From contig JAFLBZ010000023.1 of the NCBI GenBank assembly GCA_017303715.1, positions 1 through 64,000 on the forward strand: a DNA stretch of 64,000 bases. Reading direction: 5' to 3'. The notes beneath the pieces were generated by a model, which was given only the letters and a program-made list of their open reading frames with translations, did not search any database and was not told where the DNA came from. Made by a program: the position numbers and the translations under genes. Origin of the DNA: Rhodothermia bacterium (GTDB lineage Bacteria > Bacteroidota > Rhodothermia > Rhodothermales > UBA2364). Shown here one piece after another: positions 1 to 64,000 of this stretch (positions within the stretch are counted from its first letter, which is position 1; the number at the start of each line of letters is the position of its first letter).

Positions 1-212
1 CGGGAGATACCCTCACCTATACCCTCACATTGGTGAACAAAGGCCCCGGCACAGCCAATGGTGTTGTGGTACGGGATGTGATCCCAGCCGGATTAACCTT
101 TGTGAGTGCCACCACTGCAACGGGTTCATACAGCAATGCAACAGGACTTTGGACGGTGGGTAATATTGCCCCCGGAACCTATACCCTCACGCTTAATGTG
201 ACGGTGAACTAA
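1..212 (+). CDS. C-terminal end of a DUF11-repeat secreted protein (partial)
   Basis: The gene enters from outside the window and is open in frame 3 from the first bases to a TAA at 210-212. The visible residues (GDTLTYTLTLVNKGPGTA..., then VRDVIPAGLTFVSATTATGSY and W-x-VGNIAPG) are a DUF11 module, an immunoglobulin-like surface repeat with the usual TYTLTVxNxGP start and VTDxLPxGL core. Such modules are tandem stalk domains of large secreted or cell-wall proteins. It stops right after the last beta strand, so no sorting domain follows in this frame. The rest of the protein, its start and any signal peptide lie upstream. A factor-independent terminator follows directly. Confidence 0.8.
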   Translation, partial: GDTLTYTLTLVNKGPGTANGVVVRDVIPAGLTFVSATTATGSYSNATGLWTVGNIAPGTYTLTLNVTVN

Positions 213-242
213 GAAAATCCCTTCCGCCGTTTTCCCTTCGGC

Positions 243-280
243 ACACCCCGCAGCTTCTCGGTTGTGGGGTGTTTTGTTTT
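243..280 (+). terminator. Intrinsic terminator after the DUF11 gene
   Basis: A 12-bp stem (243-254 with 261-272, including G-T wobbles) closes the loop TTCTCG and is followed by a TTTTGTTTT tract. It lies 30 bp after the stop codon and fits rho-independent termination of the upstream gene. Confidence 0.8.
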
Positions 281-437
281 GAGGCTTATGGTACAAACGA
301 CTGTATTGAGATTGTATGGGTCAACTCAGCATCAGCGGGCGAAATATGTCCCTAACTTTTTGCTACGGCGAGGAAACTTCCGAAGGGTTATTATTTCATT
401 ACCCAAAAGCCCCAGAACGTCGCATAACGGGGAAATG

Positions 438-656
438 TTAATTTGTTTGAAGCGAAATATCTGCTTGCTTGCGGCGTTCGCAGTGTTCGGGCTTACGCCC
501 ACATGCCCCACAAGCAGCCCCTTCCTTGTTTAACATTGGATTATTGGTAGCACATGTGCCATGAAACTCTCCGCCCTTTTTAAATAACACGCGGACACTC
601 ATCAAGGCAAAAGCGACACCCAAAATCACAAGCGTGGCAAAAAGTACAGGTAACAT
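438..656 (-). CDS. Small NqrM-like Cys-rich membrane protein
   Basis: About 72 residues: one N-terminal membrane helix (LPVLFATLVILGVAFALMSV), then a soluble tail with four cysteines arranged HGTC35-x13-C49-GAC52-x6-C59. This pattern (GTC/GSC ... CxxCG ... C) resembles the NqrM/DUF539 family, small membrane proteins needed to mature Na+-pumping NADH:quinone reductase, and the many Bacteroidota relatives annotated only as membrane or secreted protein. I chose the ATG at 656 because it puts the helix at the N-terminus; an ATG at 713 would add 19 residues. No nqr genes are in the window. The transmembrane-Cys layout is seen directly; the function is inference. Confidence 0.6.
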   Translation of the reverse strand: MLPVLFATLVILGVAFALMSVRVLFKKGGEFHGTCATNNPMLNKEGAACGACGRKPEHCERRKQADISLQTN

Positions 657-907
657 GGTCGTAAAAGGCTTTGTGGATGATTGAGCTACCCAAACGACTT
701 GTACGCCATACAAGTTCCAATCTTTATCCGATTTCCAAATTGAACCGTGTTCTTAAAGAAAGGACTTTCTATTTGATTATTGGTTTATGATCCAAAACAT
801 GCGTTAACAGCTTGTATATCTAAAAACATACCTTACAAAAACGTGGATCATGTGAAGTGACAAAAGAGGCACATTAACGTTCCATTACGGTATAGCGAAT
901 TAAAAAA

Positions 908-936
908 TTGACATCTATAAAATAATTTTTTAGATT
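908..936 (+). promoter_or_regulatory. Sigma70-like promoter of the metal operon
   Basis: TTGACA at 908-913, a 17-bp AT-rich spacer, and TAGATT at 931-936. The -35 matches the classical consensus exactly and the spacing is ideal. The start codon of the regulator gene at 956 is only about 20 bp from the -10, so the leader would be very short. Bacteroidota often use another consensus, so promoter activity is inferred. Confidence 0.5.
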
Positions 937-944
937 ACCCTAAA
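929..944 (+). promoter_or_regulatory. Candidate MntR/DtxR operator over the -10 box
   Basis: TTTAGATTACCCTAAA is an imperfect inverted repeat (TTTAG-N6-CTAAA) resembling the TTAGG...CCTAA core of DtxR-family boxes. It overlaps the -10 element and predicted transcription start of the operon whose first gene encodes a DtxR/MntR regulator, so autorepression when metal is plentiful is the natural reading. Six of the eight paired positions are complementary. It is inferred, not proven. Confidence 0.45.
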
Positions 945-955
945 TTTTTTATGAT

Positions 956-1615
956 ATGTTAAGCCAAAGTATTCAGGATTACCTAAAGCATATTTATCGT
1001 TTTGAAGCCGAAGGCCGACGCCCCACGACCAACGACTTGGCTAAAGGGATGGCCGTTGCTGCGGCCTCCGTTACGAATATGCTCAAGCGTCTTGCCGAGA
1101 TGAATTTGGTGGAATACACCTCCTATCGTGGGGTTTCCCTTACTGCATCTGGGCGGCTCATTGCCTTGGAAATGCTCCGCCATCATCGGTTGATCGAGAC
1201 GTATTTGGCGCAGGCATTGGGATACTCGTTAGACCAACTCCACGACGAGGCCGAGCATTTGGAACACCATATCTCGGAGCAATTCGAGGATCGTATAGAC
1301 ACCCTCCTCGGCCACCCACGTTACGACCCGCACGGCGACCCCATCCCTACCAAAGAAGGCTTGATTCCTCCCACGTTCAATAATGCCTTATCCGATGCCG
1401 CCTTATCGGTTCCCTTGGTTGTGCGGCGCATCTCGGATCATAGCAATGAATTGTTGCGCTACTTAATGGATTGTAATTTGATTCCCAATACCGAATTGGT
1501 CATTCTGAGTCGTGCGCCATTTGAGGGGCCTTTAACCCTGAAAGTTGGCGAATCCGAGGTAATAATCGGGTATAAAGCCGCCCATTATGTCTTTGTAGAA
1601 CAATGTGATGGATAA
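956..1615 (+). CDS. mntR: MntR/DtxR-family metal-dependent repressor
   Basis: A 219-residue full-length DtxR-family regulator: winged helix-turn-helix (about 1-65), dimerisation and metal-binding domain (about 70-140) and an SH3/FeoA-like C-terminal domain (about 145-219). Visible metal ligands are D8, H77, E100, E103 and H104 in the HDEAEHLEHH motif. Glu rather than Cys at position 100 is the MntR (manganese) pattern, not the DtxR/IdeR iron pattern, although the C-terminal domain is IdeR-like. Position 11 is Lys where B. subtilis MntR has Glu. It is the first gene of a metal uptake operon, overlaps the binding-protein gene, and probably represses it when Mn(II) or a similar ion is abundant. 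Confidence 0.85.
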   Translation: MLSQSIQDYLKHIYRFEAEGRRPTTNDLAKGMAVAAASVTNMLKRLAEMNLVEYTSYRGVSLTASGRLIALEMLRHHRLIETYLAQALGYSLDQLHDEAEHLEHHISEQFEDRIDTLLGHPRYDPHGDPIPTKEGLIPPTFNNALSDAALSVPLVVRRISDHSNELLRYLMDCNLIPNTELVILSRAPFEGPLTLKVGESEVIIGYKAAHYVFVEQCDG

Positions 1616-2534
1616 AAACATGATTAGGATATCTGGCCTTATATTATGCGCACTGTTTTCGGGATGCGTCCGACAAGAAACGCCTGATGTGGCTGGAAAA
1701 CTTAGGGTAGTAACGACAACGGGCATGATTGCAGACGCCGTGCGCGAAATTGGCGGGGAACAGGTCTCGGTGAAGGCATTGATGGGGCCGGGGGTGGATC
1801 CACATTTGTATAAAGCCACCCAAGGCGATCTTTTTAGCCTGATGAAGGCCGATGTGATTTTCTTTAATGGGCTACACTTAGAAGGAAAGATGGGCGAGGT
1901 TTTGCACAAATTATCCCGCCGCAAGCCCGTTGTTGAACTTGGAAAGGCGGTTCCTACGGGAAAACGGCTCCAACTGATGGATTCCGGAGAAACCAACTAC
2001 GATCCGCACATTTGGTTTGATGTGACGCTCTGGCAAGAAGTGGCCAAAGCCATTGGTCGGAAATTGGTAGAGATGTTACCAGAACACCAAGCAGAAATAG
2101 AGGCCAATACCACGGCATACCTTGCCCAATTAACCGAATTAGAGGCTTATGTTCGTCGCCGTGCTGTGGAAATTCCCGCAACACGCCGCATTTTGCTCAC
2201 CGCACACGATGCTTTCGGATATTTTGGTCGTGCATATGGCTTCCACGTCGTGGGCTTGCAAGGTATCAGCACGGCAGGCGAATATGGTTTGGGGGACATT
2301 CGGAGGGTGGTAAACCTCATCGTCCAAAACCGGATTAAGGCGGTTTTTGTGGAGTCGAGTGTGTCGCCGCGTGCCATCGAAGCCGTTGTGGAAGGAGCCA
2401 AACAGCGTGGACATTCGGTGCGGATCGGTGGCCACTTGTTCTCCGATGCAATGGGGCCAGCAGGAACACCAGAAGGGACTTATATCGGCATGATGCGCCA
2501 CAATATCACCACCATTACAATGGCGTTGAAGTAG
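1608..2534 (+). CDS. troA: TroA/ZnuA-type metal-binding lipoprotein of the ABC importer
   Basis: Cluster A-I (TroA/PsaA/ZnuA) solute-binding protein of 308 residues. Signal peptide with lipobox LFSGC (Cys20), so it should be lipid-anchored. The four expected ligands are at H66 (DPHLY), H134 (DPHIW), H200 (TAHDAFGYF) and D280 (LFSD). His at the third position is the TroA pattern; PsaA-type Mn proteins have Glu there. There is no long His/Asp-rich loop of the kind found in ZnuA. Ion preference (Zn versus Mn) is therefore open. The ATG at 1608 overlaps the end of the regulator gene; a GTG at 1605 is also possible. Confidence 0.85.
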   Translation: MDKNMIRISGLILCALFSGCVRQETPDVAGKLRVVTTTGMIADAVREIGGEQVSVKALMGPGVDPHLYKATQGDLFSLMKADVIFFNGLHLEGKMGEVLHKLSRRKPVVELGKAVPTGKRLQLMDSGETNYDPHIWFDVTLWQEVAKAIGRKLVEMLPEHQAEIEANTTAYLAQLTELEAYVRRRAVEIPATRRILLTAHDAFGYFGRAYGFHVVGLQGISTAGEYGLGDIRRVVNLIVQNRIKAVFVESSVSPRAIEAVVEGAKQRGHSVRIGGHLFSDAMGPAGTPEGTYIGMMRHNITTITMALK

Positions 2535-2642
2535 CATATGTGCTCCAAACCCGTGCGCCAAGATAAAAGCCAACGCCCTACATCGTACACCCTGGACGCA
2601 AGATGCCATGCCGCAGGATCTTATAAAACAAACACTTAACAT

Positions 2643-3464
2643 ATGACCACCTCCGATATTCGACGCTCTGAAGGCCAAAACATAGCACTTGAGGTACACG
2701 ACCTAACGGTGGCCTACCGCGAAAAACCTGTAATCTGGGGCGTGGACTTTGCCTTACCGGAGGGCCATTTAGCAGCCATTGTGGGGCCAAATGGCGCAGG
2801 GAAATCCACATTGCTCAAAACAGTTATGGGTCTCATACCGGCCTCATCGGGCCTAGTAAGGGTTTATCAAAAGCCATTGGAGGAGATGCGCAAGCAAGTG
2901 GCATATGTCCCACAACGCGAATCGGTGGACTGGGACTTCCCTACGAATGTCTTGGATGTGGTGACGATGGGGCGATACGGGCGGATGGGGCTGTTTCGAC
3001 GCCCCGGAAGGGCCGACCGAGAGGCGGCCTATGCTGCTTTAGAAAAAGTGGCTATGGCGGATTTTGCAAAACGGCAAATTTCGCAGCTTTCCGGCGGACA
3101 GCAGCAACGCATTTTCTTGGCACGGGCATTGGCACAAGAAGCCCAATTATACCTCATGGATGAGCCGTTTGCTGGCGTAGATGCCGCAACCGAAGCCGCC
3201 ATTTTGGAACTTTTGCAACAACTCCGTGCCGAAGGACGCACGGTTTTGGTAGTGCATCATGACCTTCAAACCGTCGCCGACTACTTTGATTACGTCTTAA
3301 TGATCAATATGCGCTTGATTGCTGAGGGGCCGATGGACACCGTTTTTACCACCGAAAACCTGCAAAAAACCTATGGCGGACGGTTGAACCTGCTCTCCGA
3401 AATGGCCCATTTGGCCACTCGAAACAACCGCATTTTGGTCGCCGAAAAAAATCCAACCTCATGA
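2643..3464 (+). CDS. troB: Metal ABC transporter ATPase
   Basis: A 273-residue ABC ATPase of the Mn/Zn (TroB/ZnuC/MntB) family. Walker A GPNGAGKST near residue 48, signature LSGGQQQR, Walker B LYLMDEPFAGVD and switch His in VVHHDL are all intact. It energises import through the two permeases encoded at 3461 and 6972. Its TGA overlaps the ATG of the next gene (ATGA), indicating translational coupling. A 108-bp gap separates it from the binding-protein gene, with no obvious terminator in it. Confidence 0.9.
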   Translation: MTTSDIRRSEGQNIALEVHDLTVAYREKPVIWGVDFALPEGHLAAIVGPNGAGKSTLLKTVMGLIPASSGLVRVYQKPLEEMRKQVAYVPQRESVDWDFPTNVLDVVTMGRYGRMGLFRRPGRADREAAYAALEKVAMADFAKRQISQLSGGQQQRIFLARALAQEAQLYLMDEPFAGVDAATEAAILELLQQLRAEGRTVLVVHHDLQTVADYFDYVLMINMRLIAEGPMDTVFTTENLQKTYGGRLNLLSEMAHLATRNNRILVAEKNPTS

Positions 3465-4768
3465 ATGAATGGCTCGATTTTCTGCTGCTACGCGAGGCCA
3501 ATACCCGTTATGTGGTGGTCGGAACCGTTTTGCTTGGCCTGACGGCGGGTATGCTCGGTAGTTTTACGGTGCTTAGGCGGCAGGCGCTTTTGGGCGATGC
3601 CATTGCCCATGCTGTATTGCCCGGTGTATGTCTTGCATTTATGTTTACCGGAACCAAAGACCCCTTTGTTTTGCTTGTAGGAGCCTTGTTTTCCGGCTGG
3701 TTGGCCACCTTCCTTATAGACCTCTTGCAGCGAAATACCAAACTCTCCGCAGATACCATTTTAGCGTTGATGCTATCGGTGTTTTTTGGGGTAGGCATTT
3801 TCCTACTAACCATGATCCAACAATCTGGCGAGGCAGCACAAACGGGATTAGACAAGTTCTTGTTCGGGCAAGCGGCTTCAATGTTGGCACGTGATGTGGT
3901 GTTGTTTAGCGTGATAGGCGGAAGCGTTTTATTGGCGTTATACATTTTCTTTAAACCATTAAAATTAATCAGTTTCGACCCAGCGTTTGCGGCTTCGATT
4001 GGGTTCAAGGTATTTCGGTACGATGCCCTGCTCACGGCGCTTTTGGTTGCAGCCATTACAGCCGGTATTCAGGCCGTGGGCGTGGTGTTGATGGCAGCGC
4101 TTTTGGTTACACCTGCAGTTGCCGCCCGATATTGGACGGAGGATTTAGGGGTTATGATGTGGTTGGCGGGCGCATTCGGTGCGCTTAGTGGTTGGATGGG
4201 GGCTTTGGCTTCCTATTTTATCCCCGGACTCCCCACCGGCCCTTGTGTGGTGGTCGCGGCCACGCTCCTTTTCATGGCCTCCCTGCTGTTTGCTCCTGAA
4301 CGCGGTGTGGTTGCAATGTGGCGGCGCCATCACAATACTCGCCGCCGGATATTACGCGAAAATGTCCTCAAAACCCTGTACCAACTGGCGGAGGAAACGC
4401 CGGAAAAACAATCCTTTAGCCTATCAGAAATCACCAGAAAGCGGTTCTATGTACCAACCGAATTGGCTGCATGTCTAAAACATTTGGTTCGCGAAGGCTT
4501 CTTAAGACACCATTCCACAGGTTTTACCTTTCAAGAAAATGGCTGGGAGGAAGCCATGCGCATTACACGGCTACACCGGCTTTGGGAATTGTATCTGGCA
4601 GAGCATTTGGCCTTTCCAGATGATCACGTACATGCAGATGCCGAAGCAATGGAGCATATGATTACCCCCGAATTGGAGGAAAAATTACGAAAAACCCTCA
4701 ATCACCCTAAACACGATCCACACGCCTCTCCCATTCCATACACCGGACAAACGGGCCTGTCCTCGTAA
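3461..4768 (+). CDS. troC: Metal ABC permease fused to a DtxR/MntR-like domain
   Basis: Residues 1-280 form an ABC-3 family permease of seven to nine helices (GDAIAHAVLPG motif, AAITAGIQAVGVVLMAALLVTPAVAA). Residues about 290-435 are a cytoplasmic extension that reads as a DtxR-family module: a winged-helix-like segment (FSLSEITRKRFYVPTELAACLKHL) then RLHRL and HADAEAMEHMI followed by NHPKHDPHASPIP, matching the upstream regulator motif for motif. The predicted ligands H372, E395, E398 and H399 are kept. An ordinary permease ends near residue 280. The tail could sense cytoplasmic metal and gate transport, or bind DNA from the membrane. The second permease of the operon lacks it. Confidence 0.85.
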   Translation: MNEWLDFLLLREANTRYVVVGTVLLGLTAGMLGSFTVLRRQALLGDAIAHAVLPGVCLAFMFTGTKDPFVLLVGALFSGWLATFLIDLLQRNTKLSADTILALMLSVFFGVGIFLLTMIQQSGEAAQTGLDKFLFGQAASMLARDVVLFSVIGGSVLLALYIFFKPLKLISFDPAFAASIGFKVFRYDALLTALLVAAITAGIQAVGVVLMAALLVTPAVAARYWTEDLGVMMWLAGAFGALSGWMGALASYFIPGLPTGPCVVVAATLLFMASLLFAPERGVVAMWRRHHNTRRRILRENVLKTLYQLAEETPEKQSFSLSEITRKRFYVPTELAACLKHLVREGFLRHHSTGFTFQENGWEEAMRITRLHRLWELYLAEHLAFPDDHVHADAEAMEHMITPELEEKLRKTLNHPKHDPHASPIPYTGQTGLSS

Positions 4769-4817
4769 CCATTTGACAGGTGGGCGGGTCTGTCAAAAAA
4801 CCAAACTCCCAAAACTC

Positions 4818-6959
4818 ATGAAGCGTATTTTCCTCTTTTTCCTCGTTACAAGCCTGCAAAATCTGTGGGCACAAAACACCCAATCGGTCATCTCGGCACA
4901 CTTTACCGAAGAAAAAATTACGGTGGATGGGCAACTGAAGGAATCCATTTGGCAGACGATTGTGCCCGAAACCGACTTTCGACAACGGCAACCCGCTGAA
5001 GGGCAACCCGGAACCGAAAAATCCGAATTGCGCATTGCTTATGACCGCGACAACCTATACTTCGGTTTGGTTTTCTATGACAAAGAGCCCCACTTGATCC
5101 GTGCCAATGTGTTTGACCGAGGCGGACGCATTGACAAAGATGACAATATCCAGATTGGATTAGACACCTATTTTGACGGGCGGAATGGCTATATTTTTGA
5201 GATGAATCCACTGGGTACGCAAGACGATGCCTTGATTTCGGATGAAAAAACCTATAATTGGGACTGGAATGGGGTGTATTACAGCGAAGGCCGTATCACC
5301 GATTTTGGTTGGGTGCTGGAGGTGAAAATTCCGTTCAAAACCATCCGTTTTAGCAAAGACGACGAATTGGTGATGGGGGTAGCAGTACAACGGGTTATCA
5401 ACCGAAAAAACGAACGTCTAACCTTTCCATTTATTCCTCTAAATTATAAATCCGAATTACTCTCCGTCTCGCGATATGCCAAATTGGTGGGCATCAAAAA
5501 CGTACATCGGGGAAGAAACCTCCAAATCAAACCCTATGCCATTGCCGGTGCGCAGCGCAACCTCCAAACCGGAAACACCTTCAAAAACGAGTTTGTGCGC
5601 AATGCAGGCTTAGACCTCAAATACGGCCTGTCGTCCAACCTAACCTTAGACCTGACCTATAATACCGATTTTGCACAGGTAGAAGCCGATGCCGCTCAAA
5701 TCAACCTAACGCGGTTCAACCTCTTCCTGCCCGAAAAACGCGAATTTTTTCTGGAACGGAATGGCTTGTTTGAATTTGGTAATGCGGGCGAAACAGAAGC
5801 CTTTTTCAGCCGAAATATCGGGATTACCAACGATATTTTGGCAGGCGCACGCATCACCGGACAACAAGGCAAACTCTCGGTGGGTCTCTTAAACATCCAA
5901 ACCAAGGACAACGACGCACAAAATGGCCAAAATTATGGCGTCGTACGTCTTCGCGCAGACGTTTCGCCCCGAGTGAGCGTCGGCACGATTGTTACGAATG
6001 TGCAAAACGAAGAGCGCTATAACCGCGTGGCTGGAGCCGATGCTAATTGGCGGTTTATTGGCGCAAGTGAGTTGAGCGGCTGGTTCAATACCGTTTGGGA
6101 TTCGCAAAAAAACCAAAACACCTCCGCCGGAAACATAACCCTGAACTACCTAAAAGACCTCTACAGCGCCAAACTCCAATACACCATCGTGGATGCCGGA
6201 TATAATCCGGGCTTAGGCTTTGTGGAGCGCGACAACGTCCGACGGTATGCGACTACCTTGGCCTATAACCCATACATTAGCCGCACGGGTGAGAAAAAAG
6301 TACGGCGCTTGTCGTTCACTACCGCCGGAGAGTACCTTACCAACCAAGTTGGCGTATTGGAGTCCTCGGAAATTGCCGCCAGTGGAACCGTTTTGTTTGT
6401 CAAACGCGACCGAATTGGCCTGAAGGTAACAAGGGCTTACGAAAACCTGATTGCCCCATTTGCCATTAGGCCCAATGCAACCATTCCAGTAGGCCCTTAC
6501 ACCTTCTATTTTGCATCCCTAACAGCTTCCTCCGATCAAAGCCGGCCCTTTTATCTTACAGCTACTGCACAAACCGGAGATTTTTATCACGGAACCCGCA
6601 CCCTGCTCCAAAATCTCATCGGATACCGCTTCTCCAAGCACCTTAAGGCCGAGCAAACCATCAGTTACAATATCATTGATTTACCCATCGCCAATGGACG
6701 TTTCGATGCCACCACCTATGGCCTTGCCCTACAAGCCGCAACCAGCCGGAAGTTGTTCGCCAATGCCCTTATCCAGTACGACAACTTCTCGCACCGCTTC
6801 CGCTCCAATATCCGAATAAATTGGATCCACCGCCCCGGTAGCGACCTCTTTTTAGTGTTCAACACAGGATATTTTTTCGAGGATCGCCTACAATTTAGGG
6901 AGGAAGCCCTTCTGAACCGTATGGGCGTGGCCAAATTGACCTATTTGATCCAACTTTAA
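4818..6959 (+). CDS. DUF5916 outer-membrane-type protein with CBM9-like N-domain
   Basis: 713 residues with a signal peptide (MKRIFLFFLVTSLQNLWAQ). Residues about 30-220 read as a CBM9-like sugar-binding sandwich (KITVDGQLKESIW ... LRIAYDRDNLYFGLVFYD), followed by a DUF5916 region ending in many alternating amphipathic strands and a terminal aromatic-hydrophobic strand, as in outer-membrane barrels (VFDRGGRIDKDDNIQIGLDT, FFLERNGLFEFG). Such proteins are common in Bacteroidota and mostly uncharacterised. It is co-directional and tightly spaced between the two permease genes, so it may be the outer-membrane step of metal uptake, but that is inference. A TTG at 4773 is an unlikely upstream start. 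Confidence 0.8.
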   Translation: MKRIFLFFLVTSLQNLWAQNTQSVISAHFTEEKITVDGQLKESIWQTIVPETDFRQRQPAEGQPGTEKSELRIAYDRDNLYFGLVFYDKEPHLIRANVFDRGGRIDKDDNIQIGLDTYFDGRNGYIFEMNPLGTQDDALISDEKTYNWDWNGVYYSEGRITDFGWVLEVKIPFKTIRFSKDDELVMGVAVQRVINRKNERLTFPFIPLNYKSELLSVSRYAKLVGIKNVHRGRNLQIKPYAIAGAQRNLQTGNTFKNEFVRNAGLDLKYGLSSNLTLDLTYNTDFAQVEADAAQINLTRFNLFLPEKREFFLERNGLFEFGNAGETEAFFSRNIGITNDILAGARITGQQGKLSVGLLNIQTKDNDAQNGQNYGVVRLRADVSPRVSVGTIVTNVQNEERYNRVAGADANWRFIGASELSGWFNTVWDSQKNQNTSAGNITLNYLKDLYSAKLQYTIVDAGYNPGLGFVERDNVRRYATTLAYNPYISRTGEKKVRRLSFTTAGEYLTNQVGVLESSEIAASGTVLFVKRDRIGLKVTRAYENLIAPFAIRPNATIPVGPYTFYFASLTASSDQSRPFYLTATAQTGDFYHGTRTLLQNLIGYRFSKHLKAEQTISYNIIDLPIANGRFDATTYGLALQAATSRKLFANALIQYDNFSHRFRSNIRINWIHRPGSDLFLVFNTGYFFEDRLQFREEALLNRMGVAKLTYLIQL

Positions 6960-6971
6960 ATCCGATGTACC

Positions 6972-7871
6972 ATGAGCATGGAATTTGAAATCATCTTTAC
7001 GGCTGCGATGGTGGCGACCGCCTGCGCATTGGTAGGAACCTTTATGATGTTGCGGAAAATCACCATGTTGGCCGATGCCATTAGCCATGCCGTATTGCCC
7101 GGCATTGTTCTGGCTTTCCTCTTCACGGGTAGCCGTAATACGTTGCCCATGCTCATCGGGGCGGGCATTTTGGGTCTTGTCACCACTTGGCTTACGGAAC
7201 TCCTGCGGAACCGTGGGCGGGTGAACGAAGATGCCGCTATGGGTACGGTTTTTACATTTTTGTTTGCGATTGGGGTTATTCTCATTTCCCTCTTCACTCG
7301 TCAGGTGGATTTGGATCAGGATTGCGTACTGTACGGCGAAATCGCCTATGTGCCCTTAGACCTCGAAACGTGGTGGGGACTTACCCTGCCGCGTGCCTTT
7401 TGGCAAGTGGGCGGGGTTTTGCTCTTGGTGATTGCCTTCGTCGGATTGGGTTATAAAGCCTTAAAACTCTGCGCCTTCGACTCGGCCTATGCTGCTACAA
7501 TAGGTATTTCTACGGTTTTTTGGCATTATGCCCTCATGAGCATGGTGTCTTTGGTCACGGTTTCGTCGTTCGAACGTGTGGGCGCTATTTTGGTGGTTGC
7601 CCTTATTGTGGCGCCGCCTGCAACGGCCTATCTACTCACCGATAAATTGGGCTTGCTACTGGGCTTGGCAGTGGGCATCGGGTGTCTTGCGGCCACATTG
7701 GGCTATTATTTGGCGGCTTATTTTAATGCCTCGATTGCTGGCGGTATTACGGTTGTGCTGGGCTTGCTGTTTTTCTTGGCCTTTTTATGTTCACCGCAAA
7801 ACGGATGGATCACCAAAAGACTCCGTGAACGTTATCTGAAACCCCGTTTCGTCGCAGAACCTTCACGCTGA
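6972..7871 (+). CDS. troD: Second metal ABC permease
   Basis: 299-residue ABC-3 family integral membrane permease (MMLRKITMLADAISHAVLPGIVLAF, DSAYAATIG, ERVGAILVVALIVAPPATAYLL), the partner of the permease encoded at 3461. It ends after the last helix with a short basic tail, so it has no DtxR-like extension. It starts 12 bp after the DUF5916 gene and is the last gene of the metal operon; 96 bp without a clear terminator separate it from the acyl-CoA dehydrogenase gene. Two different permeases per importer is the TroCD layout of Treponema. Confidence 0.85.
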   Translation: MSMEFEIIFTAAMVATACALVGTFMMLRKITMLADAISHAVLPGIVLAFLFTGSRNTLPMLIGAGILGLVTTWLTELLRNRGRVNEDAAMGTVFTFLFAIGVILISLFTRQVDLDQDCVLYGEIAYVPLDLETWWGLTLPRAFWQVGGVLLLVIAFVGLGYKALKLCAFDSAYAATIGISTVFWHYALMSMVSLVTVSSFERVGAILVVALIVAPPATAYLLTDKLGLLLGLAVGIGCLAATLGYYLAAYFNASIAGGITVVLGLLFFLAFLCSPQNGWITKRLRERYLKPRFVAEPSR

Positions 7872-7967
7872 ATCAACGCCGCTTTCGTAAGGGCTTCCGT
7901 ACCTTTTGTTCTCGCCTAAAACCCAATTGGTGGAACCCTTTAATCTTGTTATAAATTACCTACGTGT

Positions 7968-9179
7968 ATGTCGCTCAAATTTAATGCAGAAGACGTTTAT
8001 CAGTTCGAATCGCTGTTAACCGAAGAACAAAGCCTCATCATGCAGGCCGCCCGCGATTATGCCCAACAATATTTAGAACCCCGCGCCCTCAAAGGCAATC
8101 AGGAAGGCTATTTTGATCCCGAAATCCCGAAAGAAATGGGCGAACGAGGTCTATTGGGTGCAACCATTCCCGAAGAATATGGCGGACTTGGCGCTGGCTA
8201 TACCGCTTATGGCCTGATTGCCCGCGAAGTGGAACGGGTGGATTCGGCCTACCGCAGCTTTATGTCCGTACAATCTTCGTTGGTGATGTGGCCGATTTAT
8301 AAATTCGGTACAGAGGAGCAAAAACAACGCTTTTTACCTAAACTCGCCACCGCAGAACTGATCGGATGTTTTGGTCTTACCGAGCCGGATCACGGCTCCG
8401 ATCCCGCCTCGATGGTGACCAATGCCCGTAAAGCAGACGGCGGTTGGGTGCTAAACGGCGCTAAAATGTGGATCACCAACTCCCCTATCGCTGATGTTGC
8501 TGTGGTCTGGGCCAAGGCCAAAGAACAGGATAACGATCCGGGCGTGATCCGGGGCTTTATTGTTGAAAGAAACTTTAAAGGCTTCTCAACCCCAAAAATC
8601 CCGCACAAAATGTCGCTACGGGCCTCCGAAACTGGCGAAATTGTGCTGGAAGATTGCTTTGTACCCGATGAAAACGTATTTCCAGACATTCGCGGTCTCA
8701 AAGGGCCTTTTACTTGCCTGAATAGCGCCCGTTATGGCATTGTTTGGGGGGCATTGGGTGCTGCCGAAAATTGCTATTACCGTGCCAAAAAATACGTCTC
8801 GGAGCGCCTTCAATTTGGTTATCCGCTCGCGGCTAACCAATTGGTACAAACCAAACTTGCTAATATGGCAACCGACATCACGGCGATGCAACTTTTTGCT
8901 TGGCGATTGGGCAACCTGCACGATCAAGGACAAAACATCCCGCCGCAAGTCTCTTTGGCCAAACGTTACAACTGCGGCAAGGCTCTCGAAATAGCACGCA
9001 TTGCCCGCGATATGATGGGCGGAAATGGAACAAGTGGCGAATTTCGGGTGATCCACCACGCCGTAAACCTCGAAAGTGTGAATACCTACGAAGGAACGTA
9101 TGATATTCATGGCCTGATTTTGGGGCGCGAAATAACGGGCATTCAGTCCTTCCAGCCACGCGGTAACGATTTGGCCTAA
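7968..9179 (+). CDS. Acyl-CoA dehydrogenase, glutaryl-CoA dehydrogenase-like
   Basis: 403 residues, full length for the family. FAD- and substrate-binding signatures are present: FGLTEPDHGSDP, WITNSPIADVAVVWAK, the RLQFGYPLAANQLVQ segment and DMMGGNGTSGEF. The catalytic base is the Glu in NTYEGTYDIHGLILGREITG, which together with the preceding SVN is typical of glutaryl-CoA dehydrogenase, the flavoenzyme that converts glutaryl-CoA to crotonyl-CoA in lysine/tryptophan breakdown. An arginine in the SAYRSFMSVQSSL segment matches the substrate-carboxylate contact region of that subfamily. No other lysine-degradation gene is near. Substrate assignment is probable, family membership certain. Confidence 0.85.
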   Translation: MSLKFNAEDVYQFESLLTEEQSLIMQAARDYAQQYLEPRALKGNQEGYFDPEIPKEMGERGLLGATIPEEYGGLGAGYTAYGLIAREVERVDSAYRSFMSVQSSLVMWPIYKFGTEEQKQRFLPKLATAELIGCFGLTEPDHGSDPASMVTNARKADGGWVLNGAKMWITNSPIADVAVVWAKAKEQDNDPGVIRGFIVERNFKGFSTPKIPHKMSLRASETGEIVLEDCFVPDENVFPDIRGLKGPFTCLNSARYGIVWGALGAAENCYYRAKKYVSERLQFGYPLAANQLVQTKLANMATDITAMQLFAWRLGNLHDQGQNIPPQVSLAKRYNCGKALEIARIARDMMGGNGTSGEFRVIHHAVNLESVNTYEGTYDIHGLILGREITGIQSFQPRGNDLA

Positions 9180-9200
9180 TACACCAAACCCGAACAGACT

Positions 9201-9522
9201 TGGCTAAAGCCGTTTGTGCTGGCCGTTCCACGCAACCCCACGCTGAAGCATGGGGTTAATTTCAAGCGAGAAAACAGGTGGCAACGTCGCTCGTCTAAAT
9301 AGACGATGTAAAGCAAGTAAAAACAAAGCCAAATGCTACATTATCTCCATCCTTTAGGGCGAGGATGAACGCAACCCAAAAGCAATAGCTTGGAAGAGAT
9401 GAAAAGTGAAGCAAGGCATTAACTCCGTCCTTCAGGGCGGAGTAGTCGGCTCCGAATAGCATTGGGCTTTAGCCCTGAACGATGGCAAAAGGTGTATGCC
9501 GTGCGCTGGAAATGGTTTTCTA
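9201..9522. repeat. Copy 1 of a 320-bp non-coding direct repeat with palindromes
   Basis: About 322 bp nearly identical to 9558-9873. It has no open frame of note but contains short palindromes: CTCCGTCCTTCAGGGCGGAG, GGGCTTTAGCCC, and CCCCACGCTGAAGCATGGGG. This looks like REP/MITE-type intergenic sequence of the kind spread by IS200-like (RAYT) transposases. No transposase is present here. Confidence 0.7.
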
Positions 9523-9557
9523 CGAAGATGTCACCCCTGCGGGGCTGTGCTTAGTCA

Positions 9558-9873
9558 TGGCTAAAGCCGTTTGTGCTGGCCGTTCCACGCAACCCCACGC
9601 TGAAGCATGGGGTTAATTTCAAGCGAGAAAACAGGTGGCAATGTCGCTCGTCTGAATAGACGATGTAAAGCAAGTAAAAACAAAGCCAAATGCTACATTA
9701 AGCCGTCCTTTAGGGCGGAGATATGAACAACCAAAAGCAATAGCTCGCCAGAGACGAAAAGTGAAGCGATTAACTCCGTCCTTCAGGGCGGAGTAGTCGG
9801 CTCCGAATAGCATTGGGCTTTAGCCCTGAACGATGGCAAAAGGTGTATGCCGTGCGCTGGAAATGGTTTTCTA
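9558..9873. repeat. Copy 2 of the 320-bp non-coding direct repeat
   Basis: About 316 bp matching 9201-9522 from TGGCTAAAGCC to TGGTTTTCTA. The differences cluster in the stretch around one palindrome (ATCTCCATCCTTTAGGGCGAGG in copy 1 reads AAGCCGTCCTTTAGGGCGGAG here), so copy 2 keeps the palindrome better. A 35-bp unrelated spacer separates the copies. Confidence 0.7.
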
Positions 9874-10247
9874 TAAATATGCCGCCCCGATGAGCGAAGT
9901 TCATACTTGTTGGATGAAGTACATCGGAAAGCTACAGCTACTACTCGTAAAGGGTTTACGATCCATCATGGTGATCGTTGATTAACCCATAACTCATGCT
10001 ACACAAAAACCGTATCGAACTTCAGACAACGTGTATGATCCATTAGACACCCCTCCTAAGACTTGGTACTGGTCTTAAAACATTAAAATTTAATCCAAAA
10101 AATTTATTTTCATATACTTATGAGAAATTTTGGTTGTACGAATAGCCCGACGTAGAAGAACTTTTTAATTTGGCACGAGTTTGTATATACTCAATATCAA
10201 ACAAGGTTAGAACCCCTTATTTTACATCAACACTGAAAACACTAAAC
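9874..10247. other. Gene-free leader of the OmpA lipoprotein gene
   Basis: AT-rich from about 10080 onward. I see no open frame, RNA gene or clear promoter box. It presumably holds the promoter of the OmpA-family gene at 10262. Confidence 0.4.
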
Positions 10248-10253
10248 AGGAGG
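10248..10253 (+). promoter_or_regulatory. Strong Shine-Dalgarno site
   Basis: AGGAGG eight bases before the ATG at 10262. This is unusual here because most starts in the window have no recognisable Shine-Dalgarno sequence; it suggests a highly translated lipoprotein. Confidence 0.7.
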
Positions 10254-10261
10254 ATAAAACA

Positions 10262-10954
10262 ATGAACAACCTCAAGAACTTACTCACCGCAATGGTAATC
10301 GCAACAATGGCCTTAACGAGCATGGTTGGTTGTAACGCCAGTAAAACCGCAAAAGGTGCGGGTATTGGTGCTGCTGCAGGTGCTGCCCTTGGTGGGTTAT
10401 TGGGCAACCGTTCAGGAGAAGCCGGAAAAGGTGCTGCCATCGGTGGGGCCATAGGAGCGGCAGTAGGTGCTATCATTGGCGACCAAATGGATCGTCAGGC
10501 AGCAGAATTGAAGCAACAATTGCCGGATGCCGAGGTAGTTCGGGATGGCGATGGCATCAAAGTCGTGTTTAACTCTGCAATTTTATTCGGTTTTGATTCC
10601 GATAAGTTGCAGGCCAATGCCCAGCCCGACCTCAAAGACCTTGCAACGTCCATGAAGACTTATTCGGGAACGGCGCTTGAAATCATCGGACATACGGATA
10701 GTGTAGGCTCAGATTCCTACAACCAAAAACTTTCCGAACGTCGCGCCACCTCGGTTGCGTCATTCTTGAAAGGACAAGGTGTTGAAAATACACGTTTGGC
10801 CACCAAAGGAATGGGTGAAACCCAACCAGTTGCCGACAATGCTACCGAAGCTGGTCGTCAGCAAAACCGTCGCGTAGAAATCAAAATCAACGTTACGGAA
10901 GAATATCGCCGCCAGTTGGAGCAACAACAAGCACAATCCGGCTCAAACGGATAA
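10262..10954 (+). CDS. OmpA-family lipoprotein with glycine zipper
   Basis: 230 residues. Signal peptide with lipobox SMVGC (Cys24), a glycine-zipper segment (about 33-80, GIGAAAGAALGGLLG and AIGGAIGAAVGAIIG) that can insert in membrane, then a C-terminal OmpA domain (about 105-215) with the peptidoglycan-binding signature: LFGFDSDKLQ, IIGHTDSVGSDSYNQKLSERRA, RLATKGMGETQPV and QQNRRVEI. This is the Pal/YiaD type that ties the outer membrane to peptidoglycan by binding diaminopimelate. It is a single gene with a strong Shine-Dalgarno site and its own terminator. It ends in a Gln-rich tail. Confidence 0.9.
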   Translation: MNNLKNLLTAMVIATMALTSMVGCNASKTAKGAGIGAAAGAALGGLLGNRSGEAGKGAAIGGAIGAAVGAIIGDQMDRQAAELKQQLPDAEVVRDGDGIKVVFNSAILFGFDSDKLQANAQPDLKDLATSMKTYSGTALEIIGHTDSVGSDSYNQKLSERRATSVASFLKGQGVENTRLATKGMGETQPVADNATEAGRQQNRRVEIKINVTEEYRRQLEQQQAQSGSNG

Positions 10955-10970
10955 TATGATAAATTGGTCA

Positions 10971-11016
10971 TAAAAAAGTCGCCCTGTAAACTACAGAGCG
11001 GCTTTTGGCTTTTTTG
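10971..11016. terminator. Bidirectional terminator between convergent genes
   Basis: An 11-bp stem with one mismatch (10978-10988 with 10992-11002) and an AAC loop, an A-run on the left and T-runs on the right, so it can end transcription from both the OmpA gene and the DUF1028 gene on the other strand. Confidence 0.8.
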
Positions 11017-11021
11017 GGATG

Positions 11022-12029
11022 CTACTTTGTAGTTGCGACCGATAAAATACGTTGGAGGTCGCCGGATGATACCGTTAAAATCCCGCTCGGTACAATGCGC
11101 TTGGTCATCGCTACCCAGTTTGGTTCTTTACTGAAGACCTTCTTGAACATGGGCAAAGCCTGCTGCATCCTTCCGGCATTGGCCAACGAAACAGCCGTCC
11201 AAAACTGCATCTCCACATTTTCTGGAAACGCGGTCATCGCCGCACCATACTCGCGAAGTGCACCTTCTTCATCGCCCTGTTCTACGGCCAAGTCGCCATT
11301 GTTCATCCTTTCATAGGCTCTGAAGACCGTGAGCAAACGGCGCATCTCGGAAACGGCTTGTGGGTGATCTTCCACCCGTAGGTCAACAGTTTTGTCTTTC
11401 CATGGCTCATTCGAGGCAGTTTGGCGAACCACCAACATGGCAGCGGATTGTTGGCCACGTGCATCACCACCTACGCCTTGTGCTGCTTCGAGGGCTGCCA
11501 TCATGCGTTCTGCCAAAGGCATTCCGGCGCTCGCTTCGTAGGCACGAGACATGGCACGCGGCACTTGGTCGGTAAGCATCATGTTGGCTTGAACGCTGTA
11601 CCCTTTGCCTTTAACATGTCCCGCCTCTGCCACACATTTTGCTCCGGTGTAAACCGCCACATTGCCTTTTGCATCTACGATGGCAAGTTGACGAAAATCG
11701 CGCCCGGCATCGTCCCGAATAAGTTTATCCGCCGCTTCCTGTGCTGTTAGACCCGCCTTTAGCATCGCCAAACCCTTTGGCCCGAAGCTCGCATTTACAA
11801 AAGATTGGGTGGCAATAGCGCCTACGCCAGCTTCTGCCCAACTCACAATACTCCCGACCGAAAACCAATGAGATTGTACGGCCACCCCCACCTCGCCCGT
11901 TGTGCTGTCTCGTGCCACAATCGAAAAGGTGTGTGCAAAAGGATCCGCGATAGGCGGTAGCGGTTGTGTAGGAATTTGCGCAAAAACCCAGAATGGAACC
12001 TGTAAGACTAAAAAAAACAGACGTTTCAT
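11022..12029 (-). CDS. DUF1028 secreted protein (Ntn-hydrolase-like) with TPR-like tail
   Basis: 335 residues with a signal peptide (MKRLFFLVLQVPFWVFAQ). Residues about 33-225 match DUF1028: HTFSIVARDSTTGEVGVAVQSH, then VGSIVSWAEAGVGAIATQSFVN, the GLTAQEAADKLIRDDAGRDFRQLAIVD block and CVAEAGHVKGKGYSVQANMM. The family is grouped with Ntn hydrolases but its substrate is unknown. The C-terminal 90 residues look like one or two TPR helices (LAVEQGDEEGALREYGAAMTAFPENVEMQFWTAV), a common addition. The gene stands alone and converges on the OmpA gene. Confidence 0.8.
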   Translation of the reverse strand: MKRLFFLVLQVPFWVFAQIPTQPLPPIADPFAHTFSIVARDSTTGEVGVAVQSHWFSVGSIVSWAEAGVGAIATQSFVNASFGPKGLAMLKAGLTAQEAADKLIRDDAGRDFRQLAIVDAKGNVAVYTGAKCVAEAGHVKGKGYSVQANMMLTDQVPRAMSRAYEASAGMPLAERMMAALEAAQGVGGDARGQQSAAMLVVRQTASNEPWKDKTVDLRVEDHPQAVSEMRRLLTVFRAYERMNNGDLAVEQGDEEGALREYGAAMTAFPENVEMQFWTAVSLANAGRMQQALPMFKKVFSKEPNWVAMTKRIVPSGILTVSSGDLQRILSVATTK

Positions 12030-12130
12030 TGTGTTATGTTTTTAGATTAGATTACGGCATATACAATACCTCGTTTGTCATTATGCACCACAACTCAATA
12101 TAACATCTATCCTATAAAAATCTACCCGCC

Positions 12131-13507
12131 ATGAAAAACGCCATAAGATTTCTGCTTCTCTGGTTCTGGAGTCCTTTTGTATTTGGGCAAGAACTTCACG
12201 AGATCACCGACCACCTCGTGTCCCTTAAAGCACCACTTCAGAAAAGCGAAGCTACGGGTACGGCTACGTTGCGCGAAAGTGATTGGATTACGCCCCCATT
12301 TGATGTCGTATTCGTACAAGGTATCCTTTCAGATGCACGGACGCAGGGTTTTGTGCGCTTTTTCGACGGGGTTTCGTGGAGCAAAAACGAGCCGCTCCGG
12401 TTATTTTTAACGGGTGAGCGCGGGCAATTTGTAGCAACGTACCAAAACCCCACCCCTTTGCATCGGGTACGAATGGCGCTTGAATTTTCCGCGCCTTCCA
12501 ACCAGCCTGTTTATATCCAAGAAGCCGGTGTGCAGTTTACGGCGCAAATGGAGGAACGCACCTTACGCTATTCGGAAGAGCAGGCCGCAACCGTTTCGGC
12601 GTCAGGGCGGCTTAAAGCCCCAACCGTCATCCGTCGAACGGAGTGGAATGCACGTCCATTTGGACAGACCGATCCAGCTGGCTGTCCGGCTCCCTCACCG
12701 CAACCTTATTACACCTATTTGACCTTCCATCATACCGCAGGGCCAAAGGCAATAACGCTTGCAGAGGGTAAGTCCCGCATGAAAAGCATTCAAGACTTCC
12801 ATATGGACGGAAATAAATGGTGCGATATTGGGTATCAGTTCCTGATGGACACTTCTGGACGGGTATATCAAGGACGTCCTTGGGTAAATGAAAGCAAGCG
12901 AATAGTAGATGGGCCACAGTTGGTGATTGGTGCGCACGTTTCCGGCGGGAATACGGGCAATATTGGCATTTCTCTTATGGGCTGCTTCCATCCGGCAGAG
13001 GCAAATTGTAGCGATGTTATTGCGCCAGCTGCGATGGACTCGCTCGTAAGCTATTTTAGTTTTATGGCCGAGACCTACAAAATCAATCCAGATAATATTC
13101 GCGGGCATCGGGACTTTAATACCACCAGTTGTCCGGGAGACAACAATTATAAGTTGTTATCGGAGATACGTACTAAGGTGAAAAATGCCTTAATAACCCC
13201 AAATGAGCAGGAAAAAACCTTGCCAGAAACCTCCGTCATGGAAGCCATCTTCCCCAATCCCGTCGCCTATCGGGCAAAAATTCGGTATTATCTGAAGGAT
13301 GCCGGTCAAACAGAACTTTCCCTTTACGATGCACAAGGGCGTAGGGTGTCTGTACTTTCAAATGATTTCCGGTTTGGTAAAACATGGTACGAAGAACCGA
13401 TTCTGGTTTCTGGGTTGCCCAATGGCACCTATTTTTTGGTGCTTACGCTTCGTAATGGGGCACAAAACCTTCTCCGCAAAACCCAGCCAATTGTTGTTTC
13501 TCGCTAA
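12131..13507 (+). CDS. T9SS-secreted peptidoglycan amidase (PGRP/Amidase_2)
   Basis: 458 residues: signal peptide ending near VFGQ, an N-terminal beta-rich domain of unknown type (about 25-150), an N-acetylmuramoyl-L-alanine amidase/PGRP domain (about 165-355) and a T9SS sorting domain (about 375-458; FPNPV ... SLYDAQGRR ... LPNGTYFLVL). Zinc ligands are H200 (FHHTAG), H326 (GHRDF) and C334 (SCPGD), with the eight-residue H-to-C spacing of T7 lysozyme and PGRPs. It should cleave the amide bond between MurNAc and L-Ala outside the cell. The converging glycosyltransferase stop codon is only 2 bp away. Confidence 0.85.
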   Translation: MKNAIRFLLLWFWSPFVFGQELHEITDHLVSLKAPLQKSEATGTATLRESDWITPPFDVVFVQGILSDARTQGFVRFFDGVSWSKNEPLRLFLTGERGQFVATYQNPTPLHRVRMALEFSAPSNQPVYIQEAGVQFTAQMEERTLRYSEEQAATVSASGRLKAPTVIRRTEWNARPFGQTDPAGCPAPSPQPYYTYLTFHHTAGPKAITLAEGKSRMKSIQDFHMDGNKWCDIGYQFLMDTSGRVYQGRPWVNESKRIVDGPQLVIGAHVSGGNTGNIGISLMGCFHPAEANCSDVIAPAAMDSLVSYFSFMAETYKINPDNIRGHRDFNTTSCPGDNNYKLLSEIRTKVKNALITPNEQEKTLPETSVMEAIFPNPVAYRAKIRYYLKDAGQTELSLYDAQGRRVSVLSNDFRFGKTWYEEPILVSGLPNGTYFLVLTLRNGAQNLLRKTQPIVVSR

Positions 13508-13509
13508 TT

Positions 13510-14640
13510 TTATTTCAGTTTTTGATACGTTTCTTTTAGCGACTGAATGGCCGTTTCCCAGTTGTATTCTTGGAATACCATTGGGCTGTTTTTACGCCAT
13601 TCTGCACGCGCGCCCTCATTGTCAACCATACACTGAAGGGTTGCGACCAAAGCCGCTGAGTTCTCCGGATCTACGGTTTGTCCTACATTGAACCTTTTGA
13701 TGACGTTCTCAATCTCTGGCAAAGCACTGGCCATAACCGGAAGACCTACCATTAGGTACTCGAATAATTTATTGGGGAGCGCAAACCGATGATTAAGGCA
13801 GGTATCTTCCAAAAGAGTAACACCAAAATCAGCACCGGCGGTCATCCTGAGCAGTTCGTCGGGTGGAACTGGAGCCAAAAAGCGCACCTTATCGTCTAAG
13901 CCAAGACGAATGACGAGGTTCTGTAAATGCTTTTTAAGTGGTCCATTCCCCAAAAAAACCAAAACGGCATTTTCCACCTCTTCCATCGCACGGATCAGTA
14001 AGTCGCATCCCCGACTTTGCTGCATATTCCCTTGATGCAGGATCAGTACCTTGTCATCGGAAACATTGGCGGCTCTCCGTAGCTGGTTGTTGGGCAAAAT
14101 ATCCTTCCTAAAAGCCGGTACATTGTGTAGTACGGGCGGCTCTGGAATGTCATAAAACATGGAAAGGCGTTCTGCAATACTCTTACTCACAGTAAAAACC
14201 GCATCCGCTTTGGGGACATATCGCCAAGACAACAGATGCCAAAATAGGGTGATCCAAGGGCGTTTGCTGGTTGCCGCCACATACGGATACAACTCGCGGG
14301 AGTCGAACACAAGTTTTGCTTTATGCTGACGTGCTGCCTTTGCCATGGCAGGCAAAACATATAAATCGCTGGCATGGTAGATGGTAGCAGGCGTCTTAAC
14401 GACGGCACGGCTAAATACCTGATGCACCCGACGGAAGAAGTGCATCCCACTTCCTTTTGGTGTAGGTAGAACATGTAACCTAAAGCCCTCGCCAAACGGA
14501 TGCCCGGCATCTGGTGGCCCAAGGGTATAGGCTTCTATCCGAAATCCCATCTCCAAAATAGCACGGAATTGCTTAACGGCTCGGGAATTCATCCTTACGT
14601 CTCCGGTGAGGGCAAACACCACGGTTGGTGTATCGGACAT
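13510..14640 (-). CDS. Family 4 glycosyltransferase
   Basis: 376 residues in two Rossmann domains of the GT-B fold. N-terminal half begins TPTVVFALTGDVRMNSRAVK; the C-terminal half has ILHQGNMQQSRGCDLLIRA and the GT4 nucleotide-sugar signature NKLFEYLMVGLPVMAS. Acceptor and donor are unknown; polysaccharide or glycolipid synthesis is likely. I chose the ATG at 14640 (MSDTPTVVFAL); an in-frame ATG at 14685 would add 15 residues. No sugar-biosynthesis operon surrounds it, though an NAD-dependent epimerase is two genes upstream. Confidence 0.8.
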   Translation of the reverse strand: MSDTPTVVFALTGDVRMNSRAVKQFRAILEMGFRIEAYTLGPPDAGHPFGEGFRLHVLPTPKGSGMHFFRRVHQVFSRAVVKTPATIYHASDLYVLPAMAKAARQHKAKLVFDSRELYPYVAATSKRPWITLFWHLLSWRYVPKADAVFTVSKSIAERLSMFYDIPEPPVLHNVPAFRKDILPNNQLRRAANVSDDKVLILHQGNMQQSRGCDLLIRAMEEVENAVLVFLGNGPLKKHLQNLVIRLGLDDKVRFLAPVPPDELLRMTAGADFGVTLLEDTCLNHRFALPNKLFEYLMVGLPVMASALPEIENVIKRFNVGQTVDPENSAALVATLQCMVDNEGARAEWRKNSPMVFQEYNWETAIQSLKETYQKLK

Positions 14641-15026
14641 ATTTGCGGGTTTGGGTAAGCAGGCTGTGTACGAAAGAATATACATGATTCAGCCCACTTT
14701 AGAAAACAAGAATGGGGAACAATGATGAAGAACGTATGCGCACCCTGCTCGGTTGGGGTAAGGTGCATGACTGGAGCACACTAAAATGGCAAGAGGGGAG
14801 GACGTACCAGTTACAACCTATGGGTAACGTTCGTATCGGGCTAATCAGACTATGGGCGATCAAATTTTACACCGCCACCAAGATGATTAGACTGCCTTTA
14901 GTCTCATCGAAGCAACATTTTTCTATGAGGAGGTAAAACTTGGCTGTGTATAGCTGTACCCAATCTACCAAGAATCCCATCTTCACTTTCCATGCGCCTC
15001 CATTATCCCAAAACCAATGATTTCAC
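14641..15026. other. Gene-free stretch
   Basis: No convincing gene, RNA or repeat. An open frame on the plus strand at 14712-14936 has no recognisable domain and no ribosome-binding site, so I do not call it. Confidence 0.4.
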
Positions 15027-15521
15027 TCAGCCTTCAAGACAATATGAGAAAGGCTTTTTATCCAAGCGCACCTCAAATTCCCCACTCGTAAAGCGCACCG
15101 TTTCGGTAGGATGTTCGCTATTTCGGAAGGCTACCGTAAAAGAAACCGCTAACCTTTCTGGGTCTCCATGGATATACCGAATCTCCACTTGCGGGTTAAC
15201 CGAAGTATCCAACAAGAATTTGCGTGTGGGTAAACAGAGTCCTAAGTCCCATAATCCGGTCATTTCGGCATTCAGAACAGACGCTCCTTCCTTGAGGGCA
15301 AACGTAAGCTGCAAAGTGCGCTGCGTGGCTTCGTCGTAGGTCTGTGCAACCACCTCGCCAGATTTGTAGCTATTGGGCTTCAGGGTAATGGTGCTGTTCC
15401 ACAAAACATTGTTTCGTTTTGCCGTTACCGTAGCCTCTAAGGGCGTTGAAGTTTGGCTCGGATCACAACCAACAAAGGTCAAGAGCAGTGCGATCAGTAG
15501 GGAAGAAGGTAAATATTTCAT
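15027..15521 (-). CDS. Small lipoprotein of unknown function
   Basis: 164 residues. Signal peptide with lipobox TFVGC (Cys19) makes it a lipoprotein. The mature part is beta-rich with alternating strands (LQLTFALKEG, EIRYIHGDPERLAVSFTVAF, TVRFTSGEFEVRLDKK), consistent with a compact sandwich. The pattern VTAKRNNVLWNSTI...LQLTFALKEG is reminiscent of DUF6252-like Bacteroidota lipoproteins, but I am not sure. It precedes a 386-bp gap and lies downstream of, and in the same direction as, the epimerase gene, whose ATG region is more than 1 kb away. Confidence 0.6.
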   Translation of the reverse strand: MKYLPSSLLIALLLTFVGCDPSQTSTPLEATVTAKRNNVLWNSTITLKPNSYKSGEVVAQTYDEATQRTLQLTFALKEGASVLNAEMTGLWDLGLCLPTRKFLLDTSVNPQVEIRYIHGDPERLAVSFTVAFRNSEHPTETVRFTSGEFEVRLDKKPFSYCLEG

Positions 15522-15573
15522 ATGGTTGACTTTTTCGATTTTACACCAAAAGTCCGAACGTCAACCAATCTAT

Positions 15574-16542
15574 TTATAACCAGTGATGCGTCCGGTACCA
15601 GTTTATGGTTTCCGACATCCCTTGCGCGAGGGAGGTCGTGGGGTTGTAGCCAAAGTGGTCTTTTGCTTTTTGGATGGACAACCGCCAAACATGTTGGGCC
15701 TCCTTCGCTTTTTCACGATTAAGTGGTGGGTATTGCCCAAACCACCCACCAATGGTTTCTAATAATGCACCCAAAGGTGTAATCAAAGGGACTGGAACAT
15801 GAAGTGTAAAAACTTTTTTGTCTAAAGCACGCGCAACGGCATCCCGAATTTCGTGCCAACTATGGTCTTCGTTTCCCAAAAAATAGGTTTCTCCTGAAGT
15901 TCGGTGAGATTGTGCCGCCATTATCATCCCTTTTACCAAATCTTGCACATATACTACATTGATTTGGGGGGTGTTTCCCTTGCCTACAATGGGCGCAATC
16001 CCTCGGTTTACTGATTGGATAAAGGTGAAAATATCGGCTTCTCGCGGGCCATACACCGAGGGTGGCCGAATGATGGTAACGGGTAAGTGTGCAAAATATG
16101 GCCAAACAGCCTCTTCCATGAGGGCTTTGCTTTTGCCATATTGGCTTATCGGATTCAGAGCGGCACGTTCGGTGAGCGGGAACTCTGCCGGGCCGGCAGC
16201 GGCTTGACTACTGGTAATGACCACTTTCCGGATGTTTGGTGCGGTTTGTTTAACCGCTTCTAATAGGCGCGTCGTCGCATGGACATTGGCTTCTAAAAAC
16301 GCCGACCATTCCTTAGATCGGGTTAAGCCCGCCACATGATACACCTCGTCAACCCCGTTGCAGCCGGCATTCAAGGTTTCGAGTTTGTCCATGCCGCCGA
16401 CGATGGGTTCGATCGGCAGTCCCTTTAACCACTTCAAGTCTTTACGAACCAAGCACCGCACCGTATAACCTTGTGCCAAAAGGGTTTCGGCAAGATGACT
16501 GCCTACGAATCCGGTTCCACCAGTCAAAAAAGCAATGGGCAT
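15574..16542 (-). CDS. NAD-dependent epimerase/dehydratase (extended SDR)
   Basis: 322 residues. Rossmann dinucleotide motif TGGTGFVGSH at residues 7-16; active-site Tyr-Lys in YGKSK; TSSQAA supplies the upstream Ser/Thr; RPPSVYGP follows as in extended short-chain dehydrogenases. The closest subgroups by eye are dihydroflavonol-4-reductase/3-beta-HSD-like or UDP-sugar-epimerase-like proteins; the exact substrate cannot be told. It starts 32 bp after the metG stop on the same strand, so the two may be cotranscribed. Confidence 0.8.
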   Translation of the reverse strand: MPIAFLTGGTGFVGSHLAETLLAQGYTVRCLVRKDLKWLKGLPIEPIVGGMDKLETLNAGCNGVDEVYHVAGLTRSKEWSAFLEANVHATTRLLEAVKQTAPNIRKVVITSSQAAAGPAEFPLTERAALNPISQYGKSKALMEEAVWPYFAHLPVTIIRPPSVYGPREADIFTFIQSVNRGIAPIVGKGNTPQINVVYVQDLVKGMIMAAQSHRTSGETYFLGNEDHSWHEIRDAVARALDKKVFTLHVPVPLITPLGALLETIGGWFGQYPPLNREKAKEAQHVWRLSIQKAKDHFGYNPTTSLAQGMSETINWYRTHHWL

Positions 16543-16573
16543 AAGCAGCGTATTTTACCTTAAAGATTAGGGG

Positions 16574-18673
16574 TTAAAACACAGGGGCGCCATCTTCGCC
16601 AATCGAGCCAATCATGTGCAGAGCGCCATCACGATCCTCGGCCATTAACACCATGCCTTGGCTTTCGAGGCCACGCATTTTTCGGGGAGCGAGGTTTGCC
16701 ACCACCACCACACGTTTGCCCACCACTTCTTCCGGCGCATACTGCTGTGCAATTCCAGAGAGGATTTGGCGTTTCTCAAAACCAAGGTCTATTTGTAAAG
16801 CCAACAATTTATCGGCTTTGGGAACCCGCTCCGCTGCGATGATCGTCCCCATCCGAAAGTCCAATTTTGCGAAATCGTCGTAAACGATGGTGTCTTTTAG
16901 CGGTGCAAAAGTGGCTTCGGGTGTGACGGCTAAAGTAGGTGTTTGTAATGCTTTCGAACGTTGGTGGAGGATGTCTAATTGGGCTTGTATGGCACTGTCT
17001 TCAATTTTTGTGAACAAAATGGAGGGAGGCGCTACGGCTGATCCCGCTTCGAGGAGGCTTTGGCCTGCTTCGTCCCATCCTTTTACGCCAATGTAGCCGT
17101 CTGGCATACTACTTCGGATGTCTTGCATATGAAGCATTGCCCGTAGCTTCGACGCCGTATCGGGCAAGACCGGCTCCATTACAACGGCAAGCGTTGCGCA
17201 AATTTGAAGGGCGACATGGATTACATTGCCCGCAGCCACTTCATCGGTTTTACGCAAATGCCAAGGGGTGGTATCGGCAAAGTATTTATTCCCCAATCGG
17301 GCCAAATTCATCGTTTCAAAAACAGCATCTCTAAACCGAAATTCCTCGTAACACGTCCCAATTTTTGACGGATAAGTGTTCAATTCGGACAAAATCGCTA
17401 GATCGGCTTCTGAGGGATTAACCAATGGGGGTACATGGCCACCATAGAAGTTCTTGGTAAAGGTTAGCGCCCGATTCACAAAGTTCCCCAAAACATCCGC
17501 CAATTCCGAGTTGACCCGCGTTTGGAAATCCTTCCAAGAAAAATCGCTGTCTTTGGTTTCTGGAAAGATACCCGACAAAGCATAGCGCAACAAGTCCGGT
17601 GGGAACACTTCTAAGTATTCATGCAACCAAACCGCCCAACCGCGGCTTGTGGATAGTTTCTGCCCTTCGAGGTTCAAAAACTCATTGGCGGGTACTTGGT
17701 CTGGGAGTACAAATTCGCCGTGTTCGGCCAACATTGCCGGAAAAATCAGACAATGGAAAACAATATTGTCTTTACCGATAAAATGAACCAATTTTGTATC
17801 ACGATCCATCCAATACGTGCGCCAAAGATCGGGATCGCCCTTTTCATTGGCCCATTCTTTTGTGGCCGAGATGTAGCCAATTGGTGCATCGAACCATACA
17901 TACAACACTTTTCCAGCCACATCCGTACCATCAGCGGCATCCTCAGGAACGGGAATACCCCAAGAGAGGTCGCGCGTCATGGCGCGGTCGGCCAATCCGG
18001 CTTGAAACCAACTGCCCACCTGACCAAGGACGTTTTTCTTCCAGTGCGCTCGTTCTCCGATCCATTTTTCCATTTTGGACTGGAGTTCGCCCATCGGCAG
18101 ATACCAATGTGTGGTCTCTTTTTTTACAGGAATGGCCTCTGTAATGGCACTTCGGGGATTGATGAGTTCGTCTGGACTGAGGGACGTTCCACATTTTTCA
18201 CACTGATCGCCATAGGCATCTGGATTTCCACAAATCGGGCATGTTCCGCGCACAAAGCGATCTGCCAAAAAAATACCCGCTTCTGGATCAAAGAGTTGTT
18301 GATTGGTCTTACGGATGAATTTGCCTTTTTGCGCCAAAACCCTAAAAAATTCTTGACTGGTCTTGTAGTGTGTGGGCGAGGTGGTTTTCCCATAATAATT
18401 AAAGGAAACCCCCAAACCATCAAAGGCACGCTTCATCACCTCGTGGTAGCGATCCACAATGTCGTGCGGCGAAACGCCTTCGGAGCGGGCTTTGAGCATA
18501 ATGGGCACGCCGTGACCATCGGAGCCACAAATAAAGACCACATCACGGCCTTTTAAGCGTTGATACCGTACATATAAATCGGAAGGAAGGTATGCACCAG
18601 CAATATGTCCGAGATGTAAAGGGCCATTTGCATAAGGCAATGCCGCTGTTACTAAAATTCGTTTATGATCCAT
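16574..18673 (-). CDS. metG: Methionyl-tRNA synthetase
   Basis: 699 residues, class I synthetase charging tRNA-Met. Order of parts: catalytic Rossmann domain with the HIGH motif HLGH at 20-23 (YANGPLHLGHIAGAYLPSD), zinc finger CPICGNPDAYGDQCEKCG, KMSKS-loop equivalent KLSTSRG, alpha-helical anticodon domain, and a C-terminal Trbp111-type tRNA-binding dimerisation domain (DFRMGTIIAAERVPKADKLL ... SQGMVLMA). The ATG at 18673 gives the standard MxxKRILVTAALPYANGP start; the open frame runs 28 residues further up but those are not family-like. Confidence 0.95.
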   Translation of the reverse strand: MDHKRILVTAALPYANGPLHLGHIAGAYLPSDLYVRYQRLKGRDVVFICGSDGHGVPIMLKARSEGVSPHDIVDRYHEVMKRAFDGLGVSFNYYGKTTSPTHYKTSQEFFRVLAQKGKFIRKTNQQLFDPEAGIFLADRFVRGTCPICGNPDAYGDQCEKCGTSLSPDELINPRSAITEAIPVKKETTHWYLPMGELQSKMEKWIGERAHWKKNVLGQVGSWFQAGLADRAMTRDLSWGIPVPEDAADGTDVAGKVLYVWFDAPIGYISATKEWANEKGDPDLWRTYWMDRDTKLVHFIGKDNIVFHCLIFPAMLAEHGEFVLPDQVPANEFLNLEGQKLSTSRGWAVWLHEYLEVFPPDLLRYALSGIFPETKDSDFSWKDFQTRVNSELADVLGNFVNRALTFTKNFYGGHVPPLVNPSEADLAILSELNTYPSKIGTCYEEFRFRDAVFETMNLARLGNKYFADTTPWHLRKTDEVAAGNVIHVALQICATLAVVMEPVLPDTASKLRAMLHMQDIRSSMPDGYIGVKGWDEAGQSLLEAGSAVAPPSILFTKIEDSAIQAQLDILHQRSKALQTPTLAVTPEATFAPLKDTIVYDDFAKLDFRMGTIIAAERVPKADKLLALQIDLGFEKRQILSGIAQQYAPEEVVGKRVVVVANLAPRKMRGLESQGMVLMAEDRDGALHMIGSIGEDGAPVF

Positions 18674-18850
18674 TGCTAAAAGAGGAAATCGGGTATTCCG
18701 TTTTGGTATTTCGTTTTGTAAAAGATGTAATATGCAACGTTTTATCGCTACATACAAACGAAGGATGGAGGAAAACGAAGATGGTCTCTTGTTAGGAGTA
18801 CGTTTCGTCTTGTGGGTCTAACGAGAGTTTAAATTCTGGAACTTACGCAA

Positions 18851-18881
18851 AAAAAACCGCCAAGCGAGTGCCGAGCGGTTT
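18851..18881 (-). terminator. Intrinsic terminator downstream of the copper cluster
   Basis: Seven-bp stem (18854-18860 with 18875-18881), 14-nt loop, followed on the minus strand by eight T residues. It lies 30 bp after the stop of the gene at 18910-19365. Confidence 0.65.
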
Positions 18882-18909
18882 TACATTGTAAACAATTCTT
18901 TAGGACGGT

Positions 18910-19365
18910 TTAAAACCCAACTCCGATATGGAGGCCCGCCATAAAGTGGCCTTCATGCCCTTCGCCGATCATATATCCTGCGGTGGGGGCAACATGAATT
19001 GGCCCGACGGGAATGTGGTAGTGTAGGTTAAGCGAGGCGGCAAACTCCCATTCATCGTGGTGTTTTAGGTACATCGGATCCGCACCGACATGGAGTTTTG
19101 GCGTGAGTTTATAAACCAAGGGGATAGAAATGCCCTTTTGCTCGTGTTCGGTCATTCCTACAAATCCCAGTCCTACACCCAATTTCTCCCCACTTCCACG
19201 CAGGAAACGTACAAAATGGACATGGTACATCCAGCCACTTTCGCCGATGCTTTTCATAAGCCCTGCACCTACGTGGTTGGGATGAGACATATCGTGGCCT
19301 TCATGTTGGGCAAAGACAGCAGTTCCAGAGAACATAAGGGCTAGTAAAAACAAAATTTTTTTCAT
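18910..19365 (-). CDS. His-rich small secreted barrel-like protein
   Basis: 151 residues. Signal peptide MKKILFLLALMFSGTAVFAQ, then a mature N-terminus HEGHDMSHPNH that resembles metal-binding His tails. The rest alternates short strands (LGVGLGFVGM, SIPLVYKLTPKLHVGADPMY, SLNLHYHIPVGPIHVAPTAGYMI) ending AGLHIGVGF, consistent with a small outer-membrane barrel. It is the last gene behind the MbnP/MbnH-like pair, suggesting a role in copper handling; that is inference. An upstream TTG at 19371 is less likely than this ATG. Confidence 0.65.
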   Translation of the reverse strand: MKKILFLLALMFSGTAVFAQHEGHDMSHPNHVGAGLMKSIGESGWMYHVHFVRFLRGSGEKLGVGLGFVGMTEHEQKGISIPLVYKLTPKLHVGADPMYLKHHDEWEFAASLNLHYHIPVGPIHVAPTAGYMIGEGHEGHFMAGLHIGVGF

Positions 19366-19387
19366 AATCAAATGGCGTTGTTTGGGT

Positions 19388-20410
19388 TTATGGATGCGAA
19401 AAACGTTTATCCGAAAGGAACGAATCGTCTTTCAAGGTCTTAAGGAAAGCAAGGAGAACCCGTTTATCGGTATCCGAGAGAGCAATACCACGCCGTCCGT
19501 TCTGGTTCAGCAAAGGGTCTAAGTTCTCTGTTGCCTGAACACCACTGTTGTAATGCTCTAAGACTCGCGCTAAAGAAGAAAATCTCCCGTCGTGCATATA
19601 GGGCGGTGACTCGGTGACATTCCGAAGGGAAGGAACCTTGAATGTTAATCGGTCTTCGTCTTTTAGGGTAATCAGGGCGCGTCCCAGATCAGGGTTTGGT
19701 GTTGGCTTTAAGCCATTGTTTCGGAACTTCAGATCGGTAAACAGAGGCGCAGGGTGGCAGGTAGCACATTTAAGGTTAAACACCCGCAAGCCTTCTTCCT
19801 CATCCGCTGTCAAGGTAATGCCGGCTTCTTTACGGATATAGCGGTCGTATTTGCTATTGGCAGAAACCATCATGAGCATAAACTGGGACAGTGCTTTTAA
19901 GAAGCGGGCTGTTGTGACGTCCTCCGTACCATAGGCACTTCTGAACAAAGCAGGGTACTTGCTGTCTTTTCGGAGTTTCTCCAAAACACGATCCAAGGAC
20001 TCGTCCATTTCGTTCACATTCATAATCGCACTTGGGGGCTGAAGATCAAGGTCATGAACACCACCATCCCAAAAGAAATCGGAGTGCCAAGCAAGATTGA
20101 ATAGCGCTGGCGCATTTCTTGTACCGAGCCGATCATCTATTCCATGACTCACGTCATGGTCGAAGTGCGAGAAAGCAGCCTCTTGTTGGTGGCAATCGGC
20201 ACAACTGATCGAGCCATCCCGGGAAAGTTTTCCGTCATAAAACAAGGCACGCCCCAGTTCAAAACCGGCAGTGGTTATGGGTGTGTTCTCGAACCGATAG
20301 ACAGGATCAGGAAACCCTTCCGGCGTCTTGAAAGAGACTTCCGTCGGGGTTTCCGGCGTATCTACCGTCGAACAACCCGCAATCAGGAGGAGGATCCAGA
20401 TGCGTTTCAT
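19388..20410 (-). CDS. MbnH/MauG-like di-haem cytochrome c peroxidase family lipoprotein
   Basis: 340 residues. Lipobox LLIAGC (Cys13). Two haem-c attachment sites C70-ADC-H74 and C215-ATC-H219, in the tandem arrangement of bacterial di-haem peroxidases. Segments HGIDDRLGTRNAPALFNLAW, FFWDGGVHDL, FKVPSLRNVTESPPYMHDGRF and FLKTL are family typical. Gene order with the MbnP-like lipoprotein 11 bp upstream matches MbnH, which oxidises a Trp of MbnP to kynurenine to create a copper site, rather than a stand-alone peroxidase. Both proteins are exported. Confidence is high in the family and moderate in the MbnH role. Confidence 0.85.
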   Translation of the reverse strand: MKRIWILLLIAGCSTVDTPETPTEVSFKTPEGFPDPVYRFENTPITTAGFELGRALFYDGKLSRDGSISCADCHQQEAAFSHFDHDVSHGIDDRLGTRNAPALFNLAWHSDFFWDGGVHDLDLQPPSAIMNVNEMDESLDRVLEKLRKDSKYPALFRSAYGTEDVTTARFLKALSQFMLMMVSANSKYDRYIRKEAGITLTADEEEGLRVFNLKCATCHPAPLFTDLKFRNNGLKPTPNPDLGRALITLKDEDRLTFKVPSLRNVTESPPYMHDGRFSSLARVLEHYNSGVQATENLDPLLNQNGRRGIALSDTDKRVLLAFLKTLKDDSFLSDKRFSHP

Positions 20411-20421
20411 ACCGTTATTGT

Positions 20422-21249
20422 TTAAGGAACGTTGGGTTGTAAAGCCTTCAGGGTATAGGCTTTCGCATAATTTGCAGATACGTTTGCACCTAAAGGATTA
20501 ACCATGATCACCGGATCTTCGGACAGTTTCATGGTGTATGATCCGGTGAAAACCTTTAAGACGTCCATCTTAACATCCACTTGTGGCGTTTTATTTTTGC
20601 GGATCTTTAATACATCGGTATCAAAGGCAAGGGTGTTGTTTTTAAGGTTATTAATGGTCTTTACGGGCGGCGTGCCAAATCCACCACCATATTGGCCAAT
20701 ATGGTATCGGTAATTGGTTGTGCCGTCGGTTGCAGGTTTGGCTTGTGGAGAAGCCCCCTCCATTTTGAAGAAGATATAGCCCGAATTCCAAGACCAATAC
20801 ATCCCTTTTGCTTTTCCGGCGATGTCTAAGGTTCCGGTACGCTTAGAAACATCCATTGTATTGCGGAGGCTATCCACCCCAATCATATAGGTTAGTGCTT
20901 TGTAATTGCCCGCAGGTACATCGGTTAGGGTAAGTGTCAGGCTGGTTGGGTCGGACTCGTCCACCAAGAAGTAGGAAGATTCTTGTGGATAGGCCACCAC
21001 TTTACCATCTTCGGTGGTGAGTTTGATGTTGCTTACAAAGTACTTTAGGGTGGTAACATTGAAGGTCTCGCCGGCGGCATTGGTATAGTTTCCGGTTTCC
21101 ATAACCAAGTCTTTGTCGCCCGCTACATTATCGAATGCGATTTTTAAGGTTCCCTTGTCGGTGGCACTAAAGCCATCATTTTCAAACAAGTCACAACCAG
21201 CGCCTCCAAACAATAAGAAGAAGGCACTTAATAAATATTGAAGTTTCAT
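20422..21249 (-). CDS. MbnP-like copper-binding lipoprotein
   Basis: 275 residues. Lipobox GGAGC (Cys19). The mature sequence follows the MbnP pattern: LKIAFDNVAGDKDLVMETGNY, TFNVTTLKYFVSNIKL, YFLVDESDPTSLTLTLTDVPAGNY, YMIGVDSLRN, and the diagnostic MYWSWNSGYIFFKMEG around W152 and W154. In the methanotroph pair MbnH converts a Trp of MbnP to kynurenine, forming a Cu(I) site. Which Trp would be modified here cannot be read. The next gene encodes the MbnH-like protein. The ATG at 21249 is chosen over one at 21291 because it gives a standard lipoprotein signal. Confidence 0.8.
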   Translation of the reverse strand: MKLQYLLSAFFLLFGGAGCDLFENDGFSATDKGTLKIAFDNVAGDKDLVMETGNYTNAAGETFNVTTLKYFVSNIKLTTEDGKVVAYPQESSYFLVDESDPTSLTLTLTDVPAGNYKALTYMIGVDSLRNTMDVSKRTGTLDIAGKAKGMYWSWNSGYIFFKMEGASPQAKPATDGTTNYRYHIGQYGGGFGTPPVKTINNLKNNTLAFDTDVLKIRKNKTPQVDVKMDVLKVFTGSYTMKLSEDPVIMVNPLGANVSANYAKAYTLKALQPNVP

Positions 21250-21441
21250 GGATAAATATTTGGGATTTTTCAGACAAAATAAACCCATCATCTGTGCAAT
21301 TAAACAAGATGAAATACCTTTTTAATTTGAAGAAATTACAACACCATCATGCCATCATTTTTAATAAATGAAGTGCATCATGAAGCCATTCTCCGGCAAA
21401 GAGGGCATGGGTTTGGGTAAACGACGATTGGCCAAAGTGGC

Positions 21442-21834
21442 TTAGGCGAAGAGATTGGGCGGATGGTCAATTTCGACGGGGATGCCCTTCAACGGATGGT
21501 CATCCTTGCATAAAAGCACTTTTTTTGGGGTAGAACCATCCAGCCGGAGCGAGGGGTCATTCAGCGGAGCAACATAAACAAGGCCCACTAATTGTTGCTC
21601 TACAGAACCCTTTTCTTGTTGTTTTTGTTGATCTTGATCCGTTTTTTGCAATCTTAGGCGCAAATAGCATTTACCGTTACATTGCATCCCTGGCTTGTTA
21701 CGGTTAATGCACAATACTTTGCGAATGTAATCTTGACGCCGCACAAAATCGAGTTGTACCCATAACGGAACCAACCCTTGTATGACCAACAAGAGCAGGA
21801 GTGTCGGGGTAAGAAATGCGCGAGTCGTTTGCAT
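21442..21834 (-). CDS. Small Cys-motif membrane protein next to MbnP
   Basis: About 130 residues: one N-terminal hydrophobic helix (LTPTLLLLLVIQGLVPLWVQL) and an extracytoplasmic tail with a CIN-x7-CNGKCYL motif, then a Lys/Gln-rich charged stretch and hydrophobic C-terminus. This C...CxGKC pattern recurs in short Bacteroidota proteins encoded beside copper or TonB-receptor genes; the biochemical role is unknown. It lies 192 bp upstream of the MbnP-like gene, same strand. An in-frame TTG at 21855 would add seven residues. Confidence 0.6.
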   Translation of the reverse strand: MQTTRAFLTPTLLLLLVIQGLVPLWVQLDFVRRQDYIRKVLCINRNKPGMQCNGKCYLRLRLQKTDQDQQKQQEKGSVEQQLVGLVYVAPLNDPSLRLDGSTPKKVLLCKDDHPLKGIPVEIDHPPNLFA

Positions 21835-21955
21835 AAGTTGCTTAAAATGAGCCAAACAAAACTAAGAAGGCTGTTGTTTAAATCCTAATTTAAAAACGTG
21901 ATTTTTGTTTGAAGATCATTGTTTTTATTTTGTCGTTAATCATATAAATAAAATT

Positions 21956-21991
21956 AAAAAAAATGGCCTAACAAAAAATGTCAGGCCATTT
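21956..21991 (-). terminator. Intrinsic terminator of the endonuclease gene
   Basis: Stem AAATGGCCT (21961-21969) with AGGCCATTT (21983-21991), further ACA/TGT pairing inside, and a long T-run on the minus strand after it. It sits 23 bp beyond the stop of the gene at 22014. Confidence 0.85.
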
Positions 21992-22013
21992 GGCTTGCGA
22001 TTAATCAAGCATT

Positions 22014-23774
22014 TTATTGTTTTATGATTTTTCCAGTATGGCTTTGTCCATTCACCGATAACCGATAGATATATACACCGGCGGGGAGTCCATTAGCCTG
22101 AAGAGCCACCTCATGTTGTCCGTCCGCCACTTGCTCGTTCAGTACGGTTTGAACGGTTCTGCCAAGAACATCGTGCAGGGTAAGTACGACCTGAGCGGAT
22201 TTTCCCGTGGCAAAACGCAGCGTGGACGTCGTTGTAAAAGGATTAGGGAAGGGTTTTTCAACCACAAAAACGGCTGGCTGTGTGCGTTCTTCCTCACGGG
22301 AAGTGGCTGAGTTGCCTGTTCCAGCGAGGGAGACATTCAAGGTGCTACCACTCGAAGGGCTAATGCTCAGGATGCCATTGTAGGAGGAAATGGTGGAAGG
22401 CGCAAAACGCACCCGAATGGGGGTGTAGCCATAGGCCGGAACCGACCCACTACTCCCCGATACGATACTAAACCCTGTACCGGATAGCGAAGTGGTATAG
22501 GTGAAGGCGGCATTACCACGATTAATCACGTTTATTTCGGCCTCTAAGGTTTGTGTAAGACCAATTTCGCCATAATCTTCGGCGGTTGGTACGGCTGTCG
22601 CTAAGACACTGCTTGGTACTCCTGTTGCCGTACCGTAAAAAGAAGAAATTCGGTTTGCAAATTCGGGGTGATCTACAAAGGGATTTCGGTTGTTCTGGAA
22701 GTTCATAATACCCGTATTGCGTGCTTTTTCTTTGGCATCTGGCGGGTCATTGGTATGCCATTGGCGGAGGGCTGTTTCTTGGGTACTGGTAAAAAAGCCT
22801 CCTAAATTGCCATAACGCACCATAAAGTAAAACAGCGAGCGGGCGGTATTGCCTTTTTGTACGTCTCTTGGTTCATAGACATTGCTCAAAAGGTAACTCC
22901 ATTCGCCAGAGCCAGCATTGGTACAAGTTCCATTTTGCGACGGGATGTCTTTGTCGTGACACCGAACACCACTTCCGGTGCGGTTTACATTGCCAAAGGG
23001 GAAGTTTGCCCGTTCGTTATTGGCGTCCACATCCGTAGGGTAGAGGTGGTGAATATCAGAAACCATTGGGTTGTTTTGGTTAAAAAACGACTGCGGCCAC
23101 GTATGTTCTGTGTTTATGTATTCCGGTGACGAGGCACTTGGGCGTTGGGTGCTCGTGGACATGGTTACCAAGCGGCCTGTATAGATGCACTCAAGTGTCT
23201 TGGTATTATTTCCGTTATTAATGGCATCTATAGTGATGCCAAACATGGCATTCCGCGAGGTGTCGTAGCTGTTGTTGGTGTTGTTTTTGATGATGTTGTT
23301 GAGGGCTGTTTTCAGCGCTTCCCCCCAAAGGTCTTGCGTAGAAAGATAATAATCGGTTTTGCTCCCATAGTCCTCATTATAAACGGCTCTGGCAGAGAGG
23401 GCAACCTCTACCACCTCTACCCCATTTTGTGCTTCTACCGTAAGCACGTCTTTGTACGTGAGGTTATCTGGAGAAGAAAAGGAGACGGTGATGATCTGGT
23501 TTCCAGATGCCGCTACGGTGAATGGTGTGACAGGAGTGGCCGAAAAGTGGGTATCGTAAATACTTATCTTTTCTACGGTTACAGATTCAGCTCCCGGATT
23601 TAAGAGCGTAAAAGTTTTGGTGCATACGGTGTCAAAGGTACAATCCCCAAGGTCTAAGGCGGTGACATCCACTTGTAGCATGGGGCGGTTTTGTGCGCTA
23701 CTGATTAAAGGAAATAGCACACACAAAAATGTAAGGAGGTGTTTATATGGCTTGTTCATGGTTTTGGGTTTCAT
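22014..23774 (-). CDS. T9SS-secreted endonuclease I (NucM/EndA family)
   Basis: 586 residues. Signal peptide ends near LISSAQ. An N-terminal choice-of-anchor-D/ASPM-like Ig domain (about 30-130) precedes the endonuclease I core (about 140-380) with the catalytic stretch EYINTEHTWPQSFF and DIHHLYPTDVDANNERANFPFG, a beta-beta-alpha-metal site, plus NPFVDHPEF. A second Ig-like domain (about 385-485) and a T9SS sorting domain (FPNPFTTTSTLRF ... LPAGVYIYRL ... GKIIKQ) follow. It should degrade external DNA/RNA nonspecifically with Mg2+. The start at 23774 or 23759 cannot be separated. No Shine-Dalgarno. Confidence 0.85.
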   Translation of the reverse strand: MKPKTMNKPYKHLLTFLCVLFPLISSAQNRPMLQVDVTALDLGDCTFDTVCTKTFTLLNPGAESVTVEKISIYDTHFSATPVTPFTVAASGNQIITVSFSSPDNLTYKDVLTVEAQNGVEVVEVALSARAVYNEDYGSKTDYYLSTQDLWGEALKTALNNIIKNNTNNSYDTSRNAMFGITIDAINNGNNTKTLECIYTGRLVTMSTSTQRPSASSPEYINTEHTWPQSFFNQNNPMVSDIHHLYPTDVDANNERANFPFGNVNRTGSGVRCHDKDIPSQNGTCTNAGSGEWSYLLSNVYEPRDVQKGNTARSLFYFMVRYGNLGGFFTSTQETALRQWHTNDPPDAKEKARNTGIMNFQNNRNPFVDHPEFANRISSFYGTATGVPSSVLATAVPTAEDYGEIGLTQTLEAEINVINRGNAAFTYTTSLSGTGFSIVSGSSGSVPAYGYTPIRVRFAPSTISSYNGILSISPSSGSTLNVSLAGTGNSATSREEERTQPAVFVVEKPFPNPFTTTSTLRFATGKSAQVVLTLHDVLGRTVQTVLNEQVADGQHEVALQANGLPAGVYIYRLSVNGQSHTGKIIKQ

Positions 23775-23874
23775 TTGGAGAAGAAATAGGAAAACAAAAG
23801 GCGCTTAGCCGAATCTGCCAAGATACGACAGCTTTTCGGATAAACGCCCAAACATTAAGTGGATAAACGATCTG

Positions 23875-24957
23875 TTAAAAATCCCAACGCCGATTAGGGT
23901 CTGTCGGTAAACCCGGAACCCAAGTGGTATTCGGATTGGTAATGACGGGCGTTGTTGGGTTAGACGCAGGCGGATTGGTCCAGAAGTTTTGGTTCACCCA
24001 GCGCTTCAAAGCGGCATCCGTGGTATCCCCAAAGAGCCTTCCGGGACAAAAAGTACCATTCACACCACCTGTATAGCCGGGTGTATGGCGATGGCCAGAG
24101 ATTTGATCGGGACGAATGCGATAAGAACTGAGCATCCAACGTAGCAACGCAACGGTTGAAGTTTGTTGTGCGGGCGTCATGACCTCGTTACGTGCCGCGA
24201 TAAGTTCCACACCCAAAGAATTTGCATTGGCTCCTCGACAATGCCACGCACGATCGGAGTCCCGCACCATCTGATAGATTTTCCCGTCTTTGTTCACCAA
24301 ATAATGGGCGGAACGTTGGGTGCGTGGGTTTTGGTACTGTGTAATGACTTGTGCCAAGTTGGGATTATCGGAACAATGCAGGATGATCCGAGAAATGGTA
24401 CTGCCATTGCGCGACTCTGCATTGGGGCTTTCAAAAAAACCCGAGACCAAGGGTTTGGTATAAGGCTCCGAGGTTCCCGCCCCTGCATGGTCATCGGGTG
24501 GTGTTGGTGTGGTTGGTTGCGATGAGATGCCGAGCAATTGGTTTGCTTCTGGCAAGAGATTCAAGACCTTGTCCACATATGCCGGATTGGTAGAATAGCG
24601 GGGTGCGATGAAGTCTAAATAGCTTTGTGCCGTTCGGGAGTTTTGTCGCCAGCCAAAATAGGGAGAACGATCCATAAACTTCCAGAATCCCCGAATAAAC
24701 GCTACATTATCTGCAAAACCACAATAATAGTCGCCACCATCGCTTGCCATATAAAACACAGGAACGGCAAATCCCTGCATCTCGTTTCTGTACTTTAGCC
24801 CAGCATAATTATAATATTGTTGCGAAAGTTGTGAAAACCCTCTCCCCGACTCTAATATCCATTGGGCTAAAGAGACAGCCCGAAGTTGCGGAAACTCCAT
24901 CGGAAAGGTTTTGTATGCTACTGCCAAACTGGCAAAGCGGGGTGCATAATTGGGCAT
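23875..24957 (-). CDS. Bifunctional peptidoglycan hydrolase: glucosaminidase plus amidase
   Basis: 360 residues. N-terminal glucosaminidase/lysozyme-like domain (about 1-155; SLAQWILESGRGFS supplies the catalytic Glu region; YYNYAGLKYRNEM, FADNVAFIRGFWKFM), a Pro/Thr linker, then an Amidase_2 domain (about 190-325) with IILHCSD, AHYLVNKDGKIYQMV, CRGANANSLGVEL, SGHRHTPGY and FCPGRLFG giving zinc ligands His, His, Cys. A Pro/Asn-rich tail ends the protein. I see no signal peptide from this ATG or from the longer TTG-start frame (25026), which is odd for an enzyme that must reach peptidoglycan. Confidence 0.75.
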   Translation of the reverse strand: MPNYAPRFASLAVAYKTFPMEFPQLRAVSLAQWILESGRGFSQLSQQYYNYAGLKYRNEMQGFAVPVFYMASDGGDYYCGFADNVAFIRGFWKFMDRSPYFGWRQNSRTAQSYLDFIAPRYSTNPAYVDKVLNLLPEANQLLGISSQPTTPTPPDDHAGAGTSEPYTKPLVSGFFESPNAESRNGSTISRIILHCSDNPNLAQVITQYQNPRTQRSAHYLVNKDGKIYQMVRDSDRAWHCRGANANSLGVELIAARNEVMTPAQQTSTVALLRWMLSSYRIRPDQISGHRHTPGYTGGVNGTFCPGRLFGDTTDAALKRWVNQNFWTNPPASNPTTPVITNPNTTWVPGLPTDPNRRWDF

Positions 24958-25380
24958 AAGGTGCAAACTTGAGTTGTATAAAGAGACGTTTATGCCCAAA
25001 CGAAGAATCACTGTTTTCGGTTCCAATCAAAGCCAAATTTACGCCGTTTCGGTGGCTCTTATTGGCCATAAAACCTGTACTATGGCTTTAAATACCTTTG
25101 GGCATGGACTATGGACGGACATCCGTGTTGCATATCCGCCCTTTCACCTCCGAAGACCCCGGAGGTATGCGGGTGTGGTGTCTGTGTTATTGATGCCAGT
25201 TATGGATTTCAAACCATTGTTGCTAAATGAATGAGCTTTTTGGACTCCAGCCATATCCACCCAGAATAAAAAAAGTCCGGTTGTTACCCATATTCGACCT
25301 CCATGATTGAAGGGTTTCGTAGGAAGTTATCGTTTTTTACTGACTTATGGTGTAGGTAAAATCCCACATTCTCGAAAAGA
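24958..25380. other. Gene-free stretch between divergent/tandem units
   Basis: Nothing convincing. Short open frames here (for example plus strand 24950-25234) lack family features. It probably holds the promoter of the hydrolase gene and the trailer of the efflux operon. Confidence 0.4.
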
Positions 25381-26499
25381 TCAGGTGGTTTTGCGGTAAT
25401 TCAAAATGGCTAAGGTATTTAAGGCCACCACAAATCCCGCCATTTTAATAAAGAATGGCCATAGGTCTATAAAGCCACTTCCTTTCAGGAGTACCAGTCG
25501 CAAGACCTGCACCATGTACGAAACGGGATTGAACCAAGTGAGTACTTGTGCCCAAGTTGGCATACTTTCGATGGGGGTAAAAACACCGCCCATGAGCAAA
25601 AAGACCAGCATAAAAAACCACGAGATAAACATGGCTTGTTGTTGCGTATCGGAAATGGTGGAGAGGAACAAGCCAAAGCCTAAAATGGCCAGCAGGAAAA
25701 GTCCGGCAAAACCGAATAAGGCGAACATATTCCCGACTGTGGGTAACCCAAAGACCAATTTTGAAAACCCCAAGCCTAATGCCAAATCAAAAAGACCAAT
25801 GACCCAAAAGGGGATGAGTTTGCCAATTATAAACTGGTATTTGTGAATGGGTGTAACGTTTATTTGCTCAATCGTGCCTATTTCACGCTCCCGAACGATG
25901 TTTAAACTGGCCAACATGGAGCCGATAATGGTGATGAGGACGGCTAAAATACCGGGGACAAAGAAGTTTTTATAGCTCCGGCTTGGGTTAAACCATTCCG
26001 TTGGGGCAATTTCTATAAAGCCAGATTGAATAACTGGCGGCGCAGGCATGGCGCGGAGCCGAATATTGGCGTTAAAATCGGCGATAATGCTTGCGGCATA
26101 ATTCAGTCCCACCCCTGCTTTTACGCTGTTGATGGCATTTGCACCCAGATAAACGGATGGATTTTGCAGCAAAACCAAGTCTTTCTCAAACCCTGTCGGA
26201 ATTTCGAGGGTCATGTCGCTTTTATCGGCCTGCATATGTTCGGCAGCGAGGCTGGGTGCATTGTCATAAAAAACCACCACAAACCGCTCGGAGGCATCCA
26301 ATTGTTGTGTTAACTGACGCGAATACGAGGAGCGATCGTGATCCACGATGTGTAATCGCAGGTTGGAGATTTCGTAATTGGCCGCAAATGCCAAAATCAT
26401 GGTTTGCATGATGGGCATCACAAAAATGATGGGCAACATGGCCTTATTTCGGACAATTTGCAGAAATTCTTTTTGTAATAATAGCAGAATGATACGCAT
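25381..26499 (-). CDS. ABC-2 type efflux permease (YbhR-like)
   Basis: 372 residues. Layout of ABC-2 permeases of the YbhS/YbhR family: one N-terminal helix (AMLPIIFVMPIMQTMILAFA), a large extracytoplasmic domain (about 45-165), then five helices from FFVPGILAVLITIIGSM onward with the REREIGTIEQINVTP signature and a LLMGGVFTPIESMP loop. It pairs with the similar permease 20 bp upstream. It is the last gene of the efflux unit. Export of drugs, lipids or siderophore-like compounds is typical; the substrate is unknown. Confidence 0.85.
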   Translation of the reverse strand: MRIILLLLQKEFLQIVRNKAMLPIIFVMPIMQTMILAFAANYEISNLRLHIVDHDRSSYSRQLTQQLDASERFVVVFYDNAPSLAAEHMQADKSDMTLEIPTGFEKDLVLLQNPSVYLGANAINSVKAGVGLNYAASIIADFNANIRLRAMPAPPVIQSGFIEIAPTEWFNPSRSYKNFFVPGILAVLITIIGSMLASLNIVREREIGTIEQINVTPIHKYQFIIGKLIPFWVIGLFDLALGLGFSKLVFGLPTVGNMFALFGFAGLFLLAILGFGLFLSTISDTQQQAMFISWFFMLVFLLMGGVFTPIESMPTWAQVLTWFNPVSYMVQVLRLVLLKGSGFIDLWPFFIKMAGFVVALNTLAILNYRKTT

Positions 26500-26519
26500 G
26501 GTTTGGTTTGTTCAGGCGG

Positions 26520-27623
26520 TTAGGCAAGTCGCGTCTTAAAGTTTTTGATACTAATCTCCAAAAAAACGATGGTCATGGTGGCCAAAATCAATACATATTG
26601 CCAAACGAAGCCTATGTTTGCGCCTTTAATCATGATGTCCTTGATAATCACATTAAACCATTTTGCAGGGATCAGGTTGGAAATGAACTGGAGCGCTACA
26701 GGCATGCTCTCGATGGGAAAAATGAATCCAGAAAGCAAAACGGTGGGCATCATCAATCCCGTTGCCGAGATCATCATGGCAGCTTGCATGGTTTGTACTT
26801 TGGTAGAAATAAAAATCCCAAGAGCCAATGCCGTAAAGATATAAAGCAAGCAAATAGCCAAAAGCAGGGGCAAGCTGCCTTTGAAAGGCATTCCAAAAAC
26901 AAACTTTGCCAGCCACAAAATGGTTAAGGTATTGACAAAGGAAAGGGCGATATAAGGAATGACTTTCCCGACAATGATGAGGGTCGGGTTTAGCGGCGAA
27001 ACCAAGAGAATCTCCATCGTTCCGGTTTCTTTTTCGCGTGCGATGGTGATGGATGTGAGCATGGCAGAGACCAACATCAGTACGAGGGTGATTACACCGG
27101 GTACAAACATATACACCCCGCGCATTTCGGGATTATACGTCATGCGGTTTTCAATCTGAATGGTCATGGGCGGCGGCGCAGTGCTTTTTTCGAGTTGGTA
27201 GGATCGAATAATCGCACTTGCATAAGCGGTAAGGGTATTTGCGGTATTCGGGTCGGAGGCATCCGCAATCAGTTGGATTTGAGCTTTTCCACCGTGCAGT
27301 CGGGCATCATTCAAGAGTGGCGGGAAAACAATCCCCATTTTAACATCACCCCGTCTAAACGCCGCCTCCATCTCCGGCTGGGTTTGTACATAAAGACTCA
27401 CTTTGAAATACCCCGAAGACGTCAGCCGTTGGAGAACCTCTTTTGAAGTTTGATCGTTCGCCCGATCTAAGATGACCATTTGCGCATCTCGGATTTCGTT
27501 TGTGATGGCAAAACCAAAAAGGATCACCTGAATGATGGGTAAGCCAAATAAAATCAACAAAGTACGGCGATCCCGCAGGATGTGGAGCAGTTCTTTTTTG
27601 ACAAATGCGAGGAAGGGTTTCAT
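26520..27623 (-). CDS. ABC-2 type efflux permease (YbhS-like)
   Basis: 367 residues with the same layout as the following gene: helix 1 (TLLILFGLPIIQVILFGFAI), extracytoplasmic domain to about residue 175, then VFVPGVITLVLMLVSAMLTS, AREKETGTMEILLVSPL, and LLSGFIFPIESMPVALQ. The two permeases are paralogous and should form a heterodimer. It lies 19 bp downstream of the second ATPase gene. Confidence 0.85.
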   Translation of the reverse strand: MKPFLAFVKKELLHILRDRRTLLILFGLPIIQVILFGFAITNEIRDAQMVILDRANDQTSKEVLQRLTSSGYFKVSLYVQTQPEMEAAFRRGDVKMGIVFPPLLNDARLHGGKAQIQLIADASDPNTANTLTAYASAIIRSYQLEKSTAPPPMTIQIENRMTYNPEMRGVYMFVPGVITLVLMLVSAMLTSITIAREKETGTMEILLVSPLNPTLIIVGKVIPYIALSFVNTLTILWLAKFVFGMPFKGSLPLLLAICLLYIFTALALGIFISTKVQTMQAAMMISATGLMMPTVLLSGFIFPIESMPVALQFISNLIPAKWFNVIIKDIMIKGANIGFVWQYVLILATMTIVFLEISIKNFKTRLA

Positions 27624-27642
27624 GATTTATCCGGTTGTAGCG

Positions 27643-28380
27643 TCAGGTTTCTTTGAATTGACTGTTACGGGCAAGTCGGAGGAAAACATCATCCATTGTA
27701 TCCACATCAAATTGTTTTTTCAAGGCTTTGGGTGTGTCTAAAGCATCTATCCGGCCATCCACCATAATGGAAACACGGTTGCAGTACTCGGCCTCGTCCA
27801 TATAATGTGTGGTGACAAAAACGGTAATGCCCCGATCGGCGGCTTCATAAATCATGTCCCAGAACTGGCGGCGGGTTATGGGATCTACGCCGCCGGTTGG
27901 TTCGTCCAAAAAAACAATCTTGGGATCGTGCAAGATGGCAAGCGAGAACGAGAGTTTTTGTTTCCAACCCAAAGGCAGCGATGCAACCAAACTTCCGGCT
28001 TCGTCGTGTAGGTCTAAGCGCTCGAAAAGGGCATCGGCCTTGGTGCGAATTTCCGCCGCAGAAAGCCCATAAATTCCACCAAAAAACCGGATATTTTCCC
28101 AAATGGTAAGGTCTTCGTAGAGGGAGAACTTTTGGCTCATGTAGCCAATATTTTGCTTGATCTGCTCTGGTTGTCGGAAGACATCGAAGCCGGCAACCGT
28201 TGCTTCTCCGGAGGTGGGGCGGGAGAGGCCAATCAGCATCTTCATCGCGGTGGTTTTGCCTGCACCATTTGCACCCAAAAAACCAAAAATCTCGCCTTGT
28301 GCAACCTCAAAACTGATGGCATTGACGGCGGTAAAATCTCCAAACCGTTTGGTAAGAGACCGGACTTCTATTGCTTTCAT
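27643..28380 (-). CDS. ABC ATPase B of the efflux unit
   Basis: 245 residues from MKAIEVRSLTKRFGDF. Walker A GANGAGKTT, Walker B IVFLDEPTGGVDP and switch His (VTTHYMDEAEYC) are intact. The signature motif is the degenerate SLPLGWKQKLSF rather than LSGGQ, a variant known in one half of YbhF-like double ATPases. Its ATG overlaps the TGA of the ATPase A gene (ATGA), so the two are coupled. In E. coli YbhF the corresponding halves are one polypeptide. Confidence 0.85.
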   Translation of the reverse strand: MKAIEVRSLTKRFGDFTAVNAISFEVAQGEIFGFLGANGAGKTTAMKMLIGLSRPTSGEATVAGFDVFRQPEQIKQNIGYMSQKFSLYEDLTIWENIRFFGGIYGLSAAEIRTKADALFERLDLHDEAGSLVASLPLGWKQKLSFSLAILHDPKIVFLDEPTGGVDPITRRQFWDMIYEAADRGITVFVTTHYMDEAEYCNRVSIMVDGRIDALDTPKALKKQFDVDTMDDVFLRLARNSQFKET

Positions 28381-29288
28381 GGGGCAACTTGGGTTTCCAT
28401 CAATCCGATAAAACAATCTTCGATAGATGGGGTTATGGGGTAAATTTCAATATTCTGGTGGTGATTTTCCGCCAAGGTTATCGCTAAATCTTCTGGTGAA
28501 AACGTGGGCAGAACCGTAATATGGACTGTATCCCCAAAAGCAAAAGCGGACTTTATGGCCGGATGGGTACGCAAATCTTGGATGAGGCGGTACATTTGGT
28601 TGGAACTAACCGCCCAAAGTGCCTGATCGAACCGTTCTACTATGCCACTTGGGGTGTCTATTTGTAGCAATTCCCCTTTTTGTATCAAGCCTACACGGTC
28701 GCAACGGGTGGCTTCGTCCATATAGGGCGTGGAGACCAATATGGTCATTCCCCTCTGTTTGAGCATATCCAAAATATTCCAAAATTCCTTGCGGGAAACG
28801 GGATCAACGCCTGTTGTTGGCTCGTCGAGGAACAAAACCTCTGGGCTATGAATCAAGGCACAGCATAATGCCAGTTTTTGCTTCATCCCACCCGAAAGTT
28901 GGCCCGCTCGTCGGTTTTTAAAGGGAGCAATTTGCTCGTATATCGGGCGGATGTTTTCATAATTCGCTGCTATGGTTGTTCCAAAAATGGTGGCAAAGAA
29001 GTCGAGGTTTTCCGCAATAGTCAAATCTTGGTACAACGAAAAACGTCCAGGCATGTACCCAATTTCGGCGCGTAGGGCTTTGTAATTGGTCACAACATCG
29101 CGTCCATTTACCCGCGCCGTTCCGGTATCAGGAATAAGAAGTGTTGTAAGGATACGGAAAAGAGTGGTTTTGCCTGCACCATCTGGCCCGATGAGACCGA
29201 AAATCTCTCCGGGCTTAACCTCAAAGCTCACATTGCGAAGGGCTTCAACGTCTCCGTATCGCTTAGAAATTTGGTTAACGCGGATCAT
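28377..29288 (-). CDS. ABC ATPase A of the efflux unit
   Basis: 303 residues. Walker A GPDGAGKTT near residue 34, signature LSGGMKQKLALCC, Walker B VLFLDEPTTGVDP and a switch region VSTPYMDEATRC in which the usual His is Pro (STPYMDEA), also seen in the first half of YbhF-like proteins. The C-terminal 80 residues are the regulatory extension of this subfamily. It forms a heterodimer with ATPase B in energising the two permeases. It begins 17 bp after the HlyD gene. Confidence 0.85.
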   Translation of the reverse strand: MIRVNQISKRYGDVEALRNVSFEVKPGEIFGLIGPDGAGKTTLFRILTTLLIPDTGTARVNGRDVVTNYKALRAEIGYMPGRFSLYQDLTIAENLDFFATIFGTTIAANYENIRPIYEQIAPFKNRRAGQLSGGMKQKLALCCALIHSPEVLFLDEPTTGVDPVSRKEFWNILDMLKQRGMTILVSTPYMDEATRCDRVGLIQKGELLQIDTPSGIVERFDQALWAVSSNQMYRLIQDLRTHPAIKSAFAFGDTVHITVLPTFSPEDLAITLAENHHQNIEIYPITPSIEDCFIGLMETQVAP

Positions 29289-29305
29289 AAACGCTGGGGT
29301 TTGAG

Positions 29306-30319
29306 TCAGAATTTTACTTCGCCTGGCATACCGATTTTGAGTTCCCCTTTGCTGTTCGGGACCTGCACCTTGATGGCATAAACCAAGGTTGCCCGTTCTT
29401 CCCGTGTTTGTACGGTTTTTGGGGTGAACTCTGCCTTGGAGGCAATCCAGCTGACAGCTCCACTGTGCTTTCGGAGTTGTCCGTCTGGGCCATCCGTCAT
29501 AACCGTTACCCGTTGCCCAATTTTTACCGTGGGAAGTTGGTTTCCAGTGATGTATGCCCGCAGGGTGAGTGTACTAAGGTCTGCAATTTTGTACAAAGGC
29601 TTGCCGAAATTGACAATTTCCCCTTTTGCGGCGTATTTGCTAAGAACCGTACCACTCACCGGATTTTGCAGGGTGGTACGTGCAATTTGGTCATCCAACT
29701 GTGCGATACGCCGCCCGAGAGGCTCCGCTTCCGAGAGGATACCCCGATTTTGAGTGCCTACACCCGCACGGGTTGCTTCAACTTGTCGCTTTAGGACGGC
29801 CACTTGCTGGTACTGCGTAGTAACTTGTTGTTTCTGTACGTCCATTTGTCGCTGGAGTACCGCAATTTGCCCCGTAATGTCGTCCAATTGCTTTTGGGTG
29901 GCCGCATTTTCGCGGATCAGGTTTTGCACACGTATTTTTTCCCGATCCAAGTTTGCGATTTGTTGACGGGTAACGGCCAATTGCTCTTCGCTGGCCTGTG
30001 CTTGATTTTGTGCCGCCACCATTTGTTGTTCTAAGACAGCCACTTGCGGTTCTGGGTCGCCTTGTTTTTCGTTCAGTGCTTCCAAACTGGCTTCTAATTG
30101 CGATTTTTGGAGTTCCAAATTGGTGGGATCAATGCTTCCCACCACCTGTTGCTCGGCTAAGGTCTGTCCTTCCTCTACGGTAAAGGTGAGGAGTTTTCCG
30201 GTGGCCTCGGCAGAAACAAGGGTTTCTTGCGCTTCAAAGTTGCCATAAGCATCCGGCGTGTCTGTTCCGGAGCCGCATCCGGTGAGGGCGGCAAGAAAGA
30301 AGAAAAGGTACTTTTTCAT
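29306..30319 (-). CDS. HlyD-family periplasmic adaptor lipoprotein
   Basis: 337 residues from MKKYLFFFLAALTGC, a lipobox with Cys15, so anchored by lipid. A lipoyl half (LVSAEATGKLLTFTVEEGQTL), a long coiled coil (about 60-190, QLEASLEALNEKQGDPEPQV onward, rich in Gln/Glu), the second lipoyl half (TLQNPVSGTVLSKYAAKGEIV) and a beta-barrel domain (TLRAYITGNQLPTVKIGQRV, KIGMPGEVKF). It bridges the ABC-2 permeases and the TolC-type channel. Its ATG lies 4 bp after the TolC stop. The longer frame from 30370 overlaps the TolC gene and is not needed. Confidence 0.85.
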   Translation of the reverse strand: MKKYLFFFLAALTGCGSGTDTPDAYGNFEAQETLVSAEATGKLLTFTVEEGQTLAEQQVVGSIDPTNLELQKSQLEASLEALNEKQGDPEPQVAVLEQQMVAAQNQAQASEEQLAVTRQQIANLDREKIRVQNLIRENAATQKQLDDITGQIAVLQRQMDVQKQQVTTQYQQVAVLKRQVEATRAGVGTQNRGILSEAEPLGRRIAQLDDQIARTTLQNPVSGTVLSKYAAKGEIVNFGKPLYKIADLSTLTLRAYITGNQLPTVKIGQRVTVMTDGPDGQLRKHSGAVSWIASKAEFTPKTVQTREERATLVYAIKVQVPNSKGELKIGMPGEVKF

Positions 30320-30323
30320 GATC

Positions 30324-31610
30324 CTATTTGTTTGGGACATCTGCGGTCGTGCGTCCGAGTGCATGTTCATATTGAATTAAGGCTTGAAGGCGTTGAATTT
30401 CTCGTAAGGCTTTGTTTTCCTTTGCCTGTGTTTCGTTGTTTAATTCGGACAAGTAATCGTTGGCGGTGGCAACTCCTTCGGTCATTTGTACCGAAACCGT
30501 TTGTTTGATTTTGGTTCGGAGAGCAATTAATGCCTCGTCTTGTGCCAAAAGTGCATCATGACGTGCAATTTCGTTCCACAACTGGCGGAGTTGAATGGTG
30601 AGATTTTGTTGGAAAAGGTCACGGTTTCGTTCAACCATCATGGCCTGTGTATGTACCGCATCCCGTTCATTCCGTGTTGCGCCAAAGTCCCACAACGTCC
30701 AATTAAGCCGCACTCCTACTATGCCAAAAGGCTGAAATCCAGATTTGAACATGTTGAGGCCGGGCTGACCATAGCCGCCTTGCGCATAAACCTGAACTTT
30801 GGGACGAATTTTGGCAGCAATCAATGAAGACTGAAGGTCATACGCCGATAATTGGGCAGAAAAAACCGATTCTTCTTTTCGATTTGGCAATGCCATACCC
30901 GAAAGTAGGGGTGCTTCTGGAGTTATAAAGCGGGCCTTTTCCGGGATTTCATCGCCCACCAACGTGCCCAGAACCGAGACGGCGGTTTTTCGTTGCCAAG
31001 CCAATTCAATCAGGCGTTGGTTTAGCCGCACCTCTTCCGTTCGTAAAACATCTAAACCCACAGGATTCCCCACACCATTCCGCAACATGCCTTCCATTTG
31101 GGCCAATTTGCGGCTTAGTTCTTCCTTGGCCAACACCAAAATTTTGTGCTGCGCGTCTAACATTAATATCTGGAAAAACATCTGATTCACCCGATCCACC
31201 ACGCGGTCTTGCTCCACACCCAATTGTGTACTTTGGACTTCAAATTGGGCGGATTGGAAGTCGGATTGTTTTTTGATCGCACCGCCATCGTATAGGACTT
31301 GGGTGATTTCCAAAATGGCGCGGTACTGGTCTTTGTCGGGTGTAGGAAGGGAGACACCGGGGAGAGAAAGGCTTACTTTGGTGACGTCACTCTGGTAACT
31401 GGCTTGTCCTGAAAACTGGACTTTGGGAAGTTTTCCGGACAAAGTTGCAGCAGTTGCAAAGGATGACGCCTGCGCAACCAAGCTTTTCTGGGCCGTAACA
31501 GGTGCGTGGACAAGTGCCTTCGTGCGTAAGGTGGCCAATTCATATTGTGCCTGTGATGGTATGGCCATGATCAAACCCGATAATAGGGCGATAATGATAC
31601 GAATCCTCAT
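30324..31610 (-). CDS. TolC-family outer-membrane efflux protein
   Basis: 428 residues with a signal peptide (MRIRIIIALLSGLIMAIPSQAQ). Two repeats of long amphipathic helices and short beta hairpins are visible (ATLRTKALVHAPVTAQKS ... VQFSGQASYQSDV; QVYAQGGYGQPGLN; VRLNWTLWDFG ... RNERDAVHTQAMMVER), the standard layout of trimeric outer-membrane channels. It completes the tripartite efflux system. It follows the TetR gene by 46 bp on the same strand. Confidence 0.85.
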   Translation of the reverse strand: MRIRIIIALLSGLIMAIPSQAQYELATLRTKALVHAPVTAQKSLVAQASSFATAATLSGKLPKVQFSGQASYQSDVTKVSLSLPGVSLPTPDKDQYRAILEITQVLYDGGAIKKQSDFQSAQFEVQSTQLGVEQDRVVDRVNQMFFQILMLDAQHKILVLAKEELSRKLAQMEGMLRNGVGNPVGLDVLRTEEVRLNQRLIELAWQRKTAVSVLGTLVGDEIPEKARFITPEAPLLSGMALPNRKEESVFSAQLSAYDLQSSLIAAKIRPKVQVYAQGGYGQPGLNMFKSGFQPFGIVGVRLNWTLWDFGATRNERDAVHTQAMMVERNRDLFQQNLTIQLRQLWNEIARHDALLAQDEALIALRTKIKQTVSVQMTEGVATANDYLSELNNETQAKENKALREIQRLQALIQYEHALGRTTADVPNK

Positions 31611-31656
31611 GTCAACTTTTTGGTTTAATCAAATGGTTAATGGTTCAGCAAAAAAA

Positions 31657-32262
31657 TTATGGCCTCAAAGATCGGATGACAAACTCCGAGACGCTCTTTT
31701 TACGGGCTTCTAATAGCTCGGAATATGTGTTGTCGTCTATTTGCATAATGCCTTGTATCATGGGACGAGCCACGACCGGAAAAACGCAAAGGGAGACCAA
31801 GTTCAGGATCAGGTCAATCGGGTGAATCGGACGGATCAGGCCAGCCTCCACACCTTGCATAACCTCCATCATCATTTTGTCTTTAGGTGGCTTAAAACCC
31901 ATACCTCGAAAGCGTTCAGCCTTTTCAGGATTTACGGTAAGTTCTTGTAAAACAAAGCTTGGAATAAATGGATTCTCGGTAGCAAAGGTAATATATTCGC
32001 TCACAAACTGCTCAATCTTTTCCAGAATATTCCCAGGCCCATCCCAAACACCGAACAACTGTGGCAGGAATGTACGGATGGCCTCGTCCAAGATCCGCTC
32101 GAACATTTTTTCTTTAGACCGAAAATAATAATGGAGCAAAGCTTTGTTAATGCCGGCTTCATCTGCAATTTCCTGCATCCGTGCCCCAGCCCAACCCTTC
32201 TGCTGAAAGATTTTTCTGGCGGCAGCCAAGATACGTTCTTCGGTGGTAAGATCTTTATGCAC
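31657..32262 (-). CDS. TetR/AcrR-family repressor of the efflux unit
   Basis: 201 residues. N-terminal helix-turn-helix RILAAARKIFQQKGWAGARMQEIADEAGINKALLHYYFRSKEKMFERI (about 9-57) matches TetR; the ligand domain (about 60-200) matches the C-terminal type found with YbhFSR-like operons (CecR). It is the first gene of the unit and probably represses it until an exported compound binds. The start codon is GTG (32262); the next in-frame Met is within the helix-turn-helix, so the GTG is required. Confidence 0.85.
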   Translation of the reverse strand: MHKDLTTEERILAAARKIFQQKGWAGARMQEIADEAGINKALLHYYFRSKEKMFERILDEAIRTFLPQLFGVWDGPGNILEKIEQFVSEYITFATENPFIPSFVLQELTVNPEKAERFRGMGFKPPKDKMMMEVMQGVEAGLIRPIHPIDLILNLVSLCVFPVVARPMIQGIMQIDDNTYSELLEARKKSVSEFVIRSLRP

Positions 32263-32395
32263 GAATCAATTGGTTTAACTACTTGGTTAAAAATAAGATT
32301 GTGTTTTAAAGGTATCCAACTTTTTTAGCGGATTGAGCAGAATCTTCATCGTGTTAGACCTAAACAACCCAAGTTCGTTCAGTTACTCGTTGCCG

Positions 32396-32686
32396 ATGAG
32401 ATCAAAAATTCAAAATTGCACCCCAAGAAATGCGACATTCTTGCGACAAAGATTGGTTTATTTGCGCCAACATGCGGTAAAATTGCGTCACCAAGCCCTC
32501 AAATTGCGTCACCAAGCCCTCAAATTGCGTCACCAAGCCCTCAAATTGCGTCACCAAGCCCTCAAATTGCGTCACCAAACAGCAAGTTTGCGACATCGGG
32601 CAATAAACTTGCGGCAGCACGGATTTAGGACTTTACTATGTTCTGATAATAGGTTATACTTTGTCTTAAACATTAGTCACTTCTAA
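32396..32686 (+). CDS. Heptad-repeat open frame over the 21-bp array (uncertain gene)
   Basis: 96-residue frame from the ATG at 32396. The 21-bp repeat encodes one heptad per unit, the pattern L-R-H-Q-A-L-K, so residues about 16-78 have Leu every seventh position with Arg/His/Gln between, as in a basic helix or coiled coil. The flanks show no domain. Two other frames are also open through the array, so openness alone is weak evidence. In favour of a real transcript is a strong terminator 26 bp after the stop codon on this strand. No known family is recognised. Confidence 0.3.
   Translation: MRSKIQNCTPRNATFLRQRLVYLRQHAVKLRHQALKLRHQALKLRHQALKLRHQALKLRHQTASLRHRAINLRQHGFRTLLCSDNRLYFVLNISHF
32441..32629. 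repeat. Nine-unit 21-bp tandem repeat
   Basis: Nine units of exactly 21 bp, each beginning TTGCG. The four central ones (32483-32566) are identical (TTGCGTCACCAAGCCCTC plus AAA); the two on the left and three on the right are progressively diverged but keep the period and the TTGCG start. A clean core with decayed edges points to slippage expansion. The period is a multiple of three, so all frames repeat in step. It has no spacers and is not a CRISPR. Confidence 0.9.
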
Positions 32687-32711
32687 TTACGCATTTCTCG
32701 TGGGTTAAACG

Positions 32712-32746
32712 TGGCGACATCCGGTCTGGAGTCGCCATTGTTTTTT
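32712..32746 (+). terminator. Intrinsic terminator behind the repeat frame
   Basis: TGGCGAC (32712-32718) pairs with GTCGCCA (32731-32737), with further TCC/GGA pairing inside, followed by TTGTTTTTT. It faces the plus strand; the only plus-strand feature before it is the repeat-containing stretch from about 32300. Confidence 0.8.
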
Positions 32747-32834
32747 GTACAAAGACCAGCGCTAATACCAAATCAAGGTTGAATAAGGCCCTTTCGTTGT
32801 GTAATTTAGAGATCACGATAAACCGGAATCACTC

Positions 32835-33146
32835 ATGCCTGCCTCCGATTTTTACGAACGTGTTTATGCCTTGGTACGCTTGGTTCCCTTTGGTTGCGTG
32901 ACAACCTATGGACACATTGCACGCCATTTGGGAACCGGACAATCGGCGAGGGTAGTTGGTTGGGCTTTGAACCAATGCCCAGACGATGTTCCCGCCCACC
33001 GCGTGGTGAATCGGCTTGGGGCACTTTCTGGTGCAATACATTTTGGTGGGCCTCTGGTGATGGAAGACCGATTACGTTCGGAAGGGGTAATCTTCGACGA
33101 AAAAGGGTTGGTTGTTTTGACTAAACACTTGTGGATTCCTGAATGA
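32835..33146 (+). CDS. Alkyltransferase-like protein (ATL), MGMT family without the active Cys
   Basis: 103 residues, the C-terminal DNA-binding domain of O6-methylguanine-DNA methyltransferase: FYERVYALVRLVPFGCVTTYGHIARHLG, the helix-turn-helix SARVVGWALNQCP, then VPAHRVVNRLGALSG. The methyl-acceptor motif PCHRV is PAHRV here (Ala54), so it cannot take the alkyl group. Such ATL proteins bind O6-alkylguanine and hand it to nucleotide excision repair. Only one Ala-for-Cys version is needed to place it in this group. It stands alone before the AhpD-like gene. Confidence 0.85.
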   Translation: MPASDFYERVYALVRLVPFGCVTTYGHIARHLGTGQSARVVGWALNQCPDDVPAHRVVNRLGALSGAIHFGGPLVMEDRLRSEGVIFDEKGLVVLTKHLWIPE

Positions 33147-33273
33147 CGTTATAGACGCCAGAACCGAAAGCGATTGGACACCAAGTACCAATTTCTAGAC
33201 CAAAATAATTTTCTCGCTTATCGGTTGGTTAGACTTTGAGATGGCAAATCACTTACGCTTAAACCTTAAATAC

Positions 33274-33636
33274 ATGAGCAGAATAGACGAATTCCGATCA
33301 TACCGAGACCGTATGAACAAGCGGATTTTGGAAGAGGGGTCGCACTTGGGCATTAAACGTGTGTACAATTTAGACACAAATGCCTATCGAGATGGGGCAT
33401 TACCCCACGAGACCAAGGAACTGCTTGGCTTGGTCGCATCTATGGTGTTGCGGTGCAACGATTGTATAGACTACCACCTCATCCAATGTGTGGAAGCGGG
33501 CTTCACAAACGAGCAGTTGGAGGATGCGATGAATGTAGCGCTTGTGGTGGGTGGAACCATCGTGATCCCGCACCTTCGTCATGCTTATGAAACTATAGAT
33601 TTGCTCCGTAACGAGGCAGCAAACAAATGGGTTTGA
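33274..33636 (+). CDS. AhpD-like carboxymuconolactone decarboxylase family protein
   Basis: 120 residues. All-helical CMD fold with the AhpD signature E49-x11-C61-NDC64-xxx-H68, the thiol/proton relay of alkylhydroperoxidase D. Family members act in peroxide defence or as small thiol-dependent enzymes; without an ahpC neighbour the substrate is unknown. I chose MSRIDEFRSYRDRMN (33274), which matches family starts, over the ATG at 33241. Its stop is 2 bp from the stop of the convergent deacetylase gene. Confidence 0.8.
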   Translation: MSRIDEFRSYRDRMNKRILEEGSHLGIKRVYNLDTNAYRDGALPHETKELLGLVASMVLRCNDCIDYHLIQCVEAGFTNEQLEDAMNVALVVGGTIVIPHLRHAYETIDLLRNEAANKWV

Positions 33637-33638
33637 CC

Positions 33639-34601
33639 TCATTTGGATTGGTGTAGCTTTCGGCAAATAGGGCAATAATCAGCCGGAACATTTCCATTGG
33701 CGTCCATTTTTATGCCCATTGGCACGTCCGTTTTGGGAATTTGCTTGGGTGCTGGAGCCTTGTTTCCAAGCAATTCGTCTATCCGTACCAATTCATAACC
33801 TTTGCCTTTAAGCCATTGCAAGAGTTGGCCCAAGCGCTTATAAAACTTATCGGTTCGTTCTGGCGCGGTTCCCATATGTAACAGCATGATAAAACCGTTT
33901 AGACCATCTGGATCCGATTGTTCATAGGTTTTAATGTGCCCCCAAATGGCATTGCTGCTCAAATAATTCGGCATTTCAGGCGTGGTATAATCTGCATTAG
34001 ATCGGCTACCGGGGGTAATACCAATCAAAGTAAGGCCCATTTCTTTGGTCCATTGTGCAATACTACTGTCGTACCATTCATAGGGTGGCAAAAAATATGG
34101 AGCAGTTGCTTTTTGTAAACCGAATTTTTCCATAGCCTTATAGTTCTCTTTCAAATCTAGCGTCATTTCTTGTTTTCCAATGATTAGGCTATCCCCAAAT
34201 CCATATTCCAGATGCTGGTCGGAGTGCCCACCCAAATAATGTCCGTCTTGTTTTAGCCCCAGTATCAACGTGTGGCGGGTTGTATCTCTATAGAAACGGC
34301 CTGTTAAGAAAAAAGAGGCTTTGGTACGGTTTTTTGCAAGAACCTCGCGCACAAAAGCCCCACCCTCTGCAAAGTGATCTGCCGAGAAAATAAGTGCCAT
34401 CTTTTTTTGGTCCCTATCCCCTCGAATAATGGTTTCTTTTACCCTCGTAAAACCCGTTTTTGAAGGTTCGGGCGGAGTTTTTCCACCTTTGGTTGTGGAA
34501 GTGGTTGGCGAAGTTGTAGGAGCCGGATCGGGCTTCGTCGGCGGGTTACATGCAGAGAACGCCATAATGCTCCAAAGAACGTGTATTAGATATTTGTACA
34601 T
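33639..34601 (-). CDS. Polysaccharide deacetylase-family lipoprotein
   Basis: 320 residues. The ATG at 34601 gives MYKYLIHVLWSIMAFSAC with a lipobox, then a Pro/Thr-rich linker and a NodB-like domain (about 60-280): KMALIFSADHFAEGGAFV, KASFFLTGRFYRDTTRHTLI, GHYLGGHSDQHLEYG with the metal His pair region, APYFLPPYEWYDSSIAQW and LLHMGTAPERTDKFYKRL. It should remove acetyl groups from a cell-envelope polysaccharide. The first motif has SADH where catalytic TFDD is usual, so it may be altered or inactive in the base. The C-terminus DYCPICRKLH carries a CxxC. Confidence 0.75.
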   Translation of the reverse strand: MYKYLIHVLWSIMAFSACNPPTKPDPAPTTSPTTSTTKGGKTPPEPSKTGFTRVKETIIRGDRDQKKMALIFSADHFAEGGAFVREVLAKNRTKASFFLTGRFYRDTTRHTLILGLKQDGHYLGGHSDQHLEYGFGDSLIIGKQEMTLDLKENYKAMEKFGLQKATAPYFLPPYEWYDSSIAQWTKEMGLTLIGITPGSRSNADYTTPEMPNYLSSNAIWGHIKTYEQSDPDGLNGFIMLLHMGTAPERTDKFYKRLGQLLQWLKGKGYELVRIDELLGNKAPAPKQIPKTDVPMGIKMDANGNVPADYCPICRKLHQSK

Positions 34602-34763
34602 GGGTCTTGGGTGTGGTGGTGTGGGTTTTGTATGCGATTTGCCAATACCAGAAAAGAAAGGTAGCAAAACTTGGCTTGTAGGTAAATGATGTGGAAAAAT
34701 TTGTGACAAAAAAGACCTCATGACAGAGACCACTGTGAAAGTCGGGTTTTGACAAGAAGACGA

Positions 34764-34805
34764 CGCTTGTAATCATTTTGTTTAATAGGCTTTATTTTAC
34801 AAGCG
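34764..34805. repeat. Nine-bp perfect inverted repeat
   Basis: CGCTTGTAA at 34764-34772 and its exact complement TTACAAGCG at 34797-34805, 24 bp apart, in the 383-bp divergent intergenic stretch between the deacetylase gene and the gene at 34985. It could be an operator or a hairpin; nothing else is recognisable in this stretch. Confidence 0.45.
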
Positions 34806-34984
34806 CTTAGGTGATTGTAAATGCGGTTTGCGCCTCAAGTACCATCCTCCCCAACCAAACGTAAACGCCTACCGGCAAAGTTCTTCTTAAAATTTTCATT
34901 TCGGTTTAATTAGATTGTTTCATCGGTTGGTCGGGTCTTGCCCTTGTTTATCCATGGTGTTAAGAAAAGAAAAACAACATAAAT

Positions 34985-35692
34985 ATGCCGATTGACATGA
35001 AGTTACCCGCATTTCTTGTATGTGCAATGGCCTTGCTTTTGCTCAATACAGCTATCGCTCAAACCGATACCACACGAGCCATCATATCACCAAAAATACC
35101 ATTGGCCGCCGAAAAAAACGACCTTCACAAACCTCGAAAAACCAATATTCTGTCTTTTAATCTGGGTATAAAAAGCGTTTTTCATCACCCTGAAGCGCGC
35201 TTGGACGGTACGGATAAACAGTACACGAAAAATGTCCATTGGATTCCTTTAAGTTTTGCAACAGAACACTTTCTTAAGGATCAGTATAGCATAGGTCTTC
35301 GCCTTAATTTTGTTAACCATCAACAAATTTATGATGCGCTCTGGGGCAATTATTCGACAAATAGAACAGAGAAACATCATTTTCAGGTCATTGAACAGCG
35401 ACTTTCTGTTTTATTTCGTCAAAACCTCTATCTCATCAAAAAGGCAAATTTTGATTTATACTGGGGATTGGGTGTAGGGCTTGCTACGTTTAAACAAGTC
35501 AAATCCGTTGATCCATATGCGTATGAATATGGCGGAAGCGGAGAATTAGATTTCCTTCAACGTTTTGGAGCCGAAACCTCAATAGGGCTGCACTATTACC
35601 CCTTTTCTGACAAACCTTGGGGCATCATGGCTGAGGGCGGATTGATGCAATCTTTTGGGCGGCTTGGTGTTTATTATAAAATCCAAAAGTGA
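34985..35692 (+). CDS. Putative outer-membrane barrel protein
   Basis: 235 residues with a signal peptide (LPAFLVCAMALLLLNTAIAQ). After a short polar stretch the chain alternates strands typical of small barrels: NILSFNLGIKSVFHH, IGLRLNFVNHQ, FDLYWGLGVGLATF, SIGLHYYPFSDKPWGIMAEGGL and a terminal LGVYYKIQK. No family recognised. The second Met (34997) may be the true start, since it begins the signal peptide. It has no partner gene on its strand. Confidence 0.6.
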   Translation: MPIDMKLPAFLVCAMALLLLNTAIAQTDTTRAIISPKIPLAAEKNDLHKPRKTNILSFNLGIKSVFHHPEARLDGTDKQYTKNVHWIPLSFATEHFLKDQYSIGLRLNFVNHQQIYDALWGNYSTNRTEKHHFQVIEQRLSVLFRQNLYLIKKANFDLYWGLGVGLATFKQVKSVDPYAYEYGGSGELDFLQRFGAETSIGLHYYPFSDKPWGIMAEGGLMQSFGRLGVYYKIQK

Positions 35693-35738
35693 TTTGCAAC
35701 CGTATTACTGGCCAGCACAAGCTCGCTAACACTCATCT

Positions 35739-37202
35739 TTACACATTTGGCGAGTCCCCCAAGAGTAGCGTACCAAACGGGCACGAGAGACAATTCAGGC
35801 TTTGGCAATGCTGTTTATAGAGTTGGTGAATGGCTTGTACCTCCATTGCATTCGCTGGTGACCAATTAGGATGCGCAAATTTACGCACAACGGTATCGTT
35901 GGTCTTCGGCAGGCGGGTTAAGAGACTGCCGAGATGAGCACTAAAATGTGGGTTTCCCAGCTTGGCATACGCCGACCAAACGGCAGGTAAAAGGGCATTT
36001 GCAATCAAAATATCGGCTCGATCTCGCCCCATTATGGCGGGCGTTTTACCCGAAGAAGTGGTCAAAAGAAAATGATGTTGCCAAAAAGTGGCGGGTGGGA
36101 GGCGCAACAACTTCCGAAGTTGTAAAATGGCATCGCGCTGGCAGGTGGCCTCGTAAATGGCCTCCGTAGGATCGCCGTCGAAAAGACCACTTGGCGAAAA
36201 GAGCGCAGCAGCTTGTGCCAGACGTAGAGTAGGGAAGTTTGCTGGCCTTAGTCCCGAAAAATGCCAGATTTGAGGCGAAAGTGGAATTATCCCCCACCGA
36301 ATCGCCAAACGATCAAAACGTTCAGTGAGATCCATCACAAAATCGGTGGTTTTCCGATCGGTTTCTAAAAGATCTTTTGGATGGGGTAAAAGTCCGGCAG
36401 TACCCAATAAAAGCGCTTCTCGGTCTTCTTGTTCGGGCAAATCGCAAAGCCATTCTACCTGTAATTGGTTTCCCAAAAGTTGCATTGGGAGGCGGTTTTG
36501 GCTAAAACCAAGACCTTCGAGTACCTTCACAAACAACGTTTGAAGATTGGGCGTCGAATCTTGCGCCTTTGCATAAAGCCGTTCTGCTGCATATGGCGGC
36601 AGGTTTTGGCGAATATAAGCTGCCGGAATATGGTGCCACTGCGGTTGGCACAAAAAGGCTTGTTCTTTGTGAATCAAATGCTGGTACAACAAATCTTTAA
36701 AGCGAGATTCAATCAGGGGAAAAAGCACCAATTCGGGAATAACCGTGCCGTCATTCCGCCGGATTTTGCCGGACATGTCGTCCTCAAAAAGGGAAATGTG
36801 CAAAATGACGCGGTTATAAGCGGGGTCGCGCTCGTGGCCATGTGTAAACCACTCACTAGAGCGGACGTGAATCTCCACGTCGCCAGCCCACTCCTCCGAG
36901 CCTATGCGAAGCCTCGCAGCGAAGAAGTCGGGGCCACTGGTAGTGGTATTGTGTTTACCCTGATCCAAAATGACAATGGGCAAGCCTTCTGTTGTACGTG
37001 CCTCGTTCTGTCGAAACAAGAGGTCTCTCCAAATTTTTTGCACCAACAATTCCGGTATGCGAGAAAGCACAGGCTCATGTAATTGAACTTCGGTGATAGA
37101 CTCTGGACTGGCATAATAATAGCGAATAGGCCAAAAGTTATGAAAAAGTTGTTTTTCTTTTGATGTTTTTGAGATGGACGAAGTTGTTTCTGGTGACGAC
37201 AT
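35739..37202 (-). CDS. DUF2851 family protein
   Basis: 487 residues from MSSPETTSSIS. The DUF2851 signature is clear: LVQKIWRDLLFRQNEARTTEG, GKHNTTTSGPDFFAARLRI, EWAGDVEIHVRSSEWFTHGHERDP, NRVILHISLFED, with a C-terminal LNCLSCPFGTLLLG. The pattern of acidic and His residues suggests a PD-(D/E)XK-like nuclease fold, but function is unknown and this is only a suggestion. Its ATG directly follows the T-run of a terminator-like hairpin (37209-37253). Confidence 0.8.
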   Translation of the reverse strand: MSSPETTSSISKTSKEKQLFHNFWPIRYYYASPESITEVQLHEPVLSRIPELLVQKIWRDLLFRQNEARTTEGLPIVILDQGKHNTTTSGPDFFAARLRIGSEEWAGDVEIHVRSSEWFTHGHERDPAYNRVILHISLFEDDMSGKIRRNDGTVIPELVLFPLIESRFKDLLYQHLIHKEQAFLCQPQWHHIPAAYIRQNLPPYAAERLYAKAQDSTPNLQTLFVKVLEGLGFSQNRLPMQLLGNQLQVEWLCDLPEQEDREALLLGTAGLLPHPKDLLETDRKTTDFVMDLTERFDRLAIRWGIIPLSPQIWHFSGLRPANFPTLRLAQAAALFSPSGLFDGDPTEAIYEATCQRDAILQLRKLLRLPPATFWQHHFLLTTSSGKTPAIMGRDRADILIANALLPAVWSAYAKLGNPHFSAHLGSLLTRLPKTNDTVVRKFAHPNWSPANAMEVQAIHQLYKQHCQSLNCLSCPFGTLLLGDSPNV

Positions 37203-37253
37203 AAAAAACCTCCGATGTGATGAATGAACCCATTGGCCCAAAGACACCGGAGG
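37203..37253 (-). terminator. Terminator-like hairpin abutting the DUF2851 start codon
   Basis: CCTCCGATGT (37209-37218) pairs with ACACCGGAGG (37244-37253) with one mismatch. On the minus strand it is followed by six T residues and then immediately the ATG at 37202. It lies 27 bp beyond the thrB stop. It reads as the thrB terminator. Confidence 0.75.
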
Positions 37254-37279
37254 CAAACGATTAATAACTTATGGGATGT

Positions 37280-38278
37280 TTACCCCATTATGGCCTGAAT
37301 TTCACCAAGTGGAAGGGTCTCTGCGTCTTGTAACGTCCGCGCACCAGCCTCGTCACAAACGACGGCTTTCCCGATGGCATTAATTCCCGTGGCCCTACAG
37401 GCTGCAATCATGACTTCAGCACAAACCTCGGCATGGGTCTCGGATGTACAAATGGCAAACATGGCCGGGCCGCTTCCCGTGAGGGCACAACCCAGCGCAC
37501 CAGCTTCGTTTAAGGCGGCCTCTTTTATGGCTGCATAACATGGCACAAGTGTGGCTCGTAGCGGCTCCACTAGACGGTCTTGCATCACCAAACGCCCCAC
37601 GTCCTCCCAATCGCCGGCTTGGAATGCCGCAACCAAGAACCCAAAGTCGGATGCATTGCGGATTGCATCCTTGAACGCCACCAGCGGTTTTAACATCTCC
37701 CGCGCCGCTTTTGTGAGTACCTGCACTTCGGGCACAACAACGGCGAGGTGTAGTTCGGTGGGTAACGTTAGTTTTCTAAAGTGCGTGGGGTCTGATGCCG
37801 AGACGAGTACCAGACCACCCAAAAGAGCTGGTAATACATTGTCTCCGTGGCGACCACCGGAAGCGATGGTTTCACCATCTAAAACGGCGTCCAAAAGCTT
37901 GGTCTTTTCTAATGGGTGGCCCAAAAGGGCATTGGCGGCATAAGCGCCAGCCACTGCCGAGGCAGAAGAGCCGCCGATGCCAGAACCCATTGGAATCCCT
38001 TTATGAATCTTAAATGCAATGCCTTGAACGCTTCCGAGTGCGTCTAACACCGACTGTGCAGCAACGGCTACCGTGTTTTTTGCCGGATTAAGTGATAAAA
38101 CGCCACCATCTCCGGTTATTTGTTCGATTATAATACCAGCCTCTTCTCGTAAAGTCGCTTCGAGTACGTCCCCATAATCACTAATACACATACCAACCGC
38201 GTCGAAGCCCGGACCAAGGTTAGACAAAGAGGCCGGACCCCATATTTTGAGGGTGTTTGTGGATGCTAATGCCTGCAT
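37280..38278 (-). CDS. thrB: Homoserine kinase
   Basis: 332 residues, GHMP-kinase fold. ATP-loop motif GIPMGSGIGGSSASAVAG near residue 95, N-terminal GPASLSNLGPGFDAVGM, and C-terminal ALTGSGPAMFAI are all present. It phosphorylates L-homoserine to O-phospho-L-homoserine in threonine synthesis. The usual partners thrA and thrC are not nearby, so this is a solo thrB. It ends in a hairpin terminator and begins with ATG at 38278. Confidence 0.9.
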   Translation of the reverse strand: MQALASTNTLKIWGPASLSNLGPGFDAVGMCISDYGDVLEATLREEAGIIIEQITGDGGVLSLNPAKNTVAVAAQSVLDALGSVQGIAFKIHKGIPMGSGIGGSSASAVAGAYAANALLGHPLEKTKLLDAVLDGETIASGGRHGDNVLPALLGGLVLVSASDPTHFRKLTLPTELHLAVVVPEVQVLTKAAREMLKPLVAFKDAIRNASDFGFLVAAFQAGDWEDVGRLVMQDRLVEPLRATLVPCYAAIKEAALNEAGALGCALTGSGPAMFAICTSETHAEVCAEVMIAACRATGINAIGKAVVCDEAGARTLQDAETLPLGEIQAIMG

Positions 38279-38346
38279 GTTTTTGTGTTTCCGTCTTTAA
38301 TTTATGTATTGGATAAAGTTGGTTTGGGGACACGCCCTAAAATAGG

Positions 38347-38376
38347 AAAGGGGATTTGTCTCTACGCATCCCCTTT
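38347..38376 (-). terminator. Hairpin after the peptidyl-prolyl isomerase gene
   Basis: Nine-bp perfect stem AAAGGGGAT (38347-38355) with ATCCCCTTT (38368-38376) between the isomerase stop (38404) and thrB. The following minus-strand sequence has only a short T-run, so termination may be incomplete and thrB could be partly cotranscribed. Confidence 0.55.
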
Positions 38377-38403
38377 CGTTAAGAATCACATAGAAATCGC
38401 TGT

Positions 38404-39579
38404 TTAGTTTTGTGGTGGAACCACTTTCAGGATTTCCAAATCATACACGATATAGCTTCCACCCGGAATCACAATTTGGGTTGGGTCTATGGCATAGGCC
38501 AATTTAGACGGAATGATAAAGGTTTTGCGGTCGCCCTCGCGCATGGTTAGAAAGGCCAAACGGATCCCTTCGAGAATGGGATTTTGTCCGAACTTGAACG
38601 TCGTTGGGTTACCACGTTCGCGAGAGTTGTCCAGTTTTTGCCCGTCTAAAATAGAACCAGCAAAGTGGAACGTGACGTCTGCTTGTGGTACGATTTGTGG
38701 CCCTGTACCCTCGGTTTGTGCCGAGACCCACAACCCAGAGTCTAATTTTACGGCATTTGGCCATTTGGCTTTTATACTGACCTCTGCTTGTTGCGCTGCT
38801 GCGGCTCGGCGTTGTTCCTCTACCACCGTTGCTTTTTCTATTTGTTGGTCAAAGAACGCTTGCGTCACCACAAATGCTTTGGCCTTTTCGCCTCTACGAT
38901 CAATACGAATCGTGAGGATGCTATCGCCTTGTTTGATGGCATTGACCACGTCTTGACCTTTCACGACTTGTCCAAACACCGAGTGTTTGCCATCTAACCA
39001 AGGGGTGGCTTTGTGTGTGATAAAAAATTGGCTGCCATTGGTTGCCGGGCCGGAATTGGCCATAGACAAAACACCCGCTTTGTCGTGCTTGAAATTGGGG
39101 TCAAATTCGTCTGGGAAACTATAACCCGGACCACCCATGCCATCATTCCCCGGATCACCGTCCAACGAGTTTGGGTCTCCGCCTTGGATCATGAAGTCTG
39201 CAATCACACGATGCCATTTGATGCCGTCATAAAAAGGTATGCCCAAGCCCCGCGAAGAATTTTTTGTCCCTTCCGCCAATCCCACGAAGTTCGCAACGGT
39301 CATGGGGGTTTTGTCATAGAATAGACGGGCGACAATTTCACCTTTCGAAGTATTGATGATAGCAAAAACCCCTTCATTATCTTGATTTTGTACAGGCGGT
39401 GTTTTAGGTTTTGTTTGTGCGCGTGCAGATTGGGGTTTGGATGCTGCGCCTTTGGGCTTGGGTTTCTGGGTGGTTTTTGTGGTGGTCTTGGTCTTGGGAC
39501 GATTTTGCGCATGGACATTCATGCCAAAAAAACCTACACACAAAAGGAGGAAAAAAGCAAGTAGAGAATGTTTTGTCAT
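38404..39579 (-). CDS. Dual cyclophilin-FKBP peptidyl-prolyl isomerase
   Basis: 391 residues with a signal peptide ([25 protein letters not shown]), a Lys/Pro/Thr-rich linker, a cyclophilin domain (about 70-235; [52 protein letters not shown]), a helical segment (about 235-275) and an FKBP domain (about 280-391; [50 protein letters not shown]). Both isomerase folds in one chain make it a dual-family immunophilin (cyclophilin then FKBP order). It acts on proline bonds of exported proteins, probably in the periplasm. Confidence 0.85.
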
Positions 39580-39891
39580 TTTATTCTGGGGTTACAAGTG
39601 AACTGGTTTGGAATGTCTTTTCTACGTTAGATACTTTTAACGACGTATATCATGATCGAAAATTACGAATCCAACGATCATGCCAAAACGAAAAGTGTAT
39701 CTGCATCTAAAATTCTGCCAACTTTGCCCGCTCCATAATACTTAATCCTAACATTTTGTCTTGCGCTGTGCCAAACTGTCGCAAAAGACAGGCGCGTTTT
39801 GCTGAAATGGCACAAAAACGAGATTGGCACTTGGCTTGTACATTTACCTAACCGAGATCGAAAAACAATAAACCCATTTTGGAGAACAACC
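39580..39891. other. Gene-free leader of the Hsp20 gene
   Basis: Divergent region between the isomerase and Hsp20 genes. It holds an 8-bp inverted repeat (CATGATCG at 39651-39658, CGATCATG at 39675-39682) and the promoter-like sequence at 39825-39840. No open frame of interest. Confidence 0.4.
39825..39840 (+). promoter_or_regulatory. Possible sigma54-like promoter of hsp20
   Basis: TGGCAC-N5-TTGTA, with the GG and GT pairs spaced as in -24/-12 promoters; the -12 GC is GT here. It is 52 bp upstream of the hsp20 ATG. A weak call based on one matching sequence. Confidence 0.25.
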
Positions 39892-40320
39892 ATGAAAGCA
39901 TTCATGAAACCTTATACCCCCTTCGGACACGTAGAACGTGAACTCGGACGTGCCTTAGACACCTTGTTTGGCCCTGCGGTTCAAACGACGATCAATACCT
40001 GGCATCCACAAACAGACATTGCCGAAACCGAAGTGGCTTATTTGCTTACGATGGACTTGCCCGGTCTGTCAAAAGAAAATGTAACCATTAACCTGACCGA
40101 AGATGTTTTAACCATCTCCGGAGAACGGGTTATTGAGACCAAAAAAGAAGGCACGGCTTATCATAGCAACGAGCGGTATTCCGGCAAATTCCTCCGTAAG
40201 TTCCGCTTGCCCAAACCGATTCAGGTAGAGGCCATAAAAGCGTCTTTTGAAGGTGGAGTGCTGCACATCGAGCTGCCAAAGTCGGAGGCCATTAAGCCTA
40301 TCAATATTGAGATCAAATAA
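39892..40320 (+). CDS. Small heat-shock protein Hsp20 (alpha-crystallin family)
   Basis: 142 residues. Alpha-crystallin domain about 38-130: HPQTDIAETEVAYLLTMDLPGLSKENVTINLTEDVLTISGER, FLRKFRLPKPIQVEAIKASFEGGVLHIELPK, the A-x-x-x-G-V-L motif being diagnostic, ending with an I-x-I-type tail (INIEIK) used in oligomer assembly. It holds unfolding proteins in a refoldable state. The ATG at 39892 gives a natural N-terminus; the open frame extends further up but without family match. A hairpin follows the stop. Confidence 0.9.
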   Translation: MKAFMKPYTPFGHVERELGRALDTLFGPAVQTTINTWHPQTDIAETEVAYLLTMDLPGLSKENVTINLTEDVLTISGERVIETKKEGTAYHSNERYSGKFLRKFRLPKPIQVEAIKASFEGGVLHIELPKSEAIKPINIEIK

Positions 40321-40342
40321 TCCTCTTAAGGCATTTGACCCA

Positions 40343-40378
40343 TAAAAGCGGCTAACCGGAAAAAGGTGGCCGCTTTTA
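40343..40378 (+). terminator. Hairpin after hsp20
   Basis: TAAAAGCGGC (40343-40352) pairs with GCCGCTTTTA (40369-40378), with an inner AACC/GGT pairing. The 3' arm itself supplies the T-run. It starts 23 bp after the hsp20 stop. Confidence 0.65.
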
Positions 40379-40562
40379 TGCTTCTTGGAAGCTGATGGGT
40401 TCATCGGCCAATCTCCATTTCTGTAGAACGATTTTAGATAAATCTTGGGAAAGAACGTCCCACAGAACAGACAAATTTCTACACTCCGTCCACGCCTTAC
40501 ATGATTTTTTTGCGTTTCCGTTCGTATCTTGACGGATATAAGAACGCTCAAACCCTCTTTCC

Positions 40563-41030
40563 ATGAATTTGCTACCGGATTACCGCACAATTTTGGAACT
40601 CCTACCGCTGATCTCGCCCTTGCTACCCACACTTCTGATCTTGGGAGGACTCTATTTTGCACTTCGGGTGTACAAAAGGCATACAGAGACCATACAATTC
40701 TTGGCGCTGGCAAAACGGTACGACGAAATCTGGCAAGGAGCAATAGATGCACAAGGAGAGCCAGCTCGTCTCCGATTGTACGACCCCGTGCAACCCATAA
40801 ACCTTTCGGTGAAAGTGGCAGCATTGCGTTACTTAAATTTGGTTTGTGAAGAACAGCAACTCTATCGCCAGAAAAAACTATCGGCGTCGTTGTGGCGCTC
40901 GGTACAACGCGAAACCCAGAGAACCCTCAGAAGTGTCCTTTTTAAGGAACTCTGGCCTGAACTTGCCGTGCATTTTAGTGCATACCCTTGGTTTGTACAA
41001 TACGTGGATGGTATTCAATCTGGGAAGTAA
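40563..41030 (+). CDS. Small membrane protein of unknown function
   Basis: 155 residues. One N-terminal membrane helix (LLPLISPLLPTLLILGGLYFALRVY), then a cytoplasmic helical part with FLALAKRYDEIWQGAI, LRYLNLVCEEQQLYRQKKLSASLWRSV and FKELWPELAVHFSAYPWFVQYV. This architecture (one helix then a YLNL..EE..L motif and a W/Y-rich end) recurs in uncharacterised bacterial proteins, some annotated DUF4760-like; I am not sure of the family. No neighbours of clear relation. Confidence 0.55.
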   Translation: MNLLPDYRTILELLPLISPLLPTLLILGGLYFALRVYKRHTETIQFLALAKRYDEIWQGAIDAQGEPARLRLYDPVQPINLSVKVAALRYLNLVCEEQQLYRQKKLSASLWRSVQRETQRTLRSVLFKELWPELAVHFSAYPWFVQYVDGIQSGK

Positions 41031-41348
41031 GTTGTGTTGTTATCGTTGTGATTTCCTCCTTGGACGGGTAGGGAATGTGCCTGTCAGGATTACATCATGC
41101 CACAATCGTTAATCTTAGATAAATATTCTGTGCAAACCATTCCCCTTGTTCAACATGTACGAATAAAGGCGTATATTCAAGTCACTAAAATTCTTTTATC
41201 ATCCTACAATCGTTATACATACTTTTACCTACTACCACCTTCAAGATCAAAACGTCCCACTACCGCTCCCGTTTAAAACCGCATTGGCCAACCATTATCT
41301 ATAGGCTAATATTATTCACTTATATGTTTCCTTAAAAAAAAATCTATT
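41031..41348. other. Gene-free AT-rich leader
   Basis: No gene or hairpin that I trust. It presumably contains the promoter of the lipoprotein/outer-membrane pair that follows. Confidence 0.4.
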
Positions 41349-42290
41349 ATGTTTACCAAATCTATTCATCGCATTGTATGGCTTTTTACCTTGGCGTTTG
41401 TAGCCTCTGGATGCGACAGTTACAACTTGTTTTCCGGTAACATCACCGTAGAAGAAAAGGCTGAACAAATTTTAAAAAACGATGACCCCGCCCAACTATT
41501 GGTAGATGCCAAGCAACTGATTGCCGATGGTGAACCAGAACAAGCCCAGAAAGTATTAGAAAAGGCACAATCTTTAGCGCCAGACAATGGCGAGATCCGC
41601 ATTCAACATGCAAATGCCGTACTACTTAGTGCAGATATTGATGTTTTTGACCTACGAAACTTGGCAGATTACCTGAGCACGGGTGATCCGGGCGTGGGCG
41701 TGTCCAATCCGATTATCCTGACCAAAACCAGTTCCGCAGAGTTTTGTAGCGACAAACCAAGTGGCGGAAAAACACCTTTTGATTTAGAAGGGTATTTGAG
41801 CAGCAAAAAACTTTCTAATGATGCGCTCTTTGTTGTTCTTGAAGGAATTTTAAACCCCGTGTTTGCATCTATTACCCCTAAAATGGCACAAAACGCTGTT
41901 GTTGCTGCTTTGAAAAGCAAAAAAGTGGAGAACGTAGGCCAAGCACTCCTGCTTTATAGCTTGGTGGTAACCGTAAAAGAATTTAACACCCTGAAAAAAT
42001 TTGCCAAGGATAATGGCGCCCTATGGTACAACTTTAGCACCCAAGCCAACGCCACTTATTTAGGGTATTGTACCAACGATAGCACAACGCCGAACGCGCA
42101 AGAGCGGTGTCAATCTATCTTTGATGAAACCAAAAAGTCAATGTCAACGATGGAATTTGCCGTAACATTATTGGAGGTGAGGGCCTTTTTATTGGGATCA
42201 GACACGGCAACGGAACTCTCCAACTTGGCAAGAGATGGGTATAACGCGATGGATAAGGCGCTCCAATCCACAAAACCTTGTCAGCCTTAG
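41349..42290 (+). CDS. TPR-like lipoprotein of unknown function
   Basis: 313 residues. Signal peptide with lipobox VASGC (Cys22). Residues about 45-100 look like a TPR pair (LLVDAKQLIADGEPEQAQKVLEKAQSLAPDNGEIRIQHANAVL). The rest is helical and has Cys residues (EFCSDKPS, GYCTN, ERCQSIF, KPCQP) that could form disulfides in the periplasm. It is followed 116 bp later by a barrel gene on the same strand, and the two may act together at the outer membrane. No family assigned. Confidence 0.6.
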   Translation: MFTKSIHRIVWLFTLAFVASGCDSYNLFSGNITVEEKAEQILKNDDPAQLLVDAKQLIADGEPEQAQKVLEKAQSLAPDNGEIRIQHANAVLLSADIDVFDLRNLADYLSTGDPGVGVSNPIILTKTSSAEFCSDKPSGGKTPFDLEGYLSSKKLSNDALFVVLEGILNPVFASITPKMAQNAVVAALKSKKVENVGQALLLYSLVVTVKEFNTLKKFAKDNGALWYNFSTQANATYLGYCTNDSTTPNAQERCQSIFDETKKSMSTMEFAVTLLEVRAFLLGSDTATELSNLARDGYNAMDKALQSTKPCQP

Positions 42291-42406
42291 CCGTATAGGT
42301 CATTTTCTCTTCAACTTATTAAATAAGGGATTATTTACATCCCATTGGTTTTTAGTCCTCGCTCTTCGAGAAGATGTCTTCTCAAGGGTTTTACCTCCTA
42401 AGCATT

Positions 42407-43618
42407 ATGAGAAAAATTTCTTTTTGGATGTTCATCTGCATCCTCATTGCACCTAATGGCCTTTTTGCGCAGAACTTCACCCAGAGCACACGCTCCTTTG
42501 TCGCATCGCCGGTTTACTTGGGTATGGGCGGCGCTGGTATTGCCCTGCCTAAACGAGAAAGTGCCTTCTTTTACAATCCCGCGGGTGGCCGAGATGCCTT
42601 GGGCAACAAGTCAATGCGCTTTACCATTTTGGGCGTCCGTGCTGGTACGGGCACAAATTCTATAGATATTGTCAACTTTATTGAGGATCGAGTGCAACCG
42701 GCTATTGACAATGGCTTTGAAACCCTTACCGACAATGAGCAAGAAGACCTTTATGACGACGCACTTGCGCTTTTTCGTCAGAATGGGGGCGTTTCTACGG
42801 AAGCCAATCTGCTTTTGCCCGCTTTTTCTATCCGCCTCGGAAGCAAAGCCGCTTTAAATTTAGGCTTCTTCTCGGATGGAAAAGCCCTGCTGCGCGTTGA
42901 AGACGGCGGTGCGGGCGTCCCACAAGTAAAGGTATTGGGCCAAGCGGATGTGATTGGGGTTGGTGGTGTGAGTGTAAATCTTACGCCTGAACTTTCAGCG
43001 GGGGTAAATGCAAAATATACCGCCCGTAACTTGATTCTAAAGGACAAATCCTTGGATGGCTTTAGTGATGAAGAGCCCATTTATGCCGTTAAAACGAATG
43101 GTATTTCTGCCGATGTGGGCTTGATGTTCCGCCCAAAAGTCTTAAAAGGGCTACATGTTGGTGCGGTTGTCTATGATGCCTTCAATAACGGATTAAATAC
43201 TTTTAGTGAAGAAAATACTGAATTGGTAAGCGGCGATGAAAGTGCCACAGAGCTAACCCAGAACCTCTTGCAAGCATCGGAACGCAAATCGGGGCTTTCG
43301 TATCGCTTAGGATTGGGCTATACACGGCGTTTTTCGAGCCTTCTGGGGGTTTCATTGGCTGCTGATTATGAGGGCTATCAAAACCCAATGGTAGAACAAG
43401 ATTTTGGTTCAAAATTATATTTTGGAGGCGAAGTCCGGCTATTGAGATTTATCAACTTGCGAGCAGGATTTGGACAAGGATATGCGGCCTTTGGAGGCGG
43501 CTTGGACTTGGGCGGCCTGACGTTGGATTATGCGTATTATGGTGTAGAAAGCGGGAGATTTGCAGGCCAAGCTCCGCGATACAACCACCTTGTTCAACTC
43601 GTTTTGGGGACTTGGTAG
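42407..43618 (+). CDS. PorV/FadL-like outer-membrane beta-barrel protein
   Basis: 403 residues with a signal peptide (MRKISFWMFICILIAPNGLFAQ). The mature start SFVASPVYLGMGGAGIALPKRESAFFYNPAG is the pattern of PorV/OM-barrel proteins of the Bacteroidota (also UPF0164/DUF5723-like). Alternating strands continue to a last strand LVQLVLGTW. PorV is the T9SS shuttle protein, but several paralogues of this type are not involved in secretion, so I leave the symbol empty. The ATG at 42407 gives the signal peptide. It pairs with the lipoprotein at 41349. Confidence 0.65.
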   Translation: MRKISFWMFICILIAPNGLFAQNFTQSTRSFVASPVYLGMGGAGIALPKRESAFFYNPAGGRDALGNKSMRFTILGVRAGTGTNSIDIVNFIEDRVQPAIDNGFETLTDNEQEDLYDDALALFRQNGGVSTEANLLLPAFSIRLGSKAALNLGFFSDGKALLRVEDGGAGVPQVKVLGQADVIGVGGVSVNLTPELSAGVNAKYTARNLILKDKSLDGFSDEEPIYAVKTNGISADVGLMFRPKVLKGLHVGAVVYDAFNNGLNTFSEENTELVSGDESATELTQNLLQASERKSGLSYRLGLGYTRRFSSLLGVSLAADYEGYQNPMVEQDFGSKLYFGGEVRLLRFINLRAGFGQGYAAFGGGLDLGGLTLDYAYYGVESGRFAGQAPRYNHLVQLVLGTW

Positions 43619-43668
43619 AGCAAATGGGACTGCGGTTGGCAATCCCTCTGTATCCACACATGTAGCAT

Positions 43669-43705
43669 GGGCGGGCTTGGGTACAACCCAGACTGCCCTT
43701 TTTTT
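43669..43705 (+). terminator. Intrinsic terminator after the barrel gene
   Basis: GGGC (43669-43672) through GCCC (43695-43698) forms an interrupted stem with inner GGG/CCC pairing and is followed by seven T residues. It sits 50 bp downstream of the stop codon. Confidence 0.7.
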
Positions 43706-44244
43706 GTCCCCAAACTGTCGTTGTTAAGTTTCACTGGCTTTGTCTTTGGCGTTTTGGCTTGTGCGGCTTGGCAGTGTGTGGCTGTTATTCACTCATGTCA
43801 CGCAGGGTTCAACAGAAGGATAAAAAAAGCAGGGGAAGAGAACATCTTCAGGTTCCTGATAAAATACCTTTGGACTCTATTCACACCATACAAGACAAAG
43901 TTTTTAATACGCTAGGTCGGTCATCGTGTATAGTCGAAGGGTATTGTAAAATGATCCCGTAAAAACATATATTTAGCAAGCTTCCTCGATCTTCAACCGT
44001 ATTTATGAGCTGCATTTACACCTCTTGAAAATTGAGACGCAAAGTGTTTTTGAAGCGGGATTAGAACAAATTTAAGAAGTTAATGCGCTCAATATCTCAC
44101 ATGAAGGCCCAAAACTCATATTAGAAAAAGGCGTTAAGACCGGATATTACTCACCCGCTTACAGAATTTGAAAATAGCAGACAAAAGGAACGGTGCGTCT
44201 AATGAGGCGTAAGGACATTTGTCTTCAAAACCAATTCTATTCTC
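43706..44244. other. Gene-free stretch of about 540 bp
   Basis: AT-rich after about 43860 with many stops in all frames. I cannot recognise a gene, RNA or repeat; it could be an eroded gene remnant, but no family can be named. Confidence 0.4.
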
Positions 44245-46578
44245 ATGAAACGCCTTTGTACCCTATTGCTTTCTATTTTTTTTACCAATCTCATCTTTGC
44301 CCAACCCCGTTTTCCCGAGTCGGATTTTGTCTTTGACGACACATCTTTACCACGTATAGACATAACGCTTTCGCCGGATTCCTTGCGTTTGGCCGAAACC
44401 AACGTGAGTAGCAACAAAGAATATGTGGCTACTTTTCAGTTTATGCGACGTGGTGTAGCGGAACAAGTCGAAAAGGTGGGTTTCCGTGTGCGCGGAAATA
44501 CCTCACGAAATGCGCAAAAGAAATCGTGGAAAATCTCTTTTAATACTTTCCAGAAAGGTAGAAAATGGTATGGCTTGGAAAAATTAAACCTAAATGGTGA
44601 GCACAACGACCCCTCCATTATCCGAGCAAAATTGGCGTGGAATCTCTTCCGGCAGTTTGGCGTTCCGGCCTCGCGTGCAAACCATGTACGGGTATTCATC
44701 AACGGAACCTATTATGGCCTTTACCTCAATGTGGAAAACATAGACGAAGAATTTGTGCAATCCCGTTTTGGCAACAACAACGGGAACCTGTATAAATGCC
44801 TCTGGCCCGCAGACTTGGCGTGGCGTGGCTCCGACCCAAGCGCCTATAAATTCACCTCCAGCGGGCGAAGGGCCTATGAGTTGGAGACCAACAATACCAC
44901 CGACGATTATACCGACCTCCGCGACCTGATCCGAACCATCACCCAAACCACCGATGCCGCTTTTCCGGTGGAGATTCAGAAGGTTTTGAATGTGGATGGC
45001 TTCCTAAAAGTCTTGGCAATGGATGTTGCCATTGGTGGATGGGACAATTATTGGTGGCTAAAAAACAATTATTACCTCTATAAAAACCAAGATACGGGAC
45101 GGTTCGAGTGGATCCCGTATGACTACGACAACACTTTTGGAATAGACTTTGTATCGCAAGATTGGGGGAACAGAAATGTGAACACATGGGGTAACCAGTC
45201 GGAAGTAAGACCCTTGGTAACACGCTTGTTCAAGGTGGATACCTTCCGGTATCGCTACTTGTATTACCTGAAACAAATCGTGACCAACCTAACCAAGCCC
45301 GGTGTCTTAGACCCCGAAATCAACCGCTTATACAACATGAACTTGGATGCAGCCTTGGCCGACTCCTACCGTTTATTGGATTGGAATTGGGATATATCGT
45401 CCTTCGCCAAGTCCTACGATCAAGCTTTGGGAGGGCATGTAAAATATGGACTTAAGCCCTTCCTTACCGCCCGATACAACAGCGCCATAAGCCAAATTTC
45501 CTTTACCAATATCTCGCCTATATTGCGATATTCCAAACAATCTGTTTCCGTCTTATCGCCCAATATGCCTTTGGGCATCCAAGTACAAGTAGAAGACGAC
45601 CAGCCCAGCCCGACGGTCACGCTTTTGTACCGCTTTAATGGTGGAACAGAAGCCGCCCTTCGCATGAAAGACGATGGAACCGGAGGCGACACCGCCTCCG
45701 GCGACGGTTGGTACACCGCAACCATTCCCGCCACCGGAGCAACGGGCAGTTTGTCTTGGTACATCGAGGCCGATGACGGGCGATTGGGCGTGAACGTTTT
45801 TCCGGCAAGTGCGCCCTCCATCCCCAATGTCGTTCCGGTCATGGTATCGCCCATTGCACTAAACGAATTTATGGCCGAGAACACCAAAACCATCCAAGAC
45901 GAGGCCGGTCAATTTGAGGATTGGATCGAGTTGTACTACGCTGGCGAGACCGCCTTCTCCTTAGAGGACTATTACCTCTCCGACGATCCAGCACGGCCCG
46001 ACAAGTGGCCCATTCCGACCACCCAACTTGGCCCACAAAATCGCTATTTGGTCATCTTTGCAGACGAAGACCGTACACAAGGCACGTATCATGCCAACTT
46101 CAAGCTGAGCAAAGGCGGCGAGTACCTCTCGTTGGCTAAAAAAGATGGGAATACGGTTACACTTATAGATGCGCTCTCTTTTGGCACGCAAACCGCAGAT
46201 GTATCCTATGGTCGCGAACCTGATGGAACAGGGAATTGGGTTTTTCGCAACAAGCCCACCCCCGGAAAAGCCTATCTCACGGCCTCCGATCCAAACCCGC
46301 AGCCAAGTTCGTTTGTTGTTGGTTCGGCCTTTCCAAATCCCTTTAGCCACACCTTCCAAGTTCCAATAAACGTACCACAAATCGGCGTCCTTGAACTTTC
46401 GCTCTTCGATGTCTTGGGACGCGAGATACATCGGATGCAAACCCATAGCACTGCCGGACAACAACTTGTTAACCTTTCACCAGAAGTACCAAATGGTGTT
46501 TATTTGTTGGAAGTGAGGCTAAACGCCGGACAAAACCACCAACATAGGAGCGTGATAAGGTTGGTTAAAACCCGCTAA
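44245..46578 (+). CDS. T9SS-secreted CotH-kinase and lamin-tail-domain protein
   Basis: 777 residues. Signal peptide MKRLCTLLLSIFFTNLIFAQ. Residues about 30-415 form a CotH domain: VGFRVRGNTSRNAQKKSWKISF, KLNLNGEHNDPSIIRAKLAWNLF, YYGLYLNVENIDEEFV, DVAIGGWDNYWWLKNNYYLY and WIPYDYDNTFG; CotH proteins are atypical protein kinases first known from spore coats. A Ig-like domain and a lamin-tail domain (about 535-665; LNEFMAENTKTIQDEAGQFEDWIELYYAG) follow, then a T9SS sorting domain (FPNPFSHTFQVP ... VPNGVYLLEV). Surface-located; the kinase target is unknown. Confidence 0.85.
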   Translation: MKRLCTLLLSIFFTNLIFAQPRFPESDFVFDDTSLPRIDITLSPDSLRLAETNVSSNKEYVATFQFMRRGVAEQVEKVGFRVRGNTSRNAQKKSWKISFNTFQKGRKWYGLEKLNLNGEHNDPSIIRAKLAWNLFRQFGVPASRANHVRVFINGTYYGLYLNVENIDEEFVQSRFGNNNGNLYKCLWPADLAWRGSDPSAYKFTSSGRRAYELETNNTTDDYTDLRDLIRTITQTTDAAFPVEIQKVLNVDGFLKVLAMDVAIGGWDNYWWLKNNYYLYKNQDTGRFEWIPYDYDNTFGIDFVSQDWGNRNVNTWGNQSEVRPLVTRLFKVDTFRYRYLYYLKQIVTNLTKPGVLDPEINRLYNMNLDAALADSYRLLDWNWDISSFAKSYDQALGGHVKYGLKPFLTARYNSAISQISFTNISPILRYSKQSVSVLSPNMPLGIQVQVEDDQPSPTVTLLYRFNGGTEAALRMKDDGTGGDTASGDGWYTATIPATGATGSLSWYIEADDGRLGVNVFPASAPSIPNVVPVMVSPIALNEFMAENTKTIQDEAGQFEDWIELYYAGETAFSLEDYYLSDDPARPDKWPIPTTQLGPQNRYLVIFADEDRTQGTYHANFKLSKGGEYLSLAKKDGNTVTLIDALSFGTQTADVSYGREPDGTGNWVFRNKPTPGKAYLTASDPNPQPSSFVVGSAFPNPFSHTFQVPINVPQIGVLELSLFDVLGREIHRMQTHSTAGQQLVNLSPEVPNGVYLLEVRLNAGQNHQHRSVIRLVKTR

Positions 46579-46653
46579 AGAATTGTTTGACCAAACCCCA
46601 TAACATTTTTATATATTGCGCTCTAAATTCACCACTTATAACCAAGCCACCAT

Positions 46654-47715
46654 ATGCGCGAGGTCGTTTTTCTGCGCCAAAATGCAGACAAATGGAAAAA
46701 ATACGAACAACTTTTCGAGCAAAAAAACCATACGCCGGCGGACGAATTGGCAGAGGTCTATTTGGCCTTGACCGATGATTTGGCTTATTCAAAAACCTAT
46801 TATCCCAACAGCAAAACAACCGCCTTCTTAAATGTCCTAACGGGCAAATATCACCAATTCATCTATAAAAACAAACGAGAAGACCGCCACCGCCTCCTTC
46901 GCTTTTGGATGGATGAAGTACCGGAAATGATGTACCGCAACCGGTATAACCTACTCCTTGCCTTCGTGGTTTTTATGCTTGCTGTAGGCATTGGCGCGGT
47001 ATCCGTCTTGCAAGATGAACGGTTTGTGCGCCTTATTCTCGGCGATGACTACGTAAACATGACGTTAGACAACATCGCACGGGGGGACCCGATGGGCGTG
47101 TATAAATTTGCCAATGAAGGGGACATGTTCTTTAGAATCGCCTATAACAATGTAATGGTGGCACTACGGGCTTTTGCTTTCGGGCTACTTATTTCTTTTG
47201 GTACGGGAATCTTCATGTTTTATAATGGCGTGATGTTGGGTTCTTTTCTCACCTTTTTTGCCCTCCGGAACTTACTTTGGGAGTCCACCTTGGTGATCTG
47301 GATTCACGGCACGCTGGAAATTTCGGTCATTGTGGTAGCGGGTTGTGCTGGTTTTACCTTGGGGAATAGTATCCTTTTTCCCAAAACCCTTCCACGAGGA
47401 ACCTCCCTCGTCAAAGGTGCGAAAGAAGGCTTGAAGATTGTTATTGGTACGGTTCCCATTTTTATTGTGGCCGCTTTTTTAGAAGGCTTTGTGACACGCC
47501 ACACCGAGATGCCCGCTTTTTTGTCTTTGTTCATTATTGGGAGTTCCGCACTCTTTATTCTGTGGTATTTTGTTTGGTATCCTTATCATCGGTTTGGCAA
47601 AGGCCATCTTCTGGAAAGGATCAAACATTTCTGGAAAGGATCAAACATTTCTGGAAAGGATCAAACATTTCTGGAAAGGATCAAACATTTCTGGAAAGGA
47701 TCAAACATTCAGTAG
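46654..47715 (+). CDS. SpoIIM/DUF95 membrane protein with a repeat-encoded tail
   Basis: 353 residues. After a soluble N-part (EVVFLRQNADKWKKYEQLFEQ) come five or six helices with the family core: FAFGLLISFGTGIFMFYNGVML, IHGTLEISVIVVAGCAGFTLGNSILFP and a last helix ending near VWYPYHRFGKGH at about residue 318. The C-terminal 34 residues (LERIKHFWKGSNISGKDQTF, then again) come wholly from a five-copy 20-bp tandem repeat. The 20-bp period reads through three frames, so the tail and the stop codon used depend on copy number. It opens an operon with three membrane proteins and MoxR. Confidence 0.85.
   Translation: MREVVFLRQNADKWKKYEQLFEQKNHTPADELAEVYLALTDDLAYSKTYYPNSKTTAFLNVLTGKYHQFIYKNKREDRHRLLRFWMDEVPEMMYRNRYNLLLAFVVFMLAVGIGAVSVLQDERFVRLILGDDYVNMTLDNIARGDPMGVYKFANEGDMFFRIAYNNVMVALRAFAFGLLISFGTGIFMFYNGVMLGSFLTFFALRNLLWESTLVIWIHGTLEISVIVVAGCAGFTLGNSILFPKTLPRGTSLVKGAKEGLKIVIGTVPIFIVAAFLEGFVTRHTEMPAFLSLFIIGSSALFILWYFVWYPYHRFGKGHLLERIKHFWKGSNISGKDQTFLERIKHFWKGSNIQ
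47611..47710. repeat. Five-copy 20-bp tandem repeat inside a coding region
   Basis: Five copies of a 20-bp unit starting CTGGAAAGGATCAAACATT; the first four are identical and the last differs only in its final base. The period is not a multiple of three. Reading past the array in the other two frames gives tails that stop at about 47735 and 47756. Confidence 0.95.
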
Positions 47716-47763
47716 CACAGTTCCTACCCTTACATAATTCTAAAATAAACACCTAAACACAAC

Positions 47764-48720
47764 ATGAGATCTGTCGAGTTCAACAAAACACGCGCATTGG
47801 GAGATGTGGTAAACGACACCTTCACCTTTGTTCGGGAAAACTTACAGCCATTAGGCCGGGTGTTGGTTTTGTTCGTCTTACCCCCCTTGCTTTTTGGAGC
47901 CGTGATCGCAACCGGTATGTCGGGAGAGTTGTTGGCCAAGATCATGAACCCCAAACTGATGGAAGAGAATCCCGGAGGTGTTTTGGAATTATACCGCCAA
48001 ACCTTCCTTACCCCATACTTTGCCCTTTCACTTTTGTCCTCCTTAGTGGGGTACTTATTGCTATATGGCGTCACCATCACCTTCATTCAGCAATATATAA
48101 AAAATGCTTCATTGGCGTCTGCCGATATTTGGAACCACATGCAGGGTAAATTAGGCCGCATCTTCTCCACTGTGATTGGTGGTGGGCTGTTGTTTTTCGT
48201 TTTTTTTCTGGTTCTCTATATGATTTTGGTGGCGATAGTGGCCGCACTAACAATGATGGGCGGAGGAGGCGGTATTGCAGCAGGAATTTTTGCTTGTTGT
48301 GGAGCCATTTTCCTCTCTATCATCGTACTTTTTGCAGGCGTCGTATTTCAACTCATCATTCCCGTCCGCATGGAAAAGCCCGAAATGAGCCTTTTCGCCT
48401 CCATTTCCTATGCCCGTGGCCTCTTGGCGGGGCGGTGGTGGCAAGGTTCAGGATTGCTTTTTGTGATGTTCGTTATTGTGTTTGTAATGGGATTGGTCTT
48501 TACCATACCCGCGACTATCGTTACCACATTTGCTGGTGTGGCTGTCGTTTCCGAGATGGGCTTGGTTTGGAAAATTTTGTTTTACCTCACCAATATCGTG
48601 AGTCAAATAGGTAGTTTATTACAAGCCATGATTATCATTTCCTTCTTCTTGTACTACTACAGTTTGGTCGAGGAAAAAGAAGGAACAGGCCTTTCCCAAC
48701 GAATTGACGAGATGCGCTAA
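47764..48720 (+). CDS. Six-helix membrane protein of the MoxR cluster
   Basis: 318 residues. Six predicted helices, for example VLVLFVLPPLLFGAVIATGM, YFALSLLSSLVGYLLLYGV, GGGLLFFVFFLVLYMILVAIV and IVFVMGLVFTIPATIVTTF; a glycine patch MGGGGGIAAG between helices. It resembles uncharacterised DUF4013-like/glycerophosphoryl-diester-type membrane proteins, but I do not assign a family. It overlaps the next gene by one base and lies 48 bp after the SpoIIM gene, so it is in the same operon. Confidence 0.65.
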   Translation: MRSVEFNKTRALGDVVNDTFTFVRENLQPLGRVLVLFVLPPLLFGAVIATGMSGELLAKIMNPKLMEENPGGVLELYRQTFLTPYFALSLLSSLVGYLLLYGVTITFIQQYIKNASLASADIWNHMQGKLGRIFSTVIGGGLLFFVFFLVLYMILVAIVAALTMMGGGGGIAAGIFACCGAIFLSIIVLFAGVVFQLIIPVRMEKPEMSLFASISYARGLLAGRWWQGSGLLFVMFVIVFVMGLVFTIPATIVTTFAGVAVVSEMGLVWKILFYLTNIVSQIGSLLQAMIIISFFLYYYSLVEEKEGTGLSQRIDEMR

Positions 48721-49433
48721 TGCAAACAAGGCGGTTTTGGTGGCTATTCTGGCTATGCGGGCTTTTCGGATCTTACTTTTCTGTTGCACAAGGCGTCGCT
48801 GTACCGGACTCCCTGACGTTGCGCACACCAGACCCAAAGGAAATTGAGCAATTAAAGTCCGAAATTCCGCTGCCTATTATTAAACCTACCCCACCAAGTC
48901 CGTCTCTTTGGGAAAACATTTTTGAAGCGATAGACTGGATTTTACAAAACATGCTCGGTTCCGATGGTAAACGGGCATTTTGGAAAATGGCTCCATTGGT
49001 CATTTTTTCCTTGCTCATGCTCTATCTCTTGTGGCGTATGGCGAGAATGGATCGGACAGGGCTTTTTTATGGCGTTGGCACCCCTTCTGGCGTTGGCAAA
49101 ATGATGGATATCGCGTCTTTAGGGCAAATTAACTTTAAAACGGAAATCCAAAATGCCGAACAGAAAAGAAGGTATAGAGACGCCGTTCGGTGGCATTACC
49201 TGCAATTACTCCATCATTTAGAGGAGCAAGAATTAATCTTATGGAAACCCGAAAAAACTAACGCGGATTACGCCTCAGAACTAAAAGGGAAACCCTTCCT
49301 TCCAGCATTTAGAGAAGCAACAAGGCACTTCGAATATGTCTGGTACGGCGAGTACTCCCCCGACGAGATGGCTTATCGGCATATTGTTGCCTCCTTCGAA
49401 GCCCTGAGCCACCTAAACCACAAACTCACATGA
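48720..49433 (+). CDS. DUF4129 domain-containing membrane protein
   Basis: 237 residues. Signal peptide (LFWLCGLFGSYFSVAQ), proline-rich periplasmic stretch, one helix (MAPLVIFSLLMLYLLWRMA), then the cytoplasmic DUF4129 domain (about 140-230): RRYRDAVRWHYLQLLHHLEEQELILW, DYASELKG and FREATRHFEYVWYGEYSPDE. DUF4129 is found in clusters with MoxR ATPases and DUF58 proteins and is structurally close to transglutaminase-associated domains; function unknown. It starts one base inside the stop of the previous gene and overlaps the next by four. Confidence 0.8.
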   Translation: MQTRRFWWLFWLCGLFGSYFSVAQGVAVPDSLTLRTPDPKEIEQLKSEIPLPIIKPTPPSPSLWENIFEAIDWILQNMLGSDGKRAFWKMAPLVIFSLLMLYLLWRMARMDRTGLFYGVGTPSGVGKMMDIASLGQINFKTEIQNAEQKRRYRDAVRWHYLQLLHHLEEQELILWKPEKTNADYASELKGKPFLPAFREATRHFEYVWYGEYSPDEMAYRHIVASFEALSHLNHKLT

Positions 49434-50668
49434 ACCTTAGCCGCATAGACCGCTTTTTGTGGGCTGCCCTAATCCTTGGCGTGGTGTTTTATGTGTTTTA
49501 TGAAGCTACAAAACCCGCGCCTCCCGACTGGCGCCCGACCTTCGCACCCAAGGACAAAATTCCATACGGCCTCTATGCCTTAGACAAGATATTGCCACAA
49601 GCCTTCCCCAACCAAAAACTACACCGCACAGAAAAATCTGCCTATGAGCTTTTGTCCGCACTTAATATCCAAAACAAAAGCAACACCAATTTTGTTTGGA
49701 TTGATATTGGCGTAGGACTATCGCCCCTCACCATTAAAGCCCTTAAGCAGTTTGTAAAAAAAGGGAATACCGCCTTTATTTCTTCCTATTATTGGCCTAA
49801 AACCCTAAAAGACTCCTTGAAGGCCGATGTTGGGTATGGTAACGAAATGCCCGGATCAGCAGCCGTAAATCAATTTGCCAGATCTGTTTCGGAAACGTCC
49901 GACACTTCTTCGGTCGGGCTTCGTCATACACACTTTAAAGATAAAAAGTTCTGGTTTCCGGCTTTTATGCAAAATGTCCCCTTCAGGGCCTATGACTCCA
50001 CCAGAACACAGGTTTTAGGCGATGCTTTTTACAAAACCAATAAAATCTTTGAAGCGGAACCTAACTTTATCCGCATGAAAATAGGGGATGGTTTCCTGTT
50101 TCTACATACACAGCCTTACGCCTTTACCAACTATGGCCTTCTGAAACAAAACAAGGCAGCCTATGCCTTTGGCGTCCTTTCCCATCTTCCTGTGCAAGAA
50201 ACCTATTTTGATGCCTATCGCCGAGGCTCCACTACCGACGAATCCTTGATGCAGTATGTATGGCGGTCAGATGCCCTGCAGTGGGCCTTTTATGGCTTAT
50301 CCTTGCTTCTGTTTTTTTCCTTTTTTTCGGCAACCAAGCGACGACAACGTATCATTCCGGTCTGGGAATTACCAAGAAACACCACACGCGAATTTGTACA
50401 AACATTGGGGCGTCTGTATTACCGGAGAAAGGACCATAAAGACCTCGCCAACCGAAAAATTACGTATTTTATGGAGTCCATCCGGAGTCGCTATTATGTA
50501 CAAACTGATCATTTAGACGACGCCTTCTTCGAGCATTTGGCAGCCAAAACAGGCCATAGCAAAGATTCTGTTGCCTCCTTGTTTAACTTTTTTGAACATT
50601 TACAAAAAAAGGCTGTACTGAACGACGAAGACTTACGAGAACTGACGCGCCGTATTTACCGATTCTGA
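49430..50668 (+). CDS. DUF4350 domain-containing membrane protein
   Basis: 412 residues. Helix 1 (RFLWAALILGVVFYVFYEAT), an extracytoplasmic DUF4350 domain (about 45-270; KDKIPYGLYALDKILPQAFP, FVWIDIGVGLSPLTIKALKQFVKKGNTAFIS, with a Rossmann/GATase-like feel), helix 2 (LQWAFYGLSLLLFFSFF) and a cytoplasmic tail (TTREFVQTLGRLYYRRKDHKDLANRKI). DUF4350 proteins are MoxR-cluster partners. The ATG overlaps the previous TGA (ATGA), supporting translational coupling. The role of the cluster is thought to be envelope or cell-surface quality control, but no substrate is known. Confidence 0.8.
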   Translation: MNLSRIDRFLWAALILGVVFYVFYEATKPAPPDWRPTFAPKDKIPYGLYALDKILPQAFPNQKLHRTEKSAYELLSALNIQNKSNTNFVWIDIGVGLSPLTIKALKQFVKKGNTAFISSYYWPKTLKDSLKADVGYGNEMPGSAAVNQFARSVSETSDTSSVGLRHTHFKDKKFWFPAFMQNVPFRAYDSTRTQVLGDAFYKTNKIFEAEPNFIRMKIGDGFLFLHTQPYAFTNYGLLKQNKAAYAFGVLSHLPVQETYFDAYRRGSTTDESLMQYVWRSDALQWAFYGLSLLLFFSFFSATKRRQRIIPVWELPRNTTREFVQTLGRLYYRRKDHKDLANRKITYFMESIRSRYYVQTDHLDDAFFEHLAAKTGHSKDSVASLFNFFEHLQKKAVLNDEDLRELTRRIYRF

Positions 50669-50692
50669 AAAACCCAACTTTCATACCACGAT

Positions 50693-51673
50693 ATGTTCAC
50701 AGAACAAGATTACGCCAACCGCACCGACCTTTCCGCCCTAAATGAGGCCGTAGAAAACATTAAAAGCGAACTTGGCAAAATGATTATTGGCCAGAGCAAC
50801 ATGGTGGAAATGCTGATTACAGCACTTCTTGCAAATGGGCATGTGCTGATTGAAGGCGTCCCCGGTGTTGCCAAAACCCTAACCGCCAAACTATTGGCTC
50901 GTACCATATCGGTTGGCTTCTCGCGGGTACAATTTACCCCCGACCTCCTGCCCTCAGATGTGCTGGGAACCTCCATTTTTGACCCAAAAACCTTGGCATT
51001 TACCTTCAAAAAAGGCCCAATCTTTGGGAATTTAGTGCTTGTGGACGAAATTAACCGCGCACCCGCTAAAACACAAGCCGCCTTATTCGAGGTTATGGAG
51101 GAGCGGCAAGTTACCGTAGATGGCGTATCGTATCAAATGGAAAAGCCCTTCCTGGTGCTTGCCACACAAAACCCCGTTGAACACGAGGGAACATACCGCC
51201 TGCCCGAAGCACAGTTGGATCGCTTTCTATTCAAAATCTTGGTGGATTACCCCACTCCCGATGAAGAAGTCCAAATCCTTTCCGGATTTCACACACGGCA
51301 TGGTGTAAACGACATTTCAACCCTAACGCCTTTACTTTCTGGCGAACAGGTGCAAAACCTACAAAAAGTGGTGCAAAGCCTGCACGTAGAAGATAAAATC
51401 CTGCGCTATATGGCTCAACTTACCACCGCTACACGAAATAATCCAGCCCTCTACCTCGGCGCATCACCACGGGCATCTTTGGCTTTACTTACCGGTTCTA
51501 AAGCGCTTGCTGCCATTCGTGGCCGCGACTTTGTTACACCGGAAGACGTACAAACGGTGGCCTATCCCGTTCTTCGGCACCGCATCCAGTTATCACCAGA
51601 GCGTGAGATGGAAGGAAGTACACCCGATCAAGTGATAAAATCCCTCATCGAGAAAATAGAAGTGCCTCGCTAA
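50693..51673 (+). CDS. MoxR-family AAA+ ATPase
   Basis: 326 residues. Walker A GVPGVAKT at 55-62, Walker B LVLVDEINRAP with D118/E119, sensor 1 LATQNPVEHEGTY, Arg-finger region LPEAQLDRFLFK, and the C-terminal lid with SPRASLALLTGSKALAAIRGRDFVTPEDV. MoxR ATPases act as chaperones that insert or activate partner proteins with von Willebrand or DUF58 domains. Here it closes the SpoIIM-DUF4129-DUF4350 operon, but the usual DUF58 gene does not follow within the window. Confidence 0.9.
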   Translation: MFTEQDYANRTDLSALNEAVENIKSELGKMIIGQSNMVEMLITALLANGHVLIEGVPGVAKTLTAKLLARTISVGFSRVQFTPDLLPSDVLGTSIFDPKTLAFTFKKGPIFGNLVLVDEINRAPAKTQAALFEVMEERQVTVDGVSYQMEKPFLVLATQNPVEHEGTYRLPEAQLDRFLFKILVDYPTPDEEVQILSGFHTRHGVNDISTLTPLLSGEQVQNLQKVVQSLHVEDKILRYMAQLTTATRNNPALYLGASPRASLALLTGSKALAAIRGRDFVTPEDVQTVAYPVLRHRIQLSPEREMEGSTPDQVIKSLIEKIEVPR

Positions 51674-51707
51674 CGTTAACGCCAAATACACCTCAAATTT
51701 CACTTTT

Positions 51708-53195
51708 ATGAAACGCTTCTTCCTGTTTTTATTTGTTTTTTTGACCGCTTGCACAGGAACACGGCCAGAACTCAACGGCCAGAACTCTTCAACGAAAAAC
51801 CCGCGTGAGCGCGTCATTGCCTCGGTGGATTCGCTCTTCAATTCGCCGCTGTTTAACCATGCACATTGGGGTGTTTTGGTCAAATCCCTTAGGACGGATG
51901 AAATTTGGTACGAGCGAAATGCAGATAAAATGTTCATGCCCGCCTCTAACGAGAAAATCATTACCGGAGCCGTTTCTTTGCAGAAATTAGGTCCAGATTT
52001 TCGTTATGTCACCACCATTGGTCATCGCGGAAGCATTGTAAATGGCGTACTAAAGGGCGATTTAGTGGTGTTTGGCAGTGGTGACCCCTCTTTTAATTTT
52101 CGATTTTGGGATGACAACCGTGCAGTACTAAAGAAATGGGCCAAACAATTAAAAAACAAAGGTATCCGAGAAATAACAGGAGACTTAATTGGCGACGACA
52201 ATGCCTTTGAAGATTATCCCTATGGCAGTGGGTGGCCTTTCGACGACTTTGACTATTACTACTCTGCCGAGATCGGCGCCTTTCAATTAAACGAAAACTA
52301 TATTGATCTTGAAATTATCCCGCCACGGGCTGCGGGCGAGGCCATGAAAGTACAACCCAGTACTCCAAGCCGTTATTACACAATCGAAAACAACCTCCAA
52401 GTGGTTCCAAACGGCCCCAATAGCATCACCATTTCCAGACCTTTTGGAACCAATCGCCTGATGCTAAAGGGACAAGTAACCTTAGGCGGCAATCCTCTTA
52501 CAGACGCTATTACCATTACCAACCCCACACTGTTTTTTATGACAGTCTTTAAGGAGGTTTTAGAAGCCGAAGGTATTAAAATCTCTGGGTCAGCACGCGA
52601 TTGCGATGACATCGTGGACTACAAGGGGAAACCAACCGATGTTACGGTGCTGGTCTCCGAGCAATCACCGCCTTTTTCTAAACTCTTGGCGGAAATGATG
52701 AAAGTAAGCCAAAACCTCTATGCGGAAACGTTTACCAAAACTTTAGGCTGGCAAACCACAGGAATCGGAAGTTTTGAGGCTGGAAAATCCATCGTACAGC
52801 AACAATTGGCGGAGTGGGGCATTCCCGCAAATACCTATGTTTATGCAGATGGTAGCGGTCTCTCCCGATATAATTATACCAGTCCACGTATCTTGTCAAA
52901 TGTCCTTACCCAAATGCGACACTCACCGCATTGGCTTGTTTTTTGGGAAGCGATGCCGATCGCTGGCATAGATGGAACCATTCGGAACCGCATGAAAACC
53001 GGTGCAGCCTTTAACAATTTGCGAGCAAAAACGGGAACCATTGCCAATACACGTAGCCTTTCCGGCTACTTAACCACCGCCGACGGCGAGGAGTTGGTAT
53101 TCTCATTTATGGTCAATGGTCATTTGCTGTCCTCCCGCGATGCCGATCGCATAACCGATACTGCCGCTAACCTCTTAGCCGGACTAAAGCGATAA
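51708..53195 (+). CDS. dacB: D-alanyl-D-alanine carboxypeptidase/endopeptidase (PBP4-type, S13)
   Basis: 495 residues. Lipobox FLTAC (Cys15), so a lipoprotein. The three penicillin-binding motifs of family S13 are S80-x-x-K83 (PASNEK), S-x-N in MKVSQNLYAE and KTG in RAKTGTIANTRS. Domains II and III, typical inserts of PBP4, lie between. It trims or cleaves peptidoglycan peptides and helps shape the wall. It starts 34 bp after the MoxR gene and could be in the same transcript, though the pairing may be incidental. Confidence 0.85.
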   Translation: MKRFFLFLFVFLTACTGTRPELNGQNSSTKNPRERVIASVDSLFNSPLFNHAHWGVLVKSLRTDEIWYERNADKMFMPASNEKIITGAVSLQKLGPDFRYVTTIGHRGSIVNGVLKGDLVVFGSGDPSFNFRFWDDNRAVLKKWAKQLKNKGIREITGDLIGDDNAFEDYPYGSGWPFDDFDYYYSAEIGAFQLNENYIDLEIIPPRAAGEAMKVQPSTPSRYYTIENNLQVVPNGPNSITISRPFGTNRLMLKGQVTLGGNPLTDAITITNPTLFFMTVFKEVLEAEGIKISGSARDCDDIVDYKGKPTDVTVLVSEQSPPFSKLLAEMMKVSQNLYAETFTKTLGWQTTGIGSFEAGKSIVQQQLAEWGIPANTYVYADGSGLSRYNYTSPRILSNVLTQMRHSPHWLVFWEAMPIAGIDGTIRNRMKTGAAFNNLRAKTGTIANTRSLSGYLTTADGEELVFSFMVNGHLLSSRDADRITDTAANLLAGLKR

Positions 53196-53243
53196 CAACA
53201 TAACTTGAAGTATCTTGATTTAGCCCAAAGCACACATAAAAAA

Positions 53244-53301
53244 GCATCTACACCCTGCTTGCCAAAGCCCAAAGGCCAAAAAGCAATGATAGTGTAGATG
53301 C
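53244..53301. terminator. Long hairpin between convergent genes
   Basis: GCATCTACAC (53244-53253) pairs perfectly with GTGTAGATGC (53292-53301); the loop can pair further (CTGCTT with AAGCA). Five to six A residues precede it, giving a T-run on the minus strand, so it should end the minus-strand transcript of the gene at 53322 and may also stop the dacB transcript. Confidence 0.65.
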
Positions 53302-53321
53302 AATACGTTACTTAAGCCGTC

Positions 53322-54542
53322 TTATGCCGGATAATCATGCGGCAATTCCACATTCACTGCCTCGTTCCAAGGTAAGCCATGCTGGTTTAAAAGAGCCATA
53401 AACGGATCAGGATTCAATTCCTCACAATTCCAAACCCCCGGTTTTAGCCATTCCGGATTGCTCAGCATGAGCATTGCGCCAATCATGGCCGGCACACCCG
53501 TCGTATAAGACACCCCTTGCGCCTGCACCTCACGCCATGCGTCTTGATGCTTACAATTATTCCACACATAATACGTGGTGTCTTCCCCTTGTTTGCCAAG
53601 TCCTTTTATTTGGCAGCCTATGGAGGTTTCGCCGGTGTAGCTTTCACCAAGCGAACCCGGCTCCGGTAACACTGCCTTCAAAAATTCTAAAGGCACAATG
53701 TCCATTCCTTGAAACTTGACGGGGGCAATGCTCGTCATGCCCACATTTTGTAAAACCGTTAGGTGGTTGATGTAAGCCTCTCCGAACGTCATCCAGAAAC
53801 GTGCCCGTTTAAGCGTAGGAAAGTTCTTCACCAAGGACTCCAACTCCTCGTGATACAAGACATAGCTTTCCTTTGGCCCAATTCCCGGATACGAAATAGG
53901 TTTATGAATGCTCATCGCCGGAATTTCCACCCATTCCCCATTTTCCCAGTACCGTCCGGGTTGAGTGATTTCGCGGATATTGATTTCCGGATTAAAGTTG
54001 GTTGCAAAAGCCTTTCCATGATCGCCCGCGTTACAATCTATAATATCTAAATAGTGCATCTCGGAAAAATGGTGTTTATTTGCATAGGCGGTAAAGACTT
54101 GTGTTACCCCCGGATCAAAGCCACAACCGAGTAGCGCCATAATGCCCGCTTTTTCGTAACGTTCACGATAAGCCCACTGCCACGAGTACTCGAACTTGGC
54201 CACATCCTTGGGTTCGTAATTTGCGGTGTCCAAATAATGTACACCCGTTTCGAGGCAGGCATCCATAATCGGCAAATCCTGATAAGGTAGTGCCACATTT
54301 ATTACCAATTTAGGCTCCACCCGCTCGATGAGTGCCGCCACCTGACGTGCATCATCGGCATCCACTTTGGCCGTATTCACATGAGAAAGTCCTAACTTGG
54401 CACAATCTCGCGCAATCGCATCGCATTTGGCGATCGTTCGGCTGGCTAAGGTGATCTTGCCAAACACGTTCGGATTCATGGCACATTTCTTGGTGACGAC
54501 ATTCCCGACGCCACCCGCGCCGATAATCAATACATCAGACAT
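53322..54542 (-). CDS. Saccharopine-dehydrogenase-family protein, probable carboxynorspermidine dehydrogenase
   Basis: 406 residues. N-terminal NAD(P) Rossmann motif GAGGVGNVVTKKC (residues 8-20), then SRTIAKCDAIARDC, NVALPYQDLPIMDACLETGVHYLDTANYEP, and ALLGCGFDPGVTQVFTAYA. The pattern matches Bacteroidota carboxynorspermidine (carboxyspermidine) dehydrogenase, which condenses a diamine with aspartate semialdehyde on the alternative spermidine pathway, rather than lysine-forming saccharopine dehydrogenase. The decarboxylase partner is not in the window, so the assignment rests on sequence look alone. Single gene. Confidence 0.75.
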   Translation of the reverse strand: MSDVLIIGAGGVGNVVTKKCAMNPNVFGKITLASRTIAKCDAIARDCAKLGLSHVNTAKVDADDARQVAALIERVEPKLVINVALPYQDLPIMDACLETGVHYLDTANYEPKDVAKFEYSWQWAYRERYEKAGIMALLGCGFDPGVTQVFTAYANKHHFSEMHYLDIIDCNAGDHGKAFATNFNPEINIREITQPGRYWENGEWVEIPAMSIHKPISYPGIGPKESYVLYHEELESLVKNFPTLKRARFWMTFGEAYINHLTVLQNVGMTSIAPVKFQGMDIVPLEFLKAVLPEPGSLGESYTGETSIGCQIKGLGKQGEDTTYYVWNNCKHQDAWREVQAQGVSYTTGVPAMIGAMLMLSNPEWLKPGVWNCEELNPDPFMALLNQHGLPWNEAVNVELPHDYPA

Positions 54543-54665
54543 GTTTTTTGCTTGTTATGAAGTTCTTAATTTCCCAATGGGGTCTAAACTACTATAATCA
54601 ACTCGCTTCTACTGATTTATTTTGGTCAATTTATCTGCAAGCATCATCCAAAATCAATCCCTACA

Positions 54666-54699
54666 CAAAAAGGCTGCCCATACACTTGGTTGGACAGCC
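54666..54699 (-). terminator. Terminator of the ribosomal/rpoA operon
   Basis: GGCTGCCCA (54672-54680) pairs with TGGACAGCC (54691-54699) with one mismatch; on the minus strand a run of five T residues follows. It lies 28 bp after the rplQ stop and ends the transcript that runs through the ribosomal gene block. Confidence 0.8.
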
Positions 54700-54726
54700 C
54701 TAAAATGGTTATTCAATAACCAATGT

Positions 54727-55185
54727 TTATTCTGATGCAGAAGAAGCCTCTTGCTTAGAAGTACCCTTTCCACGACGGGAACGACGGGTTTTTCTTTTTG
54801 CAGCCGAAGCACCATCTGGGCGGACATCGTTATAGTCCACCAATTCAATCATGGCCATTTCAGCGGCGTCACCTTTCCGCATTCCAAGACGGATTACGCG
54901 GGTATATCCACCGTTCCGGCCAGAAATCTTGTCGGCAACTTCGCCAAAAAGTTCTTTTACCGCTTCTTTGTCTTGCAAACTACGAAACGCCTCACGACGA
55001 TTGTGCATCGTGTCTGCTTTTGCGCGGTTGATAATAGACTCCACATGCTGACGAAGTGCTTTTGCCTTCGGTAATGTTGTGGTGATCCGTTTATGCTGAA
55101 TCAGTGCCGTAGAAAGGGCCATCATCGTCGCTTTGCGGTGCGATGCAGTGCGGCCAAGTCTGGATTCTTTAACTCCGTGTCTCAT
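54727..55185 (-). CDS. rplQ: Ribosomal protein bL17
   Basis: 152 residues. Conserved L17 core: MRHGVKESRLGRTASHRKATMMALSTALIQHKRITTTLPKAKALR at the start and VELVDY-type end (MIELVDYNDV) near residue 118, followed by a basic Lys/Arg/Ser-rich tail (about 125-152) that is longer than in E. coli L17 but usual in Bacteroidota. Last gene of the block, 82 bp after rpoA, before a terminator. Confidence 0.95.
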   Translation of the reverse strand: MRHGVKESRLGRTASHRKATMMALSTALIQHKRITTTLPKAKALRQHVESIINRAKADTMHNRREAFRSLQDKEAVKELFGEVADKISGRNGGYTRVIRLGMRKGDAAEMAMIELVDYNDVRPDGASAAKRKTRRSRRGKGTSKQEASSASE

Positions 55186-55267
55186 GATGTTTTCTAAAGA
55201 AGGTCGTGTGCGTATTTAGGGTGTGCAGGTAGTCTGGCTTTATGCCCCACGCCGCACACGAAAAAGG

Positions 55268-56257
55268 TTAGTCTTCGAGATACTTATCTACATCCGTTCC
55301 GAAACGTAGGTTACGTTCCTCCAATACTTGCGCCAATTCCATCAGCGATTTCCGCCCAAAGTTGCGGAACTTAAGCATTTCTGATTCTTCACGGCGTACC
55401 AAGTCCCCGATGGTCTTGATATTGGCAGCCTTCAGGCAGTTGTGCGCACGAACCGAAAGCTCCAATTCGTCCACACTTTGTAGAAGCAGGGATCGAACCC
55501 TTTGAACTTCCTCGTCCACCTCTTTAACGGCCACCATTGGTTCTGGCTCTTCGTCCATCCGGACAAACAAGTTAATGTGGTCGCGCAAGATTTTTGCAGC
55601 CTCAGTAATGGCTTCTTCAGGAGAAATAGAACCATCCGTTTCCAATTCCAACGTCAGGCGCTCATAGTCCACACGTTGGCCTACCCGCGTAGGGGTTACA
55701 TGGTATTGAACGGACTTGATCGGCGTATAGATTGCATCTATAGCAATGACCCCAATGGGATCATCTGCACGCTTATTGTCCGCAGCTGGGATGTACCCAC
55801 GCCCACGGCCTAATCTAAGTTCAACAATGAGGCGAGCAGATTCTGCCAAGGTTGCAATATGATGGTTCTGATTAAGTACCTCATACTCTCCAGTAGCATC
55901 TGCAATGTCTTTTGCCGTCCAGTTTCCCGGCCCTTTGAGCGTCAGAAAGATTGGATTTTCTGGCTCATCGTCATATTTAAGGCGAACCCCTTTCAGGTTG
56001 AGAATCACCTCAACAACATCTTCAGATACCCCGGGGATCGTAGAAAATTCGTGCTGAACCCCGTCTATTTTAAGCGCCGTAATGGCCGTCCCTTCCAAGG
56101 AAGAGAGCAATACCCGACGAAACGCATTACCGATGGTCACACCAAAACCTCTTTCGAGCGGCTGAATCGCAAAACGGCCGTACTTAGGGTTTAATTCTTC
56201 TACTTGTACGCCTTCCGGCATTTTAAGGGCAGTGGTGCTCATAGTATTCAATTGCAT
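55268..56257 (-). CDS. rpoA: RNA polymerase alpha subunit
   Basis: 329 residues. N-terminal assembly domain ([52 protein letters not shown]), and C-terminal alpha-CTD ([48 protein letters not shown]). All parts are full length. The ATG at 56257 and an in-frame ATG at 56242 ([11 protein letters not shown]) are both possible. It lies 97 bp after rpsD. Confidence 0.95.
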   Translation of the reverse strand: [329 protein letters not shown]

Positions 56258-56354
56258 GTTTTTATCTTAAGAAAATCGGTAGAGGCGCATTTAATCACCT
56301 TTACCATAGCACCTTTGTTTAAACTATACCTACTGTAATATCCAACATGTGGTC

Positions 56355-56957
56355 TTACTTAGAGTAGAGTTCGACGATGAGTTGTTCCTTAATGTTCTCC
56401 GGAATGTCTTCGCGGCGCGGATTCTCCAGATACTTTCCGGTCAACATATTTCGGTCAACTTCCATCCACGTAACCGTCCGACGGTTACGGCTCAGATTGT
56501 CTAAAACCACAGACAATTGGCGACTCTTCGGACGAATAGCAATGACATCTCCCGGACGAATCTGATAGGAGGGGATGTTGACCGGATGATCATTGACGGT
56601 AATATGGCAGTGTGTTACCAACTGCCGAGCTTGGCGGCGTGTACGCCCAAAACCCAAGCGATAAACAACGTTATCCAAGCGTGCTTCCAAGAATTGGAGC
56701 AGGTTCTCGCCCGTAACCCCTTTCCGGCGGTGGGCTTTTTCAAACAAATTGCGGAACTGGCGCTCCAACAATCCATAAATGTGCTTGGCCTTTTGTTTTT
56801 CTTTGAGCTGAATAGAGTATTCGCTTTCCTTGCCACGACGGGATGGCCCATGTTGTCCGGGTGGGTAAGGCTTGCGCTCAAGCGATTTACTCGGACCAAA
56901 AATGGGTTCACGGAACCGTCTGGCTAGTTTTTGTTTGGGGCCTCTGTAACGAGCCAT
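56355..56957 (-). CDS. rpsD: Ribosomal protein uS4
   Basis: 200 residues, full length, Bacteroidota/Gram-positive type without the Cys-rich zinc N-terminus: MARYRGPKQKLARRFREPIFGPSKSLERK, then the S4 RNA-binding domain with LEARLDNVVYRLGFGRTRRQARQLVTHCHITVN. S4 nucleates 30S assembly and in many bacteria represses its own operon. The 127-bp leader before it holds two hairpins (57001-57062). Confidence 0.95.
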   Translation of the reverse strand: MARYRGPKQKLARRFREPIFGPSKSLERKPYPPGQHGPSRRGKESEYSIQLKEKQKAKHIYGLLERQFRNLFEKAHRRKGVTGENLLQFLEARLDNVVYRLGFGRTRRQARQLVTHCHITVNDHPVNIPSYQIRPGDVIAIRPKSRQLSVVLDNLSRNRRTVTWMEVDRNMLTGKYLENPRREDIPENIKEQLIVELYSK

Positions 56958-57000
56958 TTTTTTCTCCTCTTTTATAGGTAGTGCTTACGGGGATAGCTAA

Positions 57001-57062
57001 CACCTTACAAAAGGTGTAGAAAGTGCGCCCGAAAAGCCTGCTAACCCAATCAGGTTAACAGG
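57001..57062 (-). promoter_or_regulatory. Two adjacent hairpins upstream of rpsD
   Basis: CACCTT/AAGGTG (57001-57006 with 57011-57016, loop ACAA) and a ten-bp stem with one mismatch (57037-57046 with 57053-57062), both in the gap between rpsK and rpsD. The second is followed on the minus strand by a short T-run. It could be an attenuator, a partial terminator or an S4-binding leader. Confidence 0.4.
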
Positions 57063-57084
57063 AGGGTTTGGGAATAAATACGAA

Positions 57085-57495
57085 TTAGACGCGGCGACGC
57101 TTTGGTGGGCGACAACCGTTGTGTGGAATTGGGGTCGTATCACGGATCGTCAACACATCAATGCCTGCTGACGCAATGGCACGAATGGCCGACTCCCGCC
57201 CAGATCCCGGTCCTTTCACAAATACATCTACTTTGCGCAGCCCTAAATCAAAGGCTTCTTTTGCTGCATTGGCAGCAGCTACTTGCGCAGCATAAGGCGT
57301 ATTCTTCCGGCTTCCTTTAAATCCCATTTTCCCGGCTGAAGCCCAAGCAATTGCATTTCCCGAAGAGTCCGTCAGCGTAACGAGTACGTTATTAAAGGTC
57401 GCTTGAATGTAAGCATACCCTTCGGGGGTAACATTTGCTTTTTTCTTTTTACGAGCCGCAGCCGCCGCTTTTTGTGCAGCAGATTGTTTTGCCAT
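57085..57495 (-). CDS. rpsK: Ribosomal protein uS11
   Basis: 136 residues. Typical core [70 protein letters not shown] and conserved C-terminus [13 protein letters not shown]-terminal Lys/Ala-rich extension of about 20 residues. Platform protein of the 30S subunit near the E-site mRNA path. It follows rpsM by 110 bp. Confidence 0.95.
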
Positions 57496-57605
57496 GGTTT
57501 TACTAAACTGGTTTTCCTAAACTTAAGCCATCTATCCAGCAAAGGATTGCAGGCTGTTGAACCCAGCCCATATTCCTAAAGCAAGAAATACGGGATACGT
57601 TCCTG

Positions 57606-57986
57606 TTACTTCTTCGGAGCCTTTTTCTTTCCGGCAACGGTACGACGGCGTCCCTTTCGGGTACGTGCATTCGTCTTGGTACGTTGCCCACGAACTGGCA
57701 ACCCTTTGCGGTGACGAAGTCCGCGATAACACTTGATGTCCATCAATCGTTTGATGTTCAACTGAATCTCGGTTCGCAGTTGCCCTTCCACCACATATTC
57801 GTCCTCGACGATGCGGCGGATGGTTGCGGTTTCGTCTTCGCTCCAGGAAGATGCTTTCCGGTCTGGGTCAATTTCTGCTTTGGCAAGTACATCCTTAGCA
57901 TTGTTTACCCCAATACCAAAGACATAACTTAACGAAATGTCTCCGCGCTTGTTAGCGGGAATATCTACACCTGCAATACGTGGCAT
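57606..57986 (-). CDS. rpsM: Ribosomal protein uS13
   Basis: 126 residues, full length. [26 protein letters not shown], the central [49 protein letters not shown] match, and a C-terminal basic extension ([12 protein letters not shown]) reaching the tRNA sites. It contacts the 50S subunit and P-site tRNA. It begins 15 bp after rpmJ. Confidence 0.95.
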
Positions 57987-58001
57987 ATCCGTTCTGGCTT
58001 T

Positions 58002-58118
58002 TTATCCCTGACGCTGTTTATGCTTCGGGTTCTTCTTGTTAATGATGTAAACGCGACCTTTGCGACGAACAATTTTGTCTTCAGAGGAACGCTTTTTTAC
58101 GCTTGCTCGTACTTTCAT
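58002..58118 (-). CDS. rpmJ: Ribosomal protein bL36 (zinc-free form)
   Basis: 38 residues from the ATG at 58118 to a TAA at 58002: starts [20 protein letters not shown] and ends NPKHKQRQG. It is the smallest 50S protein and is easily missed because of its length. The zinc-binding residues of the usual form (C-x2-C ... C ... H) are gone: the first two Cys positions are Ser and Asp-like, the third is Asn, and only the last His remains. This is the Cys-minus form that replaces the zinc protein. It lies between infA and rpsM. Confidence 0.95.
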
Positions 58119-58194
58119 TGTCTTGATACAATTATATATTACGGGGAAACGTTCGGGTGTAGCTTCTTACAGAAAACCAAACCCGTACTTTCAA

Positions 58195-58413
58195 TTATTT
58201 ATAACGATATACAATTCTTCCTTTGCTCAGGTCATACGGCGAGAGTTCTACCGTTACCCGATCTCCGGGAAGAATTTTAATAAAGTGCATCCGCATTTTA
58301 CCCGAAAGCAGGCCCAATATTTCGTGGCCGTTTTCCAGTCTTACCCGGAACTGTGCGTTGGGTAGGGCTTCTACCACAGCGCCATCTTGTTTGATTGCAT
58401 TTTGCTTGGCCAT
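58195..58413 (-). CDS. infA: Translation initiation factor IF-1
   Basis: 72 residues, single OB-fold: [72 protein letters not shown]. It matches bacterial IF-1 along its whole length. It helps place the initiator tRNA. It lies 21 bp after map. Confidence 0.95.
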
Positions 58414-58434
58414 TTTTAATGCACCTCTGTCGTT

Positions 58435-59235
58435 TTATTTATATGGAGGTGTCACAACCTCTTCAATGTAATCCCACATGCTAATAATTTCTGGCACACC
58501 TTTACGGACACATACCATATGTTCGTAGTGTGCTGCCGCTTTTCCGTCTTCCGTCTTCACCGTCCAACCATCTTCCATGAAGCACACCTTTTCCGTTCCG
58601 GCATTAATCATCGGTTCGATACAAATGGTCAGCCCTTCCCTGAGCTTTTTACCATCGCCTCTTTTACCATGATTCGGAATTTGTGGATCTTCGTGCAACG
58701 CTCTTCCAACTCCGTGCCCGACCAATTCCTTCACTACACCAAACCCGCGACTTTCGCAATATTGCTGAACACTATATCCAATATCTCCGACACGGTTCCC
58801 GGCACGAGCACGGTCTATTCCTTCATAGAGCGACTCGGCAGTAACTTTCAGGAGAGCCTTTTTATCCGGCGTGATCTCCCCAATCGCAAAAGTATAGGCA
58901 AAGTCCCCAAAAAAGCCATCTAATTCCGCGCCACAATCCACCGATAAAATATCGCCTTCTTGCAACACATAATCATTGGGTATCCCATGTACCACGACTT
59001 CGTTTACCGAAAGACACAAGGAGCCGGGGAAGGGGTGATCGGGATGAGGCCCCGGATACCCTTTAAAGGCTGGCCTTGCATTGTGGCTAAGGATATAATC
59101 TTCTGCAATCTGATCCAATTCAAAAGTTGTAATACCAGGTCTCACGTATTTTGCCACTTCACCCAAGGTTTTGCCTACCAATTCGGCAGCACTTCTGAGT
59201 TTAGCAATTTCATTAGGCAGTTTTAAGTGGATCAT
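58435..59235 (-). CDS. map: Methionine aminopeptidase type I
   Basis: 266 residues. Removes the initiator Met from new proteins. Metal ligands in the conserved places: CGAELDGFFGDFAYTF (two Asp), GHGVGRALHEDPQIPNHG (His) and ICIEPMINAG (Glu), HYEHMVCV near the end (Glu/His). Located between secY and infA as in many Bacteroidota. Confidence 0.95.
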   Translation of the reverse strand: MIHLKLPNEIAKLRSAAELVGKTLGEVAKYVRPGITTFELDQIAEDYILSHNARPAFKGYPGPHPDHPFPGSLCLSVNEVVVHGIPNDYVLQEGDILSVDCGAELDGFFGDFAYTFAIGEITPDKKALLKVTAESLYEGIDRARAGNRVGDIGYSVQQYCESRGFGVVKELVGHGVGRALHEDPQIPNHGKRGDGKKLREGLTICIEPMINAGTEKVCFMEDGWTVKTEDGKAAAHYEHMVCVRKGVPEIISMWDYIEEVVTPPYK

Positions 59236-59287
59236 CGCAGTCAGTTTCGGTCACAATCAAACAGGGATTTATTTCCGCAACAAAGGA

Positions 59288-60598
59288 TTACATGCGGCCA
59301 CGCATCCGGCCACTCTTCATGAAGCCGTCGTAGCGTCGCATCAACAGATGGCTTTCAATTTGCTGAAGGGTATCCAAGGTTACTTGTACCATGATTAACA
59401 AACTTGTACCACCAAAAAACTGTGCCCATCCTTGGTCTATCCCAAGGGCAGTCGCAACAGTTGGCAAAACCGCAATAATGCCCAAGAAGATTGCCCCCGG
59501 AAGTGTAACACGGGTAAGAATGTTATCTACAAACTCACTCGTTTGCTTACCCGGACGAATCCCCGGAATAAAGCCACCATTGCGCTTCATGTCATCTGCC
59601 ATATTCTTTGGGTTCACAGCAATAGCCGTATAAAAATAGGTAAAGAACACGATTAGGATAAAGAAGAAGAGGGCATGCCAAAATCCAGTATAATCCCCAA
59701 AAATGACACCCACACTTTGCCAGAATGGGCTGTCTGGGAAAAATAGCGCAATCGTTGTAGGAATGAACAAAATAGACTGTGCAAAGATAATGGGCATTAC
59801 ACCCGCAGCATTAATCTTAATCGGAAGGTATTGGGTACTCCCCCCCATAACCTTTCGGCCCACTACCCGTTTAGCATATTGCACCGGAATACGACGAACC
59901 CCTTGAGACACCCAAACCACAGCGGCAATAATGAGCAACCAAATCAAAATCTCAATGATGAAGATAAAGAGGTTACCATTTACGCCCGCCGTCGCTTCGT
60001 TATAGAGGCTGTGTGGCAATCTGGCTACAATACCTATCGTAATGATCAGCGATATCCCGTTTCCAATCCCAGCCTCTGTTATTCGCTCTCCCAACCACAT
60101 GACGAAGATTGTCCCTGCCGTTAGTACAATGATTGTAGAGATATAGAAGGTGAGGTGACTCACCGTTATGGCTTGGCTTGATGTCCCAAGTAATTGGATG
60201 GCATAACCATATGCTTGAAATGCCGTTACCAATACCGTTCCTTGGCGTGTCAGTTGGTTAATCTTCCTTCTTCCTTCCTCACCCTCGCGCTGCAACTTTT
60301 GGAAGTAGGGTACGACAGCTCCCATTAACTGAACGATAATGGAAACCGTGATATAGGGCATAATACCCAAGGCAAATATTCCGGCCTTTGCAAATGCTCC
60401 ACCAACAAAAAGGTCTATCAGACCAAAAATATTGTTGGGCGAACTTTGAGAGGCGATCAACTGTGCCGGATCAACGCCCGGCAGGGTCACATAGGTACCG
60501 ATCCGATATACAGCAAGCAAGGAAAGCGTATAGATAATGCGTTTCCGCAATTCTTCTATGCGCCATATGTTTCGCAAGCTATCAACAAATCCAGCCAT
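59288..60598 (-). CDS. secY: Preprotein translocase subunit SecY
   Basis: 436 residues, ten transmembrane helices. Core channel of Sec export. Signatures: GTYVTLPGVDPAQL near the start, FALGIMPYITVSIIVQLMGAVVPYFQKLQREGEEGRRKINQLTR, PIKINAAGVMPIIFAQS and the last-helix region GTSLLIMVQVTLDTLQQIESHLLMRRYDGFM. It sits between rplO and map. It exports among others the T9SS-bound and lipoprotein precursors in this window. Confidence 0.95.
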   Translation of the reverse strand: MAGFVDSLRNIWRIEELRKRIIYTLSLLAVYRIGTYVTLPGVDPAQLIASQSSPNNIFGLIDLFVGGAFAKAGIFALGIMPYITVSIIVQLMGAVVPYFQKLQREGEEGRRKINQLTRQGTVLVTAFQAYGYAIQLLGTSSQAITVSHLTFYISTIIVLTAGTIFVMWLGERITEAGIGNGISLIITIGIVARLPHSLYNEATAGVNGNLFIFIIEILIWLLIIAAVVWVSQGVRRIPVQYAKRVVGRKVMGGSTQYLPIKINAAGVMPIIFAQSILFIPTTIALFFPDSPFWQSVGVIFGDYTGFWHALFFFILIVFFTYFYTAIAVNPKNMADDMKRNGGFIPGIRPGKQTSEFVDNILTRVTLPGAIFLGIIAVLPTVATALGIDQGWAQFFGGTSLLIMVQVTLDTLQQIESHLLMRRYDGFMKSGRMRGRM

Positions 60599-60663
60599 AT
60601 AGGTAGAGTATGAATGTCAAAAATAAATGAGTATGCGGTATAAACACCCGAAACGTACGGGCT

Positions 60664-61140
60664 TTAGGCGCTTTCTTGTCCTTGACCTGCAACGGTTGCT
60701 GAACCTCCGGCCCCTTCTATTTTTGTTTTTGCTGACTCACTGAAGGCATGGGCAGTTACATTCAATGCAACGGCTATTTCGCCTGCTCCCAACACCTTAA
60801 TCAGATCTGTTTTACCAGCAAGTCCCAAAGCAACAAAGGTATCAGGACTAATTGGCTCTGATGGGTTTAGCCGTCCTTCTTCCACAAGTTGGGAAAGGCG
60901 ATTTAGGTTGATGGGGTTATATGAAACGCGAAAACGGTTTTTGAAGCCGAATTTAGGAATACGGCGTTGGAGTGGCATTTGCCCCCCCTCAAACCAAGCG
61001 CGGAATTTAGCACCAGATCGGCTTTTGGCACCATTGTGCCCACGGGCAGATGTTTTCCCTGTACCAGACCCTTGACCACGTCCTACACGTTTACGATTGC
61101 GCGTAGAACCCGTTGCGGGCTTTAGATTACTCAGGTTCAT
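60664..61140 (-). CDS. rplO: Ribosomal protein uL15
   Basis: 158 residues. N-terminal LSNLKPATGSTRNRKRVGRGQGSGTGKTSARGHNGAKSRSG is the L15 signature; the C-terminal part is GAGEIAVALNVTAHAFSESAKTKIEGAGG. It is a bit longer than E. coli L15 at the C-terminus (extra ...ATVAGQGQESA). It assembles late into the 50S subunit. A 184-bp gap with a hairpin precedes it, unusual for the rpmD-rplO junction. Confidence 0.95.
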   Translation of the reverse strand: MNLSNLKPATGSTRNRKRVGRGQGSGTGKTSARGHNGAKSRSGAKFRAWFEGGQMPLQRRIPKFGFKNRFRVSYNPINLNRLSQLVEEGRLNPSEPISPDTFVALGLAGKTDLIKVLGAGEIAVALNVTAHAFSESAKTKIEGAGGSATVAGQGQESA

Positions 61141-61230
61141 GGTTTCAATTGGCTTTAGTCGCCCGAACGGTCAGTCCCGCCGGACTCGCTTGTTAAAAAC
61201 ATTTCGCTCACAATGTTGTGGGCAACAAGG

Positions 61231-61257
61231 AAGGCTTTTGCAATCGCAGAAAGCCTT
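61231..61257 (-). promoter_or_regulatory. Hairpin in the rpmD-rplO gap
   Basis: Eleven-bp stem with one bulge (AAGGCTTT-TGC with GCA-g-AAAGCCTT) and a four-base loop, in a 184-bp gap that in E. coli is nearly absent. On the minus strand no long T-run follows, so it is more likely an RNA structure (translation or stability control) than a terminator. Confidence 0.4.
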
Positions 61258-61324
61258 TCAATATAGCGTCTTTAAGACGAAGTTTTGTTTAATTTTTGTC
61301 GCAAGTTATATCAAATCACCTGCG

Positions 61325-61504
61325 TCACACTTCTTCCACCTTGATCAGGTGACGAACGACGGTTATCATACCACGAATCTGTGGCGTATTTTCTACTACC
61401 GTTGAGGAACCCATTTTCCGGAGTCCTAATGCTTCCATGGTCAACTTTTGGTTTTTTGGCCGCTTTATGACGCTACGGATTTTAGTAATTTTTACTTGAG
61501 CCAT
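61325..61504 (-). CDS. rpmD: Ribosomal protein uL30
   Basis: 59 residues from the ATG at 61504 to TGA at 61325: begins MAQVKITKIRSVIKRPKNQK, then LTMEALGLRKMGSS, QIRGMITVVRHLIKVEEV. This is the complete L30 fold, slightly under 60 residues and so easily missed. It follows rpsE by 52 bp. Non-essential in some bacteria. Confidence 0.95.
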   Translation of the reverse strand: MAQVKITKIRSVIKRPKNQKLTMEALGLRKMGSSTVVENTPQIRGMITVVRHLIKVEEV

Positions 61505-61556
61505 GATTTTGTCTGTTCAAAGCATGTTGGGGTTGACAAATTGGTTGCGCCAATTA

Positions 61557-62087
61557 TTACCCGTTAAAGACTTTTTTGAGCGAAACACCCCGACGACGAG
61601 CGACGGCCAATGGATCTTCGAGTTTTGTAAGCGCATCAAACGTTGCTGAAACCAAGTTGTGTGGATTCGAGGAACCTATAGACTTCGACAATACATTTTC
61701 GATACCCGCACACTCTAAGACAGCCCGAACCGCGCTACCAGCAATTACGCCAGTACCGGGAGCAGCTTGTTTTAGGAATACCTTTCCTGCATCTGCCCTA
61801 CCCATAATGGGGTGTGGAATGGTTCCATTTTGCAGGGGGATTTTGATCAGGTTCTTCTTTGCAGCCTCAGTCGCTTTGGCGATCGCATCGCTAACTTCGC
61901 CAGCCTTTCCAAGCCCACGACCAATCATGCCCTTTCCGTCTCCCACCACTACGACGGCACTAAAGGAGAAACGACGCCCCCCTTTTACTACCTTTGCAGT
62001 ACGGTTCACAGCAATGAGCTTTTCGATGAACTGGGATTGTTCTTCACTTGCGCGCTCTTGCTTACGATTTTTTCTTTCCTTTGCCAT
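61557..62087 (-). CDS. rpsE: Ribosomal protein uS5
   Basis: 176 residues. The double-stranded RNA-binding and S5 C-domains are clear: [112 protein letters not shown]. The N-terminus is a short Glu/Lys-rich lead-in. It helps translational fidelity. Confidence 0.95.
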
Positions 62088-62114
62088 TTCTATTCAATAT
62101 TGGAATGTTGAACA

Positions 62115-62480
62115 TCAGAAGTTGAGACCACCTTCGCGGGCTCCTTCAGCGAGTGCTTTCACACGTCCGTGATAAGGGAAGCCGGCACGGTCAAATACAC
62201 AGGTATCAATACCAGCCGCTTTTGCCCTATTTGCCAATGCAGTACCAACTGCCTTGGCTTGTTCGGAGCCACTACCAGTAATGTCTTTATCTTGTACCGT
62301 AGATGCAGCAACTAAAGTTTGACCAGCATGGTCGTCTATCAACTGGGCATAAATATGCGCATTTGAACGAAATACCGCTAATCTTGGGCGCAAAGCCGTG
62401 CCACTAATTTTACTACGGATGCTACGACGGATACGCTGACGTCGCGATACTTTTTTGTTTTTTGTTTTTTTGATTGCCAT
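62115..62480 (-). CDS. rplR: Ribosomal protein uL18
   Basis: 121 residues. [91 protein letters not shown]: complete L18, which binds 5S rRNA. The N-terminus ([19 protein letters not shown]) is basic. It follows rplF by 79 bp. Confidence 0.95.
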
Positions 62481-62559
62481 TGGTTTTTTATGCTACGCCA
62501 GAAGATTTCCGACCCTCCAGCCTTAAGTTCAACTCAATGAAAGGTAATAGCGATTGAGG

Positions 62560-63126
62560 TTATTTTTTACCCTTACCACCTGTTTTACCTGCTTTACGAC
62601 GTACTTCTTCGCCACGATAGCGAACACCTTTTCCTTTATAAGGCTCTGGTGGACGCAATGCACGTAATTTTGCAGCTACTTGCCCCACCAACTGTTTGTC
62701 TATCCCTTCAACCGTCATAATAGGATTCTGACCCCGTGCCTGCTCGGCAGATACTTTAATCCCCGGAGGTGGTACAAAATAGATGGGGTGCGAAAAGCCC
62801 AATGCAATTTCCAGAATGTTGCCAGAAATAACTTGCGCCCGAAAACCAACCCCGATAATTTCCAATTGGATTTGATAGCCCTTCGTAACACCTGTGACCA
62901 TATTCGTTAACAAGGCACGATAGAGGCCATGTAAAGCGCGGTGACGGTTTTGGTCGGTGGGACGAGAGACCTGAAGCGTTCCGTCTTCCTGAGAAATTTT
63001 AATTTCCGGATCTACTTGAAGGGTCAGTTCACCTTTTGGACCTTTCACCTTAACGAGGTTTCCAGAACTTACGTTAACGGAAACACCACTTTCAAGCTTG
63101 ACCGGCATTTTGCCAATACGAGACAT
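62560..63126 (-). CDS. rplF: Ribosomal protein uL6
   Basis: 188 residues, with the two L6 repeats: MSRIGKMPVKLESGVSVNVSSGNLVKVKGPKGELTLQV; NMVTGVTKGYQIQLEIIGVGFRAQVISGNILEIALGFSHPIYFVPPPGIKVSAEQ; QVAAKLRALRPPEPYKGKGVRYRGEEVRRKAGKTG. Full length. It binds near the sarcin-ricin loop of 23S rRNA. Confidence 0.95.
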   Translation of the reverse strand: MSRIGKMPVKLESGVSVNVSSGNLVKVKGPKGELTLQVDPEIKISQEDGTLQVSRPTDQNRHRALHGLYRALLTNMVTGVTKGYQIQLEIIGVGFRAQVISGNILEIALGFSHPIYFVPPPGIKVSAEQARGQNPIMTVEGIDKQLVGQVAAKLRALRPPEPYKGKGVRYRGEEVRRKAGKTGGKGKK

Positions 63127-63228
63127 TTCTTTGTCGGTTTATTTCCAGCTAATTAAACTGGAATGTTTGACGATTTTACACAAAGAGGCACAGGCTATTA
63201 CCTGTTTCCCAGAATTATAGGGACAATC

Positions 63229-63627
63229 TTAGTAGATATAAGCCAAAACTTCACCACCGATACCAGCTTCACGGGCTTCTTTATCCGTCATCACCCCGCT
63301 TGAAGTGGACAGGATAGCAATCCCAAGACCGTTCCGCACTTTGGGGAGATTGTCTGCCCCTACAAACTGCCGATGGCCTGGTTTTGAAACCCGTTCTAAA
63401 CTTTGGATAACGGGTACACTTTTGTTGTACTTAAGATAAACCCGAATCAGGCCTTGTTTGCCATCTTCGATGTCTATATATTTGGCCACAAAACCTTTGT
63501 CCAACAAGATTTGGGTCATAGCACGTTTTAAGTTAGACGCCGGAATATCCGTGTATTGGTGCCGGGCCTTCTGCGCATTCCGAATCCGTGTCAGATAATC
63601 GGCTACAGGATCTGTAATTGCACTCAT
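63229..63627 (-). CDS. rpsH: Ribosomal protein uS8
   Basis: 132 residues. [50 protein letters not shown], then [74 protein letters not shown]: full S8. In E. coli S8 represses the spc operon; here it lies 101 bp below rpsN. Confidence 0.95.
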
Positions 63628-63727
63628 TTTTTTATAGAATTATCTTGATTAACTTGGGTGTTAAACCTTTAATGCCCTTGCAATTGTGCTATAAGAACAT
63701 TTATAAAGGATGCCATGCAAAATACGC

Positions 63728-64000
63728 TTACCAGCTTGCTTTGCGAACTCCGGGAATTTTCCCCGCCAACGCCATATCGCGAAATGCAATACGTGATACA
63801 CCAAACTTCCGCATATAGCCACGAGGACGACCACTCACCGCACAACGGTTCCGAAGACGGGTAGCGCTACTGTTTCTGGGCATTTTTTGGAGTTTCGTAG
63901 AGGCCGCCAATTTCTCGTCGTCGGAGGCGTTTACATCAATGATGATTGCCTTTAATGCCGCCCGCTTCTCGGCGAATTTATCAACGGTTTCCTGACGGAG
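63728..64000 (-). CDS. rpsN: Ribosomal protein uS14, long zinc-free form (5' end outside window)
   Basis: Ninety residues are visible; the start lies beyond 64000. The sequence has the long insert ([24 protein letters not shown]) typical of the Cys-minus S14, then [48 protein letters not shown]. It lacks the two CxxC pairs of the short zinc form. It continues the spc operon to the right of the window. Confidence 0.9.

Follow-up and report, generated by a model that had tools for sequence, protein, structure and literature searches.

A five-copy 20-bp tandem repeat at the 3′ end of a SpoIIM-family gene is probably a recent minisatellite tolerated at a dispensable C-terminus

In the 64,000-nucleotide stretch of DNA analyzed here (hereafter the window), the gene for a SpoIIM/DUF95-family membrane protein ends in five identical copies of a 20-bp unit, and we consider this array likely to be a recent, lineage-specific minisatellite that is tolerated at a dispensable C-terminus. 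We infer a slippage origin, an unstable copy number, and a neutral or near-neutral effect, and have filed the locus as a bacterial minisatellite at the 3′ end of a gene rather than as a demonstrated phase-variable locus. As such, it would cleanly illustrate how a young frame-breaking repeat can survive within a gene, namely only beyond the last residue under constraint, and it warns that a non-triplet array need not be a switch. The features considered are collected in Table 1.

Table 1. Positions of the tandem array, the stops reached at different copy numbers (n), and the surrounding operon genes in the window
Feature	Position	Strand	Details
SpoIIM/DUF95-family membrane protein gene	46654..47715	+	ORF, 353 aa with the five copies now present; PF01944
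Tandem array	47609..47709	+	5 exact copies + 1 base of TTCTGGAAAGGATCAAACAT, coding 3′ end; Tandem Repeats Finder
Native tail remnant SVAQFLPLHNSKINT	47710..47756	+	first codon straddles the array end; out of frame now
Present stop	47713..47715	+	n = 2, 5, 8 copies; 48 bp before next start (47764)
Alternative stop	47735..47737	+	n = 3 or 6 copies; 26 bp before next start
Second operon gene	47764..48720	+	membrane protein, 318 aa, unmatched in Pfam and NCBIfam
DUF4129 protein gene	48720..49433	+	Pfam
DUF4350 protein gene	49430..50668	+	Pfam
MoxR-type AAA+ ATPase gene	50693..51673	+	PF07726, E 5.8e-63

Tandem Repeats Finder, run on the window, describes the array as having a period of 20, 5.1 copies, a 100% match, and no indels, bearing out the original prediction of five nearly identical 20-bp copies at the gene end; the array is present where it had been placed, except that it starts at 47609 and not at 47611. 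Identity to the base 20 positions upstream extends over 81 consecutive positions, compared to 10–12 in shuffled windows. The array takes up codons 319–352 of the 353 in the open reading frame with a unit that is not a multiple of three, and both the length of this unit (within the range of ~10–100 bp) and its near-identical tandem copies are those of a minisatellite, or VNTR. Five identical copies are expected to gain or lose units at an appreciable rate; the array is probably unstable in copy number, so that different tails of the SpoIIM-family protein might coexist in one population. That the unit is free of stops in all three frames is unremarkable, with an estimated chance of ~0.4 for 20 random codons. 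Two further readings of the repeat were tried and rejected. The unit TTCTGGAAAGGATCAAACAT has no second site at up to two mismatches in the 4.35-Mb genome, and a single three-mismatch match on another contig, so that, being unique to this site, it does not represent a dispersed or mobile element. Similarly, the RNA of the array region folds no better than its shuffles (z 0.39), which speaks against an RNA structure made by the array.

The affected gene opens a MoxR operon, and its product belongs to the SpoIIM family by a match to the whole PF01944 profile (positions 1–163 of 163) at residues 103–282, with an E-value of 1.1e-33 and a score of 116.9 bits (curated cut-off, 26.9). Among 80 homologues, its identity is 83% to the UBA2364 protein and 53–59% to proteins of other genera, and a homologue of the second operon gene is present at 75 of the 80 related loci. 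The neighborhood of SpoIIM/DUF95 (PF01944) with COG0714 has been described (PMC5898192), and the present locus resembles such systems in its family match and in sharing an operon with a MoxR ATPase and with DUF4129 and DUF4350 proteins; the core is the same, and the tail past residue ~318 alone is unusual. Residue 318, which was originally taken as the end of the complete fold, is roughly where homology ends, but it is not the boundary of the Pfam domain, and it is followed by ~35 residues rather than 34.

Relative to a single copy, five copies amount to a net gain of 80 bp, which is outside the native frame; since 80 is not a multiple of three, translation leaves that frame and ends at 47715 rather than at 47756. 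In-silico copy numbers of 1–8 yield three tails in rotation, each change of copy number leading to another stop, just as had been anticipated. The native TAA (47754–47756), which lies 7 bp from the next start, is read with 1, 4, or 7 copies. The stops expected in the other frames had been given as 47756, which is exact, and as about 47735, where the stop codon in fact ends at 47737. We note that this arrangement, with a non-triplet repeat at the 3′ end of a gene and copy changes that yield a new stop and a new tail, has the layout of C-terminal phase variation in both respects.

To place the array in time, the window was compared to two further genomes from the genus (G001 and G002), one of which is the MAG UBA2364 (L005); together, the three constitute the whole family in the collection. 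No array was present at the SpoIIM-family locus of either relative, where Tandem Repeats Finder was run on L003 and L004. In each, the SpoIIM-family protein is 340 aa long, and 6 bp separate its TAA from the ATG that follows. Collapsing the array of the window to one copy in silico also gives a protein of 340 aa; here the distance from TAA to ATG is 7 bp, and the tail, GHLLERIKHSVAQFLPLHNSKINT, aligns without gaps to those of the relatives, GHWMEKIKNQLAGILSLNNSKTTT and GHWREAIQNRLTTTLSLNNSKTTT. Judging from the equal lengths and the homologous tails, the ancestral state is one copy of the 20-bp unit, and 47756 is the native stop. Thus, while the three predicted stops all exist, they are not equal alternatives, as the native one has been lost in the five-copy state. 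The expectation of a recent expansion, based on the perfect copies, held up once repeat number was checked in these relatives. Across the genus, copy number is one in the two relatives and five here, with one genome representing the species of the window. An intermediate array was also looked for in relatives beyond the genus, and none was found; the next homologues are 53–59% identical and carry other tails.

The segment of the protein that the array replaces is weakly constrained. Between members of the genus, pN is 0.18–0.37 in codons 318–340 compared to 0.03–0.11 in codons 1–300, at similar pS, although these are rough estimates for a short tail. Across 80 genomes, homologues range from 314 to 358 aa in length (median 320), and outside the genus they end in unrelated residues, in agreement with the expectation that homologues from other genera would lack the tail seen here. 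The predicted models have a confident helical core up to residue ~315–320, with the pLDDT of the five-copy protein falling from ~90 to 56–61 after residue ~320 and to 38 in the last block; the native-tailed UBA2364 protein has values of 65 and 53 past the core. With a tail this variable, a change of frame is tolerable at this point.

Taking these observations together, we propose that a duplication in this lineage only would have affected 20 bp of the native C-terminal coding sequence (...CTTCTGGAAAGGATCAAACATTC...), and that replication slippage or recombination would then have raised the number of identical copies to five. The ribosome would leave the native frame, read ~33 repeat-encoded residues, and stop at 47715, and the array may persist in the gene because the affected tail, which lies past residue ~315 and beyond the last membrane helix, is hardly constrained. 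The distribution of near-perfect arrays in a background sample of 1.66 Mb of the same genome, in which open reading frames were called by a simple rule rather than by a gene finder, is what one would expect were frame-breaking arrays to persist only at sites where they do no damage. In this sample, arrays with triplet units sit inside coding regions (9 bp × 8, 18 bp × 12, and 39 bp × 4), whereas nearly all of those with non-triplet units lie between genes; only two of the latter touch open reading frames, both at the last codons, namely the 20-bp array itself and L175:4518-4709. The latter is a 64-bp × 3 array with a 98% match, and the open reading frame that it touches encodes a lipoprotein-like product of 185 aa.

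The original prediction had gone further in proposing a contingency locus. A corresponding reading is C-terminal phase variation, in which the number of 20-bp units would act as a switch, kept by selection, between the three tails that the SpoIIM-family protein can carry. Such variation by repeats at gene 3′ ends is known from Helicobacter canadensis (PMC2823697), and a similar class of 3′-end repeats that switch the C-terminus from Neisseria gonorrhoeae (PMC5320596). The present locus shares with these cases a repeat in the last codons whose change in length selects among three C-termini, and its non-triplet unit, perfect copies, and three distinct tails are all as this reading would have them; the five perfectly identical copies could be a sign of ongoing selected switching. 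However, the mechanism has been described mainly for homopolymeric tracts, with variation seen in reads or strains, while here the unit is 20 bp long, rather than the homopolymeric or short tract that is typical, and comes from one genome. Furthermore, while a contingency locus is tested by whether its array is kept across related species, this one is missing from both G001 and G002, the tail that it replaces is fast-evolving and different in every genus, and the product is a membrane protein that is not known to act at the surface or in interaction with a host. We therefore consider a selected switch to be very unlikely, and do not retain this part of the prediction. Even if it were correct, the locus is not of a new kind, since C-terminal phase variation has already been described in Helicobacter and Neisseria; were variation to be shown, it would extend the phenomenon to a MoxR operon and to a 20-bp unit. 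A counterpart to the minisatellite that we favor is found in Mycobacterium tuberculosis, where longer tandem repeats, including those in promoters, vary in copy number (PMC12817950). The VNTRs of this organism likewise have units of tens of base pairs and identical copies in which gains and losses are expected, and some are intragenic, but their changes are documented among strains and subpopulations, as compared to the one genome here.

A related alternative is that copy number acts on the second gene by setting the distance between the stop of the first gene and the start of the second (7, 26, or 48 bp), and hence the translation of the latter. The native spacing in the genus is 6–7 bp, compared to 48 bp now, and at 67 of the 74 homologous loci with the next gene placed the distance is at most 27 bp, with many genes overlapping or 1 bp apart, such that a change to 48 bp might not be silent for the second gene; we note, however, that start codons at these loci were assigned by a simple rule, and that negative distances may partly reflect misassigned starts. 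At 6 of the 74 loci, the distance is at least 48 bp, so that tight spacing is not obligatory, and the present spacing is unusual for this operon without being unique. In addition, the array leaves the bases that directly precede the second start codon unaltered, and the RNA folding of the region is ordinary (z 0.39). Thus, while an altered coupling to the second gene is possible in view of the spacings read from the sequence, a copy-number switch of this coupling appears very improbable, and the locus offers a well-defined way to ask whether the second gene of an operon responds to copy number in the first. Least probable of all is the combination of both ideas, in which a reversible toggle of the protein tail and of the stop-to-start spacing (7, 26, or 48 bp) would give a phase-variable ratio of the first two MoxR-operon membrane proteins in a Bacteroidota lineage. 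Finally, a misassembled array, with a true number of perhaps 4 or 7 copies that keeps the native frame, is also most unlikely: the source is a draft of 62 contigs, short-read assemblers have difficulty with exact 100-bp arrays, and with 1, 4, or 7 copies the native frame remains open downstream, but the contig crosses the array without ambiguity, ordinary reads can span 101 bp, and the open native frame past the array is only ~15 codons long, such that its lack of stops says little.

Several other arrays were observed alongside this locus. The window contains a second perfect array (32480–32578, 21 bp × 4.7, unit AAATTGCGTCACCAAGCCCTC), which lies outside long open reading frames, between those at 31657–32178 on the minus strand and 32835–33146 on the plus strand, and is followed by degenerate copies; a 21-bp array at L104:15951-16096 is broadly similar to it. 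A dispersed repeat family with a unit of ~53 bp (TTTTCTATCAAGATGGCAGGGCTAACGCCCCTG...) forms arrays on several contigs (L095:3069-3289, L102:3391-3537, and L108:7374-7568).

A separate group of arrays, with the unit AATTC, is found in all three genomes of the genus, at L156:4337-4406, L156:7186-7250, and L202:1370-1419 in the genome of the window, at L203, L204:1274-1378, and L205 in G002, and at L207 in G001. Each lies directly downstream of a promoter-like TTGAC-N18-TA, with the first repeat completing a −10-like TANNTT, and ~20–44 nt upstream of the ATG of a small gene for a secreted or lipoprotein-like product, the exception being L203, in which the array runs into the end of the contig. 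The combined TTGAC-N18-TA/AATTC pattern has three matches in the genome of the window (G000), three in G002, and one in G001, compared to none in reversed controls. An orthologous gene encoding 155 aa (L207 and L210) carries ~4 copies of AATTC in G001 versus 21 in G002. We regard these genes as a candidate variable family with simple sequence repeats in their leaders, which may be of greater interest than the 20-bp array itself. The two arrays on L156, at 4337 and 7186, are 2.8 kb apart; the 120 bp upstream of each are identical and their leaders nearly so, but the genes downstream differ, which would be consistent with duplication of a promoter-array cassette. Lastly, the same architecture occurs with a different unit in two 10-bp arrays, L170:6391-6496 (TTCATTACAC, 10.6 copies) and L181:283-368 (TGAATTGAGG, 8.6 copies, minus strand), which also follow TTGAC-N18-TA and lie upstream of open reading frames for secreted or lipoprotein-like products.
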